From NCBI RefSeq assembly GCF_001375595.1, contig NZ_CVJQ01000001.1, positions 1,054,001 through 1,118,000 of the forward strand: a DNA stretch of 64,000 nucleotides, given 5' to 3'. Within the stretch, counting starts at the first letter, position 1, and each line of letters opens with the position of its first letter. This DNA comes from Phenylobacterium immobile (ATCC 35973) (GTDB taxonomy: Bacteria > Pseudomonadota > Alphaproteobacteria > Caulobacterales > Caulobacteraceae). The position numbers were made by a program, and so were the translations under genes. This document shows positions 1 to 64,000 of the stretch, one piece after another. The notes beneath the pieces were generated by a model that saw nothing but the letters and a program-made list of their open reading frames with translations, ran no database searches and was not told where the DNA came from.

Positions 1-2
1 AC

Positions 3-1163
3 GATCTCTTCCTCACCCACGTGCTGGTGAACCCGCAGATCGACCGCAGCCGCACCTCGGCCAACCAGGAAGACCCGTTCTTCCACCTGGGCCGCGTCGG
101 TGAAACCGAAGAAGGCATCATCGTCCGCGGCGCCAAGATGCTCGGCACCATGGCCGCCCTCACCGAGGAAATGCTGGTCCAGCCCTTCGGCGGCGTCGCC
201 CCCGGCGATGACGCCTACGCCCTGGTCTTCGCGATCCCCTCCAACACCAAGGGTGTGAAGTTCATCTGCCGCGAGAGCTTCTCGCCGGGCGGCCGGACCC
301 TGTTCGACCACCCGTTGTCGAGCCGCTTTGAAGAAATGGACTGCGTCGCGATCTTTGACGACGTCCTGGTGCCCTGGGATCGCCTAGTGGTCGACGGCTC
401 GCCGGGCGCCGGCGCCATCGTCAATGGCGCGCCGGTTGACCCACGCATGGGCGGCGGCATTCAGACTGCCTCGCGCAACCTGGCTTGCATGGAGCTGCTC
501 TGCGGCACCGCCGTGCGCGTCGCTGACGCCGTTGGCATCACCGGCTTCCTGCACATCCAGGAAAAGCTGGGCTTTATGCTCCAGCACCTCGAAATGGCCA
601 AGGCCATGTTCTACGGCTCCGACGCCATGGCGGTGGAACGTCCCGACGGCTACTGGACGTCCTACATGCCTGGTCTGGGCGCCCTGCATATGCAGGCCGG
701 CGCGATCCACGCCCAGTTTGTCGAAATCATCAACACCCTGGCTGGCGGCGGTTACTTCTACGCCCCGTCGAAGGGCGACTTCGACAACCCCGAACTGCGC
801 GGCTACATCGACAAATACGTCCGTGGCCGCCCGGGTGTGACAGCTGAAGACCGCGTGAAGCTGTTCAAGCTGGCCTGGGATCTGTCGGGCGAGGCCTTCG
901 GTCAACGTCTGCGCCAGTACATCAAGTTCTTCTCGGGCGACCCGGTGCGCAATACCGCCGGCTTCTACCTAGCCTACGACAAGACCGAACTGTCGGCGAC
1001 GATCGACCGCGTCCTGGCCGGCCCCGGCGCCCAACAGCCGGTGCCCCCCGCCACGCCGCAGCCGCCCGCCCGCCGCGCGCGTCCGGATAGCCTGACTCTA
1101 TCCTACCCGGCTGCGTCGCACCCAACGCAAAACGCCAAGGCTGTCACTCCGGCCGCGAGCTAA
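3..1163 (+). CDS. Flavin-dependent aromatic monooxygenase, HpaB family (5' end outside window)
   Basis: Oxygenase component of a two-component flavin monooxygenase of the 4-hydroxyphenylacetate 3-hydroxylase family, which hydroxylates phenols using FADH2 supplied by a separate reductase. The frame is open from base 3 (DLFLTH, then NPQIDRS), so the N-terminus lies left of the window. Family signatures are visible: DHPLSSRFEEMD and the following FDDVLVPWDR. About 386 codons are visible; complete members are usually about 480-520 residues. The last ~45 residues are a Pro/Ala-rich tail beyond the usual end of the domain. A flavin reductase gene starts 9 bp downstream and is the obvious partner. 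The substrate cannot be read from the sequence; relatives act on various phenols. Confidence 0.85.
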   Translation, partial: DLFLTHVLVNPQIDRSRTSANQEDPFFHLGRVGETEEGIIVRGAKMLGTMAALTEEMLVQPFGGVAPGDDAYALVFAIPSNTKGVKFICRESFSPGGRTLFDHPLSSRFEEMDCVAIFDDVLVPWDRLVVDGSPGAGAIVNGAPVDPRMGGGIQTASRNLACMELLCGTAVRVADAVGITGFLHIQEKLGFMLQHLEMAKAMFYGSDAMAVERPDGYWTSYMPGLGALHMQAGAIHAQFVEIINTLAGGGYFYAPSKGDFDNPELRGYIDKYVRGRPGVTAEDRVKLFKLAWDLSGEAFGQRLRQYIKFFSGDPVRNTAGFYLAYDKTELSATIDRVLAGPGAQQPVPPATPQPPARRARPDSLTLSYPAASHPTQNAKAVTPAAS

Positions 1164-1172
1164 GGGCAGCAT

Positions 1173-1658
1173 ATGCTGAGGGTTCAGCCTGAGCTGTTCC
1201 GTGACGCGCTTTCCGCCCTTCCGGCGGGCGTCACGGTGATCACCAGCGTCGATGGCTCCGGCGGGTTTGTCGGAGCCACGGTCAGCGCCTTCATGTCGCT
1301 GTCGCTGGACCCTCCGCTGGTTCTGGCCAGCGTGGCGGCGAGTGCGAGAACCGCGCTCGCCGCTCAAGCCTCGGGCGGGTTCGCCGCTCATATCGTCGGC
1401 GCCAAGCATTGCGACCTCGCCATGCGATTCGCGTCCTCGCATCCCGACAAGTTTGAAGGGCTGCGGTATCATCTGAGCGCTCAGGGCTCGCCGGTGATCG
1501 ACGACTTCGACATCAGCCTGGAATGCTCGCTCTACGCCGAGCATCCGGGCGGTGACCATGTGATCCTCATCGGTCTGGTGGAAGCGGTGAACGTCCAGGA
1601 CAAGGGACCACCGGCCGTCTGGTACGACCGGAGTTTCCACAGCCTGCACCAAGGCTGA
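1173..1658 (+). CDS. Flavin reductase (HpaC-like domain protein)
   Basis: 161-residue NAD(P)H:flavin oxidoreductase of the HpaC/DIM6 split-barrel family. It would deliver reduced flavin to the monooxygenase encoded just upstream. Family features are the start FRDALSALPAGVTVITS, the segment VSAFMSLSLDPPLVLASV, and an acidic-aromatic stretch before the C-terminal HSLHQG. Length is normal for single-domain reductases. The ATG at 1173 follows a weak AAGGG just after the upstream stop, so the two genes are almost certainly cotranscribed. The family is clear; the partner assignment rests on adjacency. Confidence 0.85.
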   Translation: MLRVQPELFRDALSALPAGVTVITSVDGSGGFVGATVSAFMSLSLDPPLVLASVAASARTALAAQASGGFAAHIVGAKHCDLAMRFASSHPDKFEGLRYHLSAQGSPVIDDFDISLECSLYAEHPGGDHVILIGLVEAVNVQDKGPPAVWYDRSFHSLHQG

Positions 1659-1723
1659 GGGCGTTGCGCCCATCCGGGCGTGTCAATTGTCGAGAGCTCG
1701 CCAACAGAGTTCCGGGGGGAAGC

Positions 1724-3046
1724 ATGAGTGATGTCACTGCGCGTGCGGCGCCGTCGAGCCGCACCTACGCCTACTACGTCATGGCGATCCTCACGCTGAC
1801 CAACGCGCTCAGCATCGCTGATCGCACGGTGATGAGTCTGCTGCTCGAGCCCATTAAGGCCGACCTCGGCGCTAGCGACACCTCGATGAGCCTGCTGACC
1901 GGCGCGGCCTTCGTCCTGTTCTATTCTCTGTTCGGCATTCCCATCGCCCGTTGGGCCGACCGGGGGAACCGTCGCAGCATCCTGGCCATGGGTGTCGGGC
2001 TCTGGTCCATCGCCACCGGCCTCTGCGGCGTAGCGGGCAACTTCGTCACAATGGCTCTGGCCCGCGCCGGCGTGGGCGTCGGCGAGTCGACCAGCACGCC
2101 GACCTCGATGTCGCTGATCGCTGACTATTTCGAACGTAAGACGCGGCCGAAGATGATCGCCATCTTCAACATGGCCCAGCCGTTCAGCGCCGTCCTGATC
2201 ACGCCCATCATCGGCGTCATCGCCGACCAGTACGGCTGGCGCGCGGCCTTTTACTTCTTGGCGATCCCCGGCGTGCTGATCGCTATCCTTGTGCAGTTCA
2301 CCGTCCGCGAGCCGGTCCGCGGCGCGACCGACGAGAAGCCTGTGACCGTGGGGCTCGACACGACGACGGTGGGTGACGCCCTTCGGGCCATGTGGCGTTC
2401 GAAGCCCTTCATGCTGATCCTGCTCGGCACGGCCATCACCGGGCTGGGAACGGGGACGCTGCAAGCTTGGGGTCCGGCTTTGATGGTTCGCGCCTTCGGT
2501 CTCAGCATGACTGAACTCGGTGCGATCCAGGCGCCTGTCACCGCGATCGGCGGCATCCTTGGCGGCATCGGCGGCGGCTTCCTGACCGGTTGGATCGCCA
2601 CCAAGCGCAAGTCAGAGCGCTGGAACGTGTTGCTGCCGGCGATGGCGGCCTGCGTCACCATTCCCTCGGCGTTTCTATACGCCTGGGCGCCGAGCTGGCA
2701 GTGGATGATCCTCGGCGGTTTTGGCGGCGCTCTCACCAACGCCTTCCGCCTTGCGCCTTACTTGGCGCTGTCGATGGAACTCGTGCCGGCGAACTTCCGG
2801 GGCATGGTCGCCGCGGCGACCCTCATCGCCACCAACGTCGTCGGCCAGGCGGGCGGTCCGCTGGTGGTGGGCCTGATCAGCGACAGCCTGGCGCCCACCC
2901 TCGGGCCGGTCCTGGCGCTGCGCTGGGCGATGACCTTTGCGCCGTTCATCATCGCAATCGGCGTCATCCCCTTCTTCATGTCGCTCCGCTGCTTCGACGC
3001 CAACGGGGTGAAGCCCGCCTACCAGGCCAACGCCTTACCGTCGTAG
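1724..3046 (+). CDS. MFS transporter, spinster-like
   Basis: About 440-residue major facilitator with twelve predicted membrane segments. The N-terminal [20 protein letters not shown] and the loop [13 protein letters not shown] resemble the spinster-like group common beside catabolic genes in Caulobacterales and sphingomonads. The start chosen is ATG 1724 (MSDVTAR), preceded by a strong GGGGGGA; an in-frame ATG at 1664 lies in the upstream leader. It follows the monooxygenase/reductase pair by 65 bp and probably moves their substrate or product. Its 3' end overlaps the convergent SDR gene by 28 bp. Substrate unknown. Confidence 0.85.
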
Positions 3047-3678
3047 TTCCAGAACCGGCCGGTGGTCGCCAGCGTCAAGCTGTCGATCACCCGCTGGATG
3101 CCCGCGGCGCTTTCCTCGACGCTGATGTCGGCGTTCGCGCCGCCCATGTCGGTGCGCACCCAGCCTGGGTGGATCGAGGCGACCGCAATCCCTTCGGCCG
3201 CGAGGTCGGTCGCCAGGCATTGGACGAGCTTGTTCACGCCGGCCTTAGAGACGCGGTAGGCGGCCTGGTTGGAGCTCGCATGGCTGAGCGAGCCCATGAA
3301 GCTGGAGATGATGACCACCTTGCCGCCGGCGGCCTTGCGGAGGTTGGGCAGCAGCGCCTGCGTCAATCGCAGGGGAGCGATGGTGTTGACGGCGAGCGCC
3401 TGGGCGAACCCCTCGAAATCCATGTCCAGGGTCGACTGACGATCCGGCCCGATGACGCCGGCGTTGTTGATCAACACGTCCACCGGATCACTGTCGAGCC
3501 CGGCTGCGAACGATCGTACCGAAGCGTCTTCTGACACCTCAAGCGCCTGCTCGGTGAATCCCGCTGCGGCGTCGGGTTTGCGCGCGCCGCCAGTCACCGC
3601 GTCGCCGCGCGCCGCGTAGAGTCGCGCCAGTTGACGGCCGATGCCGCGCGAGGCGCCGCTGATGACGACTTTGGACAT
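3019..3678 (-). CDS. Short-chain dehydrogenase/reductase (CsgA-like)
   Basis: 219-residue classical SDR. The Rossmann glycine motif is SGASRGIG (residues 7-14), with NNAG following VDVLI and a catalytic Tyr/Lys pair in AYRVSKAG. It resembles the C-factor/CsgA-like SDRs: short, with loss of the extended C-terminal substrate loop. It should interconvert an alcohol and a ketone with NAD(P)H. The 3' end overlaps the 3' end of the MFS gene on the other strand by 28 bp, so the two transcripts collide. Its start lies just upstream of the chromate-transporter gene, which it precedes... on the plus map; on the minus strand the transporter pair is upstream, 9 bp away, so cotranscription is plausible. 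Confidence 0.85.
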
Positions 3679-3687
3679 GGGTTTCTC

Positions 3688-4230
3688 CTAGGCGGGATAG
3701 ATGAAGGGGCCGGCGAATGCGCCGAGGATGGCGGCGACCAGCAAGGCCCAGGCGGGATTGCGTTTCAGGGTGAGCACGAAGGCCATGGCCGCCAAGCCGA
3801 TGATCCAGGCCCAGATTGTTGGATTGGCGCCGCGCGATAGCACGAGGCCACTGGCCATCAGCAGGCCGACGGCGATGGGCGCCAGGCCGGTGCGGATCGC
3901 GCGCACAATGGTCAGGCTGTCGTAACGGGTGATCAGCCGGTTGGCGACAAGGGCCAGGAGGCTGGAGGGGATCAGGATCGCCAGGGTCGCCACCAACAGG
4001 CCGGCGACGCCGGCCACCTGCCAGCCGACCATACTGACCAGGAGCACGTTGGGGCCCGGCGCGGTGTTGGCGATGGCGAACAGCTGCGAGAAGGTCGCCT
4101 GGTCCATCCAGTGCTGCTGGTCGACGGCGATGCGCTGAATCTCCGGCGTCACCGCATTGGCCCCGCCGACGGCGCCGACAGACAGGGCCGCGAAGGTCGT
4201 GGTCAGGCTGACAAGGTCGCGGGCGCTCAT
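3688..4230 (-). CDS. Chromate transporter family protein, second half-size subunit
   Basis: 180-residue membrane protein of the CHR (ChrA) family, short-chain type. In these pairs two ~180-residue proteins with opposite topology replace one ~400-residue ChrA. The domain signature GAVGGANAVTPEIQR near residue 18 and the segment NTAPGPNVLLVSMVGW are typical. The ATG at 4230 overlaps the TGA of the preceding gene (ATGA, 4227-4230), which indicates translational coupling and equal dosage of the two halves. Transport of chromate itself is family knowledge and is not demonstrated here; some members may carry other anions. Confidence 0.85.
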   Translation of the reverse strand: MSARDLVSLTTTFAALSVGAVGGANAVTPEIQRIAVDQQHWMDQATFSQLFAIANTAPGPNVLLVSMVGWQVAGVAGLLVATLAILIPSSLLALVANRLITRYDSLTIVRAIRTGLAPIAVGLLMASGLVLSRGANPTIWAWIIGLAAMAFVLTLKRNPAWALLVAAILGAFAGPFIYPA

Positions 4231-4799
4231 TTGCGCATGCCTTGCCAGACGACGGCGATGCTTGCGGCGCCCAGTACGAAAAGGGCCGCAAGCAACGGTA
4301 CGCGGAAGACGCCGACAGCGATAAAAGTCATGAGCGCAAAGCCCATGGCTGTGCGACCGAGCTTCAGGCCTGTCAGCATCTTGATCGCCGTCCCCGCCAC
4401 GAGGCCTGCGGCGGCTGAACCCGCCGCGCTGAGCGCGCCGCGCACCATCGCCAGATCGCCATAGCGGCCATAGAGGACTGCTGCGCAGATCAGCAGCAAC
4501 AACGGCCCGCCCATCAGGCCGAACAGCGCCATGAGGGCGCCCAGCGGCCCCTGGGCGCGGTCGCCGATCATCACCGCGGCGTTGACGGTGTTGGCCCCGG
4601 GCAACGCCTGGCCGATCGCCAGCACCTGGGCGTATTCGGCGTCGCTCAGCCACCGGCGCTCTTCGACGATCACCCGTCGCGCGCCCGGCGCTACGCCGCC
4701 AAAGCCCAGGGCGCCGATCTTGAAGAAGCCCAGGAACAGGTCCTTGAGGCTGATCGCCAGGGGCGCGCCCCAGCGGTCTTCAACTGTGGTCTCAGTCAC
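4227..4799 (-). CDS. Chromate transporter family protein, first half-size subunit
   Basis: About 190-residue CHR-family protein forming the first half of the split transporter. The signature FFKIGALGFGGVAPGARR followed by EERRWLSDAEYAQVLAIGQALPGAN is diagnostic. I chose GTG 4799 (VTETTVEDRW) because AGAGGGG lies at good spacing upstream; an ATG at 4859 would add 20 residues without hydrophobic or conserved character. It is translationally coupled to the second half through ATGA. The 3' end of the glycogen operon (stop at 4864) lies just beyond its upstream region on the same strand, so read-through from that operon is possible. Confidence 0.85.
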   Translation of the reverse strand: MTETTVEDRWGAPLAISLKDLFLGFFKIGALGFGGVAPGARRVIVEERRWLSDAEYAQVLAIGQALPGANTVNAAVMIGDRAQGPLGALMALFGLMGGPLLLLICAAVLYGRYGDLAMVRGALSAAGSAAAGLVAGTAIKMLTGLKLGRTAMGFALMTFIAVGVFRVPLLAALFVLGAASIAVVWQGMRK

Positions 4800-4863
4800 G
4801 CAGGCCCCTCTTCTGTCGTTGGGCCGTTCATGGAACTCCGGGGCCGGGATGACAACCACGGAC

Positions 4864-7800
4864 CTACCTTTGCGCCATGCCCCGCAGAATCGCCTGAGCG
4901 CGGGGTGAATCGAACAGTCGCGCCAGTGGCGTCGCCAGCCGTCGCCGCCAGTTAGGCCGTTCTCGGTCGGTGCCGGGCAGGTTCACGCCGACCGTCTCAC
5001 CGGCCAGGTCGTCGGCTTGAGCCACGGCGATCAGGCTTGCGCTACGGGCGACGAAGGCGTGGATCAGTTCGGCGAGGTTGTCCGTCATTGGCCCGTTGGC
5101 GTCGCCCGTTCCGAGGGCGGCGACGAGGTCGGCGCGGTCGCGGGCCCGCTGGGCCCGCTCCTGGGCGGCTTGATCGGCTGGCGTGAGGCCCAGGGCCTGG
5201 CGCTCATCGATCTCGGCGCCCGCCCACCACCCCTTCAGCGGCGGCAGGTCGTGGGTGCCGACGCAGGCCCAAGCCTTGGAAGCATAGGCCTCGGGCGGGG
5301 TGAACCCGCCTTCGTCCCGCTCGAAGGGCAGGACGCGGTAACCCAGCACATTTCGCCCGGTCAGGGCCGCGCGGAGGCCATCGGGGACCACACCCAGGTC
5401 CTCCCCGACCACGACGCAACGCGCCTGCCAGCTCTCCAGGGCGAGCTGACCTAAGAGGTCGTCAAGCGGGAAGGCGACATAGGCGCCGTCCGCGCCCTCG
5501 GCTCCATGCGGCGCCCAGAACTGGCGGGCCAACCCAAGGGCGTGGTCGACCCGCAGCGCGCCGGCGTGGCGCATATTGGCGGCGAGCATTCGGCCATAGG
5601 CCCGGTAGCCGTCGGCTGTGAGAGCGTGCGGATTGAAGGGCGGGGCGCCCCAGACTTGACCCTGGGGCGCAAACGCATCCGGTGGCGCGCCGATCGCGAC
5701 GCCCTTGGCCAAGAGATCGGCCATGGCCCAGGCCTCGGCGCCGTCGGGCGCGGCCGCGACGGCGAGGTCCCGGCAGAGGCCAAGCGACAGGCCGCCGCGC
5801 CGCGCCGCGGCGCCCAGCTCGGCGTCCGCCCGCCATTGCAGATACTGGTGAAACCGCAGGCGCGGGGCGTGCGCCTGGGCGAAGGCGCTCGCACGCGCCG
5901 CGTGAGGCGTACGCAGCGCCTCGGGCCAGCTGCGCCAGTCCTGGCCGGGGTGGGCGTCAGCGATCGTCTCAAAAAGGGCGAAGCGCGCCAGATCCTCGCC
6001 GCCGGCGACGATGAAGGCCTCAAGCGCCGCATCGTCGACGCCGGCCGCATAGGCCGCCTCCAGCGCCGCAAGTTTGGCCCCCCATACCGCGGGGTAGTCG
6101 ATCAACTCGCTTCTGCTGACCGCGCCCGCTCCCGGGACATCAAGGTAGATGGGGTCGAGGAAGCGACGATCGGAGGGATAGTAGGGGCTGGCGCGTTCGC
6201 GATCGCCGTTGAACAGGGTGTGCAGTGGATTGATCCCCACCACCGCGAACCCGTGGGCGGCGCTGGCGGCCGCCAAATCGCCAAGGGTTGTGAGATCACC
6301 AATCCCCTGATCGCCCGCGCGCCGCAGGCTGTAGAGCTGGGTCGCCAGGCCCGATATCCGCGCGCCCTCGGCGAAATCGGGCGGCAGGAAGCATCGTTCC
6401 GGCGCGACCGTCAGGCGGCACAGCGCGTCCGGCGCGTCTTCCCGGCGCACTTCATAACGGCCGGCCGGCAGCGGCGGGGCGGCCAGGGCGAGGGTCGCAA
6501 CCTCGCGGCCATCAGCGGCCATCGCGTGGGTGATGGGCGCGTCGACGCCCGTCGCCAGGCGGCGCACGCCAACGCCGTCACCGCGGATTTCGATCCAGGT
6601 CCGCGGCGCCGGGTGTGCCGGATTGAAGCGCAGGGGCAGGGTGAAGGCGGTCTCGGCGGTCGCGGTCAGGGCCGCGGGCAGGGCCCGGCGGTCTCGCTGC
6701 GCGGCGAGTCGGTCAAGCGACGTCAGGGCCTCCCCAGTGGAACCAGCAGGCAAGCCCATGGCGGCGAGCAAGGCCGTTTGCGTATCAGCGCTGACCGGAT
6801 GGGCCTCGCCATCGAACCCGCGCCATTCGGGCGCGACACCCGCCGCCGCCGCCAGCCGCGCCAAGGCCTCTGTATTGGTCGGTCGCGTGGTCGGGGTGGC
6901 GGTCTCGACCTCGCCGAGCAGCAAGACGGATCGGGCGCTGAGCGATACCCGGCCCTCAACGTCCCCTTCCCGCTCGGGATTCGCGCTGTCGGCCAGGATG
7001 CGCCAGGCATGGCCATCGCGCGTTCCGGGCAGCATTGCTTCAGCAGGCGAGCGGGCGCGGTGGATCGCCAGGACCACGCGATCCAGCACGGCGTCCTCGG
7101 AGGCGGCCAGGCCGACCACCAGGGTCGCGCCATCCGCCGCGTCCCAGTCGTAAGCGCTCAACGGCGAGCCATCGGCGCGTCGCCACTCCACATCGGCGAA
7201 GGGCTCGTCGGCCAGCAGCCGGCCCGTCAGGAACCGGTCCTGACGCAGGGCGGGGTGGCTGCGCCTCGCCGCGATCAGCCGCGCGGTAAAGCCGGCCAGG
7301 CTTTCGTCGGCGGCGGCCCAGTCGAGCCAACTCGTCTCATTGTCCTGCGTATAGGCGTTGTTCGCGCCCGCCTGGCTGTGACCGAACTCCGCGCCCATGG
7401 CGATCATCGGCGTCCCGCGCGCCAGGATCAAGGTCGACAGCAGCGCGCGTTGGTCACTGAGGCGTGCGGCGCGTACGACAGGCTCATCGCTCGGCCCCTC
7501 GACCCCATTGTTCCACGAACCTTCGTGGTCGGAGCCGTCGCGGTTGTCCTCGCCGTTCGCCCAGTTGCGCTTGACCTCATAGGTGACGAGGTCGGCCAGG
7601 GTGAAGCCATCGTGGGCGGTGACGAAGTTGATGCTACGGCTCGGCCGCTTGCCGACGAAGACATCCTGCGATCCCGAAAGCCGCGTGGCGAGCTTGCCCA
7701 GCGTGATCGGTCCGCCGCGCCAGAATCCCCGCACATCATCGCGGAAATGATCGTTCCATTCACCCCATGCGGCCGGAAAACGGCCAAGCTGGTAGCCGTC

Positions 7801-8928
7801 CAGGCCGCAGTCCCATGGCTCGGCGATCAGCTTCAGGTCGCGCAACGCCGGGTCTTGGTCGATCGCCGCCAGCAGGGGCGAGGCCGGATCGAAACCGGCG
7901 GGCCCGCGGCCCAGGGTCGTCGCCAGATCGAAACGGAAGCCTTCGATCCCGCCCAGCGTCGCCCAGGTCCGCAGGGTGTCCATGGCCAGGCGCATGCCTG
8001 CCGGCCGCTCCAGCGCCAGCACGTTGCCCGTGCCCGCGTCGTTCACATAGCGGTCCGGCCGGCCGGCCTGGAGGCGGTAGTAACCCGCATTGTCCAGGCC
8101 GCGCAGCGATAGCGTCGGGCCCAGTTCGTCGCTCTCGCCGGAGTGGTTGAAGACCACATCGAGGAGAGTCTCGATGCCAGCCGCCGCCAAGGCGTCGGTC
8201 GCCGCGCGCACCTCGGCCCATCCGCCGGGCGCGAGGCGCGGGTCCGGCGTCATCCAGGCGACGGGGTTGTAGCCCCAATAGTTGGTCAGGTTCAGCGGCG
8301 GTAGGTGGCGCTCGTCCATCCAGGCCATGCAGGGCAGAAGCTCGACAGCGGTGACGCCGAGGCGCAGCAGGTGGGCGATGGCGGCGGGATGAGCGAGGCC
8401 TGCGAAAGTTCCCCGCATCTGCTCGGGGATGTCCGGGTTCAGGCGGGTGAAGCCGCGCACGTGCAGCTCGTAGATCACCGTATCGGCCCAGGCGGTCTTC
8501 AGCGGCGGGCGTCTGCGCGCCTCCGTCGCCGGTTGGACAAGGGCCTTCGCGACGTATGGCGCGCTATCTTCGCCATGGACTGACATCGTCGGGTGCAGGC
8601 GGATCTGGCTGTCGAGGGCGCGCGCATACGGGTCGATCAGCAGCTTGGACGGATCGAACCTCAGGCCGCGTTCCGGCGCGAAGACGCCATGCGCTCGCAA
8701 CCCGTAGCGGGCGCCCGCGCCTAGGCCCGCGATCCGTCCATGGAACACCGGCCCGGTCCGGCCCGGCAGCGGCAGCCGCGCTATTTCGGCCCCTTCCGCG
8801 TCGAAGAGACAAACCTCGATGGCTTCGGCGGCGCTCGACCAGACGGCGAAGTTGACCCCGTCGCCGACCAGGCTCGCGCCCAGCGGCTCGGGCGCGCCCT
8901 CCTCGATCGGATGGGCCCCCGCCGCCAC
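4864..8928 (-). CDS. glgX: GlgX-MalQ fusion: glycogen debranching enzyme plus 4-alpha-glucanotransferase
   Basis: 1354-residue fusion. Residues 1-~675 are a GlgX-type isoamylase: a CBM48-like N-domain, then a GH13 barrel with DVVFNHSGE (258-266), nucleophile Asp334 in FRFD, acid/base Glu370 in IAEPW and His-Asp 439-440 in TAHDGF. From ~685 to the end is a GH77 amylomaltase: MalQ-type N-domain, then RVDH with Asp1128, VVGEDLG with Glu1176, and THD at 1225-1227. All catalytic residues of both enzymes are present. The reading frame is continuous with no stop between the domains. It starts at GTG 8928, 2 bp after the glgA stop. It would trim alpha-1,6 branches and recycle the released maltodextrins in one polypeptide. 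Confidence 0.93.
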   Translation of the reverse strand: MAAGAHPIEEGAPEPLGASLVGDGVNFAVWSSAAEAIEVCLFDAEGAEIARLPLPGRTGPVFHGRIAGLGAGARYGLRAHGVFAPERGLRFDPSKLLIDPYARALDSQIRLHPTMSVHGEDSAPYVAKALVQPATEARRRPPLKTAWADTVIYELHVRGFTRLNPDIPEQMRGTFAGLAHPAAIAHLLRLGVTAVELLPCMAWMDERHLPPLNLTNYWGYNPVAWMTPDPRLAPGGWAEVRAATDALAAAGIETLLDVVFNHSGESDELGPTLSLRGLDNAGYYRLQAGRPDRYVNDAGTGNVLALERPAGMRLAMDTLRTWATLGGIEGFRFDLATTLGRGPAGFDPASPLLAAIDQDPALRDLKLIAEPWDCGLDGYQLGRFPAAWGEWNDHFRDDVRGFWRGGPITLGKLATRLSGSQDVFVGKRPSRSINFVTAHDGFTLADLVTYEVKRNWANGEDNRDGSDHEGSWNNGVEGPSDEPVVRAARLSDQRALLSTLILARGTPMIAMGAEFGHSQAGANNAYTQDNETSWLDWAAADESLAGFTARLIAARRSHPALRQDRFLTGRLLADEPFADVEWRRADGSPLSAYDWDAADGATLVVGLAASEDAVLDRVVLAIHRARSPAEAMLPGTRDGHAWRILADSANPEREGDVEGRVSLSARSVLLLGEVETATPTTRPTNTEALARLAAAAGVAPEWRGFDGEAHPVSADTQTALLAAMGLPAGSTGEALTSLDRLAAQRDRRALPAALTATAETAFTLPLRFNPAHPAPRTWIEIRGDGVGVRRLATGVDAPITHAMAADGREVATLALAAPPLPAGRYEVRREDAPDALCRLTVAPERCFLPPDFAEGARISGLATQLYSLRRAGDQGIGDLTTLGDLAAASAAHGFAVVGINPLHTLFNGDRERASPYYPSDRRFLDPIYLDVPGAGAVSRSELIDYPAVWGAKLAALEAAYAAGVDDAALEAFIVAGGEDLARFALFETIADAHPGQDWRSWPEALRTPHAARASAFAQAHAPRLRFHQYLQWRADAELGAAARRGGLSLGLCRDLAVAAAPDGAEAWAMADLLAKGVAIGAPPDAFAPQGQVWGAPPFNPHALTADGYRAYGRMLAANMRHAGALRVDHALGLARQFWAPHGAEGADGAYVAFPLDDLLGQLALESWQARCVVVGEDLGVVPDGLRAALTGRNVLGYRVLPFERDEGGFTPPEAYASKAWACVGTHDLPPLKGWWAGAEIDERQALGLTPADQAAQERAQRARDRADLVAALGTGDANGPMTDNLAELIHAFVARSASLIAVAQADDLAGETVGVNLPGTDRERPNWRRRLATPLARLFDSPRAQAILRGMAQR

Positions 8929-8930
8929 CG

Positions 8931-10382
8931 TCAGCCTGCGGCCAGGTCGCGGTATAGGCTTGCATAGGCCTGCGCAGGCTCGGTCCAGGAGACGTCGCTG
9001 GCCATGCCATTGAGCTGAAGGCGACGCCAGGAGTCAGGCTTGCGATAAAGACTGGATGCCCGCCGGATCGCGCTCTCCAGCATGGGACCGCTGACCGGCG
9101 AGAACTGGACGCCGGTGGCGGTGCGCGCCGCCATGGCCATGGGGCTGGCGTCGATGATCGTGTCCGCCAGGCCGCCGACGCGAGCGACCACCGGCACAGC
9201 CCCATAGCGCAGGGCGCACAGCTGGGTCAGACCGCAGGGCTCGAACCGCGACGGGACGATCAGGGCGTCGACACCGGCCTGGATCGCATGGGCCAGGGTC
9301 TCGTCGTAGCCGATTTGCACGCTGATCCGGCCAGCGTTCGAAGCCGCGGCGTTGGCGAAGCCCTCCTCCATCCATCGGTCGCCCGAGCCCAGCACCGCGA
9401 GCTGGCCGCCAGTCTCCAGGATCGTTGGTAGGGCGGCGAGCAGGAGGTCCAGTCCCTTCTGCCAGCTCAGTCGGCTGATCACGCCGAAGAGCGGCGCATC
9501 AGGGGCGACCTCCAGGCCCAACCGGGCCTGCAAGGCGGCCTTGTTCACGGCGCGGGCGGCGATGTCCGCGGCGTCGTAGGCCTGGGCGATGTGCGGGTCG
9601 GTCGCCGGATTCCAGACGTCGGTGTCGATCCCGTTCAGGATCCCGCTGAGGCGGTCGGCGCGACCGCGGATGAGGCCGTCGAGGCCCATGCCCCACTCGG
9701 GGGTGCAGATTTCGGCTGCATAGGTCGGCGAGACGGTGGTCACCCGGTCGGCCAGGCGCAGGCCCGCCTTCAGGAAGCCGATGTCGCCATAGTATTCGAC
9801 GCCGTCGTGGGTGAAGGCGTGCGCCGGCAATCCAAGCGCCCCCATCAGCTTGCGGTCGAACTGACCCTGGAACGCGAGGTTATGGACGGTGAACACGACT
9901 GGCGTGCGCGGGCCGCCGTTGAAGGTGAGATAGGCCGCGGTCATGCCCGCCTGCCAGTCGTGGGCGTGCACAACGTCGGGCCGCCAGTCGGCCAGCAGGC
10001 CCTGGGCGATCGCCGCGCCAGCCGCCGACAGGGCGGCGAACCGGAGGGCGTTATCGCCGAAGTCGCGTCCGTCCATGCCGGCGTAGGGTCCGCCGGCTCG
10101 GTCGAACAGGTGCGGCGCGTCCAGCACGATCAGGTCCAGACCCTCGACCTTGACGCCCAAGAGCTGCGCCGGTCCGCCGAAATGCGTCGTAAAGGCGTGA
10201 AGCGGCTTGGCGCGCTTCAACCGCGCCATCACCGCCGGATACCCGGGCAGCAGCGTCCGCACCGTCACGCCCTCGGTCTTCAATGCGCCGGGTAGGGCGC
10301 CGGCCACGTCCGCCAGACCACCGGTCTTGATCAACGGATAGACTTCGGACGCGACCGCCAGGACGTTCAGCTTCACGGCCAT
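8931..10382 (-). CDS. glgA: Glycogen synthase (ADP-glucose, GT5)
   Basis: 483-residue GT5 glycogen synthase, transferring glucose from ADP-glucose to the growing alpha-1,4 chain. Key features: [10 protein letters not shown] (19-28) for ADP-glucose binding, HDWQAGMT (141-148), the C-domain entry ISRLSWQKG (302-310), and the acceptor/nucleotide motif [11 protein letters not shown] with Glu381, then VGGLADTI. Length matches bacterial GlgA. ATG 10382 lies 2 bp after the glgC stop, and its own stop lies 2 bp before the fusion gene, so it sits inside a single operon. Confidence 0.96.
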
Positions 10383-10384
10383 CC

Positions 10385-11647
10385 TCAGAGCCGGTCGATC
10401 ATCTTCTGGGTGATCAGGCAGACGCCGCCTTCGGACCGGCGAAACCGCTTGCCGTCGATCAACGGATCCTCACCGACGATCAGGCCCTCGGGAATATCCA
10501 CGCCGCGGTCGATGATTACGTTCTTCAGGCGCGCCGAGCGGCCGATGCGAACGCCTGGCATGATCACGCCAAGTTCGACATTGGCGTAGGAATTGACCCG
10601 TACGTCGTTGAACAGCACCGATCGCGAGATCGAGGCGCCGGAGATGACGCAGCCGCCCGATACGAGCGATGACACCGCAGACCCGCGTCGCCCTGGATGA
10701 TCGTGCACGAACTTCGCCGGCGCGTTCATCTCACTGTACGTCCAGATCGGCCAGTCCCGGTCATAGAGGTCGAGGTCGGGCACCACCTCGGTCAGGTCGA
10801 TGTTGGCGGCGAAGAAGCTGTCGATGGTGCCCACGTCGCGCCAATAGGGTCCCGCGTCTGAGGCCGTGCGGATGTAGGAGCGCGCGAACGGGTGGGCGAC
10901 CGCCTTGCCGCCCTTCACCAGCCTGGGAATGATGTCCTTGCCGAAGTCGTGGTCGCTGTCCGGATCGGCCGCGTCGCGTCGCAACTCCTCCGCCAGAAAG
11001 GCGACGTCGAACACATAGATGCCCATGCTGGCCAGGGCCGTGTCCGGCCGGCCCGGCATGTGCGGCGGGTTCGCGGGCTTCTCCAGGAAGTCGATGATCT
11101 GGTCGTTCTCGTCGACGTGCATGACGCCGAAGCCCTTGGCCTCCTCGATGGAAGCCTCGATGCAACCCACGGTCACGTCCGCGCCCTGGTCCACATGCTG
11201 CTGAAGCATGGGCTCGTAGTCCATCTTGTAGACGTGGTCGCCGGCCAGGATGACGATGAACTGCGCGCCGTAGTCCTCGATGATGTCGAGGTTCTGATAG
11301 ACCGCGTCGGCGGTGCCGAGATACCACATGTGCTCGTCCACGCGCTGGCTGGCGGGCAGGATGTCGAAGGTCTCATTGCGCTCGGGTCGGAAGAAATTCC
11401 AGCCGCGCTGCAGATGGCGGATGAGGCTGTGGGCCTTGTACTGCGTCGCCACCGCGATCCGCCGGATGCCGGAATTCATGGCGTTCGACAGGGCGAAGTC
11501 GACAATGCGGAACTTGCCGCCGAAGTAGACCGCCGGCTTGGCCCGGATATCGGTCAGCTCCAGCAAGCGGCTGCCCCGACCGCCAGCCAGCACATAGGCC
11601 ATGGCGTGGCGCGACAGCGGGCCGGATTGGGTCTTCGGGGTCGTCAT
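10385..11647 (-). CDS. glgC: Glucose-1-phosphate adenylyltransferase
   Basis: 420-residue ADP-glucose pyrophosphorylase, the committed and usually allosterically controlled step of bacterial glycogen synthesis. It has the nucleotidyltransferase loop AGGRGSRL, the sugar-phosphate region [28 protein letters not shown] for metal binding, and a C-terminal left-handed beta-helix ([14 protein letters not shown] onward). I place the start at ATG 11647 (MTTPKTQ) because it forms an ATGA overlap with the glgB stop; the in-frame ATG at 11671 lies inside glgB. Confidence 0.96.
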
Positions 11648-13824
11648 TCTGGGGTCCTTGCGCCGTCCCACCTCAGGAACACCGTAGCGAGCGGCGGTAA
11701 AAGAATTTCACTGGAGGCTGGAAAACCCGCGAACGCCTCATCGGTGGCGATCACCTCGCCGAGATTTCCCAGGCCCGAACCGCCGTAGGCATAGGCGTCG
11801 GAATTGAAGACCTCCGTCCACGTCCCTGCGTGCGGCAGACCCAGCCGGTAGCCCTGGCGTGGCTCGGGCGTGAAGTTGCAGATCACCGCGACGGGGGCGT
11901 CGCCCTCTTCGCCAAACCGGATCCAAGCTGCAGTGGATTGAGCGGCGTCGTCCACCACGCTCCACCGGAAGGCGTCCGCATCGTTGTCCCGGCGGAAGAG
12001 CGCCGGCGTTGCGCGATAGAGGAGGTTCAGGTCGCGCACCAACTGCCGCAGGCCCTGGTGTTCGGGATATTGCAGCAGTCCCCACTCCAGTTGCCCGGCC
12101 TCGCTCCATTCGCGGCGCTGACCGAATTCCTGGCCCATGAACAGAAGCTTCTTGCCGGGATAACCCCACTGGAAACCATAGAGCCCGCGCACAGCGGCGA
12201 ACCGACGCCAGTCGTCGCCCGGCATGCCGGACAGGATCGTGCCCTTGCCGTGGACCACCTCGTCGTGACTGAGCGGTAGGACATAGTTCTCACTGAAGGC
12301 GTAGGTCAGCCCGAAGGTCAGCTTCTCGTGGTGGTGCTTGCGAAACAACGGATCGAGCTCGAGGTAGGCCAGGGTGTCGTTCATCCACCCCATGTTCCAC
12401 TTGAAGCCGAAGCCCAGTCCGCCCTCGTGGACCGGGGCGGTCACGCCGGGCCAGCTGGTGCTCTCCTCGGCGATCATCAGGGCCTTGGGCTGCTCGGCGT
12501 AGACGGTGGTGTTAAGCGTCTTCAGGAAGGCCTCGGCGTCGCGGTCCTCGCGTCCCCCCTCAGCGTTGCGCGGGAAGTCGCCGCCCTCGCGGCCATAGTC
12601 CAGATAGAGCATGGCGCTGACCGCATCGACGCGCAGACCGTCAGCGTGGAACACCTCCAGCCAGTAGAGCGCATTGGCGATCAGGTAGTTGGCCACTTCG
12701 CTGCGGGCGAAGTCATAGGCCGCCGTATTCCACTGGGGCTGGAAACCGCGCCGCGGATCGGGGTGTTCGTAAAGCGTGTCGCCATCGAACCGCGCCAGAC
12801 CGTGGGCGTCGGCTGGAAAATGCGCCGGCACCCAGTCCAGAATCACGCCAAGGCCCGCGGCGTGGGCCGCATCGATCAACCGGGCCAACCCCGCCGGCTC
12901 GCCGAACCGGGCGGTGGGGGCGAACAGGCCGATCGGCTGGTAGCCCCAGCTTTCGTCCAGCGGGTGCTCGAACACCGGCATGAACTCCAGGTGGGTGAAA
13001 CCCATGTCCTTGGCGTAGGGGATCAGCGTCTCGGCGATCTCGTCCCAGGTCAGGAAACGGCCTTCCGGTCCCCGTCGCCAGGACCCCAGGTGCACCTCGT
13101 AGATGCTCATGGCGGCCCGCCACGGCTCGGCCGGGCGCGCGTCGCGGTAGCCGGCGTCCCGCCACGCGTGGTCTAGCGGCGCCGGGACCACCGAGGCGGT
13201 GGCCGGTCGCAGTTCCGAGGCCTGGCCGAAGGGGTCGGCCTTCAACGGCAGCCGTTCGCCTGCGCGGGAAATGATCGAGTACTTGTAGGTTGCTCCTGGC
13301 GTCAGGCCAGGCGCGAAGACCTCCCAGACGCCGCTGTCGACCCGCTTGCGCATGGGCAGGGCGCGGCCGTCCCAGTCGTTGAAGTCGCCGACCACCGCAA
13401 CCTGAGCCGCGTTCGGCGCCCAGACGGCGAAGCTCACGCCATGGACGCCCTCATGGGTGATCGCGTGGGCGCCCAGCTTTTCGTACAGCCTGTGGTGGGC
13501 GCCCTCGATCAGCAGGTGATCGTCCAGCGGCCCCAGCAGCGGGCCGAACCGGTAGGGATCGTGCGCCACCCAGCGACCGCCGCGGTTTGTGGCGCGCAGC
13601 AGATAAGGCTGGCCTGGGGCGAGGGGGACGGCGCCTTCGAACACCCAGGGCCGCCGCTCGGTCAGGGTCGCCAGCACCGCGCCGGTCTCGGCCAGCACCT
13701 CCAGCGTCTCGGCGTGCCGCACGAAGGCCCGCACCCAGCCGTCGTGGGGTCCCAGGACAGCGAAGGCGTCGGCCAGTTGTCCCTTGGCGATCGCAGCGAC
13801 CTCGTCGTCCGTCAGGGTGCTCAA
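11644..13824 (-). CDS. glgB: 1,4-alpha-glucan branching enzyme
   Basis: 726-residue GH13 branching enzyme with an N-terminal CBM48-type beta domain ([11 protein letters not shown], then [10 protein letters not shown]). Catalytic residues are in place: nucleophile Asp400 in GLRVDAV, acid/base Glu453 in IAEES, and His-Asp 520-521 in [12 protein letters not shown]. It forms alpha-1,6 branches in the glucan made by GlgA. Length is usual for GlgB with the extra N1 module. It is coupled to glgC by an ATGA overlap and lies 46 bp downstream of glgP. Confidence 0.96.
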
Positions 13825-13869
13825 GGTCGTCTCCGGACGGAGGGCGGGAATTGGGGGCGGCGGATCACC

Positions 13870-16356
13870 CTACCGCTTGGTGACGGGCACGTTCCAGATG
13901 TCCTCTGCATATTCCCGGATTGCCCGGTCTGATGAGAAGAAGCCCATGTGGCTGGTATTGAGGATCGCCGAGCGCATCCAGCCCGTCTTGTCGCGCCAGC
14001 GATCACGCACGTCGGCCTGGCGGGCGCAGTAGGCGTCGAAGTCCGTCAGCACCAGGAAATGGTCGTGGTCCATCAGCCCATCCACCAGCGGCTTGTAGAG
14101 GTCCGGCTGATCCGGCGAGAAGACGCCCGAGCGCACCTGGTCCAGCACCTGTTGCAGCATGGGCGATCCCGCCACGATCTCGGCGGTCTTCAGTCCTTCG
14201 GCGCGCGAAGCCTGCACCTCGGCCGCGGTCAGGCCGAAGATGAAGATGTTGTCGTCGCCGACATGTTCCTTGATCTCGACATTGGCCCCATCGAGCGTGC
14301 CGATGGTCAGCGCCCCGTTCAACGCCAGCTTCATGTTGCCGGTGCCCGACGCTTCCATTCCCGCGGTCGAGATCTGCTCGGATAGGTCGGAGGCCGGGAT
14401 GATCTGCTCGGCCAGGCTCACATTGTAGTTCGGCAGGAACACCACCTTCAGCAGGCCGTGCAGGGTCGGGTCGGCGTTCACGGTGCGGGCCACGTCGTTG
14501 ATCAGTTTTATGATCAGCTTAGCGTTGTGGTAGCTGGCCGCCGCCTTGCCGGCGAAGATCTTGACCTGCGGCGTCCAGTTGCGGTGCGGCTGGGCGCGCA
14601 TCTGGTCGTAGAGCGCGATGGTCTGCAGGATGTTGAGCAGCTGGCGCTTGTACTCGTGCTGGCGCTTGATCTGCACGTCGAACATCGCCTCAGGGTCCAG
14701 CCGGATGTGCAGCTTCTCCCAGGTCAGCGCGGCCAGCGCCGCCTTGCGCTCCTTGCGCACCGCCCAGAACCGCTCGTGCACGCCGGCGTCGTCGGCGAAG
14801 GCCGCGAACTCCCCCAGGGTCTCGGCGTCGTGCAGGATCTTCGGACCCACCACATCGACCATCAGGTCGGTCAGGCCCGGGTTCGCCTCCATCAGCCAGC
14901 GGCGGAAGGTGACGCCATTGGTCTTATTGACGATCCGGTCGGGGTAAATCTTGTGGAAGGCCGAGAACACCGTGGTCTTCATCAGGTCGGTGTGCAGCGC
15001 CGAGACGCCGTTCACCTTGTGCGACCCGACGAAGCTCAGCCAGCCCATCCGCACCTGCCGGCCGTGGCTCTCCTCGATCAGCGACACCTCGCCCATCTGT
15101 TCGTCGGAAACCCTGCCCGAGGCCTTCAGTCGCTCCAGATGCTTGGCGTTGATCAGGTAGATGATCTGCATGTGGCGCGGCAGAAGCCGCTCCATCAAGG
15201 CCACCGGCCAGTGCTCCAACGCCTCCGGCAGCAGGGTGTGGTTGGTGTAGCTGAAGGTCGCCACCGCGATGTCCCAGGCCTCATCCCAGGGCAGCTGGTG
15301 CACATCGACCAGCAGGCGCATCAGTTCGGGAATGGCGATCGCCGGGTGGGTGTCGTTCAGCTGGATCGCCACATGCTCGGCCAGCGACCGGATCTCGCCG
15401 TCATGCTGGCGCATGTGCCGGCGGATGATGTCCTGCAGCGCCGCCGAAGAGAAAAAGTACTCCTGCCGCAGGCGCAGCTCCTCGCCCGCCGGTGTTTCAT
15501 CGCTGGGATAGAGCACCTGGGTGATCATCGCCGCCTGCGCCTGGCTGGCCAGCGCCGCCACGTGGTCGCCGCGGTTGAAGGCGTCCAGCTTCAGCGGGTC
15601 GGGCGCGCGCGCCGACCAGAGCCGCAGCGTGTTCACATGTCGCCCGCGCCACCCCACCACCGGCGTGTCATAGGCCTGGGCCTCCACCGTCTCGGCCGGG
15701 TGCCAGGCGTAGGTGTCTTGGCCATCGGCCTGTTCGACCGCTTCGACCGTGCCGCCAAAGCCGATCGAGACCAGCACTTCCGGCCGCTCGAACTCCCATG
15801 GATTGCCCGACGCCAGCCAGTTTTCCGGCACCTCGCCTTGCCAGCCGTCGTTGATCGTCTGGCGGAACAGGCCGTGGTCATAGCGGATGCCGTAGCCGTG
15901 CGCGGCCACCGCCAGGCTCGCCATACTCTCCATGTAGCAGGCGGCCAGCCGCCCCAGGCCCCCGTTGCCCAGCGCCGCGTCCGGCTCGATCGCCTCCAGC
16001 CGCTCCAGGCTGACGCCCAGCTCGCGCAGGGCGTCGCGCATCTGGTTAGTGATGCCCAGGTTGTTCAAGGAATCGGCCAGCAGCCGGCCGATCAGGAACT
16101 CCAGCGACAGGTAGTAAACCCGCTTGCGCTTCTCCTGGTAGATCGCCCGCGTCGAGGGAAACCACCGGTCGACGATCCGATCGCGCACGGTGAGGGCCGT
16201 GGCCATGAACCAGTCGTGTTCGCTGGCCGTGATCGGGTCCTTGCCCACCGCATAGGTCAGCTTCGCCACCAGGGCGCGCCGCAGGGTGGTGATCTCCTCA
16301 TCCTGCTGCGGCAGCGGGATGTAGGCGGCGGGCGAAATGTCGGTGGGAGCAGCCAT
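13870..16356 (-). CDS. glgP: Glycogen/starch phosphorylase
   Basis: 828-residue GT35 phosphorylase releasing glucose-1-phosphate from alpha-1,4 glucan. The PLP site is in GTGNMKLALNG with the Schiff-base lysine near residue 686, followed by GTLDGANVEI. The N-terminal EPDAALGNGGLGRLAACY and the GYGIRYDHGLF segment are classic. It is the first gene of the minus-strand glg operon (glgP-glgB-glgC-glgA-glgX/malQ), so degradation and synthesis are co-expressed. No purine-rich ribosome site is visible before ATG 16356; the preceding bases are TCCTCCTT. Confidence 0.96.
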   Translation of the reverse strand: MAAPTDISPAAYIPLPQQDEEITTLRRALVAKLTYAVGKDPITASEHDWFMATALTVRDRIVDRWFPSTRAIYQEKRKRVYYLSLEFLIGRLLADSLNNLGITNQMRDALRELGVSLERLEAIEPDAALGNGGLGRLAACYMESMASLAVAAHGYGIRYDHGLFRQTINDGWQGEVPENWLASGNPWEFERPEVLVSIGFGGTVEAVEQADGQDTYAWHPAETVEAQAYDTPVVGWRGRHVNTLRLWSARAPDPLKLDAFNRGDHVAALASQAQAAMITQVLYPSDETPAGEELRLRQEYFFSSAALQDIIRRHMRQHDGEIRSLAEHVAIQLNDTHPAIAIPELMRLLVDVHQLPWDEAWDIAVATFSYTNHTLLPEALEHWPVALMERLLPRHMQIIYLINAKHLERLKASGRVSDEQMGEVSLIEESHGRQVRMGWLSFVGSHKVNGVSALHTDLMKTTVFSAFHKIYPDRIVNKTNGVTFRRWLMEANPGLTDLMVDVVGPKILHDAETLGEFAAFADDAGVHERFWAVRKERKAALAALTWEKLHIRLDPEAMFDVQIKRQHEYKRQLLNILQTIALYDQMRAQPHRNWTPQVKIFAGKAAASYHNAKLIIKLINDVARTVNADPTLHGLLKVVFLPNYNVSLAEQIIPASDLSEQISTAGMEASGTGNMKLALNGALTIGTLDGANVEIKEHVGDDNIFIFGLTAAEVQASRAEGLKTAEIVAGSPMLQQVLDQVRSGVFSPDQPDLYKPLVDGLMDHDHFLVLTDFDAYCARQADVRDRWRDKTGWMRSAILNTSHMGFFSSDRAIREYAEDIWNVPVTKR

Positions 16357-16636
16357 AAGGAGGACCGATCAGCGCAATGGAACGAGCCCTATGGGTAGGG
16401 CGCAGCGCGCGGCGTGGTCTAGCTCAATCGCGTCAAGGGGCGACGGTTTTGCGGGGATGCCTGGGCCGCCAAGTCTCTGCGTCAGTTCCTACTCACGCAG
16501 CCAGCACACCGCACCATGAGGATAGTTGGAGCCAATTGGGGCTTGCCGTCATGCCCAAAACGAACGCGGCGTACGCCAGGGCGAGGGCCCGCCCGATCTC
16601 CAATTTGCTCAGTATGACGGTGCGAGGGAACACTTT
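16357..16636. other. Intergenic region upstream of glgP
   Basis: About 280 bp between the start of glgP and the 3' end of the deformylase gene, both on the minus strand. It must hold the glg operon promoter. A TTGACG followed by GCTAGAC is visible on the minus strand (about 16415-16435), but the spacing is only ~7 bp, too short for an alphaproteobacterial housekeeping promoter. Small ORFs here look non-coding. Confidence 0.4.
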
Positions 16637-17173
16637 CTACTCTTCCACGCCCGCCAACGGTCCGTCCGGGAACAGCGCCTCGATGAACCCGAACTTGGTC
16701 ATGTCGGTGATCCGCATCGGGTAGAGCACGCCGTTCAGGTGGTCGAACTCGTGCTGGAAGACGCGGGCGTGAAAGCCGCGGGCCTCGATCGCGACGTCGG
16801 TTCCATTCTCCAGCGTCCCGCCATAGCGGATGTGGTTGGCGCGCGGCACCAGTCCGCGCATGCCGGGCACCGAAAGGCAGCCTTCCCAGCCTTCCTCTGT
16901 CTCTTCCGTCAGCACCTCGATCCAGGGATTGATCAGGGTGATGAGCGGCACCGGCGCTTCGTCCGGATAGCGCGGGTTCTTGTCGAAGCCGAAGATCATC
17001 AGCCGCAGGTCGACGCCGATCTGCGGGGCGGCCAGGCCTACGCCCTTGGCGTCGTGCATGGTCTCGTACATGTCGGCGATGATGGTCCTGAGCTCAGGAT
17101 CGCCCAGGTCCGCCACCGGCTGGGCGACGCGCAGGAGGCGGGGGTCGCCCATCTTCAGAATGTCTCTGATCAT
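16637..17173 (-). CDS. def: Peptide deformylase
   Basis: 178-residue Fe/Zn peptide deformylase removing the formyl group from nascent N-termini. All three family motifs are present: [10 protein letters not shown] (44-53), EGCLSVPG with metal ligand Cys99, and HEFDH (141-145) giving two His ligands and the catalytic Glu142. Length is normal. It does not sit next to fmt in this window. The [11 protein letters not shown] tail is typical of a type I enzyme with a short C-terminus. It may be one of several def copies. Confidence 0.95.
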
Positions 17174-17194
17174 GGACGCACTATCCGAGAAGCT

Positions 17195-17696
17195 TCAGTC
17201 GCCCGCCAGCCAGATTTCGGTCAGGGCGGCCAGGGCGGCGAGGCTGGCGCGGTGTTGGCGACGATTAGCGTCCACGTCGGTACGCGGCGCAGTTGCGGTC
17301 GCGGAGGCGCCTCGTCCTCCTGAGTCTGTCGCCAGACCGTGGCGACAAAGTAAAACACCGCGAAATCCAGCAACACGCTCGCCGTCAGCAATACGACCCC
17401 GTGCGCCCAGCGGTCTTCCAGCAGCGGCCGCACGGCTGCGCCGCTAGCCAGCCCGGCCGCACCCAGGCGGCGTACGTCCGCTCGGCCGCCAAAAGGCTGC
17501 GGTTCGCGGCCAACACCGTGCGACGTTCCGCACTGATCAATTGCCGGTCGGCGCTTTCAACGATGGCGCCGGCGGAGGCTTCCAGATGCTGGGCGCTTTC
17601 GCTGACCTTTGCGCGCCTGTTTGGCCACCTGGTAAGCCGCCTCCGCCATCTTGGCGATGGAGCCTGTCGGCGAACTGGCGGTGGCGTGGCGGTCAT
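17195..17696 (-). pseudogene. DUF202 (YidH-like) membrane protein, broken by three apparent frameshifts
   Basis: Reading the minus strand across three frames gives a continuous DUF202-like protein: a helical stretch MAEAAYQVAKQARK, then SESAQHLEASAGAIVESADR, then the family core LLAAERTYAAWVR / GLASGAAVRPLLEDRW, a membrane segment HGVVLLTASVLLDFAVFYFV, then RVPTWTLIVANT and a second hydrophobic end ASLAALAALTEIW. Frame changes are needed near 17604-17610, 17450-17462 and 17245-17255. Each separate ORF alone is a truncated protein. The first in-frame ATG overlaps the TGA of the SLC13 gene, so it once followed that gene in an operon. Decay is the simplest reading; sequencing error cannot be excluded. 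Confidence 0.65.
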
Positions 17697-19486
17697 TGAG
17701 CGGCGCTCCCCAGGGGCCAGAACAGGGCGATGGCCGGCGGCGCGACCAGCAGCACGATTAGGCTGAGCGGCGCCCCCAGCCGCGGATAGTCGGCGAACTT
17801 ATAGCCGCCAGGGCCCATGACCAGTGTGTTGCACTGGTGACCGATGGGCGTCAGGAAGTCGCAGGCCGCGCCCACCGCCACCGCCATCAGGAAAGCGTCA
17901 GGGTTGAAGCCTAGGGTCTTGGCCAGGCTGGCTCCGATCGGCGCCATGATCAACACGGTCGCGGCGTTGTTGAGGAACGGCGTCACCGCCATCGAGCCCA
18001 ACATCACCGCGCCGATGGCGACCACGCCGGGCAGGGCGCCGAACGCTCCGGACAGCAGATGGGCGACGAGGTCGGCGCCGCCGGTCTTCTGGATCGCGTC
18101 GCTTACAGGGATCAGACAGGCGATCAGCACCAGCAAGGGTCCGTCCAGCGCCTGATAGGCCTCGCGCATCTTAAGGCCGCCGAGGGCCACGATGATGACG
18201 GCGGCGCCAAAGAAGGCGACCGAGACCGGGATGACGCCGAAGGCCACCATGATCATGGCCGCAGCCAGCACTCCTGCGGCGGTGAAACGCTGGCGCACCC
18301 CGCCAAGGCGCACTTCCCGCTCGGCCAGGGGCAGCAGGTCCAACGCCTGCAGGGCCGCCGGCAGGCTGAGCTCTGCGCCCTGCAGTAAGAGCAGGTCGCC
18401 GGCCTTCAACCGCACCGTTCGCAGGTGTTGGGTCAACCGAAAGCCGCTGCGGCTCACCCCCAGAAGGTTCACTCCATGGGCGGCGTAAAGGTTGGTCGTC
18501 CGCGCGGAGGCGCCGATCAGCGGTGAATTCGCGCCTATCACCGCCTCGACCGCCCGTACCTCTTCGGTAGGCCCATCCATGGCGACGGGCCTGTCCCGAC
18601 GGGTCAGGTGCAGGCGGCTGCGCACGACGAAGTCGTCCAGCGCCTGCTGGGCGCCTTCAACCAACAAGACGTCGCCAGGCAGGATGACGGTATTCGGGTG
18701 GGGTGTCGGCCGGCGCTTGCCGGCGCGCATCATGCCCATCACCGCGACCTCGCCCTCGGCCAGGCCCATCAGTTCCCCCAGGCGCATGCGGCCGTGCCGC
18801 CAGTCCTCGGGCACAGCGATTTCCGTCAGATAGGTCTTGCCCTCCAAGGCGGCGTCCAAGGTCTGGCCGGCCATGCGGTCGGGCAAGAGACGGTAGGCGA
18901 AGCTAAGGAAGATGAGGGCGCAGGCTGTCAGGATCAGCCCCACGGGCGTGTAGTCGAACATGCCGAACGGCTTGCCCAGGAGCTCCTGGCGCGACTCTGA
19001 AACGATAATGTTCGGCGCGGTTCCGACGAGCGTGGTCAGGCCGCCGATCATGGCCCCGAACGACATCGGCATTAGAAGCCGCGACAGCGAAGTCTGGGTG
19101 CGCCGGCTGATCTGCTGGGCGACCGGCAGCATGATGGCGAGCGCGCCGACGTTCTTGGTGCACATCGACAGCACAGTCACCACTGCAGTTAGGACAGGGA
19201 CTTGGCTGCGCTCGGTCTTCAGCAGCGGTAGGAGGCGTTGCAGGGCGAATTGTACGATTCCCGACTTGGCGAAGGCCGCGCTGACGACCAGGGCGCAGGC
19301 GATGATCATCGTCACGTCGTTGCGGAAGCCGTCAAAAGCGTCTTCGGCCGGGATCACGCCGATTGCGAGGCCCGTCACCAGGGCCGCCAGCGCGATCAGA
19401 TCATAGCGCCAGCGTCCCAGCAGGAAGCCGACGACGGTCGCCGCGACGAGGCCGAAGGCCAGCCCCTGCTGAAGTGTGATCCCCAC
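17693..19486 (-). CDS. SLC13-family permease with two RCK_C (TrkA-C) domains
   Basis: 597-residue divalent anion/Na+ symporter family protein. Membrane segments flank a central cytoplasmic insert (~residues 210-370) containing two TrkA-C-like modules, recognisable by HPNTVILPGDVLLVEG and TVRLKAGDLLLLQG. The first membrane half has the motif KNVGALAIMLP and GTAPNIIVSE; the second has FLNNAATVLIMAPIG and DFLTPIGHQCNTLVMGPGGY, both typical of this family. Substrates in relatives include dicarboxylates and sulfate, so none is assigned. The DUF202 remnant follows with an ATGA overlap. Confidence 0.88.
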   Translation of the reverse strand: MGITLQQGLAFGLVAATVVGFLLGRWRYDLIALAALVTGLAIGVIPAEDAFDGFRNDVTMIIACALVVSAAFAKSGIVQFALQRLLPLLKTERSQVPVLTAVVTVLSMCTKNVGALAIMLPVAQQISRRTQTSLSRLLMPMSFGAMIGGLTTLVGTAPNIIVSESRQELLGKPFGMFDYTPVGLILTACALIFLSFAYRLLPDRMAGQTLDAALEGKTYLTEIAVPEDWRHGRMRLGELMGLAEGEVAVMGMMRAGKRRPTPHPNTVILPGDVLLVEGAQQALDDFVVRSRLHLTRRDRPVAMDGPTEEVRAVEAVIGANSPLIGASARTTNLYAAHGVNLLGVSRSGFRLTQHLRTVRLKAGDLLLLQGAELSLPAALQALDLLPLAEREVRLGGVRQRFTAAGVLAAAMIMVAFGVIPVSVAFFGAAVIIVALGGLKMREAYQALDGPLLVLIACLIPVSDAIQKTGGADLVAHLLSGAFGALPGVVAIGAVMLGSMAVTPFLNNAATVLIMAPIGASLAKTLGFNPDAFLMAVAVGAACDFLTPIGHQCNTLVMGPGGYKFADYPRLGAPLSLIVLLVAPPAIALFWPLGSAAQ

Positions 19487-19556
19487 GCCGCCTCCTGCGC
19501 CTTGACGGTCCAGCTAACGCGCCAGACCGCCGTGTGCTGCACAGGCGGCGTCCAAG

Positions 19557-20534
19557 TCAGTTCTTGTCGACGAAAGCCCCGAAGCCGGCGGCGATCTCGG
19601 CGGGCCGGCCGAAGAAGACGTCGTTGTGGAAGCCGTTGTTGAAGATCTCGACGCGCTTGGCCTTGGTCAGTTGCGGCTTCAGGGTGTTGCTCATGTCCGC
19701 GGCCGTCTTGTCGGACTGGTAGACGCTGGCGTCGATCGGATCGTCGATCACCAGCAGCAGCACGGGCTGGGTCAGGCCGAGCAGGCGCGTCTTGAACCGC
19801 GGGCCATATTCATAGGCGGCGGCATGGCCATACTCCTGCCGGGTGATCCCACGCAGCGACTCCACCGCGATCTTGGCCCACACCGGATCGGCCATCGCCG
19901 TCATGTCCGTCTGCGAGATCCGGCGGGGCACGCTCGGGCAGAAGGTGGCGAAGAGGTCGGCCCCCGACGTCGGGTGGTGGACTTCGGTGAGCAGCTTGGC
20001 CGACAGCTTGTCGTCGATCAGGGCGTAGGGCGACAAGCCCAGCATCACGTGACTGATCATCTCCGGGTGGGTCAGCGCCAACTCCGTGCCGATCCGCGAG
20101 CCGGTGTGGTTGCCGAAGATGGCGACCGGCTTGTTGGCCCCGAAGCCCAGGTTGGTCAGGCCCTCGGCGACGGCCGCGGCGTAATCCTCGATGGTCGGCT
20201 GGGTCATCGGCCCGTCGGAACCGCCGTGGCCCGGCGTGTCGATGGCGATCACCAGGCGATCCTTGCCCAGCTCGGCCGTCAGCGCATCGTATTCCACCGA
20301 GGAGTTGGGCGACTGGTGAAGCAGGACGATCGGCTCCTTGGTCGATCCGCCGGCCGGTTCAGCGATGGCGTAGTGCAGCTGGCCATAGCGCATATCGACA
20401 TAGCCGTGCCGCAGGTGCGTCGGCCATTCCCGCTTGGGCGGGTCCGCAGCGAAGGCGGGCGCGGCTGTGGTGAGCGCGGCTGCCGCCAGGATAGCCAGAG
20501 CGCCGGCCCGGCCACGAACAAGAAGATAATCCAT
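19557..20534 (-). CDS. Exported alpha/beta hydrolase with His at the nucleophile position
   Basis: About 325-residue alpha/beta-hydrolase fold protein with a signal peptide (residues 1-~29, ending PAFA). After the fold-typical IVLLHQSPNSS oxyanion region and DTPGHGGSD, the nucleophile elbow reads GNHTG (141-145), putting His143 where Ser, Cys or Asp is usual. A C-terminal His in NNGFHNDVFF could be the triad histidine. The start chosen is ATG 20534, with GGTGGA upstream; a GTG at 20546 adds four residues. It probably acts in the periplasm. With no canonical nucleophile, classical esterase activity is uncertain. Confidence 0.8.
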   Translation of the reverse strand: MDYLLVRGRAGALAILAAAALTTAAPAFAADPPKREWPTHLRHGYVDMRYGQLHYAIAEPAGGSTKEPIVLLHQSPNSSVEYDALTAELGKDRLVIAIDTPGHGGSDGPMTQPTIEDYAAAVAEGLTNLGFGANKPVAIFGNHTGSRIGTELALTHPEMISHVMLGLSPYALIDDKLSAKLLTEVHHPTSGADLFATFCPSVPRRISQTDMTAMADPVWAKIAVESLRGITRQEYGHAAAYEYGPRFKTRLLGLTQPVLLLVIDDPIDASVYQSDKTAADMSNTLKPQLTKAKRVEIFNNGFHNDVFFGRPAEIAAGFGAFVDKN

Positions 20535-20826
20535 TGATATATCCACCCATCATTATGTTCTGATGGGCGCACGCTGTGCTCCGCCGCACAAGGATGCATG
20601 CGGGCGCGCGCCATCCAGGCGTCTGCGTCTCGCATTTGGAGAGGACGGCGCCGCAGAATTCGGCGCCCCTGCCTCGACCTCGTCAGGCCGCCTTGGCCGG
20701 CGAGAGCCGCGTGCGCAAGGCGGCGGGCAATTGCCGCGCCGACTTTGGGCGGAATGGGATGCGGCGCCCGACTTGGAACCTTTGAGGCGCCTGGAACGCG
20801 CGTCGCACCGTCCCCACTTTCGGCCT
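20535..20826. other. Intergenic region between divergent genes
   Basis: About 290 bp between the exported hydrolase (minus) and the MOSC gene (plus), so it must hold two promoters. Long overlapping ORFs exist here on both strands but have Arg/Pro-rich out-of-frame composition and no recognisable domain. No repeat, palindrome or RNA gene was seen. Confidence 0.4.
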
Positions 20827-21348
20827 ATGAGCGCGTTCAACCCGTCCTCGACCCTGCAGCGCCTGCTGGACGCGCCCGTGCGCCCCGGCCGTCTGGCCTG
20901 GATCGGCCTGCGCACCGAGCGGCGCGGCGGGATCGAGATTGTCGACGCCGTCCGCTGCTCGCCCGACCAGGGTCTGATCGGCGACCGGTACGGCGGCCGG
21001 ACCGATCTGGCGGGGCAGGGCGGCAAGCGGCAGGTCACCCTGATCGCCGCCGAAGACCTGGCCGCGGTCGCCCGCTTCCTCGACCGGCCCGAGCCGGCCC
21101 TGCCGCCCGAGCTTGTCCGCCGCAACCTCGTCGTCGAAGGCCTGAACCTCACCGCGCTGAAGGGCCGCCATCTGGCCGTCGGCGACGACGTGCTCCTGGA
21201 GATCACCGGCGAATGCCACCCCTGCTCGCGCATGGAGGAGGTTCTGGGCGAGGGTGGCTACAATGCGCTCCGCGGCCGCGGCGGCCTCACGGCCCGCGTC
21301 CTGGGGGGCGGCCAGGCGCGGGTAGGGGATGTCGTCCGGCGGGTCTGA
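20827..21348 (+). CDS. MOSC domain protein
   Basis: 173-residue stand-alone MOSC domain, the C-terminal module of molybdenum cofactor sulfurases. The conserved cysteine lies in GECHPCSRMEE, followed by the closing RGGLTARVLGGGQARVGD. The N-terminal GLIGDRYGG and RQVTLIAAEDLAAV are family features. Proteins of this kind bind Mo-cofactor or pyranopterin and are linked to sulfur transfer or N-hydroxylated base detoxification (YiiM/YuaD-like). I start at ATG 20827 (MSAFNPSS); the longer frame upstream lacks any conserved sequence. Genomic context gives no partner. Confidence 0.85.
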   Translation: MSAFNPSSTLQRLLDAPVRPGRLAWIGLRTERRGGIEIVDAVRCSPDQGLIGDRYGGRTDLAGQGGKRQVTLIAAEDLAAVARFLDRPEPALPPELVRRNLVVEGLNLTALKGRHLAVGDDVLLEITGECHPCSRMEEVLGEGGYNALRGRGGLTARVLGGGQARVGDVVRRV

Positions 21349-21457
21349 CGGACGGCCAGGGCTTATGTACGACTGGCTTCGCCGCCGGGGTGAGCGCTTG
21401 CGTCCGCGCGGTGTCGCGACCGATACTTGAGCCACGCCCCCGCCCAAGGATCTCCCC

Positions 21458-22450
21458 ATGCAGTATGTCCAGCTCGGCCGCACCGGCCTTCCCGTCTCGC
21501 GCCTGGCGCTGGGCACCATGACCTTCGGTTTCCAGTGCGATGAGAAGCAGAGCTTCTCGATCCTCGACGCGGCGGCCGACGGCGGGATCGACTTTCTCGA
21601 CGCCGCCGACGTCTATCCCCTGGGCGGCGGCGCTTCGAACGTCGGCAAGACCGAGGAGATCATCGGCAAGTGGCTGAAGGGCAAGCGCGAGGACTTCATC
21701 CTGGCCACCAAGTGCACTGGGGCCATGGGTGTGAAACCCTGGAACCAGGGGACCAGCCGCAAGCATATCCTGGAGGCTATCGACGCCTCGCTGAAGCGCC
21801 TCGGGACCGACTACGTCGACCTCTATCAGCTCCATTCCTACGATCCGAAGACACCGCTGGACGAGACGCTGGAGGCGCTGACCCGCGTGGTTGAGAGCGG
21901 CAAGGCCCGCTACGTCGGCCTCTCCAACTGGCCGGCGACCAAGATCGCCCGCCTGCTGGGTCGCGCGGAGGTGAAGAACCTGATCAAGGTCGCCTCCGTC
22001 CAGCCGCGCTACAATCTCCTGTTCCGTAACTTCGAGCGCGACCTCCTGCCGCTCTGCCTGGAGGAGGGTATCGGCGTCATTCCCTATAACCCGCTCGCCG
22101 GCGGCCTGCTTACGGGCAAGCACAACCCCAAGGCCGCCCCGCCCGAGGGCACGCGCTTCACCCTGGGCGCCGCCGCGGGCAACTACCAGAGCCGTTACTG
22201 GCATGACGCCGAGTTCGATACCGTCGAGGCCTTTGGCCGCCTCGCCGCCGAGGCTGGCCTTTCGCCGGTGACGCTGGCCGTCGCCTGGGTCATGGCCAAC
22301 CCCGCCATCACTGCCCCGATCATCGGCGCCAGCAAGCCGGAGCAGCTCAAGGACAACCTCGCCGCCCTCGACGTGAAGCTCGACCCCGAGCTGAAGGCCA
22401 AGCTCGACACTCTCACCGTCCGCTGGCGCTCAGTCGATGCGGAGCGGTAG
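21458..22450 (+). CDS. Aldo/keto reductase
   Basis: 330-residue NADPH-dependent aldo/keto reductase, (beta/alpha)8 barrel. The catalytic tetrad is complete: Asp48 in FLDAADVY, Tyr53, Lys85 in LATKCTG, and His126 in LYQLHSYD. The C-terminal IGASKPEQLKDNL is the cofactor-binding end of the barrel. It belongs to the Tas/YajO-like group that acts on carbonyls of varied structure. It ends 71 bp before an MFS gene on the same strand. Physiological substrate unknown. Confidence 0.92.
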   Translation: MQYVQLGRTGLPVSRLALGTMTFGFQCDEKQSFSILDAAADGGIDFLDAADVYPLGGGASNVGKTEEIIGKWLKGKREDFILATKCTGAMGVKPWNQGTSRKHILEAIDASLKRLGTDYVDLYQLHSYDPKTPLDETLEALTRVVESGKARYVGLSNWPATKIARLLGRAEVKNLIKVASVQPRYNLLFRNFERDLLPLCLEEGIGVIPYNPLAGGLLTGKHNPKAAPPEGTRFTLGAAAGNYQSRYWHDAEFDTVEAFGRLAAEAGLSPVTLAVAWVMANPAITAPIIGASKPEQLKDNLAALDVKLDPELKAKLDTLTVRWRSVDAER

Positions 22451-22521
22451 CCTCTTGAGTTCAAGTCGTTGCACGCGCAAGGACGGCGCCGATTAGCTGA
22501 AGCCCGCCCGGAGACCGTTCC

Positions 22522-23865
22522 ATGTCCGTCCCCTCGCAGGCCGATCCGAAGGCGGCGGCGGCCGTAAAGCCGGGCCTGTCGCGCACGGTCTTCGCGATTA
22601 TCTGCTCGCTGTCGGTGGCCACCGCCATGGGCAACACCGGGCTGATCTCGGTGCTGCCGGCGATTGGCCGGTCGATCGGCATTCCTGATCCGATGGTGGC
22701 GGCGATCTTCTCGCTTTCGGCGATCGCCTGGGCGGCCATGTCGCCGTTCTGGGCGCAGCTGTCGGACAAGAAGGGGCGCAAGCCCCTGATGATGATCGGC
22801 ATCACGGGGTTCGTCGTCTCCATGGCGATCAGCGGCGTGGTCGTCGCCGCGGGCTTGCGCCACCTGGCGCCGCCGATGGTGATCTTCGGCCTGTTCCTGG
22901 TCGCCCGCGCCCTGTTCGGCGTGTTTGGCTCGGCCTCGAACCCGGCGGCCCAGGCCTATGTGGCCGAGCGCACCGCGCCGGAAAACCGCACCCAGGCGAT
23001 CGCTAATCTCGCCGGGGCTTTCGGGATGGGCACGGTTCTGGGGCCCTTCATCGCGCCGCTGTTCATCCTGCCGGTGCTGGGCTTGGCCGGCCCGTTGTTC
23101 GGCTTCGCCCTGATCGCCGCGGTCATCCTGGTCGTCCTGTGGCGCTATCTGCCGGAGCCGCGCCGCGGTGAGCAAAAGGCCTCGGCCGCCGCCTCAGCGG
23201 TCGCGGCCAAGCCCGCGGTGAAGGCCGCCACGCTTTGGCGCGACCCGCGCGTGGCGCCGTTTCTGATCTACGGCTTCGTCACCGGCGCCTGTCAGACCGC
23301 CCAGGCTCAGACCCTGGGCTTCCTGATCATCGACAAGCTCGGCATGACGCCGGTCCAGGCTCAAAGCCTGATCGCGGTCGCCATGATGTTCGGCGCGGTC
23401 GCCGCCCTGCTGGCGCAGTGGGGATTGATCCGCATGTTCCAGATGACCCCGCGTAGCCTGCTGCGCTGGGGCGCGGGCCTCCTGGCCGTGGGCAACATCA
23501 TCGTCGCCTTTGCGCCGAACTACTCGGCCGTCGTCGTCGGCTTCGCCCTGTCCAGCCTGGGTGCGGGCCTCGCCCGGCCGGGCTTTACGGCGGGCTCTTC
23601 GATCGCTGTCGGCAACGCCGATCAGGCCCGCGTCGCCGGCGCCGTGGCGGCGGTCAACGGCATCTCCATCGTCTTCGCGCCGGCCTTCATCATGGTCTAC
23701 GAGCGCCACCACGCCGCGCCGTTCCTGCTCAACGTCGTTTTGCTCGCCGGCATGCTCGTCTTCGCCTTCGCCAGTCCGGCGCTCCGCCGCGCCGCGGCCC
23801 AGCCCGCAACCCGCGAGGACACAGTCATGGCGACTCTGGAACAGGCCGACGAAGGCAACATCTAG
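22522..23865 (+). CDS. MFS transporter (TetA/drug-efflux like)
   Basis: 447-residue twelve-segment major facilitator. The loop WAQLSDKKGRKPLMMIG between segments 2 and 3 is the MFS signature, and ARALFGVFGSASNPAAQAY carries the segment-5-type motif of antiporters. A Lys/Ala-rich central loop (~residues 215-240) separates the halves. Drug:H+ antiport is the likely mode. ATG 22522 is supported by GGAG just upstream. It may be coexpressed with the aldo/keto reductase upstream. Confidence 0.85.
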   Translation: MSVPSQADPKAAAAVKPGLSRTVFAIICSLSVATAMGNTGLISVLPAIGRSIGIPDPMVAAIFSLSAIAWAAMSPFWAQLSDKKGRKPLMMIGITGFVVSMAISGVVVAAGLRHLAPPMVIFGLFLVARALFGVFGSASNPAAQAYVAERTAPENRTQAIANLAGAFGMGTVLGPFIAPLFILPVLGLAGPLFGFALIAAVILVVLWRYLPEPRRGEQKASAAASAVAAKPAVKAATLWRDPRVAPFLIYGFVTGACQTAQAQTLGFLIIDKLGMTPVQAQSLIAVAMMFGAVAALLAQWGLIRMFQMTPRSLLRWGAGLLAVGNIIVAFAPNYSAVVVGFALSSLGAGLARPGFTAGSSIAVGNADQARVAGAVAAVNGISIVFAPAFIMVYERHHAAPFLLNVVLLAGMLVFAFASPALRRAAAQPATREDTVMATLEQADEGNI

Positions 23866-23953
23866 ACGCTTGGGCTTTCGCCTGCGCGAACGGCTGCTAA
23901 GCTGAGGACGCGACCCCTAAGAAGAAGCGGGCGCGAGTACTGGGGGGATACGC

Positions 23954-25912
23954 GTGAAAGCCAGACTGATGGGCGCTCTTTCGCCTGCCCTGCTGCTGGC
24001 TCTCGCGCTGGGCGGAGCAGGTGAGGCCCAGGCGCAACGCGCGCAGGAGAACGCCGCGCGCTCGGCGGGCGACGCCTTTGGCACTAACATCGGCTCTGAA
24101 CAGGTGGGCGTCTATTCCGGGGCCGACACCCGTGGCTTTTCCCCAACGACCGCCGGCAATGTGCGCCTGGATGGCCTCTATGCCGACGCGCCCTTCGGCT
24201 TCAATCCGCGCCTGATCACCGGCTCGCAGATCCGCGTCGGCCTGACTGCGCAGAGCTATCCGTTCCCGGCCCCCACCGGCATCATCGACTTCGGCATGCG
24301 CCCGGTCGGCGACCGGCCGGTGCACAGCCTGCTGACCAGTGTCGGCCCCCACGGCGCCTATTCCGTCGAGTTCGACGCGCAGGGGTTGATCGTGCCGGGC
24401 CGCTTCGGCGTCGCCTACGGCGCTTACATCAACAAGCAGGAGCCGCAGGCCGACGACACGCTGAAGAGTATCGGCCTGGCGATCTCGCCACGCTGGCGTC
24501 CGCGCGAGGGTGTCGAAATCCGCCCCTTCGCCACACATTTCGTTCGCTGGCACGACCTTGCGGGCCCCCTGACCTTCGCAGGCGGCCCGGTCCTGCCGCG
24601 TGAGCCCAAGGCCCAGAACTTCACCCCGGACTGGACGGGAAACCGCACGGTCTTCACACACTTCGGCCTGGTCAGCAGCGCGGCCCTGAACAAGACGTGG
24701 ACGCTGCGGGGCGGGGTCTTCCACTTCATCCAGGACGACGACGGGCCGATTTCCGACGCCTACCTGAACACCGATGCGAACGGCGTGGCGCAGATTCGCC
24801 GCTTCGCCAATCAGCGTCCGTTCCATTACATCAGCGATTCCGGCGAAGCGCGTCTCTCGGGCGTCTTCGTTGGTGAGAACCTGCGCCACACCGTCCATTT
24901 CTCGCTCCGCGCCCGCGATGTTCGACGCAACTACGGCGGCGGCGCCGTGGCCAACTTCGGTCCGTCCCTGATCGGCCAGCATAACGCGCCGGCCGAGCCC
25001 ATCTGGAGCTACGGCGCCGAGACCGACGATCACATCAGCCAGCAGCAGTTCAGCGTCAGCTACGCGCTCGCCCGCCGTGGCCTGGGCGAGGTCGGCTTCG
25101 GCGTCCAGAAGGTCCGCTACGAGAAGACCCTGACGCCGGAGTTCGGTCCCAAGTCGACGTCCAGGGAAAGCCCCCTGTTCTGGAACGGCTCGGCCTCGCT
25201 GAGCGTCAGCGACAAGCTCGCGCTCTATGGCGCTTTCACCCGGGGTCTGGAGGAAGCGCCCGCCGCGCCCGAGGTGGCCGCTAACGCCCAGGAAGCGCCG
25301 CCGGCGATCCACACCAAGCAGGTGGAGGTCGGTCTGCGCTATGTGTTGAAGCCGGGTTTGCGTCTGGTGGTCGGCTACTTCGACATTCAGAAGCCCTACT
25401 TTAGCTTGGACGGCGCGCGCTTCTGGCGCGAACTCGGCGTCGAGCGCCATCGCGGGATCGAAACCTCGCTGAGTGGCGAGGTCCTGCCAGGCTTGAACGT
25501 CGTCGTCGGCTATGTCCTGCAAAAGCCCCGCGTGTCCGGCGAGGCCGTCCGTTCGGGTCTGATCGGGCCTGATCCCGTGGGCCAGCTGCGCCGCACCGGT
25601 CGCGTGAACCTGGACTATCGCCCTCCATGGAATACTGCGCTCTCGTTCGAGGCTGGGGTCATTTACACGGGCGGCCGCGCGGTCTCGACGCGCCTTTACA
25701 GCGAGCTGGGCGGCAAGCAGCTTCACATCAAGCAGAGCGCCGGCCTCGACCTCGGCGGGCGCTACAGGTTCAAGATCCGCGGCGCGGCCTCCACCTTGCG
25801 GTTGCAGGTCCAGAACATCTCCGACACGCGACGCTGGCTGGTCTCGGCCAATGGCGGCATGACCTTGACGCCGCCCCGCCGTTTCGTGGCGACGCTGACG
25901 ACGGACTTCTAG
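23954..25912 (+). CDS. TonB-dependent receptor with reduced plug domain
   Basis: 652-residue outer-membrane receptor. A signal peptide (residues 1-~28, ending AQAQ) precedes a short plug: GVYSGADTRGFSPTTAGNVRLDGLYAD is recognisable, but the usual N-terminal VTA-type TonB box and first plug strands are missing. The rest is a beta-barrel of alternating aromatic strands, ending in VATLTTDF with terminal Phe as in outer-membrane proteins. Start GTG 23954 follows GGGGGGA. It is shorter than the 780-residue receptors elsewhere in the window. Ligand unknown; TonB coupling is uncertain without an obvious TonB box. Confidence 0.8.
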   Translation: MKARLMGALSPALLLALALGGAGEAQAQRAQENAARSAGDAFGTNIGSEQVGVYSGADTRGFSPTTAGNVRLDGLYADAPFGFNPRLITGSQIRVGLTAQSYPFPAPTGIIDFGMRPVGDRPVHSLLTSVGPHGAYSVEFDAQGLIVPGRFGVAYGAYINKQEPQADDTLKSIGLAISPRWRPREGVEIRPFATHFVRWHDLAGPLTFAGGPVLPREPKAQNFTPDWTGNRTVFTHFGLVSSAALNKTWTLRGGVFHFIQDDDGPISDAYLNTDANGVAQIRRFANQRPFHYISDSGEARLSGVFVGENLRHTVHFSLRARDVRRNYGGGAVANFGPSLIGQHNAPAEPIWSYGAETDDHISQQQFSVSYALARRGLGEVGFGVQKVRYEKTLTPEFGPKSTSRESPLFWNGSASLSVSDKLALYGAFTRGLEEAPAAPEVAANAQEAPPAIHTKQVEVGLRYVLKPGLRLVVGYFDIQKPYFSLDGARFWRELGVERHRGIETSLSGEVLPGLNVVVGYVLQKPRVSGEAVRSGLIGPDPVGQLRRTGRVNLDYRPPWNTALSFEAGVIYTGGRAVSTRLYSELGGKQLHIKQSAGLDLGGRYRFKIRGAASTLRLQVQNISDTRRWLVSANGGMTLTPPRRFVATLTTDF

Positions 25913-26003
25913 GCCCCGTTTTTTCCATCCACAGCTTCGCGCGCGCGCGCCGTTGACGGCGGCGTCAACGTCGGAACATAAGGGGAACGGAAAGGACTGC
26001 GCC

Positions 26004-26198
26004 ATGCTGTCTCAAGCGATCGACCAGATCATCCTCGCGACCGGAGGCCTGCCGGCGCACATTATCGTGGCCCAGCGGTTCTATGGGCACGATCCGCAGG
26101 CGGTCGCCGCTCTGGACCGGTTGCGTGATGCTCTGGCGGAGCTCGACCGGGCGCTGCTTGCCTCACGCGGCGCCACAACCCGTGCAGACCGTGTTTGA
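26004..26198 (+). CDS. Small hypothetical protein
   Basis: 64-residue protein, mostly helical by composition (AQAIDQIIL, then AVAALDRLRDALAELDRALLAS). ATG 26004 has a strong ribosome site, GGAAAGGA, 6-10 bp upstream, which favours translation. The next ORF starts at GTG 26182 inside its 3' end, so the two are translationally linked. I do not recognise a family. Confidence 0.6.
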   Translation: MLSQAIDQIILATGGLPAHIIVAQRFYGHDPQAVAALDRLRDALAELDRALLASRGATTRADRV

Positions 26199-26415
26199 GA
26201 TCCTTGAGCGGCGGTTGGCGGCGGGCGAGGTCGTGGTCATCGCCTGCAAGGCCTGCCGCCGTCAGGCGCGCTGGCCGCGCGATAAGGCGATCACGCGTCT
26301 GGGCGGCTGGGCGACGACACAGGCCGTCCGTCGCCGCCTGATCTGCGCGGGCTGTGGCGGCCGCGACGCGCAAACCGCCTTCAAGGGGGCGACTTCGGCG
26401 TATTTCGCGGCCTAG
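26182..26415 (+). CDS. Small zinc-ribbon-like protein
   Basis: 77-residue basic protein with two CxxC knuckles, CKAC and CAGC, about 33 residues apart, as in zinc ribbons. The segment between them is Arg-rich (ARWPRDKAITRL), suggesting a nucleic-acid contact. Start GTG 26182 overlaps the preceding ORF by 17 bp; a longer in-frame start upstream lies entirely inside that ORF. No family name recognised. Confidence 0.6.
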   Translation: MQTVFEILERRLAAGEVVVIACKACRRQARWPRDKAITRLGGWATTQAVRRRLICAGCGGRDAQTAFKGATSAYFAA

Positions 26416-26543
26416 GCTATACTTCACGCGGCGGGTGACGCAGTTAGCGCCGACCGGCAGCCCGAAGCCGCACGCATGAGCATGATCACCACATCTTTCG
26501 CGCTCGACGCCCAGGCCCGTAGAAGTCCCGCCGTCGCCGCAGG

Positions 26544-27269
26544 ATGTCCGGCGTGCTGATCCTCTCCGCCGCGCCAGCGCTCGCCGCCGCCCATCACCTG
26601 ACGATGGTGCTGCAGACCTATGGCCACCAGGTCGTGGCTGCGGGCGGACGCAATGAGGCGGAAAATCTGGTTCGCAGCGTCCGCTTCGATCTCATCCTCC
26701 TGACTCTCGCCCTGTCCACCACGGCGCTCATCCAACGCCTGCGCGCCGAGGGCGTGGTCACGCCGATCGTCGTGCTGAGCGGCGAGGCGGGCCCCGAAGA
26801 GCGGATCGCCGCCCTTGAAGCGGGCGCCGACGACGTGCTGGGGGCGGGGATTGATCCCGCCGAGATCGAGGCGCGCCTGCGCGCCGCGGCGAGGGCGCGG
26901 AACGAGGCCAGGGCCGCTGGCCGCGCCGCCGGGGGCGAGACGCCCGATGCGAGCCTCACCGGGGGCGTCATCCGCGTCGGCGATATCGAGCTGGATGCGC
27001 AGCGCCTGAAGGCCGTTCGCGCGGGCCGCGTCCTTTCCTTATCGCGGCTGGAGTTCCGATTGCTCAGCGAACTGATGCGCCGGCCCGACGAAGTGGTGAA
27101 TCGCGAGATGCTGCTGAAGGCGGTCTGGGGCCTTAGCGCCGCGCCCCGCGCCAATCTGGTGGAGGTCCACATCCGCCGGCTGCGCGGGCGATTGGTCGGG
27201 CCGGGCGAACTGGATCCGATCCGCACAGTGCGCGGCATGGGCTACCAACTGCTCAGCCGTCCGAAATAG
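26544..27269 (+). CDS. OmpR-family response regulator with degenerate receiver
   Basis: 241-residue protein: receiver-like domain (1-~120), Ala/Arg linker and OmpR/PhoB winged helix (~140-240, ending IRTVRGMGYQLL). The receiver keeps its hydrophobic frame and GADDVL, but lacks the phosphorylation apparatus: Thr54 replaces the acceptor Asp (FDLILLT), the acidic pair after strand 1 is Ser-Ala, and the Lys of strand 5 is Ala. DNA binding looks intact, so it is probably phosphorylation-independent. No histidine kinase lies next to it. It converges on a TonB-receptor gene, with a shared terminator between. Confidence 0.88.
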   Translation: MSGVLILSAAPALAAAHHLTMVLQTYGHQVVAAGGRNEAENLVRSVRFDLILLTLALSTTALIQRLRAEGVVTPIVVLSGEAGPEERIAALEAGADDVLGAGIDPAEIEARLRAAARARNEARAAGRAAGGETPDASLTGGVIRVGDIELDAQRLKAVRAGRVLSLSRLEFRLLSELMRRPDEVVNREMLLKAVWGLSAAPRANLVEVHIRRLRGRLVGPGELDPIRTVRGMGYQLLSRPK

Positions 27270-27277
27270 CCGAAGGC

Positions 27278-27317
27278 AAAAGAAGACCCGGGCCGCGACG
27301 GCGACCCGGGTTTCTTT
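27278..27317. terminator. Bidirectional intrinsic terminator
   Basis: AAAAGAAGACCCGGG and CCCGGGTTTCTTT flank a 12-base loop, giving a GC stem with A-rich and T-rich arms on each side. It lies between the convergent response-regulator and TonB-receptor genes and can serve both. Confidence 0.85.
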
Positions 27318-27362
27318 CCGGACCGCGCGACACGACCCGGGGCGATGCGTACAGGGACGTTC

Positions 27363-29720
27363 CTAGTAGCGGTAGGTCATCTCGAGGCCGAATGTGCGCG
27401 GCTCGTTGAAGTTCGCGTAGTCGCCAATCGCGTTGGAGCCCGTGCGGTTCTCCGGCGAGCGGCGGTAGATGTAGCTGTTGTTCAGCAAGTTCCGCGACCA
27501 GAGCGAGAAGGTCAGGTTCTGGGCGTCGGCGACCTGCCAGTTGGCTAGCGAGACGCGCGCGTTCACCAGGAAGGCGTTGTCCGTCTTCTGGGCGAACTGT
27601 TCGAAGCTCTGCGTGCCTGTCGAATAGTTGGCGTCCAGGTGGAAGCGCAGTTCGGCGAAGTCCAGGGGCTGGATGTAATCTACGGCGCCGCTGAGCGCGT
27701 GCTTGGGCGTGTAGATCGTATAGACTTGCTGGACCGTGCCGCAGGCCGGGCACAGCGACGAGGCCGGGAAGGGGTTACGGACCGGCGGCAGCTTGGTGTC
27801 GGTATAGGCGTAGGCGAAGGTCGCCTGGAGGTTCTCGGTCAGGCGCGTCTGCATATCGAGCTCGATGCCCTTGACCGTCCCCTTGCCCGGCGCGTTGACG
27901 GTCTCAACCGTGTTGCGGGTGTTGCCGGTGATCGGGTCCGGCGCGACCAGGGTGAACTCGATCTGGGTGTTGGTTCGGTCCATCTTGTAGGCCGCCAGGT
28001 TGAAGTTCACGCGGTCGAAGAAGATCGCCTTCAGGCCCACTTCATAGCTTTTCACCTCTTCGGACTCGAAGGGCGCGAAGGTCAGCGAGCGCGAGTTGGC
28101 GCCGCCGGCGCGATAGCCGGTGGCGTAGGTGGCGTAGACGTTCACGGCGTCGTTGACGTCGAAGGCCAGGGTCGCGCTGGGGTCGAAGCGGCTCTCGTTC
28201 AACTCGAAGCCGAAGTTACGGGCGACGTTGCTGACCTTGTAGAGCGTGCCTTCCTTCTGGTCGTCCGTGTAGCGGCCGCCCAGGGTCAGCTTCAGAGCAT
28301 CGTTGGCCACCGGCAGGGTGGTGACGGTGTGGACGAAGACGCCCTTGCTGGTCGACTTGGCGACGCTGCCGCGGTCGATCGCGCGGAAGCCGCGGGTGAT
28401 GCCGGCGACCTTCGGGTCACGCACTACGTAGTTTCCGTTCGAGCCGACGTAGGTCAGGGTGCTCGGCGTCGCGGCCTCTTCCCAGGCCTTCTCGAAGAAG
28501 TAGTAGGCGCCGACGACGTACTCGAAGCGGCCTTCCCAGGCTGAACCGACCAGCTGGAATTCCTGGCTGCGCTGGAACTGCTCGAGGTCGGACAGGCTGT
28601 AGCGCGAGAAGTTGCGCGCCGAGTTGCCCTCGGGCGCGTTCGGTTGGAACACCGGCGGGCGGGCCGCGGCGCCGGCGTTGTCGTACTGCTGCACAGACAC
28701 GTCGCGATAGGCGGTGATCGAGCGCAGTTCGATATCGTCGTTGATGTCGAAGTTAACGCGCAGCGTATGGCCCGAGACGTTGTCGATGCTGGCCTGTTGC
28801 GGCACGCCCAGGTCAGCGACCTTCACCCGTTCCGGATGGACGCCGATTCCAGGGGCCAGGGGCGAGATCGTGCCGGACGGCCGCGGGAAGGCTGACGATA
28901 CGGTCAGGTTGTTCGGGTTGTAGTTGATCAGCTGGCTGAGGAACGGCGTCGATTCCGAATGGCCGTTGTCATAGGCGTAGAGCACCTCGACCTTGTCGGT
29001 CGGGTTCCAGAGGGCCGAGATCCGGAAGCCGTGGCGGTCGAGGTAGTTGTAGCCCAGCTGGCCTTCCATCGGGTTCTTAGTCGTCTCGTCGCGGTGCTGG
29101 ATCACGCCGTCGACCTTGACGCTCACGCCCGCCACTTCCGGCAGGTCCAGGTGAACATCGCCGTTGTAGCCGTTGTAGTTGCTGACCCCGGCCGTAGCGC
29201 GCAGGCCGAAGGCCCCGGTGGGCCGGCGGGTCACGAGGCTCACCGCGCCGCCTTCGGTGTTCCGGCCGAACAGGGTGCCTTGCGGGCCGCGTAGCACCTC
29301 GATGCGCTCCAGGTCCAGCATGCCCGTGTTCAGGCCCTGCTGGCGGCCCAGGTAGACGCCGTCGAGATAGATGCCGACGCCCTGTTCGCGGGCAGGCTGG
29401 TTGGCGTCGCCCGGGACGATGCCGCGAATGCCGACCGTCAGCGCCGTCGAGCGCGATTCAAAGGTCGTCATGCGCAGCGTGGGGATGCTGGCGGCGATAT
29501 CGAGGAGCGACTGGACCTGGCTGTTGTCCATCGCCTCGGCGTTCATCACCGAAATGGCGATCGGCGTTTCGCGCAGGTTGGTTTCACGCTTGGTCGCGGT
29601 GACGATGATCTCGGTCACTTCCGAGGCGTCATCGGCGGCGAGCGCGGGCGCAGCGGCGGCGGCGAACATGGTCGCAACGCTCGTCAGCAGCAGGGCCCGG
29701 CGGCGGTTGGAAAGGCGCAT
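27363..29720 (-). CDS. TonB-dependent receptor
   Basis: 785-residue outer-membrane receptor. A signal peptide (1-~28, ending PALA) precedes the TonB box region TEIIVTATKRE, and a complete plug (GIRGIVPGD, LDLERIEVLRGPQGTLFGRN, GGAVSLVTRRP). The barrel ends TFGLEMTYRY with a terminal aromatic. The plug motifs match those of receptors for exogenous hydrophobic or aromatic compounds in Caulobacterales and sphingomonads, but the ligand cannot be inferred. It is divergent from a DHA2-type MFS gene; an inverted repeat lies between them. Confidence 0.93.
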   Translation of the reverse strand: MRLSNRRRALLLTSVATMFAAAAAPALAADDASEVTEIIVTATKRETNLRETPIAISVMNAEAMDNSQVQSLLDIAASIPTLRMTTFESRSTALTVGIRGIVPGDANQPAREQGVGIYLDGVYLGRQQGLNTGMLDLERIEVLRGPQGTLFGRNTEGGAVSLVTRRPTGAFGLRATAGVSNYNGYNGDVHLDLPEVAGVSVKVDGVIQHRDETTKNPMEGQLGYNYLDRHGFRISALWNPTDKVEVLYAYDNGHSESTPFLSQLINYNPNNLTVSSAFPRPSGTISPLAPGIGVHPERVKVADLGVPQQASIDNVSGHTLRVNFDINDDIELRSITAYRDVSVQQYDNAGAAARPPVFQPNAPEGNSARNFSRYSLSDLEQFQRSQEFQLVGSAWEGRFEYVVGAYYFFEKAWEEAATPSTLTYVGSNGNYVVRDPKVAGITRGFRAIDRGSVAKSTSKGVFVHTVTTLPVANDALKLTLGGRYTDDQKEGTLYKVSNVARNFGFELNESRFDPSATLAFDVNDAVNVYATYATGYRAGGANSRSLTFAPFESEEVKSYEVGLKAIFFDRVNFNLAAYKMDRTNTQIEFTLVAPDPITGNTRNTVETVNAPGKGTVKGIELDMQTRLTENLQATFAYAYTDTKLPPVRNPFPASSLCPACGTVQQVYTIYTPKHALSGAVDYIQPLDFAELRFHLDANYSTGTQSFEQFAQKTDNAFLVNARVSLANWQVADAQNLTFSLWSRNLLNNSYIYRRSPENRTGSNAIGDYANFNEPRTFGLEMTYRY

Positions 29721-29795
29721 TAGTCGGATATCCCCCGTTGATGGGCTTTCTCTGCCCGGGGGGACGCTTAGCTCCGACCCACGTCGGTTAATTGA

Positions 29796-29814
29796 AGCTT
29801 TCCTGACGAAAGCT
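29796..29814. promoter_or_regulatory. Inverted repeat between divergent TonB receptor and MFS genes
   Basis: AGCTTTC-N5-GAAAGCT, a 7-bp perfect inverted repeat with a 5-bp spacer, placed 76 bp upstream of the receptor start and 125 bp upstream of the MFS start. Its size and position suit a transcription-factor operator controlling both genes. No cognate regulator is adjacent. Confidence 0.45.
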
Positions 29815-29939
29815 CCAACAGACTGTCATTTTGGCATCATAAATTAACGTCCTCCCAATGGGCCTTGCGAAACGGCGAGGGGACGGCTTATCCACGTTTC
29901 AAGCCGGGCCCTCGACCCGGTGTGTCCGGGGAGCCACAT

Positions 29940-31355
29940 TTGACCGCTCAGCCAGCCGCGGAAGCGCCTGACGGCCTGCCGCTTCCCCAGCGTTACCTGT
30001 CGATTCTCACGATCGCCCTGGTCATGGCCATGACGGTTCTCGACCAGTCCATCGCGAATATCGCCCTGCCAACCATCGCCAAGGCGTTGAAGTCGACAGA
30101 CGCCGCATCGATCTGGGTGGTCAACGCCTACCAGGTCTCGATGGTCATGTTCCTGCTGCCGATGGCGGCCCTGGGCGACGCCATCGGCTATCGCAGGGTG
30201 TTTCTGGCGGGACTGCCGCTGTTCGCCTTGGGCGCCGTGGGATGCGCGCTCTCCAACTCCATGGAGATGCTGACCGTCATGCGGTGCCTGGAAGGCATCG
30301 GCGGCGCCTGTTGTTCGGCGACCAACAGCGCCGTGGTGCGCTTCACCTACCCTTCCTCAATGCTGGGACGAGGCATCGGCTTCAACGCCGTCATCATCGC
30401 GGTCTTCTCTGCGCTCGGTCCGACGATCGCCGGCGCCATTTTGGCGATCGGTCCCTGGCAGTGGCTCTTCGCTATCAACCCGCCATTCCTGCTGGCCGCC
30501 TTCATCCTCGGCCTCTGGTCGTTGCCGAAGACGAAGGGTTCGGGGCACCGATTTGATCCGCTCTCGGCGCTGTTGAACGGGGTCACCTGGGGAGGCCTCC
30601 TTCTGGGTGGGTCGAGCCTGGCCCATGATGTGACGCCGCTCGCCCTGGGTGAACTGGCGGCGGGCGTGGTCGCCGGCGTCTTCCTGTCGATGAGAGAGCT
30701 GAAGAAGCCCGTCCCGCTCGTGCCGTTTGACCTGATGCGCATCCGCATCTTCCGGCTTTCCGTGGCGACGGGCATCGCCTCGTTTGGCTCCCAGATGTTG
30801 GCCTTCCTGGCCATTCCCTTCTACTTCCAGGGGCCGTTGCAAATCCCCGTCGTGCAAACCGGCATGCTGATGACGCCCTGGCCGATCGCGGCGGGCGTGT
30901 CGGCGAACGTCGCGGGCTATTTGTCTGACCGGTATCCAGCAGGGATCCTCGGCGCATTCGGTCTCTCGGTGATGGCGGTGGGGCTGGTGCTGGTGGCCAT
31001 GATCGCCCCGGGCGCGTCCCATCTCGACATCATCTGGCGGATGACGCTCTGCGGCGTCGGCTTCGGCTTCTTCCAGGCGCCGAACAACCGGACGCTCGTC
31101 TCTTCGGCGCCGCGCGAACGCAGCGGCGCGGCCGGCGGCATGTTGGCGACGGCGCGTCTGCTCGGCCAGACCATCGGCGCGGGGGTGATGGTTCTGCTCT
31201 TCCATCTGGTCCCGGGGCAGCCGACCAAGGTGGCTCTATACGTGGCCGCGGCCGGCTCGGTGATCGCGGCCTTGGTCAGCCTCTCGCGCCTGCGCGCGCC
31301 GCCCACGCCGATGGTGCGTGAGCCCGAGCCTGAGGTGCTCGAGGACGCGGTCTGA
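29940..31355 (+). CDS. MFS transporter, DHA2 (EmrB/QacA) type
   Basis: About 471-residue multidrug-type major facilitator. VLDQSIANIALPTIAKAL in the first segment is the hallmark of the 14-segment DHA2 group, and ALGDAIGYRRVFLAG is the segment 2-3 loop. The start is inferred as TTG 29940 because GGGGAG lies 7 bp upstream; a TTG at 29865 would add 25 Arg/Pro-rich residues. Proton-driven export of toxic or hydrophobic compounds is the usual role. Divergent from the TonB receptor. Confidence 0.85.
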   Translation: MTAQPAAEAPDGLPLPQRYLSILTIALVMAMTVLDQSIANIALPTIAKALKSTDAASIWVVNAYQVSMVMFLLPMAALGDAIGYRRVFLAGLPLFALGAVGCALSNSMEMLTVMRCLEGIGGACCSATNSAVVRFTYPSSMLGRGIGFNAVIIAVFSALGPTIAGAILAIGPWQWLFAINPPFLLAAFILGLWSLPKTKGSGHRFDPLSALLNGVTWGGLLLGGSSLAHDVTPLALGELAAGVVAGVFLSMRELKKPVPLVPFDLMRIRIFRLSVATGIASFGSQMLAFLAIPFYFQGPLQIPVVQTGMLMTPWPIAAGVSANVAGYLSDRYPAGILGAFGLSVMAVGLVLVAMIAPGASHLDIIWRMTLCGVGFGFFQAPNNRTLVSSAPRERSGAAGGMLATARLLGQTIGAGVMVLLFHLVPGQPTKVALYVAAAGSVIAALVSLSRLRAPPTPMVREPEPEVLEDAV

Positions 31356-31358
31356 CCT

Positions 31359-31393
31359 AAACGCAAAAGCGCCGCCGGGAGGCCCGGCGGCGC
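31359..31393 (-). terminator. Intrinsic terminator of the Rieske oxygenase gene
   Basis: An 11-bp GC stem, GCGCCGCCGGG/CCCGGCGGCGC with a 3-base loop, is followed on the minus strand by TTTTGCGTTT. It sits 26 bp after the oxygenase stop. On the plus strand it has no T-tract. Confidence 0.8.
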
Positions 31394-31418
31394 CTGCAGT
31401 TCAACGCTCCGTCGGCGG

Positions 31419-32789
31419 CTAGACCGCTTCGGCAGGGACCAGCGTACGCTGAGCCTTCAGTTCGGCCCAGTTGGCGGCGTCCATCCAGTCGGCCCAGGCG
31501 CGGTACGTCCACAGCTGGGCGTGCTCACTGATGTGGGTGTCGATCACCTTGCCGTTCTCCATCTCCGTCCACTGGCCAAAGCCCTTGTTCATCGAGAAGT
31601 TCAGCGGATAGCGACGCGCGACGACGCCCATGGTCTGGCGAGTGGACTGGTCCCAGTTTTCGCCGTCGTCCTGCTCGAGCATGCCGGCGGGGCCGAAGGT
31701 GTGGTTGGCGTTGGTGATGCGTTGTTTGCGAACGTCGTCCGTCAGGTCCTTGGGGATGACCGTGAACCACCAGATTTCGCAGCCGGTCGGGCCCTTCGGC
31801 AGGCGCAATGAAAGCTGAGTGCCGCCCGAGGCGACCCACAGGTTCGGGAAGATGTTCGGGTGACCGCGGGTGTCACGACCGGCCTCGCCGAGAGCGGCGC
31901 TGGCCGAGGGCGTATCGCGCCAACGCTCGTCCAGGAACGGCGGCGGGTTGTCGCCCATAAGGGCCATCTGTTCGCGCTGCGCCGGCGTGATGCGCGGGCC
32001 GCTGATGGCGTGGCCATACTCGCCCAGCAGCACGCGGTGAGCGTTCGGATCGGCGGTGCCGGGGCCGACCGCGATCGGGTTGCCGTCCTTATCGACCGGG
32101 GGACGGCGCAGGCTGTTGTAGCCCGACATCATCGCCGAGGCGTGGCTGATCTGCACGTGATACCAGTCGAACAGGTTGTCGACGGCGAGCTTCCAGTTGC
32201 AGCCGATGATGTTCTTCTGGACGCCTTCGATGGCGACCTGATCGCCACGTTCCGCCACAAGGTCGATGCCCATGCGGCCGACCTCGCCGAGGTATTCCTC
32301 AAGGTCCGGGGCTTCCGGGTCCATGGTGGCGAAGACGAAGCCCTTGTAGCTGGCGACCTTGCCGGCCTTCACCAGGCCCCACTGCGACTTGTCGAGTTGC
32401 TCGTGGTAGAAATCCTTGTAGCCGGGGACGCCGATCAGCTGGCCGTCGAGGCCATAGGTCCAACCGTGATAGGTGCACAGGAACGAGCGGGCGTTGCCCA
32501 TTTCCGCCCGGCAGACGGCATTGCCGCGGTGACGGCAGGAGTTCAGCAGGACCTGAAGCTCGCCCTTCTTGTCGCGCGTCGCGATCACCGACTCTTCGCC
32601 GATGAAGCTCAGGAAGAAGTCGCCCGGCTTGGGGATCTGCGTCTCGTGGCACATGAAGTTCCACGCGCGCGCGAAGATCTGCTCCAGCTCCATCTCGTAG
32701 ATGGCCTGGTCCGAGAAAATCACCCGGTCGACCGTGCCGTTTTCCGGGTCCACATAGTCGTGGAACGGCCTGCTGCTGTCGCGAAGCAT
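31419..32789 (-). CDS. Rieske-type aromatic ring-hydroxylating oxygenase, large subunit
   Basis: 456-residue alpha subunit. The Rieske [2Fe-2S] ligands are Cys85/His87 (SCRHRG) and Cys105/His108 (CTYHGW). The catalytic mononuclear iron motif is D-N-x2-D-x2-H-x4-H at 204-216, with His211 and His216. Start ATG 32789 has AGGAGA upstream; the longer frame runs into upstream DNA. No beta subunit, ferredoxin or reductase gene adjoins it, so it is probably a homomeric enzyme using electron carriers coded elsewhere. It would hydroxylate or demethylate an aromatic or related compound; which one is not readable. Confidence 0.93.
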   Translation of the reverse strand: MLRDSSRPFHDYVDPENGTVDRVIFSDQAIYEMELEQIFARAWNFMCHETQIPKPGDFFLSFIGEESVIATRDKKGELQVLLNSCRHRGNAVCRAEMGNARSFLCTYHGWTYGLDGQLIGVPGYKDFYHEQLDKSQWGLVKAGKVASYKGFVFATMDPEAPDLEEYLGEVGRMGIDLVAERGDQVAIEGVQKNIIGCNWKLAVDNLFDWYHVQISHASAMMSGYNSLRRPPVDKDGNPIAVGPGTADPNAHRVLLGEYGHAISGPRITPAQREQMALMGDNPPPFLDERWRDTPSASAALGEAGRDTRGHPNIFPNLWVASGGTQLSLRLPKGPTGCEIWWFTVIPKDLTDDVRKQRITNANHTFGPAGMLEQDDGENWDQSTRQTMGVVARRYPLNFSMNKGFGQWTEMENGKVIDTHISEHAQLWTYRAWADWMDAANWAELKAQRTLVPAEAV

Positions 32790-33018
32790 TGCGTCTCCTG
32801 ATTGCTGTCCATCGGTTTCGCTTATGCCGCAGCGGGCGATCGCAGCGGTCGGAACCTTATGGGTCCTATATCCATGCTTTTGCATGAACGTCGAGCGTTG
32901 ACTGCGCAAGTCACCTTTTCGCGTGCGGATTTGGCGCGAACTGCAGCGAGCCGCTTTTCCAGGGGCGTCGAATGCGCTTAACTTACACCGTGCAATAACA
33001 AGATGGGGAGACGCCAAG

Positions 33019-33762
33019 ATGCCGTTTGCGGAGATTAATGGAGCGGGCCACCACTGGATCGATCAGGGCGCCGGCGAAGTCGTGCTTCTGCTGCACGGCG
33101 CAGCTCAAACCAACGCCTCTCTGGCGCTTCACATCGCCGGCCTCTCCGAAACGCACCGGGTGATCGCGCCCGACCTGCGCAGCATGGGCAAGAGCGAGCA
33201 TGTGGCGTCGATGTCGCCGTCGGCCTGGATCGACGACGCTGTCGCCTTGCTTGAACACCTGGGCGTCGAACAGGCGCATATCTACGGTGTCAGCCTGGGC
33301 GCGCGCATCGGACTGCGGTTGGCCATCGACTATCCGCAAAAGGTGAAAAGCCTCATTCTGGAGCGGCCCATCATCGCCATGCGCGCCGACACCAACGCTC
33401 AACTGAACACCAACATCAACAGCGGCGCGAAGCTCACGCCTCAGGAAGAGGCCGCGCGCGAAGCTCAACATGGCGCGGACTGGCGCACGGTGCTGGCGAA
33501 CTATTCGGCCATCCGTAACCAGCCTGAGCTGCAGGCGCACCTTGACCTGCGCGAGCTCTCGAAGAGCGTGACGATCCCGACCCTGATCCTGCGCGGCGAC
33601 GAACGCGAGGTGGTCCATCCGATCGAGCATTGCCTGGAGCTCTACCAGAATATTCCTGGTTCCTGGCTGTGGATCCGGGCGAACACCAAGGGCGCCCTGG
33701 CTGCTGCGGCGCCAGAGGAGTTCTTCCCGACGTTGCGCGCGCATATGGCGCGGGCGGCCTAG
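33019..33762 (+). CDS. Alpha/beta hydrolase with altered acid and histidine positions
   Basis: 247-residue alpha/beta-hydrolase fold protein, cytoplasmic (no signal). The nucleophile elbow GVSLG gives Ser92, and VVLLLHGAAQ provides the oxyanion strand. The usual acid after strand 6 (G-x-x-D) reads GDER, and the usual catalytic His region reads ANTKGALAAAAPEEF with Lys224 where His is expected. Start ATG 33019 follows GGGGAG. It is divergent from the Rieske oxygenase gene. Either it is non-hydrolytic or the triad is completed by other residues; the alignment is by eye. Confidence 0.8.
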   Translation: MPFAEINGAGHHWIDQGAGEVVLLLHGAAQTNASLALHIAGLSETHRVIAPDLRSMGKSEHVASMSPSAWIDDAVALLEHLGVEQAHIYGVSLGARIGLRLAIDYPQKVKSLILERPIIAMRADTNAQLNTNINSGAKLTPQEEAAREAQHGADWRTVLANYSAIRNQPELQAHLDLRELSKSVTIPTLILRGDEREVVHPIEHCLELYQNIPGSWLWIRANTKGALAAAAPEEFFPTLRAHMARAA

Positions 33763-35024
33763 GCCGCTGAGCTTGCGAAGTCGCCACGCTTCTCCATCGC
33801 CATGGTGATGAGCGTGGCGACCACCCCCAAGGCCAGCAGGATACCGAACGGGATCCAGCGGAATTGCGGCTCGGTCCAGTTCAGGGTGGCGCCAATGGCG
33901 GCGCTGCCGCCGGCGGCCGCAAGGCCGGCGATCAGGCTGTAGTAGCCATAGTAGGTCCCTACGAGGCGCTCGCTGCCGACCAGAGGCATGAGCTCCATTG
34001 TGAAGGGCTGGGCGAGGACGCCGCCCAGGGCCATGACGACCGCGCCGAGCAGCACCGGCGACATCAGCCAAAGCGCCTTCAACAACGGCGTTGCGCCATG
34101 AACCGTCTCCATTAGCGGCGCTGAGATCATGATCGGAGCCCAGCCCAGGGCCGTTAGCGCCATGCCGATCGCCAGGGCCTGACCGCCGCGCAGGCGGGAG
34201 CGGCACCAGCGGGTGACGCGGCTCTGCAGCGCCATGGTGACCAGCGCCGAGACCACGAATAGCGCGGTCACCGAGTCGTCGCGCCCGCTCACTCGGCCAG
34301 CCTCGAGGGCCATCGCGAAGGCAAGCTGGGTGTTGAGCAGCGTCAGCAGCGCCCCCGCGACGGTGAAGACCAGGAACGCCCGGTTGGTCACCACTTCGCG
34401 CCAGTCGCCCAGGACGTTGCCGGACAGGGCGAGCTTGCGCTGCGCGGGCAGCCGGAAGATTTGGGCGATGGTCAAAAGGGTGAAGAGCGCGCAGCCGCCC
34501 GCCGCCACCCAGCGGAAGTTGATCGCCAGCAACAGGCCGCCGACGATCGGCCCGACCAGGGCGCCGACGTTGCCCGCTACGGCGAAGACCCCGAAGGCCT
34601 CAGCGCGCCGTCCCACGGTCTCGGCCATCAGATAGGCGCGGATCGACGGGTTGAAGAAGGCGGTGGCGAGGCCGGCCAGGAAGGTCGCCAGGATGATCAT
34701 CGGCACCGAGGTGAACAGGGCATAGAGGCCGAAGGCGACGATCCGCATGGCGCAGCCGATGATGATCATGGGCCGGGGGCCGATCCGGTCGGCAAGGCTG
34801 CCACCGAACAGGAACATGCCGTTGGACGACAGCATCCGCAGACCGATGATCAGCCCGACCAGGGCCGGCGCCAGGCCCAGCCCTTTGGTCAGGTAGACGG
34901 CGATAAAGGGGACGACGAGGCTGAAGCCGAAGCTGATGAAGAACTGATTGATCACCAGCATCTTGGCCGCCGGCGACAGCGCAGCGAAGGCGCTCGTCTC
35001 CTTGGGGCGGTCTGGCGAACTCAT
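33759..35024 (-). CDS. MFS transporter, paralogue 1 of 3
   Basis: 421-residue major facilitator, first of three closely related copies here (others at 37268 and 38643). Shared features include VINQFFISFGF, LVGLIIGLR, GGSLADRIGPRP, the TRWCR segment and QPFTMELMP, then TYYGYYSLI. ATG 35024 (MSSPDRPKE) is the true start; the open frame further upstream is Arg/His-rich non-coding sequence. Its stop overlaps the stop of the convergent hydrolase in a CTAG. Substrate unknown; efflux is likely from context. Confidence 0.85.
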   Translation of the reverse strand: MSSPDRPKETSAFAALSPAAKMLVINQFFISFGFSLVVPFIAVYLTKGLGLAPALVGLIIGLRMLSSNGMFLFGGSLADRIGPRPMIIIGCAMRIVAFGLYALFTSVPMIILATFLAGLATAFFNPSIRAYLMAETVGRRAEAFGVFAVAGNVGALVGPIVGGLLLAINFRWVAAGGCALFTLLTIAQIFRLPAQRKLALSGNVLGDWREVVTNRAFLVFTVAGALLTLLNTQLAFAMALEAGRVSGRDDSVTALFVVSALVTMALQSRVTRWCRSRLRGGQALAIGMALTALGWAPIMISAPLMETVHGATPLLKALWLMSPVLLGAVVMALGGVLAQPFTMELMPLVGSERLVGTYYGYYSLIAGLAAAGGSAAIGATLNWTEPQFRWIPFGILLALGVVATLITMAMEKRGDFASSAA

Positions 35025-35143
35025 CCGAGGCGTTCTTCCCTGCGTGCGGCCTTGTGCTCGACCGTCGCCGCGGGAGTAGCGGCGGCAGTGGGCCGAGAGC
35101 AAGCTTGTCTGCCCAAAACCGCGGGCAATGGCCCAGTTTAGCG

Positions 35144-36577
35144 CTAGAGCACGCGGCTGAGCGGCGGGGCCACCTCCTCCAGCGACCGGCCCTCGGCGGC
35201 GACGCCGAAGGCGGCGGTGACGCCGGCCGCGGCGATCATCAAGCCACCGCCCAACAGGTACCCCCAAAGGATTTGCCCAGGCTCGCCCGCATCGATCAGG
35301 GCCCCGAACACCGCCGGGCCCGCCACCCCGCCGAGCAGGGTGCCGAAGGCGTAGAACAGCGAGATCGTGATCGCGCGGATCTCCAGCGGGAAGCATTCGC
35401 CCACCGTCAGGTAGGCGGCGCTGGCCGCCGCCGAGGCGAAGAAAAAGATCACCATCCAGGCGATGGTCTGGGTGACCGCGGTCAGCATGCCGTTGGCGAA
35501 CATCCAGCCGCTCAGGCACAGCAGCACCCCGGAAATGGCGTAGGTCGCGCCGATCATCTGCCGCCGGCCAATGGTGTCGAAGAACCGGCCAAGGATCAGC
35601 GGCCCCGCCACATTGCCCAGCGCGAACGGCAGGATGAACCAGCCGATATGCTGCGCCGGCACCTGGTAGAACTTGCTGAGGATCAGGGCGTAGGTGAAGA
35701 AGATCGCATTGTAGCAGAAGGCCTGGCTGCTCATCAGGGTGAGGCCCAGGATCGTCCGCTTGGGATAGGTGCGGATGAGCGCACGGCCGATCTCCAGCCA
35801 CGGCGTGCGACCGCGCTCATGCAGGTGGATGGCGGGAAGGCTGTCTTCCGGGCTCAGTGGGGCGCCGGAGTCGCGGACGACATGGGCTTCGATCTCGGCG
35901 ATGATCCGCTCGGCCTCGGCGCCGCGGCCGTGCGTCATCAGCCATCGTGGGCTCTCCGGAATATAGCGGCGGATATAGATGACGATCAGCGCCAGGAGGC
36001 CGCCGCCGATGAAGGCGACGCGCCAGCCCCATTCCGGCGGCAGGAGCGCCGGGTCCAGCACCACAACCGACAGCATCGCCCTGCCCGCTGCGCCGATCCA
36101 GAAGCTGCCGTTAATGGCCAGGTCCGTATAGCCGCGCCGCCGCGCCGGGATCAGCTCCTGGATCGCCGAATTGACCGCGCCATATTCGCCGCCGATGCCG
36201 GCGCCCGTCAGAAAGCGAAACAGCACGAAGGACCAGAAGTCCCAGGCGAACCCAGAGGCGATCGTCGCCAGCAGATAGACCGCGACCGTGATGGTGAAGA
36301 GCCGCTTGCGCCCGAGGCTGTCGGTCAGCCGACCGAACACCAGCGCGCCCAGCACGGCCCCCAGGATATAGGCGCTGCCGACCAGCCCGATCTGGCTGGC
36401 GGTGAGCCCAAGGCCCGCCCGGCTCTGTATCGCCGGTGACAGGGCGCCGACCAGCGTCACCTCCAGGCCGTCAAGGATCCAGGTGATCCCCAACGCCGCC
36501 ACCACCAGCCAGTGGAAGCGGCTCCACGGCAGTCGGTCGAGCCTGGCCGGTATGCGTGTCGTGAAGGTCGCGCTCAA
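35144..36577 (-). CDS. MFS transporter, sugar/aromatic-acid porter type
   Basis: 477-residue twelve-segment carrier, different from the neighbouring MFS trio. It has the loop GRLTDSLGRKRLF between segments 2 and 3, FLTGAGIGGEYGAVNSAI, and PESPRWLM before the central loop, as in the sugar porter and aromatic acid:H+ symporter groups. I choose TTG 36577 as start because GGGGGA lies just upstream; a TTG at 36595 is the alternative. It probably imports a small organic acid or sugar. Confidence 0.85.
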   Translation of the reverse strand: MSATFTTRIPARLDRLPWSRFHWLVVAALGITWILDGLEVTLVGALSPAIQSRAGLGLTASQIGLVGSAYILGAVLGALVFGRLTDSLGRKRLFTITVAVYLLATIASGFAWDFWSFVLFRFLTGAGIGGEYGAVNSAIQELIPARRRGYTDLAINGSFWIGAAGRAMLSVVVLDPALLPPEWGWRVAFIGGGLLALIVIYIRRYIPESPRWLMTHGRGAEAERIIAEIEAHVVRDSGAPLSPEDSLPAIHLHERGRTPWLEIGRALIRTYPKRTILGLTLMSSQAFCYNAIFFTYALILSKFYQVPAQHIGWFILPFALGNVAGPLILGRFFDTIGRRQMIGATYAISGVLLCLSGWMFANGMLTAVTQTIAWMVIFFFASAAASAAYLTVGECFPLEIRAITISLFYAFGTLLGGVAGPAVFGALIDAGEPGQILWGYLLGGGLMIAAAGVTAAFGVAAEGRSLEEVAPPLSRVL

Positions 36578-36634
36578 GCCGTCCCCCTGGTGCAACGGTC
36601 CAGGGCGGAACGCACGACGCTGCGCTGTTGATCC

Positions 36635-37255
36635 TTAAGGCAGGGCGAAGGCGTTGATCGCGGCGGGCCGGGTCAGGCAACGATCGAGCCAGGCGGCGGC
36701 GCGCGGCCAGGCGGTCAAATCGGTCTTTCCGGCGTGCATCGGCCACATGATCGAGGCGGCGTTCAGGTCGGCCAGGCTGAAGTCCGCGCCCAGCAGATAA
36801 TCCCGTCCGTGGAGCGCCAGCTCCAGCACCGAAAGCGGCTTGGCCAGCACCTTCATACCGCCGGCCAGTGTTTCTGGATTGCGCTGCTCGGCCGGCAGGA
36901 TGCCGGTGTGGAGCCCTGCCGCGATGCCAGCTTTCTCCACCTCGGCCATGCCCCAGAAGGACCACTGCATGATCAGCGCCTGGCTCCGGACGTCGGCGGG
37001 CCAAAGCGCGTTCGGCGCCTGGTTGGCCAGATAGTAGTTGATCGCCATGGACTCCCAGAGCTCGAAGCCATGGTCGTCGATCGCCGGCACCTTGCCCATA
37101 GGCGCGCGCGTCACGTAGGGCGGCGCCTTCAACGCCGGGTCGGCGTAGGCGATGGGGTCATGCTCGAAGGCGACGCCCAGTTCTTCGGCCAGCCAGATGC
37201 AGCGGGCGGCGCGGCTGAAGTGGGCGCCATAGATGGTCAGGCCGGTGGCGGACAT
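36635..37255 (-). CDS. Glutathione S-transferase
   Basis: 206-residue soluble GST. N-terminal thioredoxin-like domain begins LTIYGAHFSRAARC, with Ser14 in the position used by Ser-type GSTs for glutathione activation; MGKVPAIDD supplies the cis-Pro and WESMAINYYLA the glutathione contact. The all-helical C-domain has the N-capping motif FSLADLNAA. It lies between MFS genes on the same strand, which suggests conjugation and export in one detoxification unit. Confidence 0.9.
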   Translation of the reverse strand: MSATGLTIYGAHFSRAARCIWLAEELGVAFEHDPIAYADPALKAPPYVTRAPMGKVPAIDDHGFELWESMAINYYLANQAPNALWPADVRSQALIMQWSFWGMAEVEKAGIAAGLHTGILPAEQRNPETLAGGMKVLAKPLSVLELALHGRDYLLGADFSLADLNAASIMWPMHAGKTDLTAWPRAAAWLDRCLTRPAAINAFALP

Positions 37256-37267
37256 GGGTTGCCTTTC

Positions 37268-38545
37268 CTAATCGTCGCGCGGCTCCAGAAGGCCGCGTTT
37301 CTGCATGACCAGGATGATCACTGCGCCGGTCAGCGCGACGGCCATAAGGGCGGCGAAGGGCGCCCAGCGCAAGGCGGGAACCTCAGGCCGCATCAGCGCG
37401 CCGACCAGGGCGCTGCCGCCGGCCGAGGCGAAGCCGGCGATCAGGCTGTAGTAGCCGAAGTAGGTGCCGATCCGGTGCTCGCTGCCGACCGCCGGCATCA
37501 GCTCCATCGTATAGGGCTGGCCCATGGCGTTGCCGGCCGACAAGATCATGGCGCCCAGCATCACCGGCGACATCCACAGCAGGGCCTGCGCCAGCGGCAG
37601 CGGCGTGTGGTGGGTCGCAAGGAATGGGCTCGTCACCATGATCGGAACCCAGCACAGCCCGGCCAGGGTCACGCCCAGGGCCATCGCCTGGCCGCTGTTC
37701 AGTCGCTGGCGGCACCAGTGGCTGATGCGGCTCTGCACGGCCATGCCGCAGATGGCCGAGGCCAGGAACAAGAGGGTGACGGAATCGTCGCGGCCGGTGA
37801 CGCGATTGGCCTCCAGCACCATGGCGAACATCAGCTGCATGGCGCTGATCATGTAGAGCGCGCCTGCGATCGCGAAGACGAAGAAGCGGCGGTTGCGAAC
37901 CACCTCGGTCAGGTCCTGGATCAGAGTGCTGCCGGGCTTTTCGAAAGCGCGCTTGGGCAGCATGACGGTCTGGTAGATCGCCAGCAGGGCGAAGGCGCCA
38001 CAGGCGACGCCGGCCACGACACGGAAGTCGACCGCCAAGAGCAGGCCGCCGATCACCGGCCCGATCAAGGTGCCGGTGTTGGCAGCGACCGAGAACAGAC
38101 CGAACGCCTCAGCGCGGCGGCCGGGCGTCTCTGCGGCGAGATAGCTGCGGCAGGCCGGCTGGAAGAGCGCCGCGCTGAACCCCGTCAGCAAGGTCGCGAT
38201 GATGATCGCGGGCGTCGCCGTCGATATGGCGAACAGCCCAAAGCCTAGGACTCGCAGGCAACAGCCGATGATGATGGTGGGCCGGGCGCCCATGCGATCG
38301 GCCAGGCTGCCGCCCACCAGGAACATGCCCTGCGAGGTCAAGGTCCGAAGGCCGATGATCAGGCCGACCAGAGCCGGCGCCAGGCCCAGGTCTTTGGACA
38401 GGTAGATCGCCAGGAACGGCACGACCATGGTGAAGGCCGCGATGACGAAGAACTGGTTCAGCACCAGGACCTGGGCGACGGGCGTCAGAACACGGAAGTT
38501 CGCGATCAGGCTCGGCGGCTTGTCTGGCTTCACCGCGTCCGTCAA
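37268..38545 (-). CDS. MFS transporter, paralogue 2 of 3
   Basis: 425-residue major facilitator closely related to the genes at 33759 and 38643. It shares MVVPFLAIYLSKDLG, LVGGSLADRMGARP, GRDDSVTLLFLASAICGM, and GNAMGQPYTMELMP with the 38643 copy almost residue for residue, so the two look like a recent duplication. It begins 12 bp upstream of the GST gene's start on the minus strand, and the two are probably cotranscribed. Confidence 0.87.
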   Translation of the reverse strand: MTDAVKPDKPPSLIANFRVLTPVAQVLVLNQFFVIAAFTMVVPFLAIYLSKDLGLAPALVGLIIGLRTLTSQGMFLVGGSLADRMGARPTIIIGCCLRVLGFGLFAISTATPAIIIATLLTGFSAALFQPACRSYLAAETPGRRAEAFGLFSVAANTGTLIGPVIGGLLLAVDFRVVAGVACGAFALLAIYQTVMLPKRAFEKPGSTLIQDLTEVVRNRRFFVFAIAGALYMISAMQLMFAMVLEANRVTGRDDSVTLLFLASAICGMAVQSRISHWCRQRLNSGQAMALGVTLAGLCWVPIMVTSPFLATHHTPLPLAQALLWMSPVMLGAMILSAGNAMGQPYTMELMPAVGSEHRIGTYFGYYSLIAGFASAGGSALVGALMRPEVPALRWAPFAALMAVALTGAVIILVMQKRGLLEPRDD

Positions 38546-38642
38546 GATTCCTCACCGGTCGCCGCCGGCGCCGCTCCTGTTGCTCCGCGCCCGAATGCAG
38601 GGTGGGTCGCCGCGCGTCAACCTGATCCCGTCGTGAGGAGGC

Positions 38643-39926
38643 TCACGCCGCCGCGTTGGGTTCCAGCAACCCGCGCTTTTGCATGATCCGAAGCAGGGCG
38701 GCGCCGGCCAGTGAGCACACCATCAGCATGACGAAGGGCATCCAGCGCAGATAGGGAATCTCCGGCCGCATCATCGCCCCGATCGCGGCGTTGCCCACCG
38801 CGGCGGACAGCCCGGTGATCAGGCTGTAGTAGCCATAGTAGGTGCCGATCATCCGCTCGCTGCCGACCACCGGCATCAGCTCCATGGTGAAGGGCTGGCC
38901 CATGGCGTTGCCCGCCGCCAGGATCATGGCGCTCAGGATCACTGGCGTCATCCACAACGCGGCCTGCGGGATCGGCAGGGGCGTATGGTGCGTCGGCACG
39001 AACGGCCCGGCCAGGATGATCGGGATCCAGCAGAGGCCCGCCAGGACGAAACCCAGACCCAGGGACTGGCCGCTGGTCATGTTGGCGCGGCACCAGCGGG
39101 TTATGCGAACCTGGATCGCCATGCCGCAGAGCGCCGAGGCGATGAACAACAGGGTGACGGAATCGTCGCGGCCGGTGACCCGGTGCGCTTCCAGCGCCAT
39201 GGCGAAGGTCACCTGCAGCGAGCTCATGGTGTAGAGCGCGCCGGCGATCGAGAAGATAAGGAAGCGCCGGTTGCGCACCACCCGGGCCAGGTCCTGGAAG
39301 AGGCTGTTGACCGATCTCTCCATGACCCGCTCGGGCAGGAACACCACCTGGATGAGCGCCAGGATGACGAAGATCACGCAAGCAGAGGCGCTGACGATGC
39401 GGAAGTCGACGGCGATTAGCATGCCGCCGATCACCGGGCCGATCAGGTTGCCCGCATTGCCGGCGATGGCGAAGAGGCCGAAGGCTTCGGCCCGGTGGCC
39501 GGCGGTCTCGGCCGCCAGATAGCTGCGGCCGGCCGGGGTGAAGAAGGCGGCGCTCAATCCGGTCAGCAGCGTGGCGATGATGATCGCCGGCAGCGAGGCG
39601 GAGAGGGCGAACAGGCCAAAGCCCATAATCCGCAGCATGCAGCCCAGGATGATGGTCGGCCGGGCGCCCATCCGGTCGGCGAGGGTCCCGCCGACCAGGA
39701 ACATGCCCATCGACGAGAAGGACCGCAGGCCGATGATCAGGCCGACCAGGGCGGTGGCCATGCCCAGGTCCTTGGTCAGGTAGATGGCCAGGAACGGCAC
39801 CACCATGGTGAAGCCGCACGAGATGAAGAACTGGTTGATCACGAGCACCCGGGCGGCCGGGGAGAGCATGTTGAAAGTGCCGGTGAGACCGTGCGGGTTG
39901 GCGGGCTTCGTCGACGCTTCGATCAC
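38643..39926 (-). CDS. MFS transporter, paralogue 3 of 3
   Basis: 427-residue major facilitator, first on the minus strand of the tandem set. It matches the copy at 37268 across the whole length (FTMVVPFLAIYLTKDLG, VGGTLADRMGARP, GNAMGQPFTMELMP). A different frame over the same region is long but Arg/His-rich and is rejected. About 97 bp separate it from the second copy. Individual substrates may differ, since the membrane segments have diverged more than the loops. Confidence 0.87.
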   Translation of the reverse strand: MIEASTKPANPHGLTGTFNMLSPAARVLVINQFFISCGFTMVVPFLAIYLTKDLGMATALVGLIIGLRSFSSMGMFLVGGTLADRMGARPTIILGCMLRIMGFGLFALSASLPAIIIATLLTGLSAAFFTPAGRSYLAAETAGHRAEAFGLFAIAGNAGNLIGPVIGGMLIAVDFRIVSASACVIFVILALIQVVFLPERVMERSVNSLFQDLARVVRNRRFLIFSIAGALYTMSSLQVTFAMALEAHRVTGRDDSVTLLFIASALCGMAIQVRITRWCRANMTSGQSLGLGFVLAGLCWIPIILAGPFVPTHHTPLPIPQAALWMTPVILSAMILAAGNAMGQPFTMELMPVVGSERMIGTYYGYYSLITGLSAAVGNAAIGAMMRPEIPYLRWMPFVMLMVCSLAGAALLRIMQKRGLLEPNAAA

Positions 39927-40109
39927 TCAATCATCCCTGGACGATGGCCGGTCGTACTGGCGCAGGCCTTGTCGCCGGTGTTAGCGGCTGGGGGTTCCCC
40001 GGGCCAGCCTGGAAACTGGGCCATCATCCATCCGAGTGGGACGTCAGGCGCGGCCACAAAGCCGCCACATTCTGCCCGGGTCATGCCGCCTGACCCGAAT
40101 CCGGAGCCT

Positions 40110-40988
40110 ATGATGCGCCTGACACCTCAGCTGATCGCCGCCCTCATCATCGCTGCGCCCCTGGCGGCGGCCCTGCCGGCAGGCGCCCAGACGCACCAGC
40201 ACCACGCCGCCCAAGCGGCCGATCCGGCGCTGGCCGCCGCCATCGCCGGCGCGCAGCGCACGCCCGCCGACCGCGCGCGCGACGCCTGGCGCCATCCGCT
40301 GGAGACCTTGCAGTTCTGGGGCGTAAAGCCGGGCGCCGCCATCCTCGAGATCAGCCCGAGCGGCGGTTGGTGGACCGAGATTCTCGCGCCCTACGCCGCA
40401 AAGACGGGCGGCCGCTACATCGGCACTGGCCCAGTGATCGAGGGCCCAGGCGCCACCGACCAGAGCCGCGCCGCCCGCCGGCGGTTCGAGCAACGCTTCG
40501 CTGACGCCGCGACCTACGGCAAGGTCGAGGTGGTCCCCTTCGGCGCCCAGACCCGCGGCTTCGGCCCGGCCAATTCGGTCGACGTCGTGTTCACCGCACG
40601 CAACGTTCACAACTGGATGGGAACGCCAGGACGGATTGACGCGGTCTTCTCCGACTTCTTCTCCGTGTTGAAGCCGGGCGGCGTCCTTGGCGTCGAGGAG
40701 CATCGCTCGGATCCGCGGCCGATGAAGGATGGCGCCTCGGATGGCTATGTGTCGGAGGCCTATGTGATCGCGGCCGCCACCAGGGCGGGGTTCGTCCTCG
40801 ACGGCAAGTCCGAGATCAACGCCAACCCGAAGGACACCAAGGACCATCCCTATGGCGTCTGGACCTTGCCGCCGACCAACTCGACCGGCCCGGCGGACAA
40901 GCCTAAGGACCCCGCGTTCGACCCGGCCAAATACAAGGCTATCGGCGAGAGCGACCGCATGACCCTTCGCTTCCGCAAGCCCACCTAG
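40110..40988 (+). CDS. Exported predicted methyltransferase (COG4798-like)
   Basis: About 292-residue protein with a signal peptide (1-~27, ending AGAQ) followed by a His-rich QTHQHHAAQ. The core looks like a class I SAM-dependent methyltransferase: AAILEISPSGGWWTEIL as motif I, VVFTARNVHNWMG, and VLKPGGVLGVEEH. The odd combination of a methyltransferase fold with an export signal is known for this predicted family. ATG 40110 follows CCGGAG. SAM is not expected in the periplasm, so its real activity is open. Confidence 0.85.
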   Translation: MMRLTPQLIAALIIAAPLAAALPAGAQTHQHHAAQAADPALAAAIAGAQRTPADRARDAWRHPLETLQFWGVKPGAAILEISPSGGWWTEILAPYAAKTGGRYIGTGPVIEGPGATDQSRAARRRFEQRFADAATYGKVEVVPFGAQTRGFGPANSVDVVFTARNVHNWMGTPGRIDAVFSDFFSVLKPGGVLGVEEHRSDPRPMKDGASDGYVSEAYVIAAATRAGFVLDGKSEINANPKDTKDHPYGVWTLPPTNSTGPADKPKDPAFDPAKYKAIGESDRMTLRFRKPT

Positions 40989-41094
40989 GGCGCCTTGCGG
41001 CCACAGCGCGCCGCAAACGGACGAAATGCTGCTATAGACCCGCCGCGCTGCGTCGCGCCCCGCCGGGGCGTGCGCGAGCGCGACAGGGATATTG

Positions 41095-42900
41095 ATGCCG
41101 TTTCCGAACACCCACCCCGCGCTCGCCCAAGCTCTGAAAGCGCAGGGATACGAAGAACCGACCGCGGTTCAGGCCGCCATTCTCGATACGCCGCGCGGCG
41201 CCGATCTGCTGGTCTCCGCCCAGACCGGCTCGGGCAAGACCGTCGCCTTCGGCCTGGCCGCCGGCGCCGACCTGCTGGGCGACGCCGAGCGTTTCGGGCC
41301 CGCTGACGCGCCCGTCGCCCTGGTGGTCGCCCCGACCCGCGAGCTGGCGCTGCAGGTCAGCCGCGAACTGGGATGGCTCTACGCCCCGGCCGGCGCGCGC
41401 ATCGTCACTTGCGTCGGCGGCATGGACGCCCGCAGCGAGCAGCGCGCCCTGAACGCGGGCTGCCACGTGGTCGTCGGCACCCCCGGCCGCCTGCGCGACC
41501 ACCTGGAGCGGGGCAACCTCGACCTTGCCAGCCTGAAGATCGTGGTCCTCGATGAGGCTGACGAGATGCTCGACCTCGGCTTCCGCGAGGATCTCGAGGA
41601 GATCCTCGACGCCACGCCGCCCGAGCGCCGCACCCTGCTGTTCTCGGCGACCATCGCCCGCGAGATCGCGACGCTCGCCCGCCGCTATCAGCGCGACGCC
41701 GTACGCATCGACACTGTCCGTCGCGACGAGCCGCACGGCGACATCGAGTACCGCGCCGTCCGCGTCGCGCCGAACGAGATTGAGCATGCGGTGGTCAACC
41801 TCCTCCGCTACTTCGACGCGCCTTCGGCCCTGATCTTCTGCGCCACCCGTGAAGCGGTCCGCCACCTCTATGGCACCTTGCGCGAACGCGGTTTCCAGGC
41901 CGTGGCGCTCTCCGGAGAGCTCAGCCAGAAGGAGCGGACTGACGCACTGCAGGCGCTGCGAGACGGTCATGCGCGCGCCTGCGTGGCGACCGATGTCGCC
42001 GCCCGCGGTCTCGATCTGCCGGCCCTGGACCTCGTGATCCACGCCGACCTGCCGCAGAACAAGCCGACCCTGCTTCACCGCAGCGGCCGCACCGGCCGCG
42101 CGGGCCGCAAGGGCACCTCCATCGTGCTCGCCCCTTACACCCGCCAGCGCAAGGTCGAGCAGTTGTTCGCCTCGGCCCAGATCACCGCCTACTGGTCGGG
42201 CCCGCCAACGGCCGATGAGGTGCGCAAGCGTGACCAGGAACGGCTGCTGGACAGCGCCGTCCTGAAGGAGCCGGCCTCCGAGGAAGACCTGGCGCTCGGC
42301 CGCCGCCTGCTCGAGGGTTCCGACGCCGAAACTATCGCCGCCAGCCTGGTGCGCCTCTACCGCTCGCAACTGCCCGAGCCCGAGGATGTCTTCGATGGCG
42401 GCGGCGAAAACGGTCCGCGCGCGCCGCGGGCGGGCCCGCGCGAGCGGCCGGAGCGCGGCGCAGATCGTGTCTACGATCCCCGCGCCGAACGCGAGGCGCG
42501 GCCGACGGGCGGCGCCTGGTTCCGCATTCCGGTGGGTCGCGTCGACAAAGCTGACCCCAAGTGGTTGATCCCGCTGATCTGTCGCCACGGGCACGTGACC
42601 AAGCGCGACATCGGCGAAATCCGTATCTTCCCGGACGAGACCCTGTTCGAAATCTCGACGGAGGCGGATGCGCGCTTCCGCGCTGCGGTCCAGCGGACGG
42701 CCGACGGCGATGCGCCGATCACGCCCGTTGACGGCCCCGCGCCCAGCCGTGGCCCGGCCCCAAAGCGTCCCGGCCCGAACCGGGCCGGCCCGAAACTAGG
42801 CGGCCATAAGCCGGGCGGGCCGCATCCGGGCGGACCGCGCAAGCCGCCGACCGGTCGCGCCGGGCCGCCGCCCTACAAGAAGAAGCGCGACAAGGCCTGA
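41095..42900 (+). CDS. DEAD-box RNA helicase with DbpA-like RNA-binding domain
   Basis: 601-residue helicase. Motifs in order: Q motif (PTAVQAAIL), AQTGSGKT, PTRELA, TPGR, DEAD, SAT, then LIFCATREA, ATDVAARGLD and HRSGRTGRAG. After ~residue 470 come a DbpA-like RNA-binding domain (RIPVGRVDKADPKWLIPLIC) and a Pro/Gly-rich basic tail with repeated GGP and KKKRD. It probably remodels rRNA or structured mRNA. ATG 41095 is used; a TTG lies one codon upstream. Confidence 0.95.
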   Translation: MPFPNTHPALAQALKAQGYEEPTAVQAAILDTPRGADLLVSAQTGSGKTVAFGLAAGADLLGDAERFGPADAPVALVVAPTRELALQVSRELGWLYAPAGARIVTCVGGMDARSEQRALNAGCHVVVGTPGRLRDHLERGNLDLASLKIVVLDEADEMLDLGFREDLEEILDATPPERRTLLFSATIAREIATLARRYQRDAVRIDTVRRDEPHGDIEYRAVRVAPNEIEHAVVNLLRYFDAPSALIFCATREAVRHLYGTLRERGFQAVALSGELSQKERTDALQALRDGHARACVATDVAARGLDLPALDLVIHADLPQNKPTLLHRSGRTGRAGRKGTSIVLAPYTRQRKVEQLFASAQITAYWSGPPTADEVRKRDQERLLDSAVLKEPASEEDLALGRRLLEGSDAETIAASLVRLYRSQLPEPEDVFDGGGENGPRAPRAGPRERPERGADRVYDPRAEREARPTGGAWFRIPVGRVDKADPKWLIPLICRHGHVTKRDIGEIRIFPDETLFEISTEADARFRAAVQRTADGDAPITPVDGPAPSRGPAPKRPGPNRAGPKLGGHKPGGPHPGGPRKPPTGRAGPPPYKKKRDKA

Positions 42901-42905
42901 CCCGC

Positions 42906-43577
42906 CTAGGCCGCGGCGACCATCCGGAAGCCGCGTTCCTTCATGCGCGCCAGGTAGCGGTCGCCGAAGTCGGTGGGGACGGCCTGGCGCACGCTCGGCC
43001 GTTCGGCCAGGGCTTCGCGCCACGCCATGATCTTGGCGGAGCAGTCGACCAGCTTGCGGCCGTTCAGCCGTTCGGCGAGATCCAGCTCGCGGAACATCGG
43101 CGCGAAGACCGCGTCGACCGCGCAGAAAGCCTCGCCGGCGAACAGCGGGCCGACCATCTCGTCCTCGACGCGCTTCAGCTTGGCGCCAAGCGTCGCGCTC
43201 GCCTTGGCCAGGGCGGCGTCATCACCGGCCTGCACCACCTGGCGCATATCGCCCATCACCGCGTTGCCGAACTCCATCCAAGCGCGACGGCGCGCCTTGG
43301 CCAGCGGATCGGCGGGGTGCAGCTTGGGTCCGTCGGCTGTTTCTTCGAGATATTCCAGGATCACCATGCTCTCGAACAGAATGGCTTCCGGCTCGCCGGG
43401 GCGGTCGATCCTGAGCACCGGCACCTTGCCCAGGGGCGAGATGGCCAGGAACCAGTCGGGCTTGTTCTGCAGGTCGACATACTGAATTTCGAAGGCCACG
43501 CCCTTCTCACGGAGCGCAATGGCGGCGCGCTGCACGTAGGGGCAGGTCTGGGTGCTGATCAGGGTCAGATGGGTCAT
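42906..43577 (-). CDS. Glutathione S-transferase family protein
   Basis: 223-residue GST-like protein. The N-terminus STQTCPYVQRAA places a Cys at the glutathione-activating position, as in Cys-type (omega/beta) GSTs, and is followed by GKVPVL and ESMVILEYL. The helical C-domain contains FCAVDAVFAPMFREL. CAGGAGA precedes ATG 43577. It is separated from the DEAD-box gene by only 5 bp at its 3' end. A reductase or lyase role fits a Cys-type active site better than conjugation. Confidence 0.9.
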   Translation of the reverse strand: MTHLTLISTQTCPYVQRAAIALREKGVAFEIQYVDLQNKPDWFLAISPLGKVPVLRIDRPGEPEAILFESMVILEYLEETADGPKLHPADPLAKARRRAWMEFGNAVMGDMRQVVQAGDDAALAKASATLGAKLKRVEDEMVGPLFAGEAFCAVDAVFAPMFRELDLAERLNGRKLVDCSAKIMAWREALAERPSVRQAVPTDFGDRYLARMKERGFRMVAAA

Positions 43578-43682
43578 CGGGCGTCTCCTGCAGGCCAGCG
43601 CTGTTGTGGGCGCGCCTTGGCGATGTTTAGCATGGCTTAACGCCCGCGCGCCGGGCTGGAAAATGACTTTGGAGGGGACTTC

Positions 43683-44369
43683 ATGACTTTCACAGTTATC
43701 GGACGCGATCCACGCACGGGACGCCTGGGCGTCGGCACAAGCACCGGTGAAATGGCCATCGGCAGCCGCGCGCCCTATGTCGTCGCCAACGTCGGCGCGG
43801 TCGCGACCCAGGCGCTCACCGATCCACGCCTCGGCCCGCTCGCGCTGAAGCTCCTCAGCCTGGGGTATCCCGCGCAGAAGGTGATCGACGAACTCGTCAG
43901 CAGCGATCCCAATATCGAATATCGGCAATTGGGCGTTGTCGACCGTTGGGGCCATGTGGCGGCGCGCACCGGCGCCAATAACAGCGCCTGGAAGGGCCAC
44001 ATCATCGGAGACGGCTGGGCGGTGCTCGCCAATGCTGTGGTGGACGGCGTGGGCGAGGCGATGGCCGCCTCGATGGAGGCCTCTATCGACGACGACATCG
44101 AAACTCGCCTGATGAAGTCCATCGACGCCGGGACCAAGGCTGGAGGCCAACCTACCGGCCAGCGCTCCGCCGCCCTGCTCGTGGCTGAGAACGAGGGCTA
44201 TACGATCATGAACCTGCGGGTCGATGATCACCCCGAGCCGACCACGGAATTATGGCGCCTGTTCAACAAGCTTCACCCGCTTGTTCCTTACTACCGCGAA
44301 CGCCCGGACAACCCCTCCATCGGGCGCGTCTACGACTGGGCGGCCGCCCGCGGCATCAAGTACCCTTAG
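43683..44369 (+). CDS. DUF1028 family protein
   Basis: 228-residue DUF1028 protein. It begins MTFTVIGRDPRTGRLGVG and has GAVATQALTDPRLG followed by PNIEYRQLGVVD and the closing segment RSAALLVAEN, all family traits. The fold is of the Ntn-hydrolase type with an N-terminal nucleophile proposed after processing. Its biochemical role is unknown. It is divergent from the GST gene and followed 194 bp later by an MFS gene. Confidence 0.85.
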   Translation: MTFTVIGRDPRTGRLGVGTSTGEMAIGSRAPYVVANVGAVATQALTDPRLGPLALKLLSLGYPAQKVIDELVSSDPNIEYRQLGVVDRWGHVAARTGANNSAWKGHIIGDGWAVLANAVVDGVGEAMAASMEASIDDDIETRLMKSIDAGTKAGGQPTGQRSAALLVAENEGYTIMNLRVDDHPEPTTELWRLFNKLHPLVPYYRERPDNPSIGRVYDWAAARGIKYP

Positions 44370-44563
44370 AAGACGCGAGAACGTCCCTTCTCTTCTCGCG
44401 GGAGGAGGGACCAAAGCCCCGCCCCCCGGCTTGCACCGGTTCGCAAAGCGTCTTAGTTGCATCTGCAAGATGTTTGGCGCCGCCGCGGCGCCCGCCCAGA
44501 ACACTTCCAGAGACATACGAGCCGCCTCGGCAAGGGGCGCATCGCGCGCAGGGGGCGCGAGCC

Positions 44564-45928
44564 ATGACGTCACTTAGCGAGCCCGACACGCCTTCAGATA
44601 TCTTGATCGCTGAGTCGGAAATGGTGGCGGAGGGCGGCCACATCGAGCCGACGATGGAGGAGAAGGAAGCCGCCTACGAGAAGTTCGTCTGGGAGAACCT
44701 GAGGCGAAACTACATTGGCAATTTCCTGCACGGCATGCTGGGCATGACGGGCTTTCGGCTGCTGAACGCGCCGACCTTCCTGCCCGCCTATCTGCATGCC
44801 TTGGCCGGCTCCGACGCGATCGTCGGCCTGGGTCTGGCGGTCCAGCAGTTCGGCGCCATGCTGTCGCCCGGCATCAGCGCCAACATGGTTGAGCACCGCG
44901 CCAAGGTGCTGCCCATCGCTCAGGTGATCGGCTTCGGCATGCGAATCCCGGTGCTGTTCATCGCACTGGGCGGCTGGTTCTTGCCGCCGAATGTCCAGTT
45001 GCCGATGATCATGACGCTTCTCTTCATCTTCGGCCTGTTCAGCGGCATGCAGCGTGTCGCCTTCGGCACGCTGATGGCGAAGGTCATTCCCGTGACGCAG
45101 CGCGGCCGGTTGTCGGCATGGCGCAACGTGGTCGGCGGCGCGATCGCCGCGGTTCTCGCCTTCGTGGCGGGCAAGTACCTGATCGCCGGCAACGTCTGGG
45201 GGAACGGCTATTCGACCACCTTCCTGCTGGCCTTCTTCCTGATGACCGGCGGACTTTCAATCTTCTCGCTTCTGGTGCGCGAGCCGATCCCGCCACGCAC
45301 GCGGACTTTCACCCCGATGCGCGAGCGGCTGCGCCAACTGCCGGGCATGTTCAGGTCCGAGCCGGAATTCACCTGGTACACCATCGTCGTGCTGTGCGCG
45401 GTGATGGGCCGTCTGGCCGTGCCATTCTACATTCTCTATGCAGCCAAGACGATCGAGCTCAGCGGCGCCAACATCGGCATCCTTTCCCTGGCCTACCTAG
45501 GCGCGGATACGGCGTCGAACCTCCTCTGGGGCTATCTCGGCGACAAGAAAGGCTTCCGCATCGTGCTCCTGCTGGCGCTGGGGAGCTGGATCGCCGCGAC
45601 CGTCCTCCTGATGAACGTCACGGCGCTCTGGCCGATCGCGCTCGCCTTCGTGGGCCTGGGCGCCTCGCAGGCCGGCTATTTGATGGCCTCGCAGACCATG
45701 GTGCTGGAGTTCGGCTCGCGGGAGGACACCCCCATGCGGCTTGCGATCACCGGCACAGCGGAGCAGGTTTCCGCCGCCGCCGGCCCCCTGATCGGCGGGC
45801 TGATCGCCGCGGTGGTCGGCTACCACGCTGTGTTCCAGGTCTCGATCGCCTTCCTGGTGCTCTCGCTGATCCTGGTGATCGTCCGGGTGAAGGAGCCGCG
45901 CAAGCGATCGGCGCGCGTCCGCAGCTAG
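44564..45928 (+). CDS. MFS transporter
   Basis: 454-residue major facilitator. An acidic N-terminal tail of ~50 residues (PTMEEKEAAYEKFV) precedes the first segment NYIGNFLHGM. The fold contains the loop EHRAKVLPIAQV between segments, GLFSGMQRVAFGTLMAKV, and LGDKKGFRIVLL. ATG 44564 follows a run of Gs. Its stop overlaps the convergent diguanylate cyclase stop in a CTAG (45925-45928). No substrate indicated. Confidence 0.85.
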   Translation: MTSLSEPDTPSDILIAESEMVAEGGHIEPTMEEKEAAYEKFVWENLRRNYIGNFLHGMLGMTGFRLLNAPTFLPAYLHALAGSDAIVGLGLAVQQFGAMLSPGISANMVEHRAKVLPIAQVIGFGMRIPVLFIALGGWFLPPNVQLPMIMTLLFIFGLFSGMQRVAFGTLMAKVIPVTQRGRLSAWRNVVGGAIAAVLAFVAGKYLIAGNVWGNGYSTTFLLAFFLMTGGLSIFSLLVREPIPPRTRTFTPMRERLRQLPGMFRSEPEFTWYTIVVLCAVMGRLAVPFYILYAAKTIELSGANIGILSLAYLGADTASNLLWGYLGDKKGFRIVLLLALGSWIAATVLLMNVTALWPIALAFVGLGASQAGYLMASQTMVLEFGSREDTPMRLAITGTAEQVSAAAGPLIGGLIAAVVGYHAVFQVSIAFLVLSLILVIVRVKEPRKRSARVRS

Positions 45929-47178
45929 ACGGCGTCGTCCGCCGCCAGGGCCACTTGGTTGCGGCCACGCGCCTTGGCCTCGTAGAGGGCGGCGTCGGCG
46001 CGCATCAGCAGGCTGGCGAAATCGGCCGCATCGGCCGGAAAGCCCGCTAGGCCGATACTCACGGTCACGGGCCGGTCCACGGCGTCATAGTCCGCCGCGG
46101 CGACGGCGGCGCGGACCCTTTCGCCCACGGGAGCGGCGTCGGTCGGGCTCAGCCGTGTCATCAAGGCGAACTCGTCGCCGCCATAGCGGAACAGCATCCC
46201 CTCCGACCGGGTCACACCGGCGATCGCAGCAGCGACTTCGCGGATGATCTGGTCCCCGACGGGGTGGCCATAACGGTCGTTCACCGCTTTGAATTGGTCG
46301 ATGTCGATCATCATCAGGCTCACAGCCTGCCCCGCGCGGGCGGCCGCGAGGAGCGCCTGCGGTCCGGCCGTATCGAAGCGCCCACGATCGTCGAGCCCGG
46401 TCAGGGTGTCCTTGCCGACCATCTCCACCAGCTGCTCGTAACGTCGGCGGTAGGTCAGCCGATCGAACACGTCGCCCATGCCGTGCGGGCGCGCGGGCAG
46501 GCCGACGTCGCGGGCGAAGCGCAGATAGAGCGACAGCATCAATGTGAAGAAGGCCGCTGCGCCGACCTTGGCGATCCAGCCGCCGTAGAAGGCAGAGATC
46601 GGCACGCCGGAAATGACCCGCAGGCCGGCATAGAAGAAGGCCTGATCGCAGCTCAGGACGACGGCCAGACTGATGAATATCTTGAGGGGGACGGCCAGGC
46701 CCTTGCCCTGGCTCAGCCGTTCGAAGAGCAGGACCATGGCGATCAGGTCGACGAACAGCAGCGCGGTGCCCCAGACCATCAGCACGCCCATCTGGTCCAG
46801 GAAGCGCAGGTCGGGGTTGAACCCGGGCATCTCGGCGGCAGGCGTGTGCAGCCGCAAGATCAGCGCCAGGATGACCATCAGCACATTGCCGCCCAGCAGG
46901 CCGTAGACCGGCTGGCGCATGCTTTCGGCGTCCTCCTTCATGTAGAGCAGCAAGAAGAAGGCGAGCTTTCCGGCGAACATCACCGTCGAGCCGGGAGAAA
47001 TCAGACCGAACGGCAGCTCGATGAAGAAGACCGCGGCGAGGTAGGTCTCCAGAAAGTGCATGGCGCCGAGCACACAGAAGAAGACGCCGATGCCGATGGT
47101 CTTGCGGCTCCGAAAGATGGCCGCCATCGCCACGAAGAAGATAGTCCCCTGAGCCAGGAGGACGAGCAGTCCGGACAT
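45925..47178 (-). CDS. Membrane-bound diguanylate cyclase (GGDEF)
   Basis: About 417-residue protein with seven or so membrane segments (1-~235) followed by a GGDEF domain. The catalytic motif YGGDEF is intact in LFRYGGDEFALM, and MIDIDQFKAVNDRYGH supplies the metal and guanine contacts, so cyclic-di-GMP synthesis is expected. The position of the inhibitory RxxD reads RSEG, so product inhibition at the I-site is probably lost. The membrane part is an unidentified sensor. ATG 47178 is preferred; a TTG lies six codons upstream. Confidence 0.9.
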   Translation of the reverse strand: MSGLLVLLAQGTIFFVAMAAIFRSRKTIGIGVFFCVLGAMHFLETYLAAVFFIELPFGLISPGSTVMFAGKLAFFLLLYMKEDAESMRQPVYGLLGGNVLMVILALILRLHTPAAEMPGFNPDLRFLDQMGVLMVWGTALLFVDLIAMVLLFERLSQGKGLAVPLKIFISLAVVLSCDQAFFYAGLRVISGVPISAFYGGWIAKVGAAAFFTLMLSLYLRFARDVGLPARPHGMGDVFDRLTYRRRYEQLVEMVGKDTLTGLDDRGRFDTAGPQALLAAARAGQAVSLMMIDIDQFKAVNDRYGHPVGDQIIREVAAAIAGVTRSEGMLFRYGGDEFALMTRLSPTDAAPVGERVRAAVAAADYDAVDRPVTVSIGLAGFPADAADFASLLMRADAALYEAKARGRNQVALAADDAV

Positions 47179-47310
47179 CGCTGAGCAAATCCCCAAGGCG
47201 CGGCGTCAGCGGCCGCGTTTCGCCGCCATCGCCACGCGAGCGGCTAAGCCTAACGTCGTGGGCGTGGTCGGGCCAACGAAACCTGAACGGTGACAGGGCG
47301 CGACACGACA

Positions 47311-47338
47311 TTGCCAACCTCGTGCGAGGCGCTAAAGC
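47311..47338 (+). promoter_or_regulatory. Candidate promoter of the SDR gene
   Basis: TTGCCAA, 13 bp, then GCTAAAGC resembles the alphaproteobacterial housekeeping promoter (TTGACGS-N10-14-GCTANAWC), with a good -10 and a weak -35. It lies 28 bp upstream of ATG 47366. By eye only. Confidence 0.35.
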
Positions 47339-47365
47339 CCAAGGAGCATAAGGAGAGGAACCACC

Positions 47366-48208
47366 ATGCCCCACCCCGCTCTGCGCGCCGGCTCTGTCGC
47401 CGTGGTCACCGGCGGCGCCTCCGGCATCGGCCTGGAAGCCGCCGCCCGCTTCGCCGACTTCGGCATGGCCGTCGTGATCGTCGATATCGGGGCCGACCGG
47501 CTGGAGGACGCCCGCCGGGAGGTTTCATCGCGCTCGCGGCGCGCGGTGGTTCACGCCTTCGAGGCCGATGTGTCTGACCGGCCCGCTCTGGACGCGCTGG
47601 CCGCCGAGATGGATGACCGCTACGGCGGGGTCGACGTCCTGATGAACAACGCTGGCATAGGCGCTCGCATGGACGCCTTTGGCGAGGTCGACGTCTGGCG
47701 CCGCGTGCTGGAGGTCAATCTGTGGGGCGTGATCAACGGAACGCAGGCCTTCGGCCCGGCCATGGCTGCAAGCGGCCGGCCGGGCCTGATCATCAACACC
47801 GGCTCCAAGCAAGGCATCACCACGCCGCCTGGCTCGCCGGCCTATAATGTCTCGAAGGCCGGCGTGAAGGCCTACACGGAGGCGTTGGAGCATCAGCTGC
47901 GCAACACCGAAGGCTGCAAGGTCAGCGCCCATTTGCTGATCCCGGGCTACGTCTTCACCGGCATGACGGCGGGCGATCAGGTCGAGAAGCCGCCGAGCGC
48001 GTGGACGCCAGCCGAAACGGTCGACTTCATGCTGACGAGCCTCGACAAGAGGGACTTCTACATCCTTTGCCCCGACAACGACGTGCCGCGCGAACTGGAT
48101 GAGAAGCGCATCCTGTGGGCGGCCGGCGACATCGTCGAGAACCGCCCCCCGCTGTCGCGCTGGCATCCCGACTACGGCGAGGCTTTCGCGGCCTTCATCA
48201 AGCGCTAG
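47366..48208 (+). CDS. Short-chain dehydrogenase/reductase
   Basis: 280-residue classical SDR. TGGASGIG (15-22) binds the dinucleotide, NNAG (94-97) follows, and catalytic Ser147, Tyr160 and Lys164 (YNVSK) are present. Asp40 at the end of strand 2 (VIVD) suggests NAD rather than NADP. AAGGAGAGG precedes the ATG. Its stop codon TAG lies in the 6-bp target sequence GCTAGG that an IS element duplicated. Before insertion, the hydrolase ATG would have been 3 bp after this stop, so it was the first gene of a tight operon. Confidence 0.92.
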   Translation: MPHPALRAGSVAVVTGGASGIGLEAAARFADFGMAVVIVDIGADRLEDARREVSSRSRRAVVHAFEADVSDRPALDALAAEMDDRYGGVDVLMNNAGIGARMDAFGEVDVWRRVLEVNLWGVINGTQAFGPAMAASGRPGLIINTGSKQGITTPPGSPAYNVSKAGVKAYTEALEHQLRNTEGCKVSAHLLIPGYVFTGMTAGDQVEKPPSAWTPAETVDFMLTSLDKRDFYILCPDNDVPRELDEKRILWAAGDIVENRPPLSRWHPDYGEAFAAFIKR

Positions 48209-48209
48209 G
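48204..48209. repeat. Target-site duplication, left copy (GCTAGG)
   Basis: GCTAGG directly precedes the left end of the IS481 element and is repeated at 49230-49235 directly after its right end. It contains the SDR stop codon. Confidence 0.88.
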
Positions 48210-49143
48210 TGTCGTTTCCAAGAAGGTTGTTCACCCTTGTCCAGGGTGAGAGTCCGCCGATGCCGGCGTGAGGTCGGCTGAGGTTGTAGGCGTCGATCCA
48301 GGGTCCGATGGCTTGGGCGCGTTCAGCCGATGAGCTGTAGGGCTTGGCGTAGGCCCACTCCCTGAGGCTGGTCTGGATGAAGCGCTCGGCCTTGCCGTTG
48401 GTCCTGGGCGTGTACGGCCGGGTGCGGACGTGGCGGGCGCCGGCGGCCTGCAGGGCGTTGGCGAAGAGCTTGGAACGGTAGGCCGAGCCGTTGTCGGTCA
48501 TCACCCGCTCGACGCGGACGCCGCAACGGCCGAGCCAGGCCAGGGCGCGTTCGAGGAAGCCGGTGGTGTCGAGTTGGCCTTCCGAAGACAGGATCTCGGT
48601 GTAGGCCAGGCGCGAAGCGTCATCGACGCAGACGTGCAGGAAGTCCCAGCCAGCGCGGCGCGAGCGGCCGAGCTGGCGGTCGCCGGTGACGCGGTGGCCG
48701 GCGACGTCGAAGCGGCCGAGCTTCTTGATATCCAGATGGATCATCGCGCCCGGTCGGCTGTGCTCGTAGCGGATCACCGGCGGCTTCGGATCGAGCGCGG
48801 CCAGCTTGCCCAGCCCCTGCCGGCGCAGGATAGCCCCCACCGTCGAGCGGGCCATGCCCAGCGTCCGGGCGATCGCCGGACCGGTCATCCGCTGACGCCG
48901 CAGTTGCTCGATCTCAGCCACACGAGCCGCAGCCACCTTGCGCGGACATCGTCGCGGCGCCGAGCTGCGGTCGTGATGCCTTCGCTCGCCGCCGCGACGA
49001 TGCCGGGCGATCCATTTGCGCGCTGTCCGCAGCGACACCCCTGCCGCCTCCGCCGCCGCCTTCGCCGTCCAGCCTTGCGACACGCGCCGCGCCAGCAGCG
49101 CTCGACCCCCAGGCGTCAGACGGGCATTCTGGTGGACGTTCAT
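48205..49143 (-). CDS. IS481-family transposase
   Basis: 312-residue DDE transposase: N-terminal helix-turn-helix pair (TAKAAAEAAGVSLRTARKW, then GPAIARTLGMARSTVG) and an rve-type catalytic core with Asp138 (HLDIK), Asp217 (MTDNGSAY) and Glu253 (NGKAERF). All three catalytic residues are present. The frame runs off the left end of the element and stops in the duplicated target: the final Thr codon and TAG are partly host sequence. So its natural terminus depends on the insertion site. Probably active or recently active. Confidence 0.93.
   Translation of the reverse strand: MNVHQNARLTPGGRALLARRVSQGWTAKAAAEAAGVSLRTARKWIARHRRGGERRHHDRSSAPRRCPRKVAAARVAEIEQLRRQRMTGPAIARTLGMARSTVGAILRRQGLGKLAALDPKPPVIRYEHSRPGAMIHLDIKKLGRFDVAGHRVTGDRQLGRSRRAGWDFLHVCVDDASRLAYTEILSSEGQLDTTGFLERALAWLGRCGVRVERVMTDNGSAYRSKLFANALQAAGARHVRTRPYTPRTNGKAERFIQTSLREWAYAKPYSSSAERAQAIGPWIDAYNLSRPHAGIGGLSPWTRVNNLLGNDT
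48210..48236. repeat. Left terminal inverted repeat of the IS481 element
   Basis: 27 bp beginning TGTCG and ending GAAGGTTGTTCACCC. The outer 5 bp and inner 15 bp match the right end perfectly, and 22 of 27 positions match overall. Confidence 0.88.
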
Positions 49144-49202
49144 CCGGGACCTTCCGGGTTAGGAGTTGGAGCTTTGCAACCCCAGCCTCTCAGCCCTGTC
49201 CC

Positions 49203-49229
49203 GGGTGAACAACCTTCATAGCTTCGACA
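49203..49229. repeat. Right terminal inverted repeat of the IS481 element
   Basis: Inverse copy of the left end: GGGTGAACAACCTTC, seven less conserved bases, then CGACA. Confidence 0.88.
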
Positions 49230-49235
49230 GCTAGG
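49230..49235. repeat. Target-site duplication, right copy (GCTAGG)
   Basis: Second copy of the 6-bp target, directly after the right end of the IS and two bases before the ATG of the next gene. Confidence 0.88.
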
Positions 49236-49237
49236 CC

Positions 49238-49792
49238 ATGTCCGACCGACCGATCCTGATCGTACCCGGCCTGTTCGATTCGCCAGCCGACCACTGGCAA
49301 AGCCTCTGGCTCGAAAGCATGCCCGACGCCCGGCGCGTCGAGCAGGAGAACTGGGAGCAGCCGACTCTGGCCGAATGGACAGCCGGCCTGGTCGAGGCGC
49401 TGCGATCGGCGCCGGACGCGGTCTTGGTCGGCCATAGTCTCGGCTGCGCCCTGATCGCCCATGTGGCGAAGATCCGCGGCGCGCGGGGCATCGCCGGCGC
49501 CATGTTGGTGGCCCCCGCGGAGGTCAATCGCGAAGGGCCGGTCGGGCGGCTGCTCGAGCCCTTTGGGCCCATGCCGATGGAGCCGCTGCCATTTCCGAGC
49601 ACGGTTGTGGCCAGCCGCAACGACCCGTTCGTCAGCTTCCCGGAGGCGGCGCGATGCGCCGTGAGCTGGGGCTCGCGCTTTGTCGACCTGGGCGACGCTG
49701 GCCACATCAATGTCGAGTCCGGTTTCGGACCTTGGCCGGAGGGTCGCGTGATCCTGGATGAGTTGCTGGCGCGGATCGAAATGCGGGCATGA
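49238..49792 (+). CDS. Serine hydrolase, RBBP9/YdeN family
   Basis: 184-residue small alpha/beta hydrolase. The elbow GHSLG gives Ser67; the acid is in ASRNDPF and the His in GDAGHINVES, so the triad is complete. The start IVPGLFDSPADHWQSLW is characteristic of the RBBP9/YdeN (DUF-type serine hydrolase) group. The insertion of the IS481 element just before its ATG removed the upstream ribosome-binding context, which had been the end of the SDR gene. The next gene starts inside its stop (ATGA). Confidence 0.88.
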   Translation: MSDRPILIVPGLFDSPADHWQSLWLESMPDARRVEQENWEQPTLAEWTAGLVEALRSAPDAVLVGHSLGCALIAHVAKIRGARGIAGAMLVAPAEVNREGPVGRLLEPFGPMPMEPLPFPSTVVASRNDPFVSFPEAARCAVSWGSRFVDLGDAGHINVESGFGPWPEGRVILDELLARIEMRA

Positions 49793-50565
49793 GCGTCCTC
49801 AACGACGTCATCGCAGCGACGGGCCTGACGCCGACGACCCTGGCTGTGGCGGCGACGATCATCCTCCTGGCGGCCTTCATGCGCGGCGTGACGGGCTTTG
49901 GCTTCGCGATCGCTGCGGTGCCCCTGATGTCGCTGGTGATGGAGCCGAGGCTGGCCATCGGCGTCTCCATCCTTCTGCCCCTGCCTTCAGGCCTGATGGA
50001 CTTGGGTAAGGCCTGGCCGGCGTCGCACCGGCGCGTGATGCCGCGCCTGATCGGTGGGGCGGTGATCGGCACCCCGATCGGTATGCTCCTGCTGGGCGTC
50101 ATCGCGCCCGATCTGCAGCGGGTGATCGTCGCGGCTGCGGCCTTCTACGCCCTGGCGGCGGTCTATCTCTTCAAGGATCCGGACAAGCTCGGCCTGCTCG
50201 GTCGCCCGACGGCTGCGGGCCTCGGCGCTGGTCTGCTCAATGGCCTGGCGGGCATGCCCGGGCCGCCAGTGGTGGCCTACATCCTGACACAGCCGCTCCC
50301 CGCGGCCATGGCCCGCGCCTCAATGATCGTCTTCTTCCTGGCGACCGGCGTTGTCGGCGGCCTGTCCGGCGTGGCGACCGGGGTCATCACGCCGGGATCA
50401 GCTCTCGCCTCTCTGCTCTGCCTGCCGCTCTTCATCCTCGGCAACGGCGCGGGCCGCCGCCTGTTCGAGGCCTCGCAAGCCGGCGTCTACCGAAAGGCGG
50501 GTCTGGTTCTTCTGGTGATCGGCGCCACGTCGGCGGGCTGGAAGGGCGTCGCCGGCTTTCTATAG
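49789..50565 (+). CDS. TauE/SafE-family membrane transporter
   Basis: 258-residue membrane protein of the TauE/SafE family, with about eight hydrophobic segments and the family pattern FMRGVTGFGFAIAAVPLMSL in the first repeat and LNGLAGMPGPPVVAYIL in the second. Members export sulfite, sulfoacetate or other organosulfonates, though many are uncharacterised. It is coupled to the hydrolase by ATGA. Its 3' end overlaps the convergent MFS gene by 6 bp. Confidence 0.87.
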   Translation: MSVLNDVIAATGLTPTTLAVAATIILLAAFMRGVTGFGFAIAAVPLMSLVMEPRLAIGVSILLPLPSGLMDLGKAWPASHRRVMPRLIGGAVIGTPIGMLLLGVIAPDLQRVIVAAAAFYALAAVYLFKDPDKLGLLGRPTAAGLGAGLLNGLAGMPGPPVVAYILTQPLPAAMARASMIVFFLATGVVGGLSGVATGVITPGSALASLLCLPLFILGNGAGRRLFEASQAGVYRKAGLVLLVIGATSAGWKGVAGFL

Positions 50566-51789
50566 AGCCTGGCTCGTGGGCGTAGCCCAGACCGGCCGCC
50601 ACGCCAGGGCGGCGAACAACCCCGCGCCGCAGGCGAACAGCACGGCCGCGCCCCAGAGCGCCGGCTGATAGCTCAATCGGTCGTAGATCGCGCCCACCAG
50701 AGGCGCGCCGACGCCGTTGCCGATGCTGAACATGGCGAAGAGCCAGCCATAGATCCGCCCGTAGGCGCGAAGACCGAAATGCCGGACGGTGAAGAACGAC
50801 AGGAAGTCGATCTCCGCGCCGGCGCCCAGGCCCAGAAGGATCACCGCCGCCAGCAGTCCAAGCCGATCCGCGCCGCAGACGGCCAGGATCACGGCTGCGC
50901 CGACCGGGGCGAGCAGCGACACACCCGCCACCAGCGGCGGCGAGAAGCGGTCCAGCATCGCTCCGATGACGCCGCGGCTGATGAAGATCGCCGCCCCCAT
51001 GACCCCCGCCAACCCCGCGGCCTCCACGCGCGGCAGGCCGCGATCGGTGAGCAGGGGCACAAGGTGGACGATCACGCCGCTTTGGGCGGTGATCAGCAGC
51101 AAGATGGCGCCGCCGATCATCCAGAAGGTGGGCGTGCGCAGGGCCTCGGGCAGGGTCATGCCAGCGCGGGCCGTTGGATTGTCCGCGCTGGTCCGCGTGG
51201 CGCCGCGGCCGAGCAACAGGGCGACCACGGGAAAGGCCGCCAACACAGCGAAGCCGGCGACCGCCATGTAGCCGGCGCGCCAGCCGTGGTCGACGATCAC
51301 CATCTGCACGGCGGGCGCCCCGACCACGCCGGCCGTGGCGCTGCCCAGCAGGGTCAGGCCAAGCGCCAGACCCCGTCCGCGGGAGAACTGCAAATTCACC
51401 GCGCGTGTCCAACTGATCGGCGACGTGGCGCAGCCCAATAGCGCGATGCCCATGCAGGCGGCGTAGAAGGTCCAGAGCGCCGGGCCCACCTGCGCGGTCA
51501 GGGCGTAGGCCAGGCCCAGGCCCAGCAGCGACGGGGCCGCGATCCGGCGAACGCCATAGCGGTCGATCAACCAGCCTGCCAGCGGCGCGGAGATCACCGT
51601 GCCTAGCGTAATGAAGCTCATCCCCAGCGTGATCTGTCCGCGGCTCCAGCCGAACGCCTCGGAGAGCGGCTTAACGAAAAGGCCGAAGGTATAGAACGCC
51701 AGGCCGGTCAGGCCGGAGCAGGCGCCAACCGCGGCGGCGAGCACCGTCGGCCATCCAGCCTTGAATTCACCCGCCGTCGAGTCGGCCAT
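50560..51789 (-). CDS. MFS transporter, monocarboxylate/oxalate-formate type
   Basis: 409-residue major facilitator. The start GLTGLAFYTFGLFVKPLSEAFGWSRGQI and the loop WLIDRYGVRRIAAPS are typical of the oxalate/formate antiporter and monocarboxylate group. Segment 5 carries SATAGVVGAPAVQ. It is divergent from the TonB receptor gene across a 344-bp region with two palindromes, suggesting shared control and a joint uptake role (outer membrane then inner membrane). Confidence 0.87.
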   Translation of the reverse strand: MADSTAGEFKAGWPTVLAAAVGACSGLTGLAFYTFGLFVKPLSEAFGWSRGQITLGMSFITLGTVISAPLAGWLIDRYGVRRIAAPSLLGLGLAYALTAQVGPALWTFYAACMGIALLGCATSPISWTRAVNLQFSRGRGLALGLTLLGSATAGVVGAPAVQMVIVDHGWRAGYMAVAGFAVLAAFPVVALLLGRGATRTSADNPTARAGMTLPEALRTPTFWMIGGAILLLITAQSGVIVHLVPLLTDRGLPRVEAAGLAGVMGAAIFISRGVIGAMLDRFSPPLVAGVSLLAPVGAAVILAVCGADRLGLLAAVILLGLGAGAEIDFLSFFTVRHFGLRAYGRIYGWLFAMFSIGNGVGAPLVGAIYDRLSYQPALWGAAVLFACGAGLFAALAWRPVWATPTSQAL

Positions 51790-51848
51790 AGTTCATCTCC
51801 GTACGGTTTGCAGACCTCGCGGCGCGGAAGCCTCAAGAACATCTATAA

Positions 51849-51866
51849 TGGTATAAGTCTATACCA
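51849..51866. promoter_or_regulatory. Palindrome TGGTATA-N4-TATACCA, candidate operator
   Basis: Perfect 7-bp half-sites with a 4-bp spacer. TGGTATA half-sites resemble those bound by HutC-subfamily GntR regulators such as NagR/YvoA and PhnF. A GntR/UTRA regulator gene lies at 54650-55474, after the receptor. It is about 60 bp upstream of the MFS start, within promoter range. Confidence 0.5.
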
Positions 51867-52041
51867 ACTTCGTCGCAGCGAAGTCGGAAGCCTTTCGTGC
51901 GTCGTCGCGATCCCACGCGTCATGACCGTGGCGTCCTTCAGGTGCAGGTTTGGGCGAACAGATCACGCGTTGCTTCACACAGTCCGGTCACAAATCTGGC
52001 GACGCTTGCCTTCAGTCCACCAAAAATTAGGCAAACTGCGG

Positions 52042-52059
52042 CCTTCGCACCTGCGAAGG
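52042..52059. promoter_or_regulatory. Palindrome CCTTCGCA-CC-TGCGAAGG upstream of the TonB receptor
   Basis: Perfect 8-bp inverted repeat with a 2-bp spacer, 75 bp upstream of the receptor ATG. It could be an operator or, if transcribed, a 5'-leader hairpin. It has no T-tract after it. It differs in sequence from the palindrome at 51849. Confidence 0.45.
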
Positions 52060-52133
52060 CGCAGCCGTGGTTAAAGTGCCGCTTGGTATATCTTTATAGC
52101 TATTCTCCAGCGGACAACACCTGGGGGATTTCT

Positions 52134-54485
52134 ATGCGACAGTCACCATCGGCAGGTAAGCGTAATCTTTTCAAAAGCTTGATGATCAGCGGCTGCAGTG
52201 CGTCAGTTCTCGCTATGGCGGGGGCCGCATCGGCTCAAGCGGTGGCGGCGGACGGCGCAGCGGACGGCGTTGAGGAATTGGTCGTTACAGCGCGGAGCCG
52301 AGGCGAACGTCTTGCCGACATCCCGCTGACCATCAACGTCATCGGCGCTGATGCGATTCAGAAGGCGAACCTGAAGGGCGTCATGGACCTTTCCCGGGTC
52401 GCGCCAAGCTTCAACTACATCGCCAACCTGCGCGGCCAGGCCTTCATCAGCATGCGCGGCCTGAACCCCAACACCTACAACACCCAGAAGCAGGGCGTGT
52501 CGTTCTTCATTGACGGCGTCTACATCGCCGGTGAAGCGACCTCCTTCAACCTGCAGGATCTCGACCACGTTGAAGTGCTTAAGGGTCCGCAATCGACCCA
52601 CTTCGGACGATCGACCTACGCCGGCGCGATCAACTACATCACGCGCATCCCGGAATCGCCGACGATCTCGGGCCGCGTCACGGGTGAAGTTCAAACCCGT
52701 AGCAGTTACGACGTTAACGGCGTGATCAACGTCCCGATCGTCGAGGACAAGCTCTACGCCAGCTTCTCGGCCCGCAAGTTCCACCGCGGCGGCGTGTTCG
52801 AAGAGCGCAACTTCGGCGGCAAGCTCGGCGAGCAAGACTCGATCAACCTGGCCGCCGCCTTTGTCGTCCATCCGCTGGATGGCACGACCATCCGCTCGCG
52901 CTTCATGTACGACGAGGATGACGACGGTCACCAAATCTCCTGGACGGCCTATCGCCAGGATATGGCCGACTTCGACGTCACCTATCCGACCGGTGTGAAG
53001 TATCCGACCTTCACCATTCCCGACAGCTTCTACCGCGAGGACAAGTTCGGCAACTCGCTGGGCATCATTCCAAACCACGGCGGCGACCGCGACCGCCGCC
53101 GCTTCATGACCTACTTGATCATCGACCAGGAACTGGGCGGCGGCTACACAGCCAACTATTCCGGCGAGTACTTCAGCGAATACAACCGCTGGTGGGCTGA
53201 CGTGACCAACCGTTGGCTCGCCGATCCGTTGCTTTCCAACGCGAAGCTGGTACTGAATCCGACGCAGAACCAGACGCGGACGGTCGCGCATCAGTTCCGT
53301 GTTTCGTCGCCATCGGACCAGAGGCTGAAGTGGACCCTGGGCGCCTTCCACTTCAAGGACTCCTACGGGAGCTTCGCCCAGTATGGCCGGGTGGTTTTCG
53401 CGCCGTTCACCCTGGTGCAAGGTGTTCCCCGGCGTACGGCTGGCGCGTCGCGCACGCTCAACAAAGCCCTCTACGGCAGCGTCAACTATGAGCTGATTGA
53501 TAACCTCAATCTGACGATCGAAGCGCGATACCAGTCCGAAAAGCTGTTCACCAACGACTGCAATCTGACGGCTTGCCAAAACTATACGGCGGCGTTCTCG
53601 CGCACTGAGAAAGATTTCCTGCCGCGCTTCACCCTCGACTACAAGCTCACGCCGAATCTGCTCGCTTACGCCCTCTATTCAGAAGGCACCAAGAGCGGCG
53701 TGATCAACACCCAGTCGGGCGCCACGACCGCCGACGGGGCGCTCGCCTACCAGACAAAAAACTATCAGCGCCCGGAATATGTCGAAAACTACGAAGTCGG
53801 CCTGAAGGGTACGCTGTTCGACAGGCGCGTGAGCTTCGAAGCCGCGGTCTATAAGATGAAGGTGACCAACCAGCAGGTGTCGACCTTCGGCCTCGGCCCC
53901 AGCGGCCAGATCGAATCCTTCACCGGCAACGGCGGGGCCTCGGACATTAAGGGCGCCGAATTCTCCGGCACCTTCTACGTCACGCCGCAGTGGGACGTCT
54001 TCTACGGTGTCGGCTATGCGCACCACGAATACGTCGGCACGGGTGCGACCAACGCCACCCTGATCAGTCTCTTCGGCATCACCAGCCCGAATGCGACCCT
54101 GCAGGGCCTGACCTCGCAGCAGACGCCGCGCTGGACCATGAGCGGTTCATCGGAATACCGCATCCCCATCGGCGCCAACCAACTCGCCTTCCGCGGCGAC
54201 TGGACCTACACGGGCGAGCGCTTCGTCGACATCCCGAACCTGATCAAGATGAAGCCTTACCATCGCCTGCAGGCGTCGATGACCTACAGCCTCGTCGACC
54301 AGGAGATCGATGTGACGGCTTTCGTCATGAACCTCCTCGACGAGCATACGATCTTTGACGCGGGTCTCGGCTACGGCAACCTCGCCGAACAGCCGCCCAG
54401 CCCGCGGCTCGGCCAATCGCCGTCGATCCTGATCAACATGCCCTATCCTCGGACGTTCGGCCTGCGGGTCGTGAAAAAGTTCTGA
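52134..54485 (+). CDS. TonB-dependent receptor
   Basis: 783-residue outer-membrane receptor. A signal peptide (1-~33, ending GAASAQA) precedes the TonB box ELVVTARSRGERLADIPLT, then a full plug with FISMRGLNPNTYN and LDHVEVLKGPQSTHFGRST. The barrel ends GLRVVKKF with terminal Phe. Plug Tyr/Asn-rich loops resemble receptors of unknown hydrophobic ligands in the order. ATG 52134 follows GGGGG; earlier in-frame ATGs belong to leader DNA. It is followed by a strong terminator. Confidence 0.92.
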   Translation: MRQSPSAGKRNLFKSLMISGCSASVLAMAGAASAQAVAADGAADGVEELVVTARSRGERLADIPLTINVIGADAIQKANLKGVMDLSRVAPSFNYIANLRGQAFISMRGLNPNTYNTQKQGVSFFIDGVYIAGEATSFNLQDLDHVEVLKGPQSTHFGRSTYAGAINYITRIPESPTISGRVTGEVQTRSSYDVNGVINVPIVEDKLYASFSARKFHRGGVFEERNFGGKLGEQDSINLAAAFVVHPLDGTTIRSRFMYDEDDDGHQISWTAYRQDMADFDVTYPTGVKYPTFTIPDSFYREDKFGNSLGIIPNHGGDRDRRRFMTYLIIDQELGGGYTANYSGEYFSEYNRWWADVTNRWLADPLLSNAKLVLNPTQNQTRTVAHQFRVSSPSDQRLKWTLGAFHFKDSYGSFAQYGRVVFAPFTLVQGVPRRTAGASRTLNKALYGSVNYELIDNLNLTIEARYQSEKLFTNDCNLTACQNYTAAFSRTEKDFLPRFTLDYKLTPNLLAYALYSEGTKSGVINTQSGATTADGALAYQTKNYQRPEYVENYEVGLKGTLFDRRVSFEAAVYKMKVTNQQVSTFGLGPSGQIESFTGNGGASDIKGAEFSGTFYVTPQWDVFYGVGYAHHEYVGTGATNATLISLFGITSPNATLQGLTSQQTPRWTMSGSSEYRIPIGANQLAFRGDWTYTGERFVDIPNLIKMKPYHRLQASMTYSLVDQEIDVTAFVMNLLDEHTIFDAGLGYGNLAEQPPSPRLGQSPSILINMPYPRTFGLRVVKKF

Positions 54486-54502
54486 TCTGGCCCACGCTAG
54501 GG

Positions 54503-54540
54503 AAAGGGCCCCGCAGCCTTGGCTGCGGGGCCCTTTCTTT
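54503..54540 (+). terminator. Intrinsic terminator of the TonB-receptor gene
   Basis: A 16-bp near-perfect stem (AAAGGGCCCCGCAGCC / GGCTGCGGGGCCCTTT) with a 2-base loop, followed by CTTT. It lies 18 bp after the stop codon. Confidence 0.9.
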
Positions 54541-54649
54541 ATGGGCGTGAAGAGCCTGCCGCGAATCCCTGTCGCGCCGACGTCGCCGTCGACCTTCCTC
54601 GGACCAGGCGTCTGGTAGGATCGGAAGGGTTAGGCCCCCGGGGGCCTGG

Positions 54650-55474
54650 CTAAACCAGGGCGGCCAGGGTCGGCTCCGGCGCCTTGGCGGCCTTCGCCGC
54701 GCCCGGCTTCTTCGCCCGCGTACGGATGTGATAACGGTATCGATCGGGGTGGTAGAAGGCGAAGAGGATCTGCACAGGCCGGCCGCCGGCCGAACGCATC
54801 ACACGCTCGATCGACAGCAGGGGCGCGCCGACGTCGGTTTCGAGCGCCAGGGCGACCACCGGTTCAGCTGCGGTCGCCGAGATCCATTGCTCGACATCCT
54901 GCACCCGCATGCCGGCCTGCTCCAGCAGGACCATCATGGGGATCTTGCCGAGATCCTGCGCATTGTAGAGCGCGGCGACGTCGAGGGGCACAAAGGTGCG
55001 CAGGTAGGAGAAGGGCGAACCCGCCAGGCGACGACGACGGGTGACCCGCTGAACCTCCGCATCGACCGGAATCTCCAGCGCCTGCGCCACTTCGGGCGGC
55101 GCGCGGACTGTGGTCACCTCCAGCAACTCGACGTCGGTCTCCAGACCCATGACGTAGAGGCTCTCGATCAGATTATCGAAGTTGGCGTTGACGACAGGCA
55201 GGGCGACTCCGCCCGCGACAATGGTGCCGCGGCCGCGGTGGCGCGTCACCAGGCCATCATCGCCCAGCTCTTTGAGCGCCCGCTTGACGGTGATGCGCGA
55301 GACGCCGAACAGGCGTGAGAGTTCCTGCTCGCCTGGCAGAACGGAATGAGCGCCGATGTCGCCGCGCTTAATGCGGTCGCGCAGGATCAGATAAATCTGA
55401 TGATAGAGGGGCGTCGGCAGATTTTCGTCCAAAACGGACGGCTGCATCTGCCCGATCCAAGTGTTTCCATCCAT
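54650..55474 (-). CDS. GntR-family regulator, HutC/UTRA type
   Basis: 274-residue regulator: winged helix (~20-90, LPTPLYHQIYLILRDRIKRG, then SRLFGVSRITVKRALKEL) and a UTRA ligand-binding domain (~105-250). The Lys/Ala-rich tail AKKPGAAKAAKAPEP is disordered by composition. Ligands of relatives are small organic compounds such as urocanate, amino sugars or phosphonates. It lies directly downstream of the methyltransferase array on the same strand but beyond an intrinsic terminator, and follows a receptor gene whose control region has a HutC-like operator. It may regulate either. Confidence 0.9.
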   Translation of the reverse strand: MDGNTWIGQMQPSVLDENLPTPLYHQIYLILRDRIKRGDIGAHSVLPGEQELSRLFGVSRITVKRALKELGDDGLVTRHRGRGTIVAGGVALPVVNANFDNLIESLYVMGLETDVELLEVTTVRAPPEVAQALEIPVDAEVQRVTRRRRLAGSPFSYLRTFVPLDVAALYNAQDLGKIPMMVLLEQAGMRVQDVEQWISATAAEPVVALALETDVGAPLLSIERVMRSAGGRPVQILFAFYHPDRYRYHIRTRAKKPGAAKAAKAPEPTLAALV

Positions 55475-55586
55475 GGGTCATAGAATGCGTGAGACTCAAT
55501 GCAGCGTCACGCGAAAACAGCGCTCCGCGAAGAAGAAAGCAATGTTCCTCAGCTTCTAAGCAGAGCCGATCTATGGCTGGCGCCAG

Positions 55587-55619
55587 AAGAAATAATGGGC
55601 CCCGCGAACGGGGCCCATT
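55587..55619 (-). terminator. Intrinsic terminator at the 3' end of the methyltransferase array
   Basis: AATGGGCCCCG / CGGGGCCCATT, an 11-bp stem with a 4-base loop, followed on the minus strand by ATTTCTTC. It separates the last array gene (stop at 55699) from the GntR gene. Confidence 0.8.
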
Positions 55620-55698
55620 TGTAACACTATAAGCGGCCAAGCTGACGCGTCGTCAGGATCTACCTTGGCAGAACATTTCACCGTTTAGCGGCGTCTGA

Positions 55699-56922
55699 TC
55701 ATTTGGTCGCGCCGATGACCTGGCCGCCCGGCCAGTTGGCCCACGCCTTCGGCGGACGGCCCTGGCCGCCCTGGGGCGGGAAGCCGGCGACGTAGGAGGT
55801 CGGCAGGCCGTGGAAGAAGCCTTCCGGCTTAAACCCGGCGCGTTCGTAATAGGCGTAGACGTCAACGTCGCGCAGCGTGCTCTCGAAGGGTTCGGCGTTA
55901 TAGAACGCCATCCAGTCGCGGATCACCTGATCCTCGATCGGCACGGTGTCGTTATAGCCGCCTTGCTCGATGTGGAAGACGATGCCGCCCGGCTTCAGGA
56001 CGCGGTGGTTCTCCTTGAAGATCGCCTGCATCGACGGGAACGAGATCTCGTGCAGGACGCCGAGCGACCAGGTCATGTCGATGCTCTCATCCTCGATATG
56101 CTTGCGCAGATCGGTGCCGTCGGCCTGGATGAAGCGGATGTTGTCCACGCCCAGCGACTTGGCGCGGGCGAGGCCGTAACGCAGCATCGGCGCGCCGACG
56201 TCGACGCAGATCACTTCAGCGTCCGGATAGGCCATGGCGATCGGCAGGGCGTTGTGGCCGCTGGTGGCGCCGACATCCAAGATGCGCTTCGGTTTGAAGT
56301 CGGGGCGGAAGGCTTTCAGCCATTCGACCACGCCTTCGCCGCCGGTGGACAGCCACTTGTTGCCGCCGCCGCCGACCGTGACGAAGAAGCCGACGTCATA
56401 GTTCGCGCCGTTGGCCACGTCGCCCGGGAACGATTCGGTGTAGTAGCTGCCCGGCATGCAGTGGTGATCGATCTCGGTCAGGTAGCGCGGAAACTTCAAC
56501 TCGGGATCGAGCAGCAGGCGCGGATCATTATCGGTCAGCGCGGCGGCCCGGGCGGCGAGTTCCTCAGCCTGGCTGATGGTGACCCAACGGCCGGCTTGCT
56601 GGCGCGACTCCATGTTGTTGCGCCACAGGGCCGAGTAGTACTTGTAGAGTGGGTCCTGCAGCATGGCCTTGCGGGCCTCGTGCCGGTTCTTCGGCTTGCG
56701 GCCGTGCTCTTGGACGAACTTGGGCACGACGCGGGCGGCGTAGGAATCCTTGATCGTCGGGCGGAGCACGCCGAGGTACTTATTGACGTTCGCCAGGAAG
56801 TTGAAGCGCTCGACGTCGTCGTGGCGCAGGTCCGGGGTCATGCCATGGCGACCCTGGGTGCGATAGTCGCGCAGGCCGCTGTAGACCGGCGCCGGCGTGG
56901 GGGGCAGTTGATTTCCGTCCAT
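55699..56922 (-). CDS. Array methyltransferase A (last copy)
   Basis: 407-residue array protein with an N-terminal domain (1-~195) of unknown function and a class I SAM-methyltransferase domain (~205-345). Motif I reads ILDVGATSGHN, the acidic strand-2 end VICVDVGAP, and the post-motif LHEIS is kept. The shared landmarks MDGN, DYRTQGRHG, DHHCMPGSYYTE, FPGDV and the C-terminus GATK are present. It differs most from its neighbours near SIDMTWSLGV and in the Gly-rich loop before the methyltransferase. AAGGAG lies upstream of the ATG. It ends the array before a terminator. Confidence 0.85.
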   Translation of the reverse strand: MDGNQLPPTPAPVYSGLRDYRTQGRHGMTPDLRHDDVERFNFLANVNKYLGVLRPTIKDSYAARVVPKFVQEHGRKPKNRHEARKAMLQDPLYKYYSALWRNNMESRQQAGRWVTISQAEELAARAAALTDNDPRLLLDPELKFPRYLTEIDHHCMPGSYYTESFPGDVANGANYDVGFFVTVGGGGNKWLSTGGEGVVEWLKAFRPDFKPKRILDVGATSGHNALPIAMAYPDAEVICVDVGAPMLRYGLARAKSLGVDNIRFIQADGTDLRKHIEDESIDMTWSLGVLHEISFPSMQAIFKENHRVLKPGGIVFHIEQGGYNDTVPIEDQVIRDWMAFYNAEPFESTLRDVDVYAYYERAGFKPEGFFHGLPTSYVAGFPPQGGQGRPPKAWANWPGGQVIGATK

Positions 56923-56944
56923 GAGTGTCTCCTTGCTTGGTGGA

Positions 56945-56968
56945 GCGCGGGCGGTTTCCCGACCGCGC
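56945..56968 (-). terminator. Hairpin between array genes B and A
   Basis: GCGCGG pairs with CCGCGC around a partly paired inner loop, just after gene B. It has no T-tract, so it may shield a 3' end or attenuate rather than terminate. Confidence 0.4.
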
Positions 56969-56972
56969 GGGA

Positions 56973-58196
56973 TTATTTAGTCGCGCCGAAGACGGGCAGG
57001 CCTTGCCTGTTGCTCCACGACGAGGGTGGGCGGCCTTCGCCGCCTTCCGGCGCACGGCCATCGTCGAAACAGTCGGGCATGCCGTGGAAAAGGCCGTTGC
57101 TGCTGAAGCCGGCCTTCTCGAGGTAGGCGTAGACGTCGACGTCCTTGAGCGTGCTCTCGAAGGGTTCGGCGTTGTAGAAGGCCATCCAGTCGCGGATGGC
57201 GGCGTCCTCGATGGCGACCTCTGCGTTGTAGCCGCCCTTGTCGAGGTGGATGACCACGCCGCCCTCCTTCAGGACGCGGTGGTTCTCCTTGAAGATCGCC
57301 CGCATCGCCGGAAATGAGATTTCGTGCAGGAGCAGCGCCGAGAACACGAGGTCGATGCTTTCGTCGTCCACGATCTGCGACAGGTCGGTGACGTCAGCCT
57401 GGATGAAGCGGATATTGTCGACGCCAAGCGATTTGGCGCGGCCCAGGCCATAGCGCAGCATCGGCGCGCCGAGGTCCACGCAAAGCACTTCGGCGTCGGG
57501 GAAGGCCTGGGCCAGGGGCAGGGTGTTGTGGCCCACGGTCCCACCAAGATCGAGGATCCGCCTGGGCTGGAAGTCGGGGCGGAACGTTTTCAGCCAGCCG
57601 ACGAAGGCGACGCCATAGCTCGACAGCCAGGGGTTGCCCGTGCCGCCGATGGTGACGAAGAAGCCGACGTCATAGTTGGCCGCATTGGCCACGTCGCCAG
57701 GGAAGTACTCTGTGTAGTAACTGCCCGGCATGCAGTGGTGGTCGATCTCGGTGATGTACCGCGGGATCGCGAGGGTCGGATCGAGCTGAAGGCGCGGGTC
57801 GTTGTCGGTGAATTCGGCCGCCTTGGCGGCCAGCGCCTCGGCCTGGCTGAGCGTGATCCAGCGGCCGGCTTGCTGGCGCTGTTCCATGTTCGCGCGCTTC
57901 AACGCCGACCAGGATTGGTAAAGGGGGTCCTGCAGCAGCGCCTTGCGCGCCTCGTGCCGGTTCTTCGGCTTGCGGCCAGCCGCCTGGATGAACCTGGCTT
58001 CGGCGCGGGCGCCGTAGGCCGTCTTCATCATCGGCGTCAGGGCGCCGAGGTAGCGGTTCACCTGCGCCAGGTAGTTGAAGCGTTCGCAGTCGTCGTGCCG
58101 AAGCTCCGGCGTCATGCCGTGGCGGCCTTGGGTGCGGAAGTCGCGCGGGCCAGCGTAGGCTACTGGCGTACGATCGGAAATCTGAGAACCGTCCAT
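56973..58196 (-). CDS. Array methyltransferase B
   Basis: 407-residue array protein. Motif I reads ILDLGGTVGHN, then VLCVDLGAPML, and SALLLHEIS follows strand 4. The N-terminal domain keeps DFRTQGRHG, GRKPKNRHEARKALLQDP, DHHCMPGSYYTEYFPGDV, and the end VFGATK. ATG 58196 (MDGSQ) is used; the upstream open frame is the hairpin region. It is most like gene C. There is no good ribosome site near the ATG, so expression may depend on read-through from C. Confidence 0.85.
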   Translation of the reverse strand: MDGSQISDRTPVAYAGPRDFRTQGRHGMTPELRHDDCERFNYLAQVNRYLGALTPMMKTAYGARAEARFIQAAGRKPKNRHEARKALLQDPLYQSWSALKRANMEQRQQAGRWITLSQAEALAAKAAEFTDNDPRLQLDPTLAIPRYITEIDHHCMPGSYYTEYFPGDVANAANYDVGFFVTIGGTGNPWLSSYGVAFVGWLKTFRPDFQPRRILDLGGTVGHNTLPLAQAFPDAEVLCVDLGAPMLRYGLGRAKSLGVDNIRFIQADVTDLSQIVDDESIDLVFSALLLHEISFPAMRAIFKENHRVLKEGGVVIHLDKGGYNAEVAIEDAAIRDWMAFYNAEPFESTLKDVDVYAYLEKAGFSSNGLFHGMPDCFDDGRAPEGGEGRPPSSWSNRQGLPVFGATK

Positions 58197-58219
58197 GATG
58201 AGTTCTGGCCCGAAGGAAG

Positions 58220-58248
58220 CGCGCCGCCCGGGAAGCCCGGGCGGCGCG
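58220..58248 (-). terminator. GC-rich hairpin between array genes C and B
   Basis: A 13-bp perfect stem (CGCGCCGCCCGGG / CCCGGGCGGCGCG) with a 3-base loop, beginning five bases after the gene C stop. The minus strand continues CTTCCTTCGG, a poor T-tract. Confidence 0.6.
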
Positions 58249-58252
58249 AGGA

Positions 58253-59476
58253 TCACTTGGTTCCGCCGAAGATGCGCAGACCTTGCTTGTTGCCCCACGA
58301 CGACGGCGGACGGCCTTCGCCGCCTTCCGGCGCGTAGCCGCCGCAGAAGCAGTCAGGCATGCCGTAGAAGAAGCCGTCGGACTTGAAGCCCGCCTTCTCG
58401 TAGTAGGCGTAGATATCGACGTCCTTCAGCGTGCTCTCGAAGGGCTCGGCGTTGTAGAAGGCGCCCCAGTCACGGATGGCCTGGTCCTCGATCGCGACTT
58501 CCGAGTTGTAGCCGCCCTGTTCAAGGTGGATCACCATTCCGCCCTTCTTCAGGACGCGATGGTTCTCCTTGAAGATCGCCTGCATCGACGGGAACGAGAT
58601 CTCGTGCAGGAACATCGCCGAGAACACGAGGTCGATGCTCTCGTCCTCGATGATCTTCGACAGATCTGTGACGTCGGCCTGGATGAAGCGCACGTTGTCA
58701 ACGCCCATCGACTTGGCGCGGGCCAGGCCGTAGCGCAACATGGGGACGCCAAGATCGACGCAGATGACTTCGCAGTCAGGGAAGGCTTGCGCGAAGGGCA
58801 AGGTGTTGTGGCCCATGGTGGCGCCGACATCGAGGATCCGCTTGGGCTTGAAGTCCGGGCGGAACGCCTTCAGCCAGTCGACCATGCCGTCGCCGCAGCT
58901 CGAGAGCCACGGGCTGCCCGTGCCGCCGATCGTGACGAAGAAGCCGACGTCATAGTTGATCGCGTTGGTCACATCGCCAGGGAAGTATTCGGTGTGATAG
59001 CTGCCCGGCATGCAATGGTGATCGATCTCGGTCAGGTAGCGCGGCGTCGGCAGGCTGCGGTTGAGCTCAAGCCGCGGATCGTTGTCGACGGCTTCAGCCA
59101 CCTTTGCGGCGATATCCTCGGCCTGGCTCAGCGCGATCCAGCGTCCGGCCTGTTGGCGCAGTTCCATGTTCGAGCGCTTCAGGGCCGACCAGGACTGGTA
59201 GATCGGGTCCTGTAGAAGGGCCTTGCGGGCCTCGTGGCGGTTCTTTGGCTTGCGACCCGCTTCCTGGACGAACTTCGCTTCGGCGCGAGCTGCGTAAGCG
59301 GTCTTCATCACCGGCGTGAGGCCGCCCAGATAGCGGTTGACCTGGGCCAGGTAGTTGAACCGCTCGACGTCGTCGTGGTGCAGTTCCGGCGTCACGCCGT
59401 GGCGGCCCTGGGTGCGATAGTCGCGAGGGCCCGTGTAGGTCAGCGGTGCGCCGCCGATGGGGGATGAACCATCCAT
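58253..59476 (-). CDS. Array methyltransferase C
   Basis: 407-residue array protein, used as the reference for positions. DYRTQGRHG at 19-27, GRKPKNRHEARK at 74-85, HHCMPGSY at 153-160, FPGDV at 165-169, motif I DVGATMGHN at 216-224, VDLG at 240-243 and LHEIS at 290-294. The tail ends IFGGTK. ATG 59476 is preceded by TGGAG. It is followed by a terminator-like hairpin on each side, so it may be a one-gene unit. Confidence 0.87.
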   Translation of the reverse strand: MDGSSPIGGAPLTYTGPRDYRTQGRHGVTPELHHDDVERFNYLAQVNRYLGGLTPVMKTAYAARAEAKFVQEAGRKPKNRHEARKALLQDPIYQSWSALKRSNMELRQQAGRWIALSQAEDIAAKVAEAVDNDPRLELNRSLPTPRYLTEIDHHCMPGSYHTEYFPGDVTNAINYDVGFFVTIGGTGSPWLSSCGDGMVDWLKAFRPDFKPKRILDVGATMGHNTLPFAQAFPDCEVICVDLGVPMLRYGLARAKSMGVDNVRFIQADVTDLSKIIEDESIDLVFSAMFLHEISFPSMQAIFKENHRVLKKGGMVIHLEQGGYNSEVAIEDQAIRDWGAFYNAEPFESTLKDVDIYAYYEKAGFKSDGFFYGMPDCFCGGYAPEGGEGRPPSSWGNKQGLRIFGGTK

Positions 59477-59490
59477 GGTGTACTCCAAAT

Positions 59491-59529
59491 CGCAAAAGAA
59501 AAGCGCCGCCCAAGAGGCTCGGGCGGCGC
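59491..59529 (-). terminator. Intrinsic terminator between the coupled small gene and array gene C
   Basis: GCGCCGCCC / GGGCGGCGC, a 9-bp stem with a 9-base loop, followed on the minus strand by TTTTCTTTT. It lies about 55 bp after the small gene's stop. Confidence 0.75.
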
Positions 59530-59583
59530 GTTGGCAGTCCTAGGTCCGGGCGCCGATGGGTCTTGACGCTCTGGGCATGGTCG

Positions 59584-59952
59584 TCAGGCCTTCTCGGTCT
59601 CAAGCTCGAGGTGGTATTCCTCGGAGGTGAGTTCGCCGCTCTTGGCGGCTTCGACGGCTTCGGCTTCCTGCTGGACGATGCGCAGGATGCGGACGACGTA
59701 TTCCTGGTTCCAGAGGCCGCGCTCTTCGTGGTCGGCGGTGGAGGGTACGAAGTTGTCGATGTCTTCCTTGGTCATCACGCCCTTGGCGGCCAGCAGGCGC
59801 TCGACGGTGTCGAGGCGCTGACGGGTCACAGCCAGTTCCTGGCTGACGGCCATGGTGATGGCCAGGACGCGTTCGACTTCGGGGGTGAAGAAGTAAGGCC
59901 GCTTGCCGGCCGGCTTGGCCGAAGATTTTGCGAGGGCGTCGGCAATGCTCAT
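59584..59952 (-). CDS. Small helical protein inside the methyltransferase array
   Basis: 122-residue protein unrelated to the array proteins. A basic N-terminus (SSAKPAGKRPYFF) is followed by a long helical, probably coiled-coil stretch (EVERVLAITMAVSQELAVTRQRLDTVERLLAA; shown here in parts: EVERVLAITM, AVSQELAVTR, QRLDTVERLL), then KGVMTKEDIDNFVPS and an acidic helix ending ETEKA. Its ATG overlaps the TGA of gene D (ATGA), implying translational coupling and matched amounts. An accessory or scaffold subunit is inference. I do not recognise the family. Confidence 0.75.
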   Translation of the reverse strand: MSIADALAKSSAKPAGKRPYFFTPEVERVLAITMAVSQELAVTRQRLDTVERLLAAKGVMTKEDIDNFVPSTADHEERGLWNQEYVVRILRIVQQEAEAVEAAKSGELTSEEYHLELETEKA

Positions 59953-61175
59953 TTCGTCGCTCCAATGGCCTGCAGGCCAAGCTTGTTGGTCCAGGATTTC
60001 GGCGAGGGGCCGTCTCCGCCTTCCGGCATGTGGCCGGCGCAGAAGCAGTCGGGGAAGCCGTGGAAGAAGCCTTCCGGCTTGAAGCCCGCCTTTTCGTAGA
60101 ACGAATAGACGTCGACGTCCTTCAAGGTGCTCATGAACGGCTCGGCGTTGTAGAAGGCGTCCCAGTCGCGGACCACCTGGTCTTGAATGCTGACTTCGTC
60201 GCTAAAGCCGGGCTGTTCGAGGTGGATCACCATGCCGCCCTTCTTCAGGACGCGGTTGTTCTCCGTGAAGATCGCCTGCATCGACGGGAACGAGATCTCG
60301 TGCAGGAACATCGCCGACATGACGAGATCGACGCTCTCGTCTTCGATGTACTTGCTAAGGTCCGTGGCGTCGGCCTGGATGAAGCGGATGTTGTCCACGC
60401 CCATCGACTTGGCGCGGGCGGCGCCGTAGCGCAGCACCGGAGCGCCCACGTCGATGCAGATCACTTCGGCGTCGGGGTAGGCCTGGGCCAGGGGCAAGGT
60501 GTTGTGGCCCATGGTGGCGCCGACATCGAGGATGCGCTTGGGCTTGAAGTCCGGGCGGTGGGCCTTCAGCCAGTCGGCGAGGCCTTCGCCGCAGCTCGAC
60601 AGCCAGGGGCTGCCGCCGCCGCCGATGGTGACGAAGAAGCCGACGTCATAGTTGGCCGCATTGGTCACGTCGCCGGCGAAATATTCCGTGTGATAGCTGC
60701 CCGGCATGCAGTGGTGATCGACCTCGGCGATGTAGCGCGGGATCTTCAGGGTGGGATCGAGCGTCAGGTTGCCGCTGTCGCCGATGAAGTCAGCGGCCTT
60801 GGCGGCCAGGGCTTCGGCCTGGCTGATCGCGATCCAGCGGCCGGCCTGCTGGCGCTGCTCCATGTTGGTGCGGCGGAGCGCCGAGTAATACTGGTAGATC
60901 GGATCATCCAGCATCGCCTTGCGGGCTTCGTGCCGGTTCTTCGGCTTGCGGCCGGTTTCCTGGACGAATTTCGGCTCGACGCGGGCCACATAGGCCGACT
61001 TCATCACCGGCACGAGGCTGCCGACGAAGCGGCTGATATTGGCCATGTAGTTGAAGCGCTCGACGTCGTCGTGCAGCAGTTCCGGCGTCATGCCGTGGCG
61101 GCCTTGGGTGCGGTAATCGCGGGGGCCCGTATATTGAATCGGGGTTCCCTTGGTGAGGTCGGCGGAGCCGTCCAT
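59949..61175 (-). CDS. Array methyltransferase D (coupled to the small gene)
   Basis: 408-residue array protein. Motif I ILDVGATMGHN, then VICIDVGAPVLRYG, and MFLHEIS are present. DHHCMPGS motif: VDHHCMPGSYHTE with FAGDV in place of FPGDV. It ends AIGATK. The ribosome site AGGAGG is strong and well placed before ATG 61175. The last codon overlaps the start of the small gene. Together with genes E and F upstream it belongs to the central array segment. Confidence 0.87.
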   Translation of the reverse strand: MDGSADLTKGTPIQYTGPRDYRTQGRHGMTPELLHDDVERFNYMANISRFVGSLVPVMKSAYVARVEPKFVQETGRKPKNRHEARKAMLDDPIYQYYSALRRTNMEQRQQAGRWIAISQAEALAAKAADFIGDSGNLTLDPTLKIPRYIAEVDHHCMPGSYHTEYFAGDVTNAANYDVGFFVTIGGGGSPWLSSCGEGLADWLKAHRPDFKPKRILDVGATMGHNTLPLAQAYPDAEVICIDVGAPVLRYGAARAKSMGVDNIRFIQADATDLSKYIEDESVDLVMSAMFLHEISFPSMQAIFTENNRVLKKGGMVIHLEQPGFSDEVSIQDQVVRDWDAFYNAEPFMSTLKDVDVYSFYEKAGFKPEGFFHGFPDCFCAGHMPEGGDGPSPKSWTNKLGLQAIGATK

Positions 61176-61245
61176 AGCTATCCTCCTGTTACTGGCAGAG
61201 ACTGAAGCGCGGCCCGGCGGATCCGGTTGACGCTGATTGTTGTGC

Positions 61246-62466
61246 TCATTTGATCGCGCCGACCATCATCACGCCGCCCAAGGCGGATTCCTCGGGCGTA
61301 CTGCGGCCGTCGAGGGCTGTGTGACCAAAGGAGGCCGATGAGGCGCGGAAGAAGCCGTCTTCGCTGAAGCCTGACTGCAAGAAGAAGTCATGCTGGTCGA
61401 GCTCGCGCAGAAGGGCGTGGAACGGTTCGTTGTTGTAGTGGGTGTCCCAGTCGCGGATCGCTTGCTCGCAGACGCTGACCTGGTCGCTATTCTTGACGAT
61501 GTCGGAGTGAACCACGACACCGCCCTTCTTCACGAGGCGGTAGCACTCGTTGAAGATGGCCTTCATGGCCGGGAACGAGATCTCGTGCAGCAAAATGTAC
61601 GAGGTCACCAGGTCGAAGCTCTCGTCTCCGAACTCCTTGGTGAGATCCGCCACGTCGCCCTGGACGAAGGTGACATTGTCCACGCCCAGCGACTTGGCGC
61701 GAGCCAGGCCGTAGCGCAGCATCGGGGCGCCGGCGTCGACGGCGACGATTTCCGCATCCGGATACATCTTGGCCAGCGAGACCGCGTTGTGGCCAAGGCT
61801 CGCGCCCAGGTCGAGAATGCGCTTGGGCTTCAGGTCGGGGAATTTGGCCTGCAGGGTCTCGGCGATGGCCGTGCCCACGGTGTCCAGCCATTCCTGGCCT
61901 TCAGCGCCGCCGTTGGTGACGAAGAAGCCGCAGTCGTAGTTGGCGGCGTTTACGACGTCGCCCGGGAAGTTTTCTTCGTAGTAGCTGCCTGGCATGCAGT
62001 GGTGGTGCACGTCGACCAGGTATTTGGGGATCTTCAGGTCTGGATTCAGTTGCAGACGCGGGTCGCCATCTGTGAGGGCGGCGGCCTTGGCGGCGAGCGC
62101 TTCGGCCTGGCGCAGCGCGACCCAACGGCCGGCTTGCTGGCGCTGTTCCATGTTCGCGCGACGGAAGGCCGAGTAATATTGGAACATCGGCTCGGTCAGC
62201 AGCAACTTGCGCGCTTCCGTTCGGTCCTTCGGCTTGCGGCCTTTCTCGGCAACGAATTTCGGCTCGACGCGGGCGTTATAGGCGTCTTCGATCCGGGGCT
62301 GGATGCGCTCGCGGATGTAGCGGTTGACGTGGGCGAGGTAGTTGAAGCGCTCGCAGTCGTCATGATCCGTTTCCGGGAAAACGGCGTGGCGACCTTGGGT
62401 GCGGTAATCGCGCGGGCCCGCATACTTAACGGATGTTCCCTCGGGGAAATCAGCGGATCCGTCCAT
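61246..62466 (-). CDS. Array methyltransferase E
   Basis: 406-residue array protein of a second subgroup (with gene F): FPETDHDDCERFNYLAHVN replaces the MTPEL/HDDVERF start, RYIRERIQPRIEDAY follows, and VHHHCMPGSYYEENFPGDV replaces the DHHC form. Motif I ILDLGASLGHN, then VAVDAGAPMLRYG, and ILLHEIS. It ends MVGAIK. It carries an 82-bp exact identity with gene F at 62114-62195. A terminator-like hairpin lies upstream, just after gene F. Confidence 0.87.
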   Translation of the reverse strand: MDGSADFPEGTSVKYAGPRDYRTQGRHAVFPETDHDDCERFNYLAHVNRYIRERIQPRIEDAYNARVEPKFVAEKGRKPKDRTEARKLLLTEPMFQYYSAFRRANMEQRQQAGRWVALRQAEALAAKAAALTDGDPRLQLNPDLKIPKYLVDVHHHCMPGSYYEENFPGDVVNAANYDCGFFVTNGGAEGQEWLDTVGTAIAETLQAKFPDLKPKRILDLGASLGHNAVSLAKMYPDAEIVAVDAGAPMLRYGLARAKSLGVDNVTFVQGDVADLTKEFGDESFDLVTSYILLHEISFPAMKAIFNECYRLVKKGGVVVHSDIVKNSDQVSVCEQAIRDWDTHYNNEPFHALLRELDQHDFFLQSGFSEDGFFRASSASFGHTALDGRSTPEESALGGVMMVGAIK

Positions 62467-62484
62467 TGTCGCTTCCTGTTTGAG

Positions 62485-62521
62485 TGAAAAGGAAAACGCC
62501 GCCCGGGATGACCGGGCGGCG
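62485..62521 (-). terminator. Intrinsic terminator between array genes F and E
   Basis: CGCCGCCCGG / CCGGGCGGCG, a 10-bp stem with a 5-base loop, followed on the minus strand by TTTTCCTTTT. It lies 15 bp after the gene F stop. Confidence 0.8.
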
Positions 62522-62535
62522 CTTTGGCGAGGGTC

Positions 62536-63753
62536 TTACTTAACGGCGCCGTACATCATCTGGCCGCCCGACTTGGATTCCTCAGGCGTGAAGCGGCCGT
62601 CGGTCGGCTTCGAACCCGGGGTGGTCGGCTGGGCGTGGAAGAAGCCTTCCTCGCTGAAGCCCGACTTCAGGTAGTAGTCGTGCTGGTCGATCTCGCGCAG
62701 CGAGCTCCAGAAGGGCTCGTTGTTGTAGTAGGCGTCCCAGTCGCGGATCGCCTGTTCGCAGATCGAGACCTGGTCGCTGTTCTTGGCGATGTCGGTGTGA
62801 GCCACGACGCCGCCCTTCTTCAGCAGGCGGTAGGACTCGTTGAAGATCTGCGTCATGGCCGGGTAGGAGATCTCGTGCAGCAGGATGCACGAGGTCACCA
62901 TGTCGAAGCTCTCGTCTTCGAATTGGCTCAGGTCCCGCACGTCGCCTTGGACGAAGGTGACATTGTCCACGCCCAGCGACTTGGCGCGAGCCAGGCCGTA
63001 GCGGAGCATCGGGGCGCCGGCGTCAACCGCGACAATTTCCGCGTCGGGGAAGGCCTTGGCGAGCGAGACGGCGTTGTGGCCAAGGGTCGAACCCATGTCC
63101 AGGATCCGCTTCGGCTTCGCATCGGGGAACTTGGCCTTCAGGGTCTCGCCGATGGCGGTGCCCATGGTGTCCAGCCACTCCTGGCCGTCAGCGCCGCCGA
63201 TGGTGACGAAGAACCCGCAGTCGTAGTTGGCCGCGTTTACGACGTCGCCCGGGAAGTTTTCTTCATAGTAGCTGCCCGGCATGCAGTGGTGGTGCACGTC
63301 GACCAGGTACTTGGGGATTTCCAGTTCCGGGTTCAGTTGCAGGCGCGAGTCACCGTCGGTCAGAGCGGCGGCCTTGGCGGCCAGTTCTTCGGCCTGGCGA
63401 AGCGCGACCCAACGGCCGGCTTGCTGGCGCTGTTCCATGTTCGCGCGACGGAAGGCCGAGTAATATTGGAACATCGGCTCGGACTGCAGGAGCTTGCGGG
63501 CTTCCTTGCGGTCCTTCGGCTTGCGGCCATTTTCGGCCACGAACTTCGGCTCGACGCGCGCGTCATAGGCGTCTTCGATCCGGGGCTGAATGCGCTCGCG
63601 GATATAGCGGTTGACGTGGGCGAGGTAGTTGAAACGCTCGCATTCGTCATGGTCCGTTTCCGGGAACATGGCGTGGCGGCCCTGGGTGCGATAGTCGCGG
63701 GGACCGGTGTAGTCGATCGGCTTGGAGTTCTTGAGATCCGTAGAGCCGTCCAT
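62536..63753 (-). CDS. Array methyltransferase F
   Basis: 405-residue array protein, closest to gene E. Motif I ILDMGSTLGHN, then VAVDAGAPMLRYG, and ILLHEIS. The N-terminal domain has FPETDHDECERFNYLA, GRKPKDRKEARKLLQ and VHHHCMPGSYYEENFPGDV. It ends MYGAVK. AGGAGG lies 8 bp upstream of the ATG. The upstream gene G ends 42 bp away with no terminator, so F and G are likely cotranscribed. Confidence 0.87.
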   Translation of the reverse strand: MDGSTDLKNSKPIDYTGPRDYRTQGRHAMFPETDHDECERFNYLAHVNRYIRERIQPRIEDAYDARVEPKFVAENGRKPKDRKEARKLLQSEPMFQYYSAFRRANMEQRQQAGRWVALRQAEELAAKAAALTDGDSRLQLNPELEIPKYLVDVHHHCMPGSYYEENFPGDVVNAANYDCGFFVTIGGADGQEWLDTMGTAIGETLKAKFPDAKPKRILDMGSTLGHNAVSLAKAFPDAEIVAVDAGAPMLRYGLARAKSLGVDNVTFVQGDVRDLSQFEDESFDMVTSCILLHEISYPAMTQIFNESYRLLKKGGVVAHTDIAKNSDQVSICEQAIRDWDAYYNNEPFWSSLREIDQHDYYLKSGFSEEGFFHAQPTTPGSKPTDGRFTPEESKSGGQMMYGAVK

Positions 63754-63795
63754 TTTCAGTACCTCCTGTTCGGGCGTTTGTGTGGGGGGTGCGCG

Positions 63796-64000
63796 CTACT
63801 TGCGCGAACCGAAGAGATTAAGGCCGGGCAGAGCCGCAAGCTTGGGGGGAAGGCGGCCTTCGCCCATCTGGGCCTTGCCGGGGCCGTAGCCGAGCGGAGA
63901 GGCGTGGAAGAATTCGTCTTCCTTGAAGCCGGCGTCGGCGAAGAAGTCGAATACGTCGATGTCCTTCAAGGTGCTCATGAAGGGCTCGTTGTTGTAGAAG
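63796..64000 (-). CDS. Array protein G, C-terminal part (continues beyond window)
   Basis: About 67 C-terminal codons of a further array member. FYNNEPF, then STLKDIDVFDFFADAGFKEDEFFH, matches the corresponding end of the other copies, after which the tail differs and is shorter before ending LFGSRK. The G-x-x-K end is kept. The tail points to a third subgroup. The start and methyltransferase core lie to the right of the window. Confidence 0.75.
   Translation of the reverse strand, partial: FYNNEPFMSTLKDIDVFDFFADAGFKEDEFFHASPLGYGPGKAQMGEGRLPPKLAALPGLNLFGSRK

Follow-up and report, generated by a model that had tools for sequence, protein, structure and literature searches.

A GlgX–MalQ fusion protein encoded in the glycogen gene cluster of Phenylobacterium immobile and its occurrence in Pseudomonadota

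We found that the glycogen debranching enzyme GlgX and the 4-α-glucanotransferase MalQ are joined in one polypeptide in Phenylobacterium immobile. The join is real and is confirmed here. Judging from its sequence, the protein is very probably a two-enzyme glycogen-breakdown protein, in which GlgX would free the side chains of glycogen and MalQ would lengthen them for phosphorylase. The features of the fusion gene and of its neighbours are collected in Table 1, where the positions refer to the window, the whole stretch of 64,000 nucleotides that was analysed.

Table 1. Positions of the glgX-malQ fusion gene, its parts and the adjoining glycogen genes in the window
Feature	Position	Strand	Basis
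glgX-malQ fusion gene, 1354 aa	4864..8928	-	one open frame; NF011082 over residues 8-1353
CBM48 (isoamylase N-terminal), residues 15-102	8623..8886	-	Pfam PF02922, 51.1 bits (cut-off 22.4)
GlgX half (GH13 debranching), residues 11-671	6916..8898	-	TIGR02100, 798.6 bits (cut-off 640.9)
Linker, residues about 676-685	6874..6903	-	predicted structure; variable in the alignment of fused proteins
MalQ half with N-terminal MalQ domain, residues 686-1354	4867..6873	-	TIGR00217, GH77, 5b68
GH77 catalytic domain, residues 864-1332	4933..6339	-	Pfam PF02446, 333.2 bits (cut-off 25)
glgA, glycogen synthase	8931..10382	-	NF010699, 780 bits (cut-off 762); stop 2 bases before the fusion gene
glgC, ADP-glucose pyrophosphorylase	10385..11671	-	NF001947, 673 bits (cut-off 470)
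glgB, branching enzyme	11644..13824	-	NF003811, 929 bits (cut-off 741)
glgP, glycogen phosphorylase	13870..16356	-	TIGR02093, 1130.6 bits (cut-off 552.9)

The fusion gene is a single frame that opens with GTG and has no internal stop, and it lies within a stop-to-stop frame of 1389 residues. This GTG is the predicted start codon, and no strong ribosome-binding site was seen upstream of it by sequence inspection. The GC content at the third codon position is 0.84 for the gene overall and stays at 0.70–0.90 across the junction (40-codon windows, codons 561–920), and the coding-type pattern by codon position continues through the junction. Because this pattern spans the junction and intact fused frames exist in many other genomes, an assembly error is unlikely; a frameshift or a chimeric assembly is ruled out on the same two grounds. 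On these grounds, an artefactual long frame or a protein cut into two is also very improbable, the sole hint of either being a set of in-frame ATG, GTG or TTG codons near the junction (including TTG at 689 and ATG at 724), at which inspection revealed no clear ribosome-binding site. Proteolysis into two enzymes, or a translation start inside the frame, may nevertheless occur. The 64-kb window contains no Rfam match, and a scan of positions 4200–17000 returned no promoter-like site and four terminator-like sites, where 5.1 are expected by chance.

The first-pass annotation had read the frame as a GH13 GlgX fused to a GH77 MalQ with all the catalytic residues of both, and this reading holds. The GlgX half passes the score test of TIGR02100, and the MalQ half passes those of TIGR00217 (residues 818–1349, 313.3 bits, above the cut-off of 205.65) and GH77. 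The Pfam Alpha-amylase model PF00128 gives only 15.7 bits, under its cut-off of 22, and therefore the GlgX barrel would escape a search by that model alone; our GH13 assignment is based on TIGR02100 together with the solved GlgX structures. The catalytic acids of the GlgX half are D334, E370 and D440, and its motifs align with those of E. coli GlgX (2wsk) and of two other solved GlgX/TreX chains, 7u39 being among the alignments. In the MalQ half, we take D1128, E1176 and D1227 to be the catalytic acids, from the GH77 motifs and from conservation. All six acids are conserved in 24 of the 24 aligned fused proteins, the P. immobile protein counted. The MalQ half is whole, since the region from about residue 689 matches the N-terminal domain of the solved MalQ 5b68 (residues 7–675 of 5b68 match residues 689–1329 of the fusion protein in a PDB sequence search). 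In none of the 49 listed PDB matches does the best stretch span the junction.

The predicted structure covers residues 155–1354 and was obtained from a shallow alignment. Its mean pLDDT is 80.2, and the MalQ half is better modelled than the GlgX half. As the pTM is 0.65, we read no confident arrangement of domains or active sites from it. The last GlgX strand ends at about residue 675, the first MalQ helix begins at about residue 686, and the block pLDDT drops to 61 at the linker from 92 and 90 in the flanking blocks, which together indicate a linker of about 10 residues.

The fusion gene closes a tight glgP-glgB-glgC-glgA-(glgX-malQ) cluster. The same order is repeated in eight other loci (L061, L062, L064, L065, L066, L152, L153 and L155), and a like cluster with the fusion exists in Rhodopila (L063), except that glgB was not seen between glgP and glgC. 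Several loci of Paracoccaceae (for example, L069, L070, L071, L074 and L075) have a like order with glgX alone, and no malQ was seen in the stretch examined around them. In many relatives, GlgX and MalQ are encoded apart, or GlgX is found without MalQ in the corresponding cluster. The P. immobile genome that we searched (six contigs, completeness 100) contains one GH77 match, one GlgX over the cut-off and one phosphorylase match (PF00343). Thus, neither a second GH77 gene nor a separate malQ, for which the first-pass annotation had advised a check, was found in the genome, and a profile search found no second GlgX over the cut-off. The weaker matches to the GlgX profile are glgB and a 554-residue GH13 frame at C1:903 kb. 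A TreY over the cut-off was likewise not found in the genome by profile search, so there is no sign of a trehalose role; a trehalose-pathway function, as a TreX and MalQ pair, is unsupported, and the gene lies within the glg cluster.

The proposed route begins with the cluster-encoded GlgP, which would trim the outer chains down to stubs a few glucoses long at the branches. With its predicted α-1,6 debranching activity, the N-terminal GlgX half would then hydrolyse the α-1,6 bond and release short chains, and the C-terminal MalQ half, a predicted 4-α-glucanotransferase, would shift glucan units among these short chains to yield longer substrates for GlgP along with glucose or maltose. The fusion would hold the two activities at 1:1 under one start codon. 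The activity of both halves, the substrates that they accept and a gain from their closeness are thus putative. The GlgX–MalQ pair is functionally sensible because phosphorylase handles short chains poorly and MalQ lengthens them. An excerpt of PMC11205506 reports that maltotetraose is attacked only minimally by Actinoplanes MalP, whose activity is higher on chains of at least five glucoses, and it also describes the GlgX step in E. coli. The role of MalQ and the division of labour between GlgX and MalQ are described alike in an excerpt of PMC11046441.

The fusion of GlgX and MalQ is not new, being a catalogued kind of protein in public annotation. The first-pass annotation had allowed that an existing good description of the fusion in this order would refute it, and at the level of annotation such a description exists: the NCBIfam family NF011082 (PRK14510.1-1) is named as a bifunctional glycogen debranching protein GlgX/4-alpha-glucanotransferase, with the enzymes and the order of the P. 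immobile fusion. This profile aligns over its full length (residues 8–1353 against profile positions 6–1406 of 1410). The score of the P. immobile protein is 1641.5 bits, under the curated cut-off of 2511, as is that of the Ancylobacter polymorphus fusion (2208.3 bits), and the cut-off is reached by none of the 397 genomes of our phylum sample. Therefore, the P. immobile protein is the same kind of fusion and not a formal member of NF011082. A second family of identical name, NF011083 (PRK14510.1-2; 1186 positions), matches only residues 961–1243, with 67.3 bits against a cut-off of 1322; at an E-value of 1e-250 it matched none of 150 phylum genomes, in a search whose controls gave no match either. 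Each half of the fusion also matches the separate GlgX or MalQ of E. coli (2wsk and 4s3p), where the two enzymes are two polypeptides. According to an excerpt of PMC4236520, the eukaryotic debranching enzyme GDE/AGL combines glucanotransferase and debranching activities on one polypeptide and shares no homology with bacterial GlgX. In GDE/AGL the transfer precedes the removal of a single glucose; the P. immobile fusion would instead free the whole chain and then rearrange it. We found no paper on a GlgX–MalQ protein in the open-access library searched, outside which most subscription papers fall, and the excerpts of PMC11046441, PMC7935935, PMC6599016 and PMC4236520 describe none. Thus, a biochemical description of the fusion does not seem to be present in that library.

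The distribution of the fusion is patchy. In the family sample, it is intact in 7 of 149 genomes, P. immobile counted (G000, G032, G046, G052, G070, G074 and G100). The fusion of G115 is interrupted by a contig end and has one TAG inside the matched stretch, and in G090, which is excluded from the intact count, the two halves sit at the ends of two contigs. In the phylum sample (397 genomes, completeness at least 90%), the fusion is intact in at least 16 genomes of eight families, P. immobile again counted (G000, G150, G154, G162, G166, G169, G173, G177, G200, G204, G208, G238, G311, G462, G491 and G501). Thirteen of these were read as frames, and three (G177, G200 and G208) are taken from the match table only; one further genome, G158, is fused by the table, yet reading of the frame places a stop between two adjacent genes. 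These counts bear out the first-pass statement that bacteria usually encode the two enzymes separately. Among 80 loci of named genomes, nine have an intact fusion: those of Rhodopila globiformis, Ancylobacter polymorphus, Ancylobacter gelatini, Albimonas sp. CAU 1670, Albimonas pacifica, an uncultured Kordiimonas, a Rhodospirillales MAG and two other proteobacterial MAGs. Among the 24 listed genomes of the same genus, two carry the fusion, three have separate GlgX and MalQ frames, and 19 match neither enzyme at any strength. A plasmid search matched 699 records, in 26 of which one place covers 80% or more of the query; of the 30 plasmid records listed, those annotated under both halves have glgX and malQ annotated as separate genes.

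We then investigated the ancestry of the two halves. The MalQ tree has 77 rows, 29 of them fused (two being repeats), and the fused rows form four groups; the starred branches force at least four changes, each of which may be a gain or a loss. In the GlgX tree, which has 80 rows with 29 fused, five changes are required and at least four are forced. A single fused clade is rejected by the AU test for MalQ (p-AU 2.2e-177; 72 rows, 27 fused) and for GlgX (p-AU 7.9e-11; 76 rows, 26 fused). Before the trees were counted, 44 locus ids were dropped (near-duplicates, same-place repeats, fragments and surplus actinobacterial GlgX), as were 23 of the 26 short-type MalQ loci from both trees. For the AU tests, we further dropped L155 and L014 (repeats) and L039, L055 and L060 (long branches) on the MalQ side, and L155, L014, L151 (a fused row) and L120 on the GlgX side. 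The main groups common to both trees are the alphaproteobacterial glg-cluster clade, which includes P. immobile, a clade of families f39, f42 and f45 outside Alphaproteobacteria, Albimonas and Kordiimonas. Since the fused proteins are non-monophyletic in both trees, the join has probably been gained or lost several times. One row is in conflict: the MalQ half of G501 (L154) falls with the fused clade, and its GlgX half falls beside unfused GlgX. This conflict could reflect an exchange of a half or a loss of MalQ in the neighbours, of which the short GlgX of Novosphingobium, about 590–630 residues long, would be an example. The data fit several gains as well as fewer gains plus losses. The trees are quick ones with long branches, assessed by SH-aLRT only and without bootstrap, and many rows have an unusual amino-acid make-up; repeated origin is accordingly likely and not proven.

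How the join arose and persisted can be read in more than one way. It could well be neutral, even if we would not call this probable: the stop between two neighbouring genes would have been lost and the halves would go on working independently. Adjacent unfused glgX and malQ genes are indeed found in Crenalkalicoccus (L118), G095 (L147) and G158 (L023). Other α-glucan neighbours are also joined in frame with other partners, namely GlgX-TreZ (L143) and MalQ-TreY (L141), which belong to trehalose synthesis, and the adjacent glgB and malQ of Neisseria, according to an excerpt of PMC11046441. On the other hand, the alphaproteobacterial fused clade (19 rows, 18 distinct) spans at least families f1, f3, f5, f10 and f11, and so long a persistence would perhaps not be expected of a merely accidental join. 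Somewhat more tentatively, the same-order joining may have occurred several independent times in Pseudomonadota (in the alphaproteobacterial glg-operon clade, the f39/f42/f45 clade, Albimonas and Kordiimonas) because a 1:1 tether would beat free enzymes on limit dextrin, which would make the fusion a bacterial counterpart, reached along a different path, to the eukaryotic debranching enzyme with its two activities. The first-pass annotation had suggested that the fusion channels branches from debranching to disproportionation, which is plausible. True channelling, in which chains freed at the GlgX site would reach the MalQ site without joining the cell pool, seems unlikely to us. In its favour are the shortness of the linker and the recurrence of the fusion in separate branches of both trees, which hints at selection for proximity; however, the structural model does not fix the arrangement of the active sites, and recurrent fusion of neighbours can follow from adjacency alone.

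For annotation, the two-enzyme protein of P. immobile carries a warning: naming it after a single half, as glgX or as malQ, conceals the other, in a genome where no separate malQ was found. The recurrence of fusion in the glucan pathway, which extends to GlgX-TreZ and MalQ-TreY in the same family of genomes, is possibly the sole part of specialist interest. If the tether brings no gain, the fusion would be a tidy case of the repeated joining of neighbouring pathway genes. If limit dextrin is broken down better with the tether, the fusion would offer a natural model of debranching coupled to chain rearrangement and be useful in starch processing.

GlgX and MalQ were also found in single frames with other partners. 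In a profile scan of locus L143, the partner of GlgX was TreZ (TIGR02402, 755 bits, above the cut-off); the frame of L144 is of equal length, and the TreZ identification covers L143 alone. The TreY part of the MalQ-containing frame in L141 scored 950.3 bits, above the cut-off. The short-type GH77 domain of L158 lies within an open frame of 1263 residues. This frame may encode a different type of fusion, for example one like the joined glgB-malQ that has been reported for Neisseria (PMC11046441).

Two adjoining frames, which match the two halves of a chromate transporter, begin 4 bases past the end of the fusion gene. Either one falls below the full-length cut-off in the profile search, and they likely represent a split transporter encoded by two genes.

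Features of the loci compared
Feature	Location	Strand	Residues	Remark
GlgX + second partner, single frame	L143:355-4215		1287	genus of the window's genome
GlgX + second partner, single frame	L144:334-4194		1287	genus of the window's genome
MalQ + TreY, single frame	L141:4231-8856		1542	TIGR02401
Short-type GH77 domain	G257:C2:125158-126567 (L158)			
Neighbouring frame pair, chromate transporter halves	window 3688-4859	(-)		profile match
Sphingomonad glg loci with short GlgX	L095, L097, L098, L100-L103, L106			

In the sphingomonad loci, the GlgX match stops at about query residue 545-596, the GlgX frames are mostly about 590-630 amino acids long, and malQ was not found within the locus stretch examined. 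Possibly, the MalQ half and the GlgX C-terminal domain were lost in these loci.
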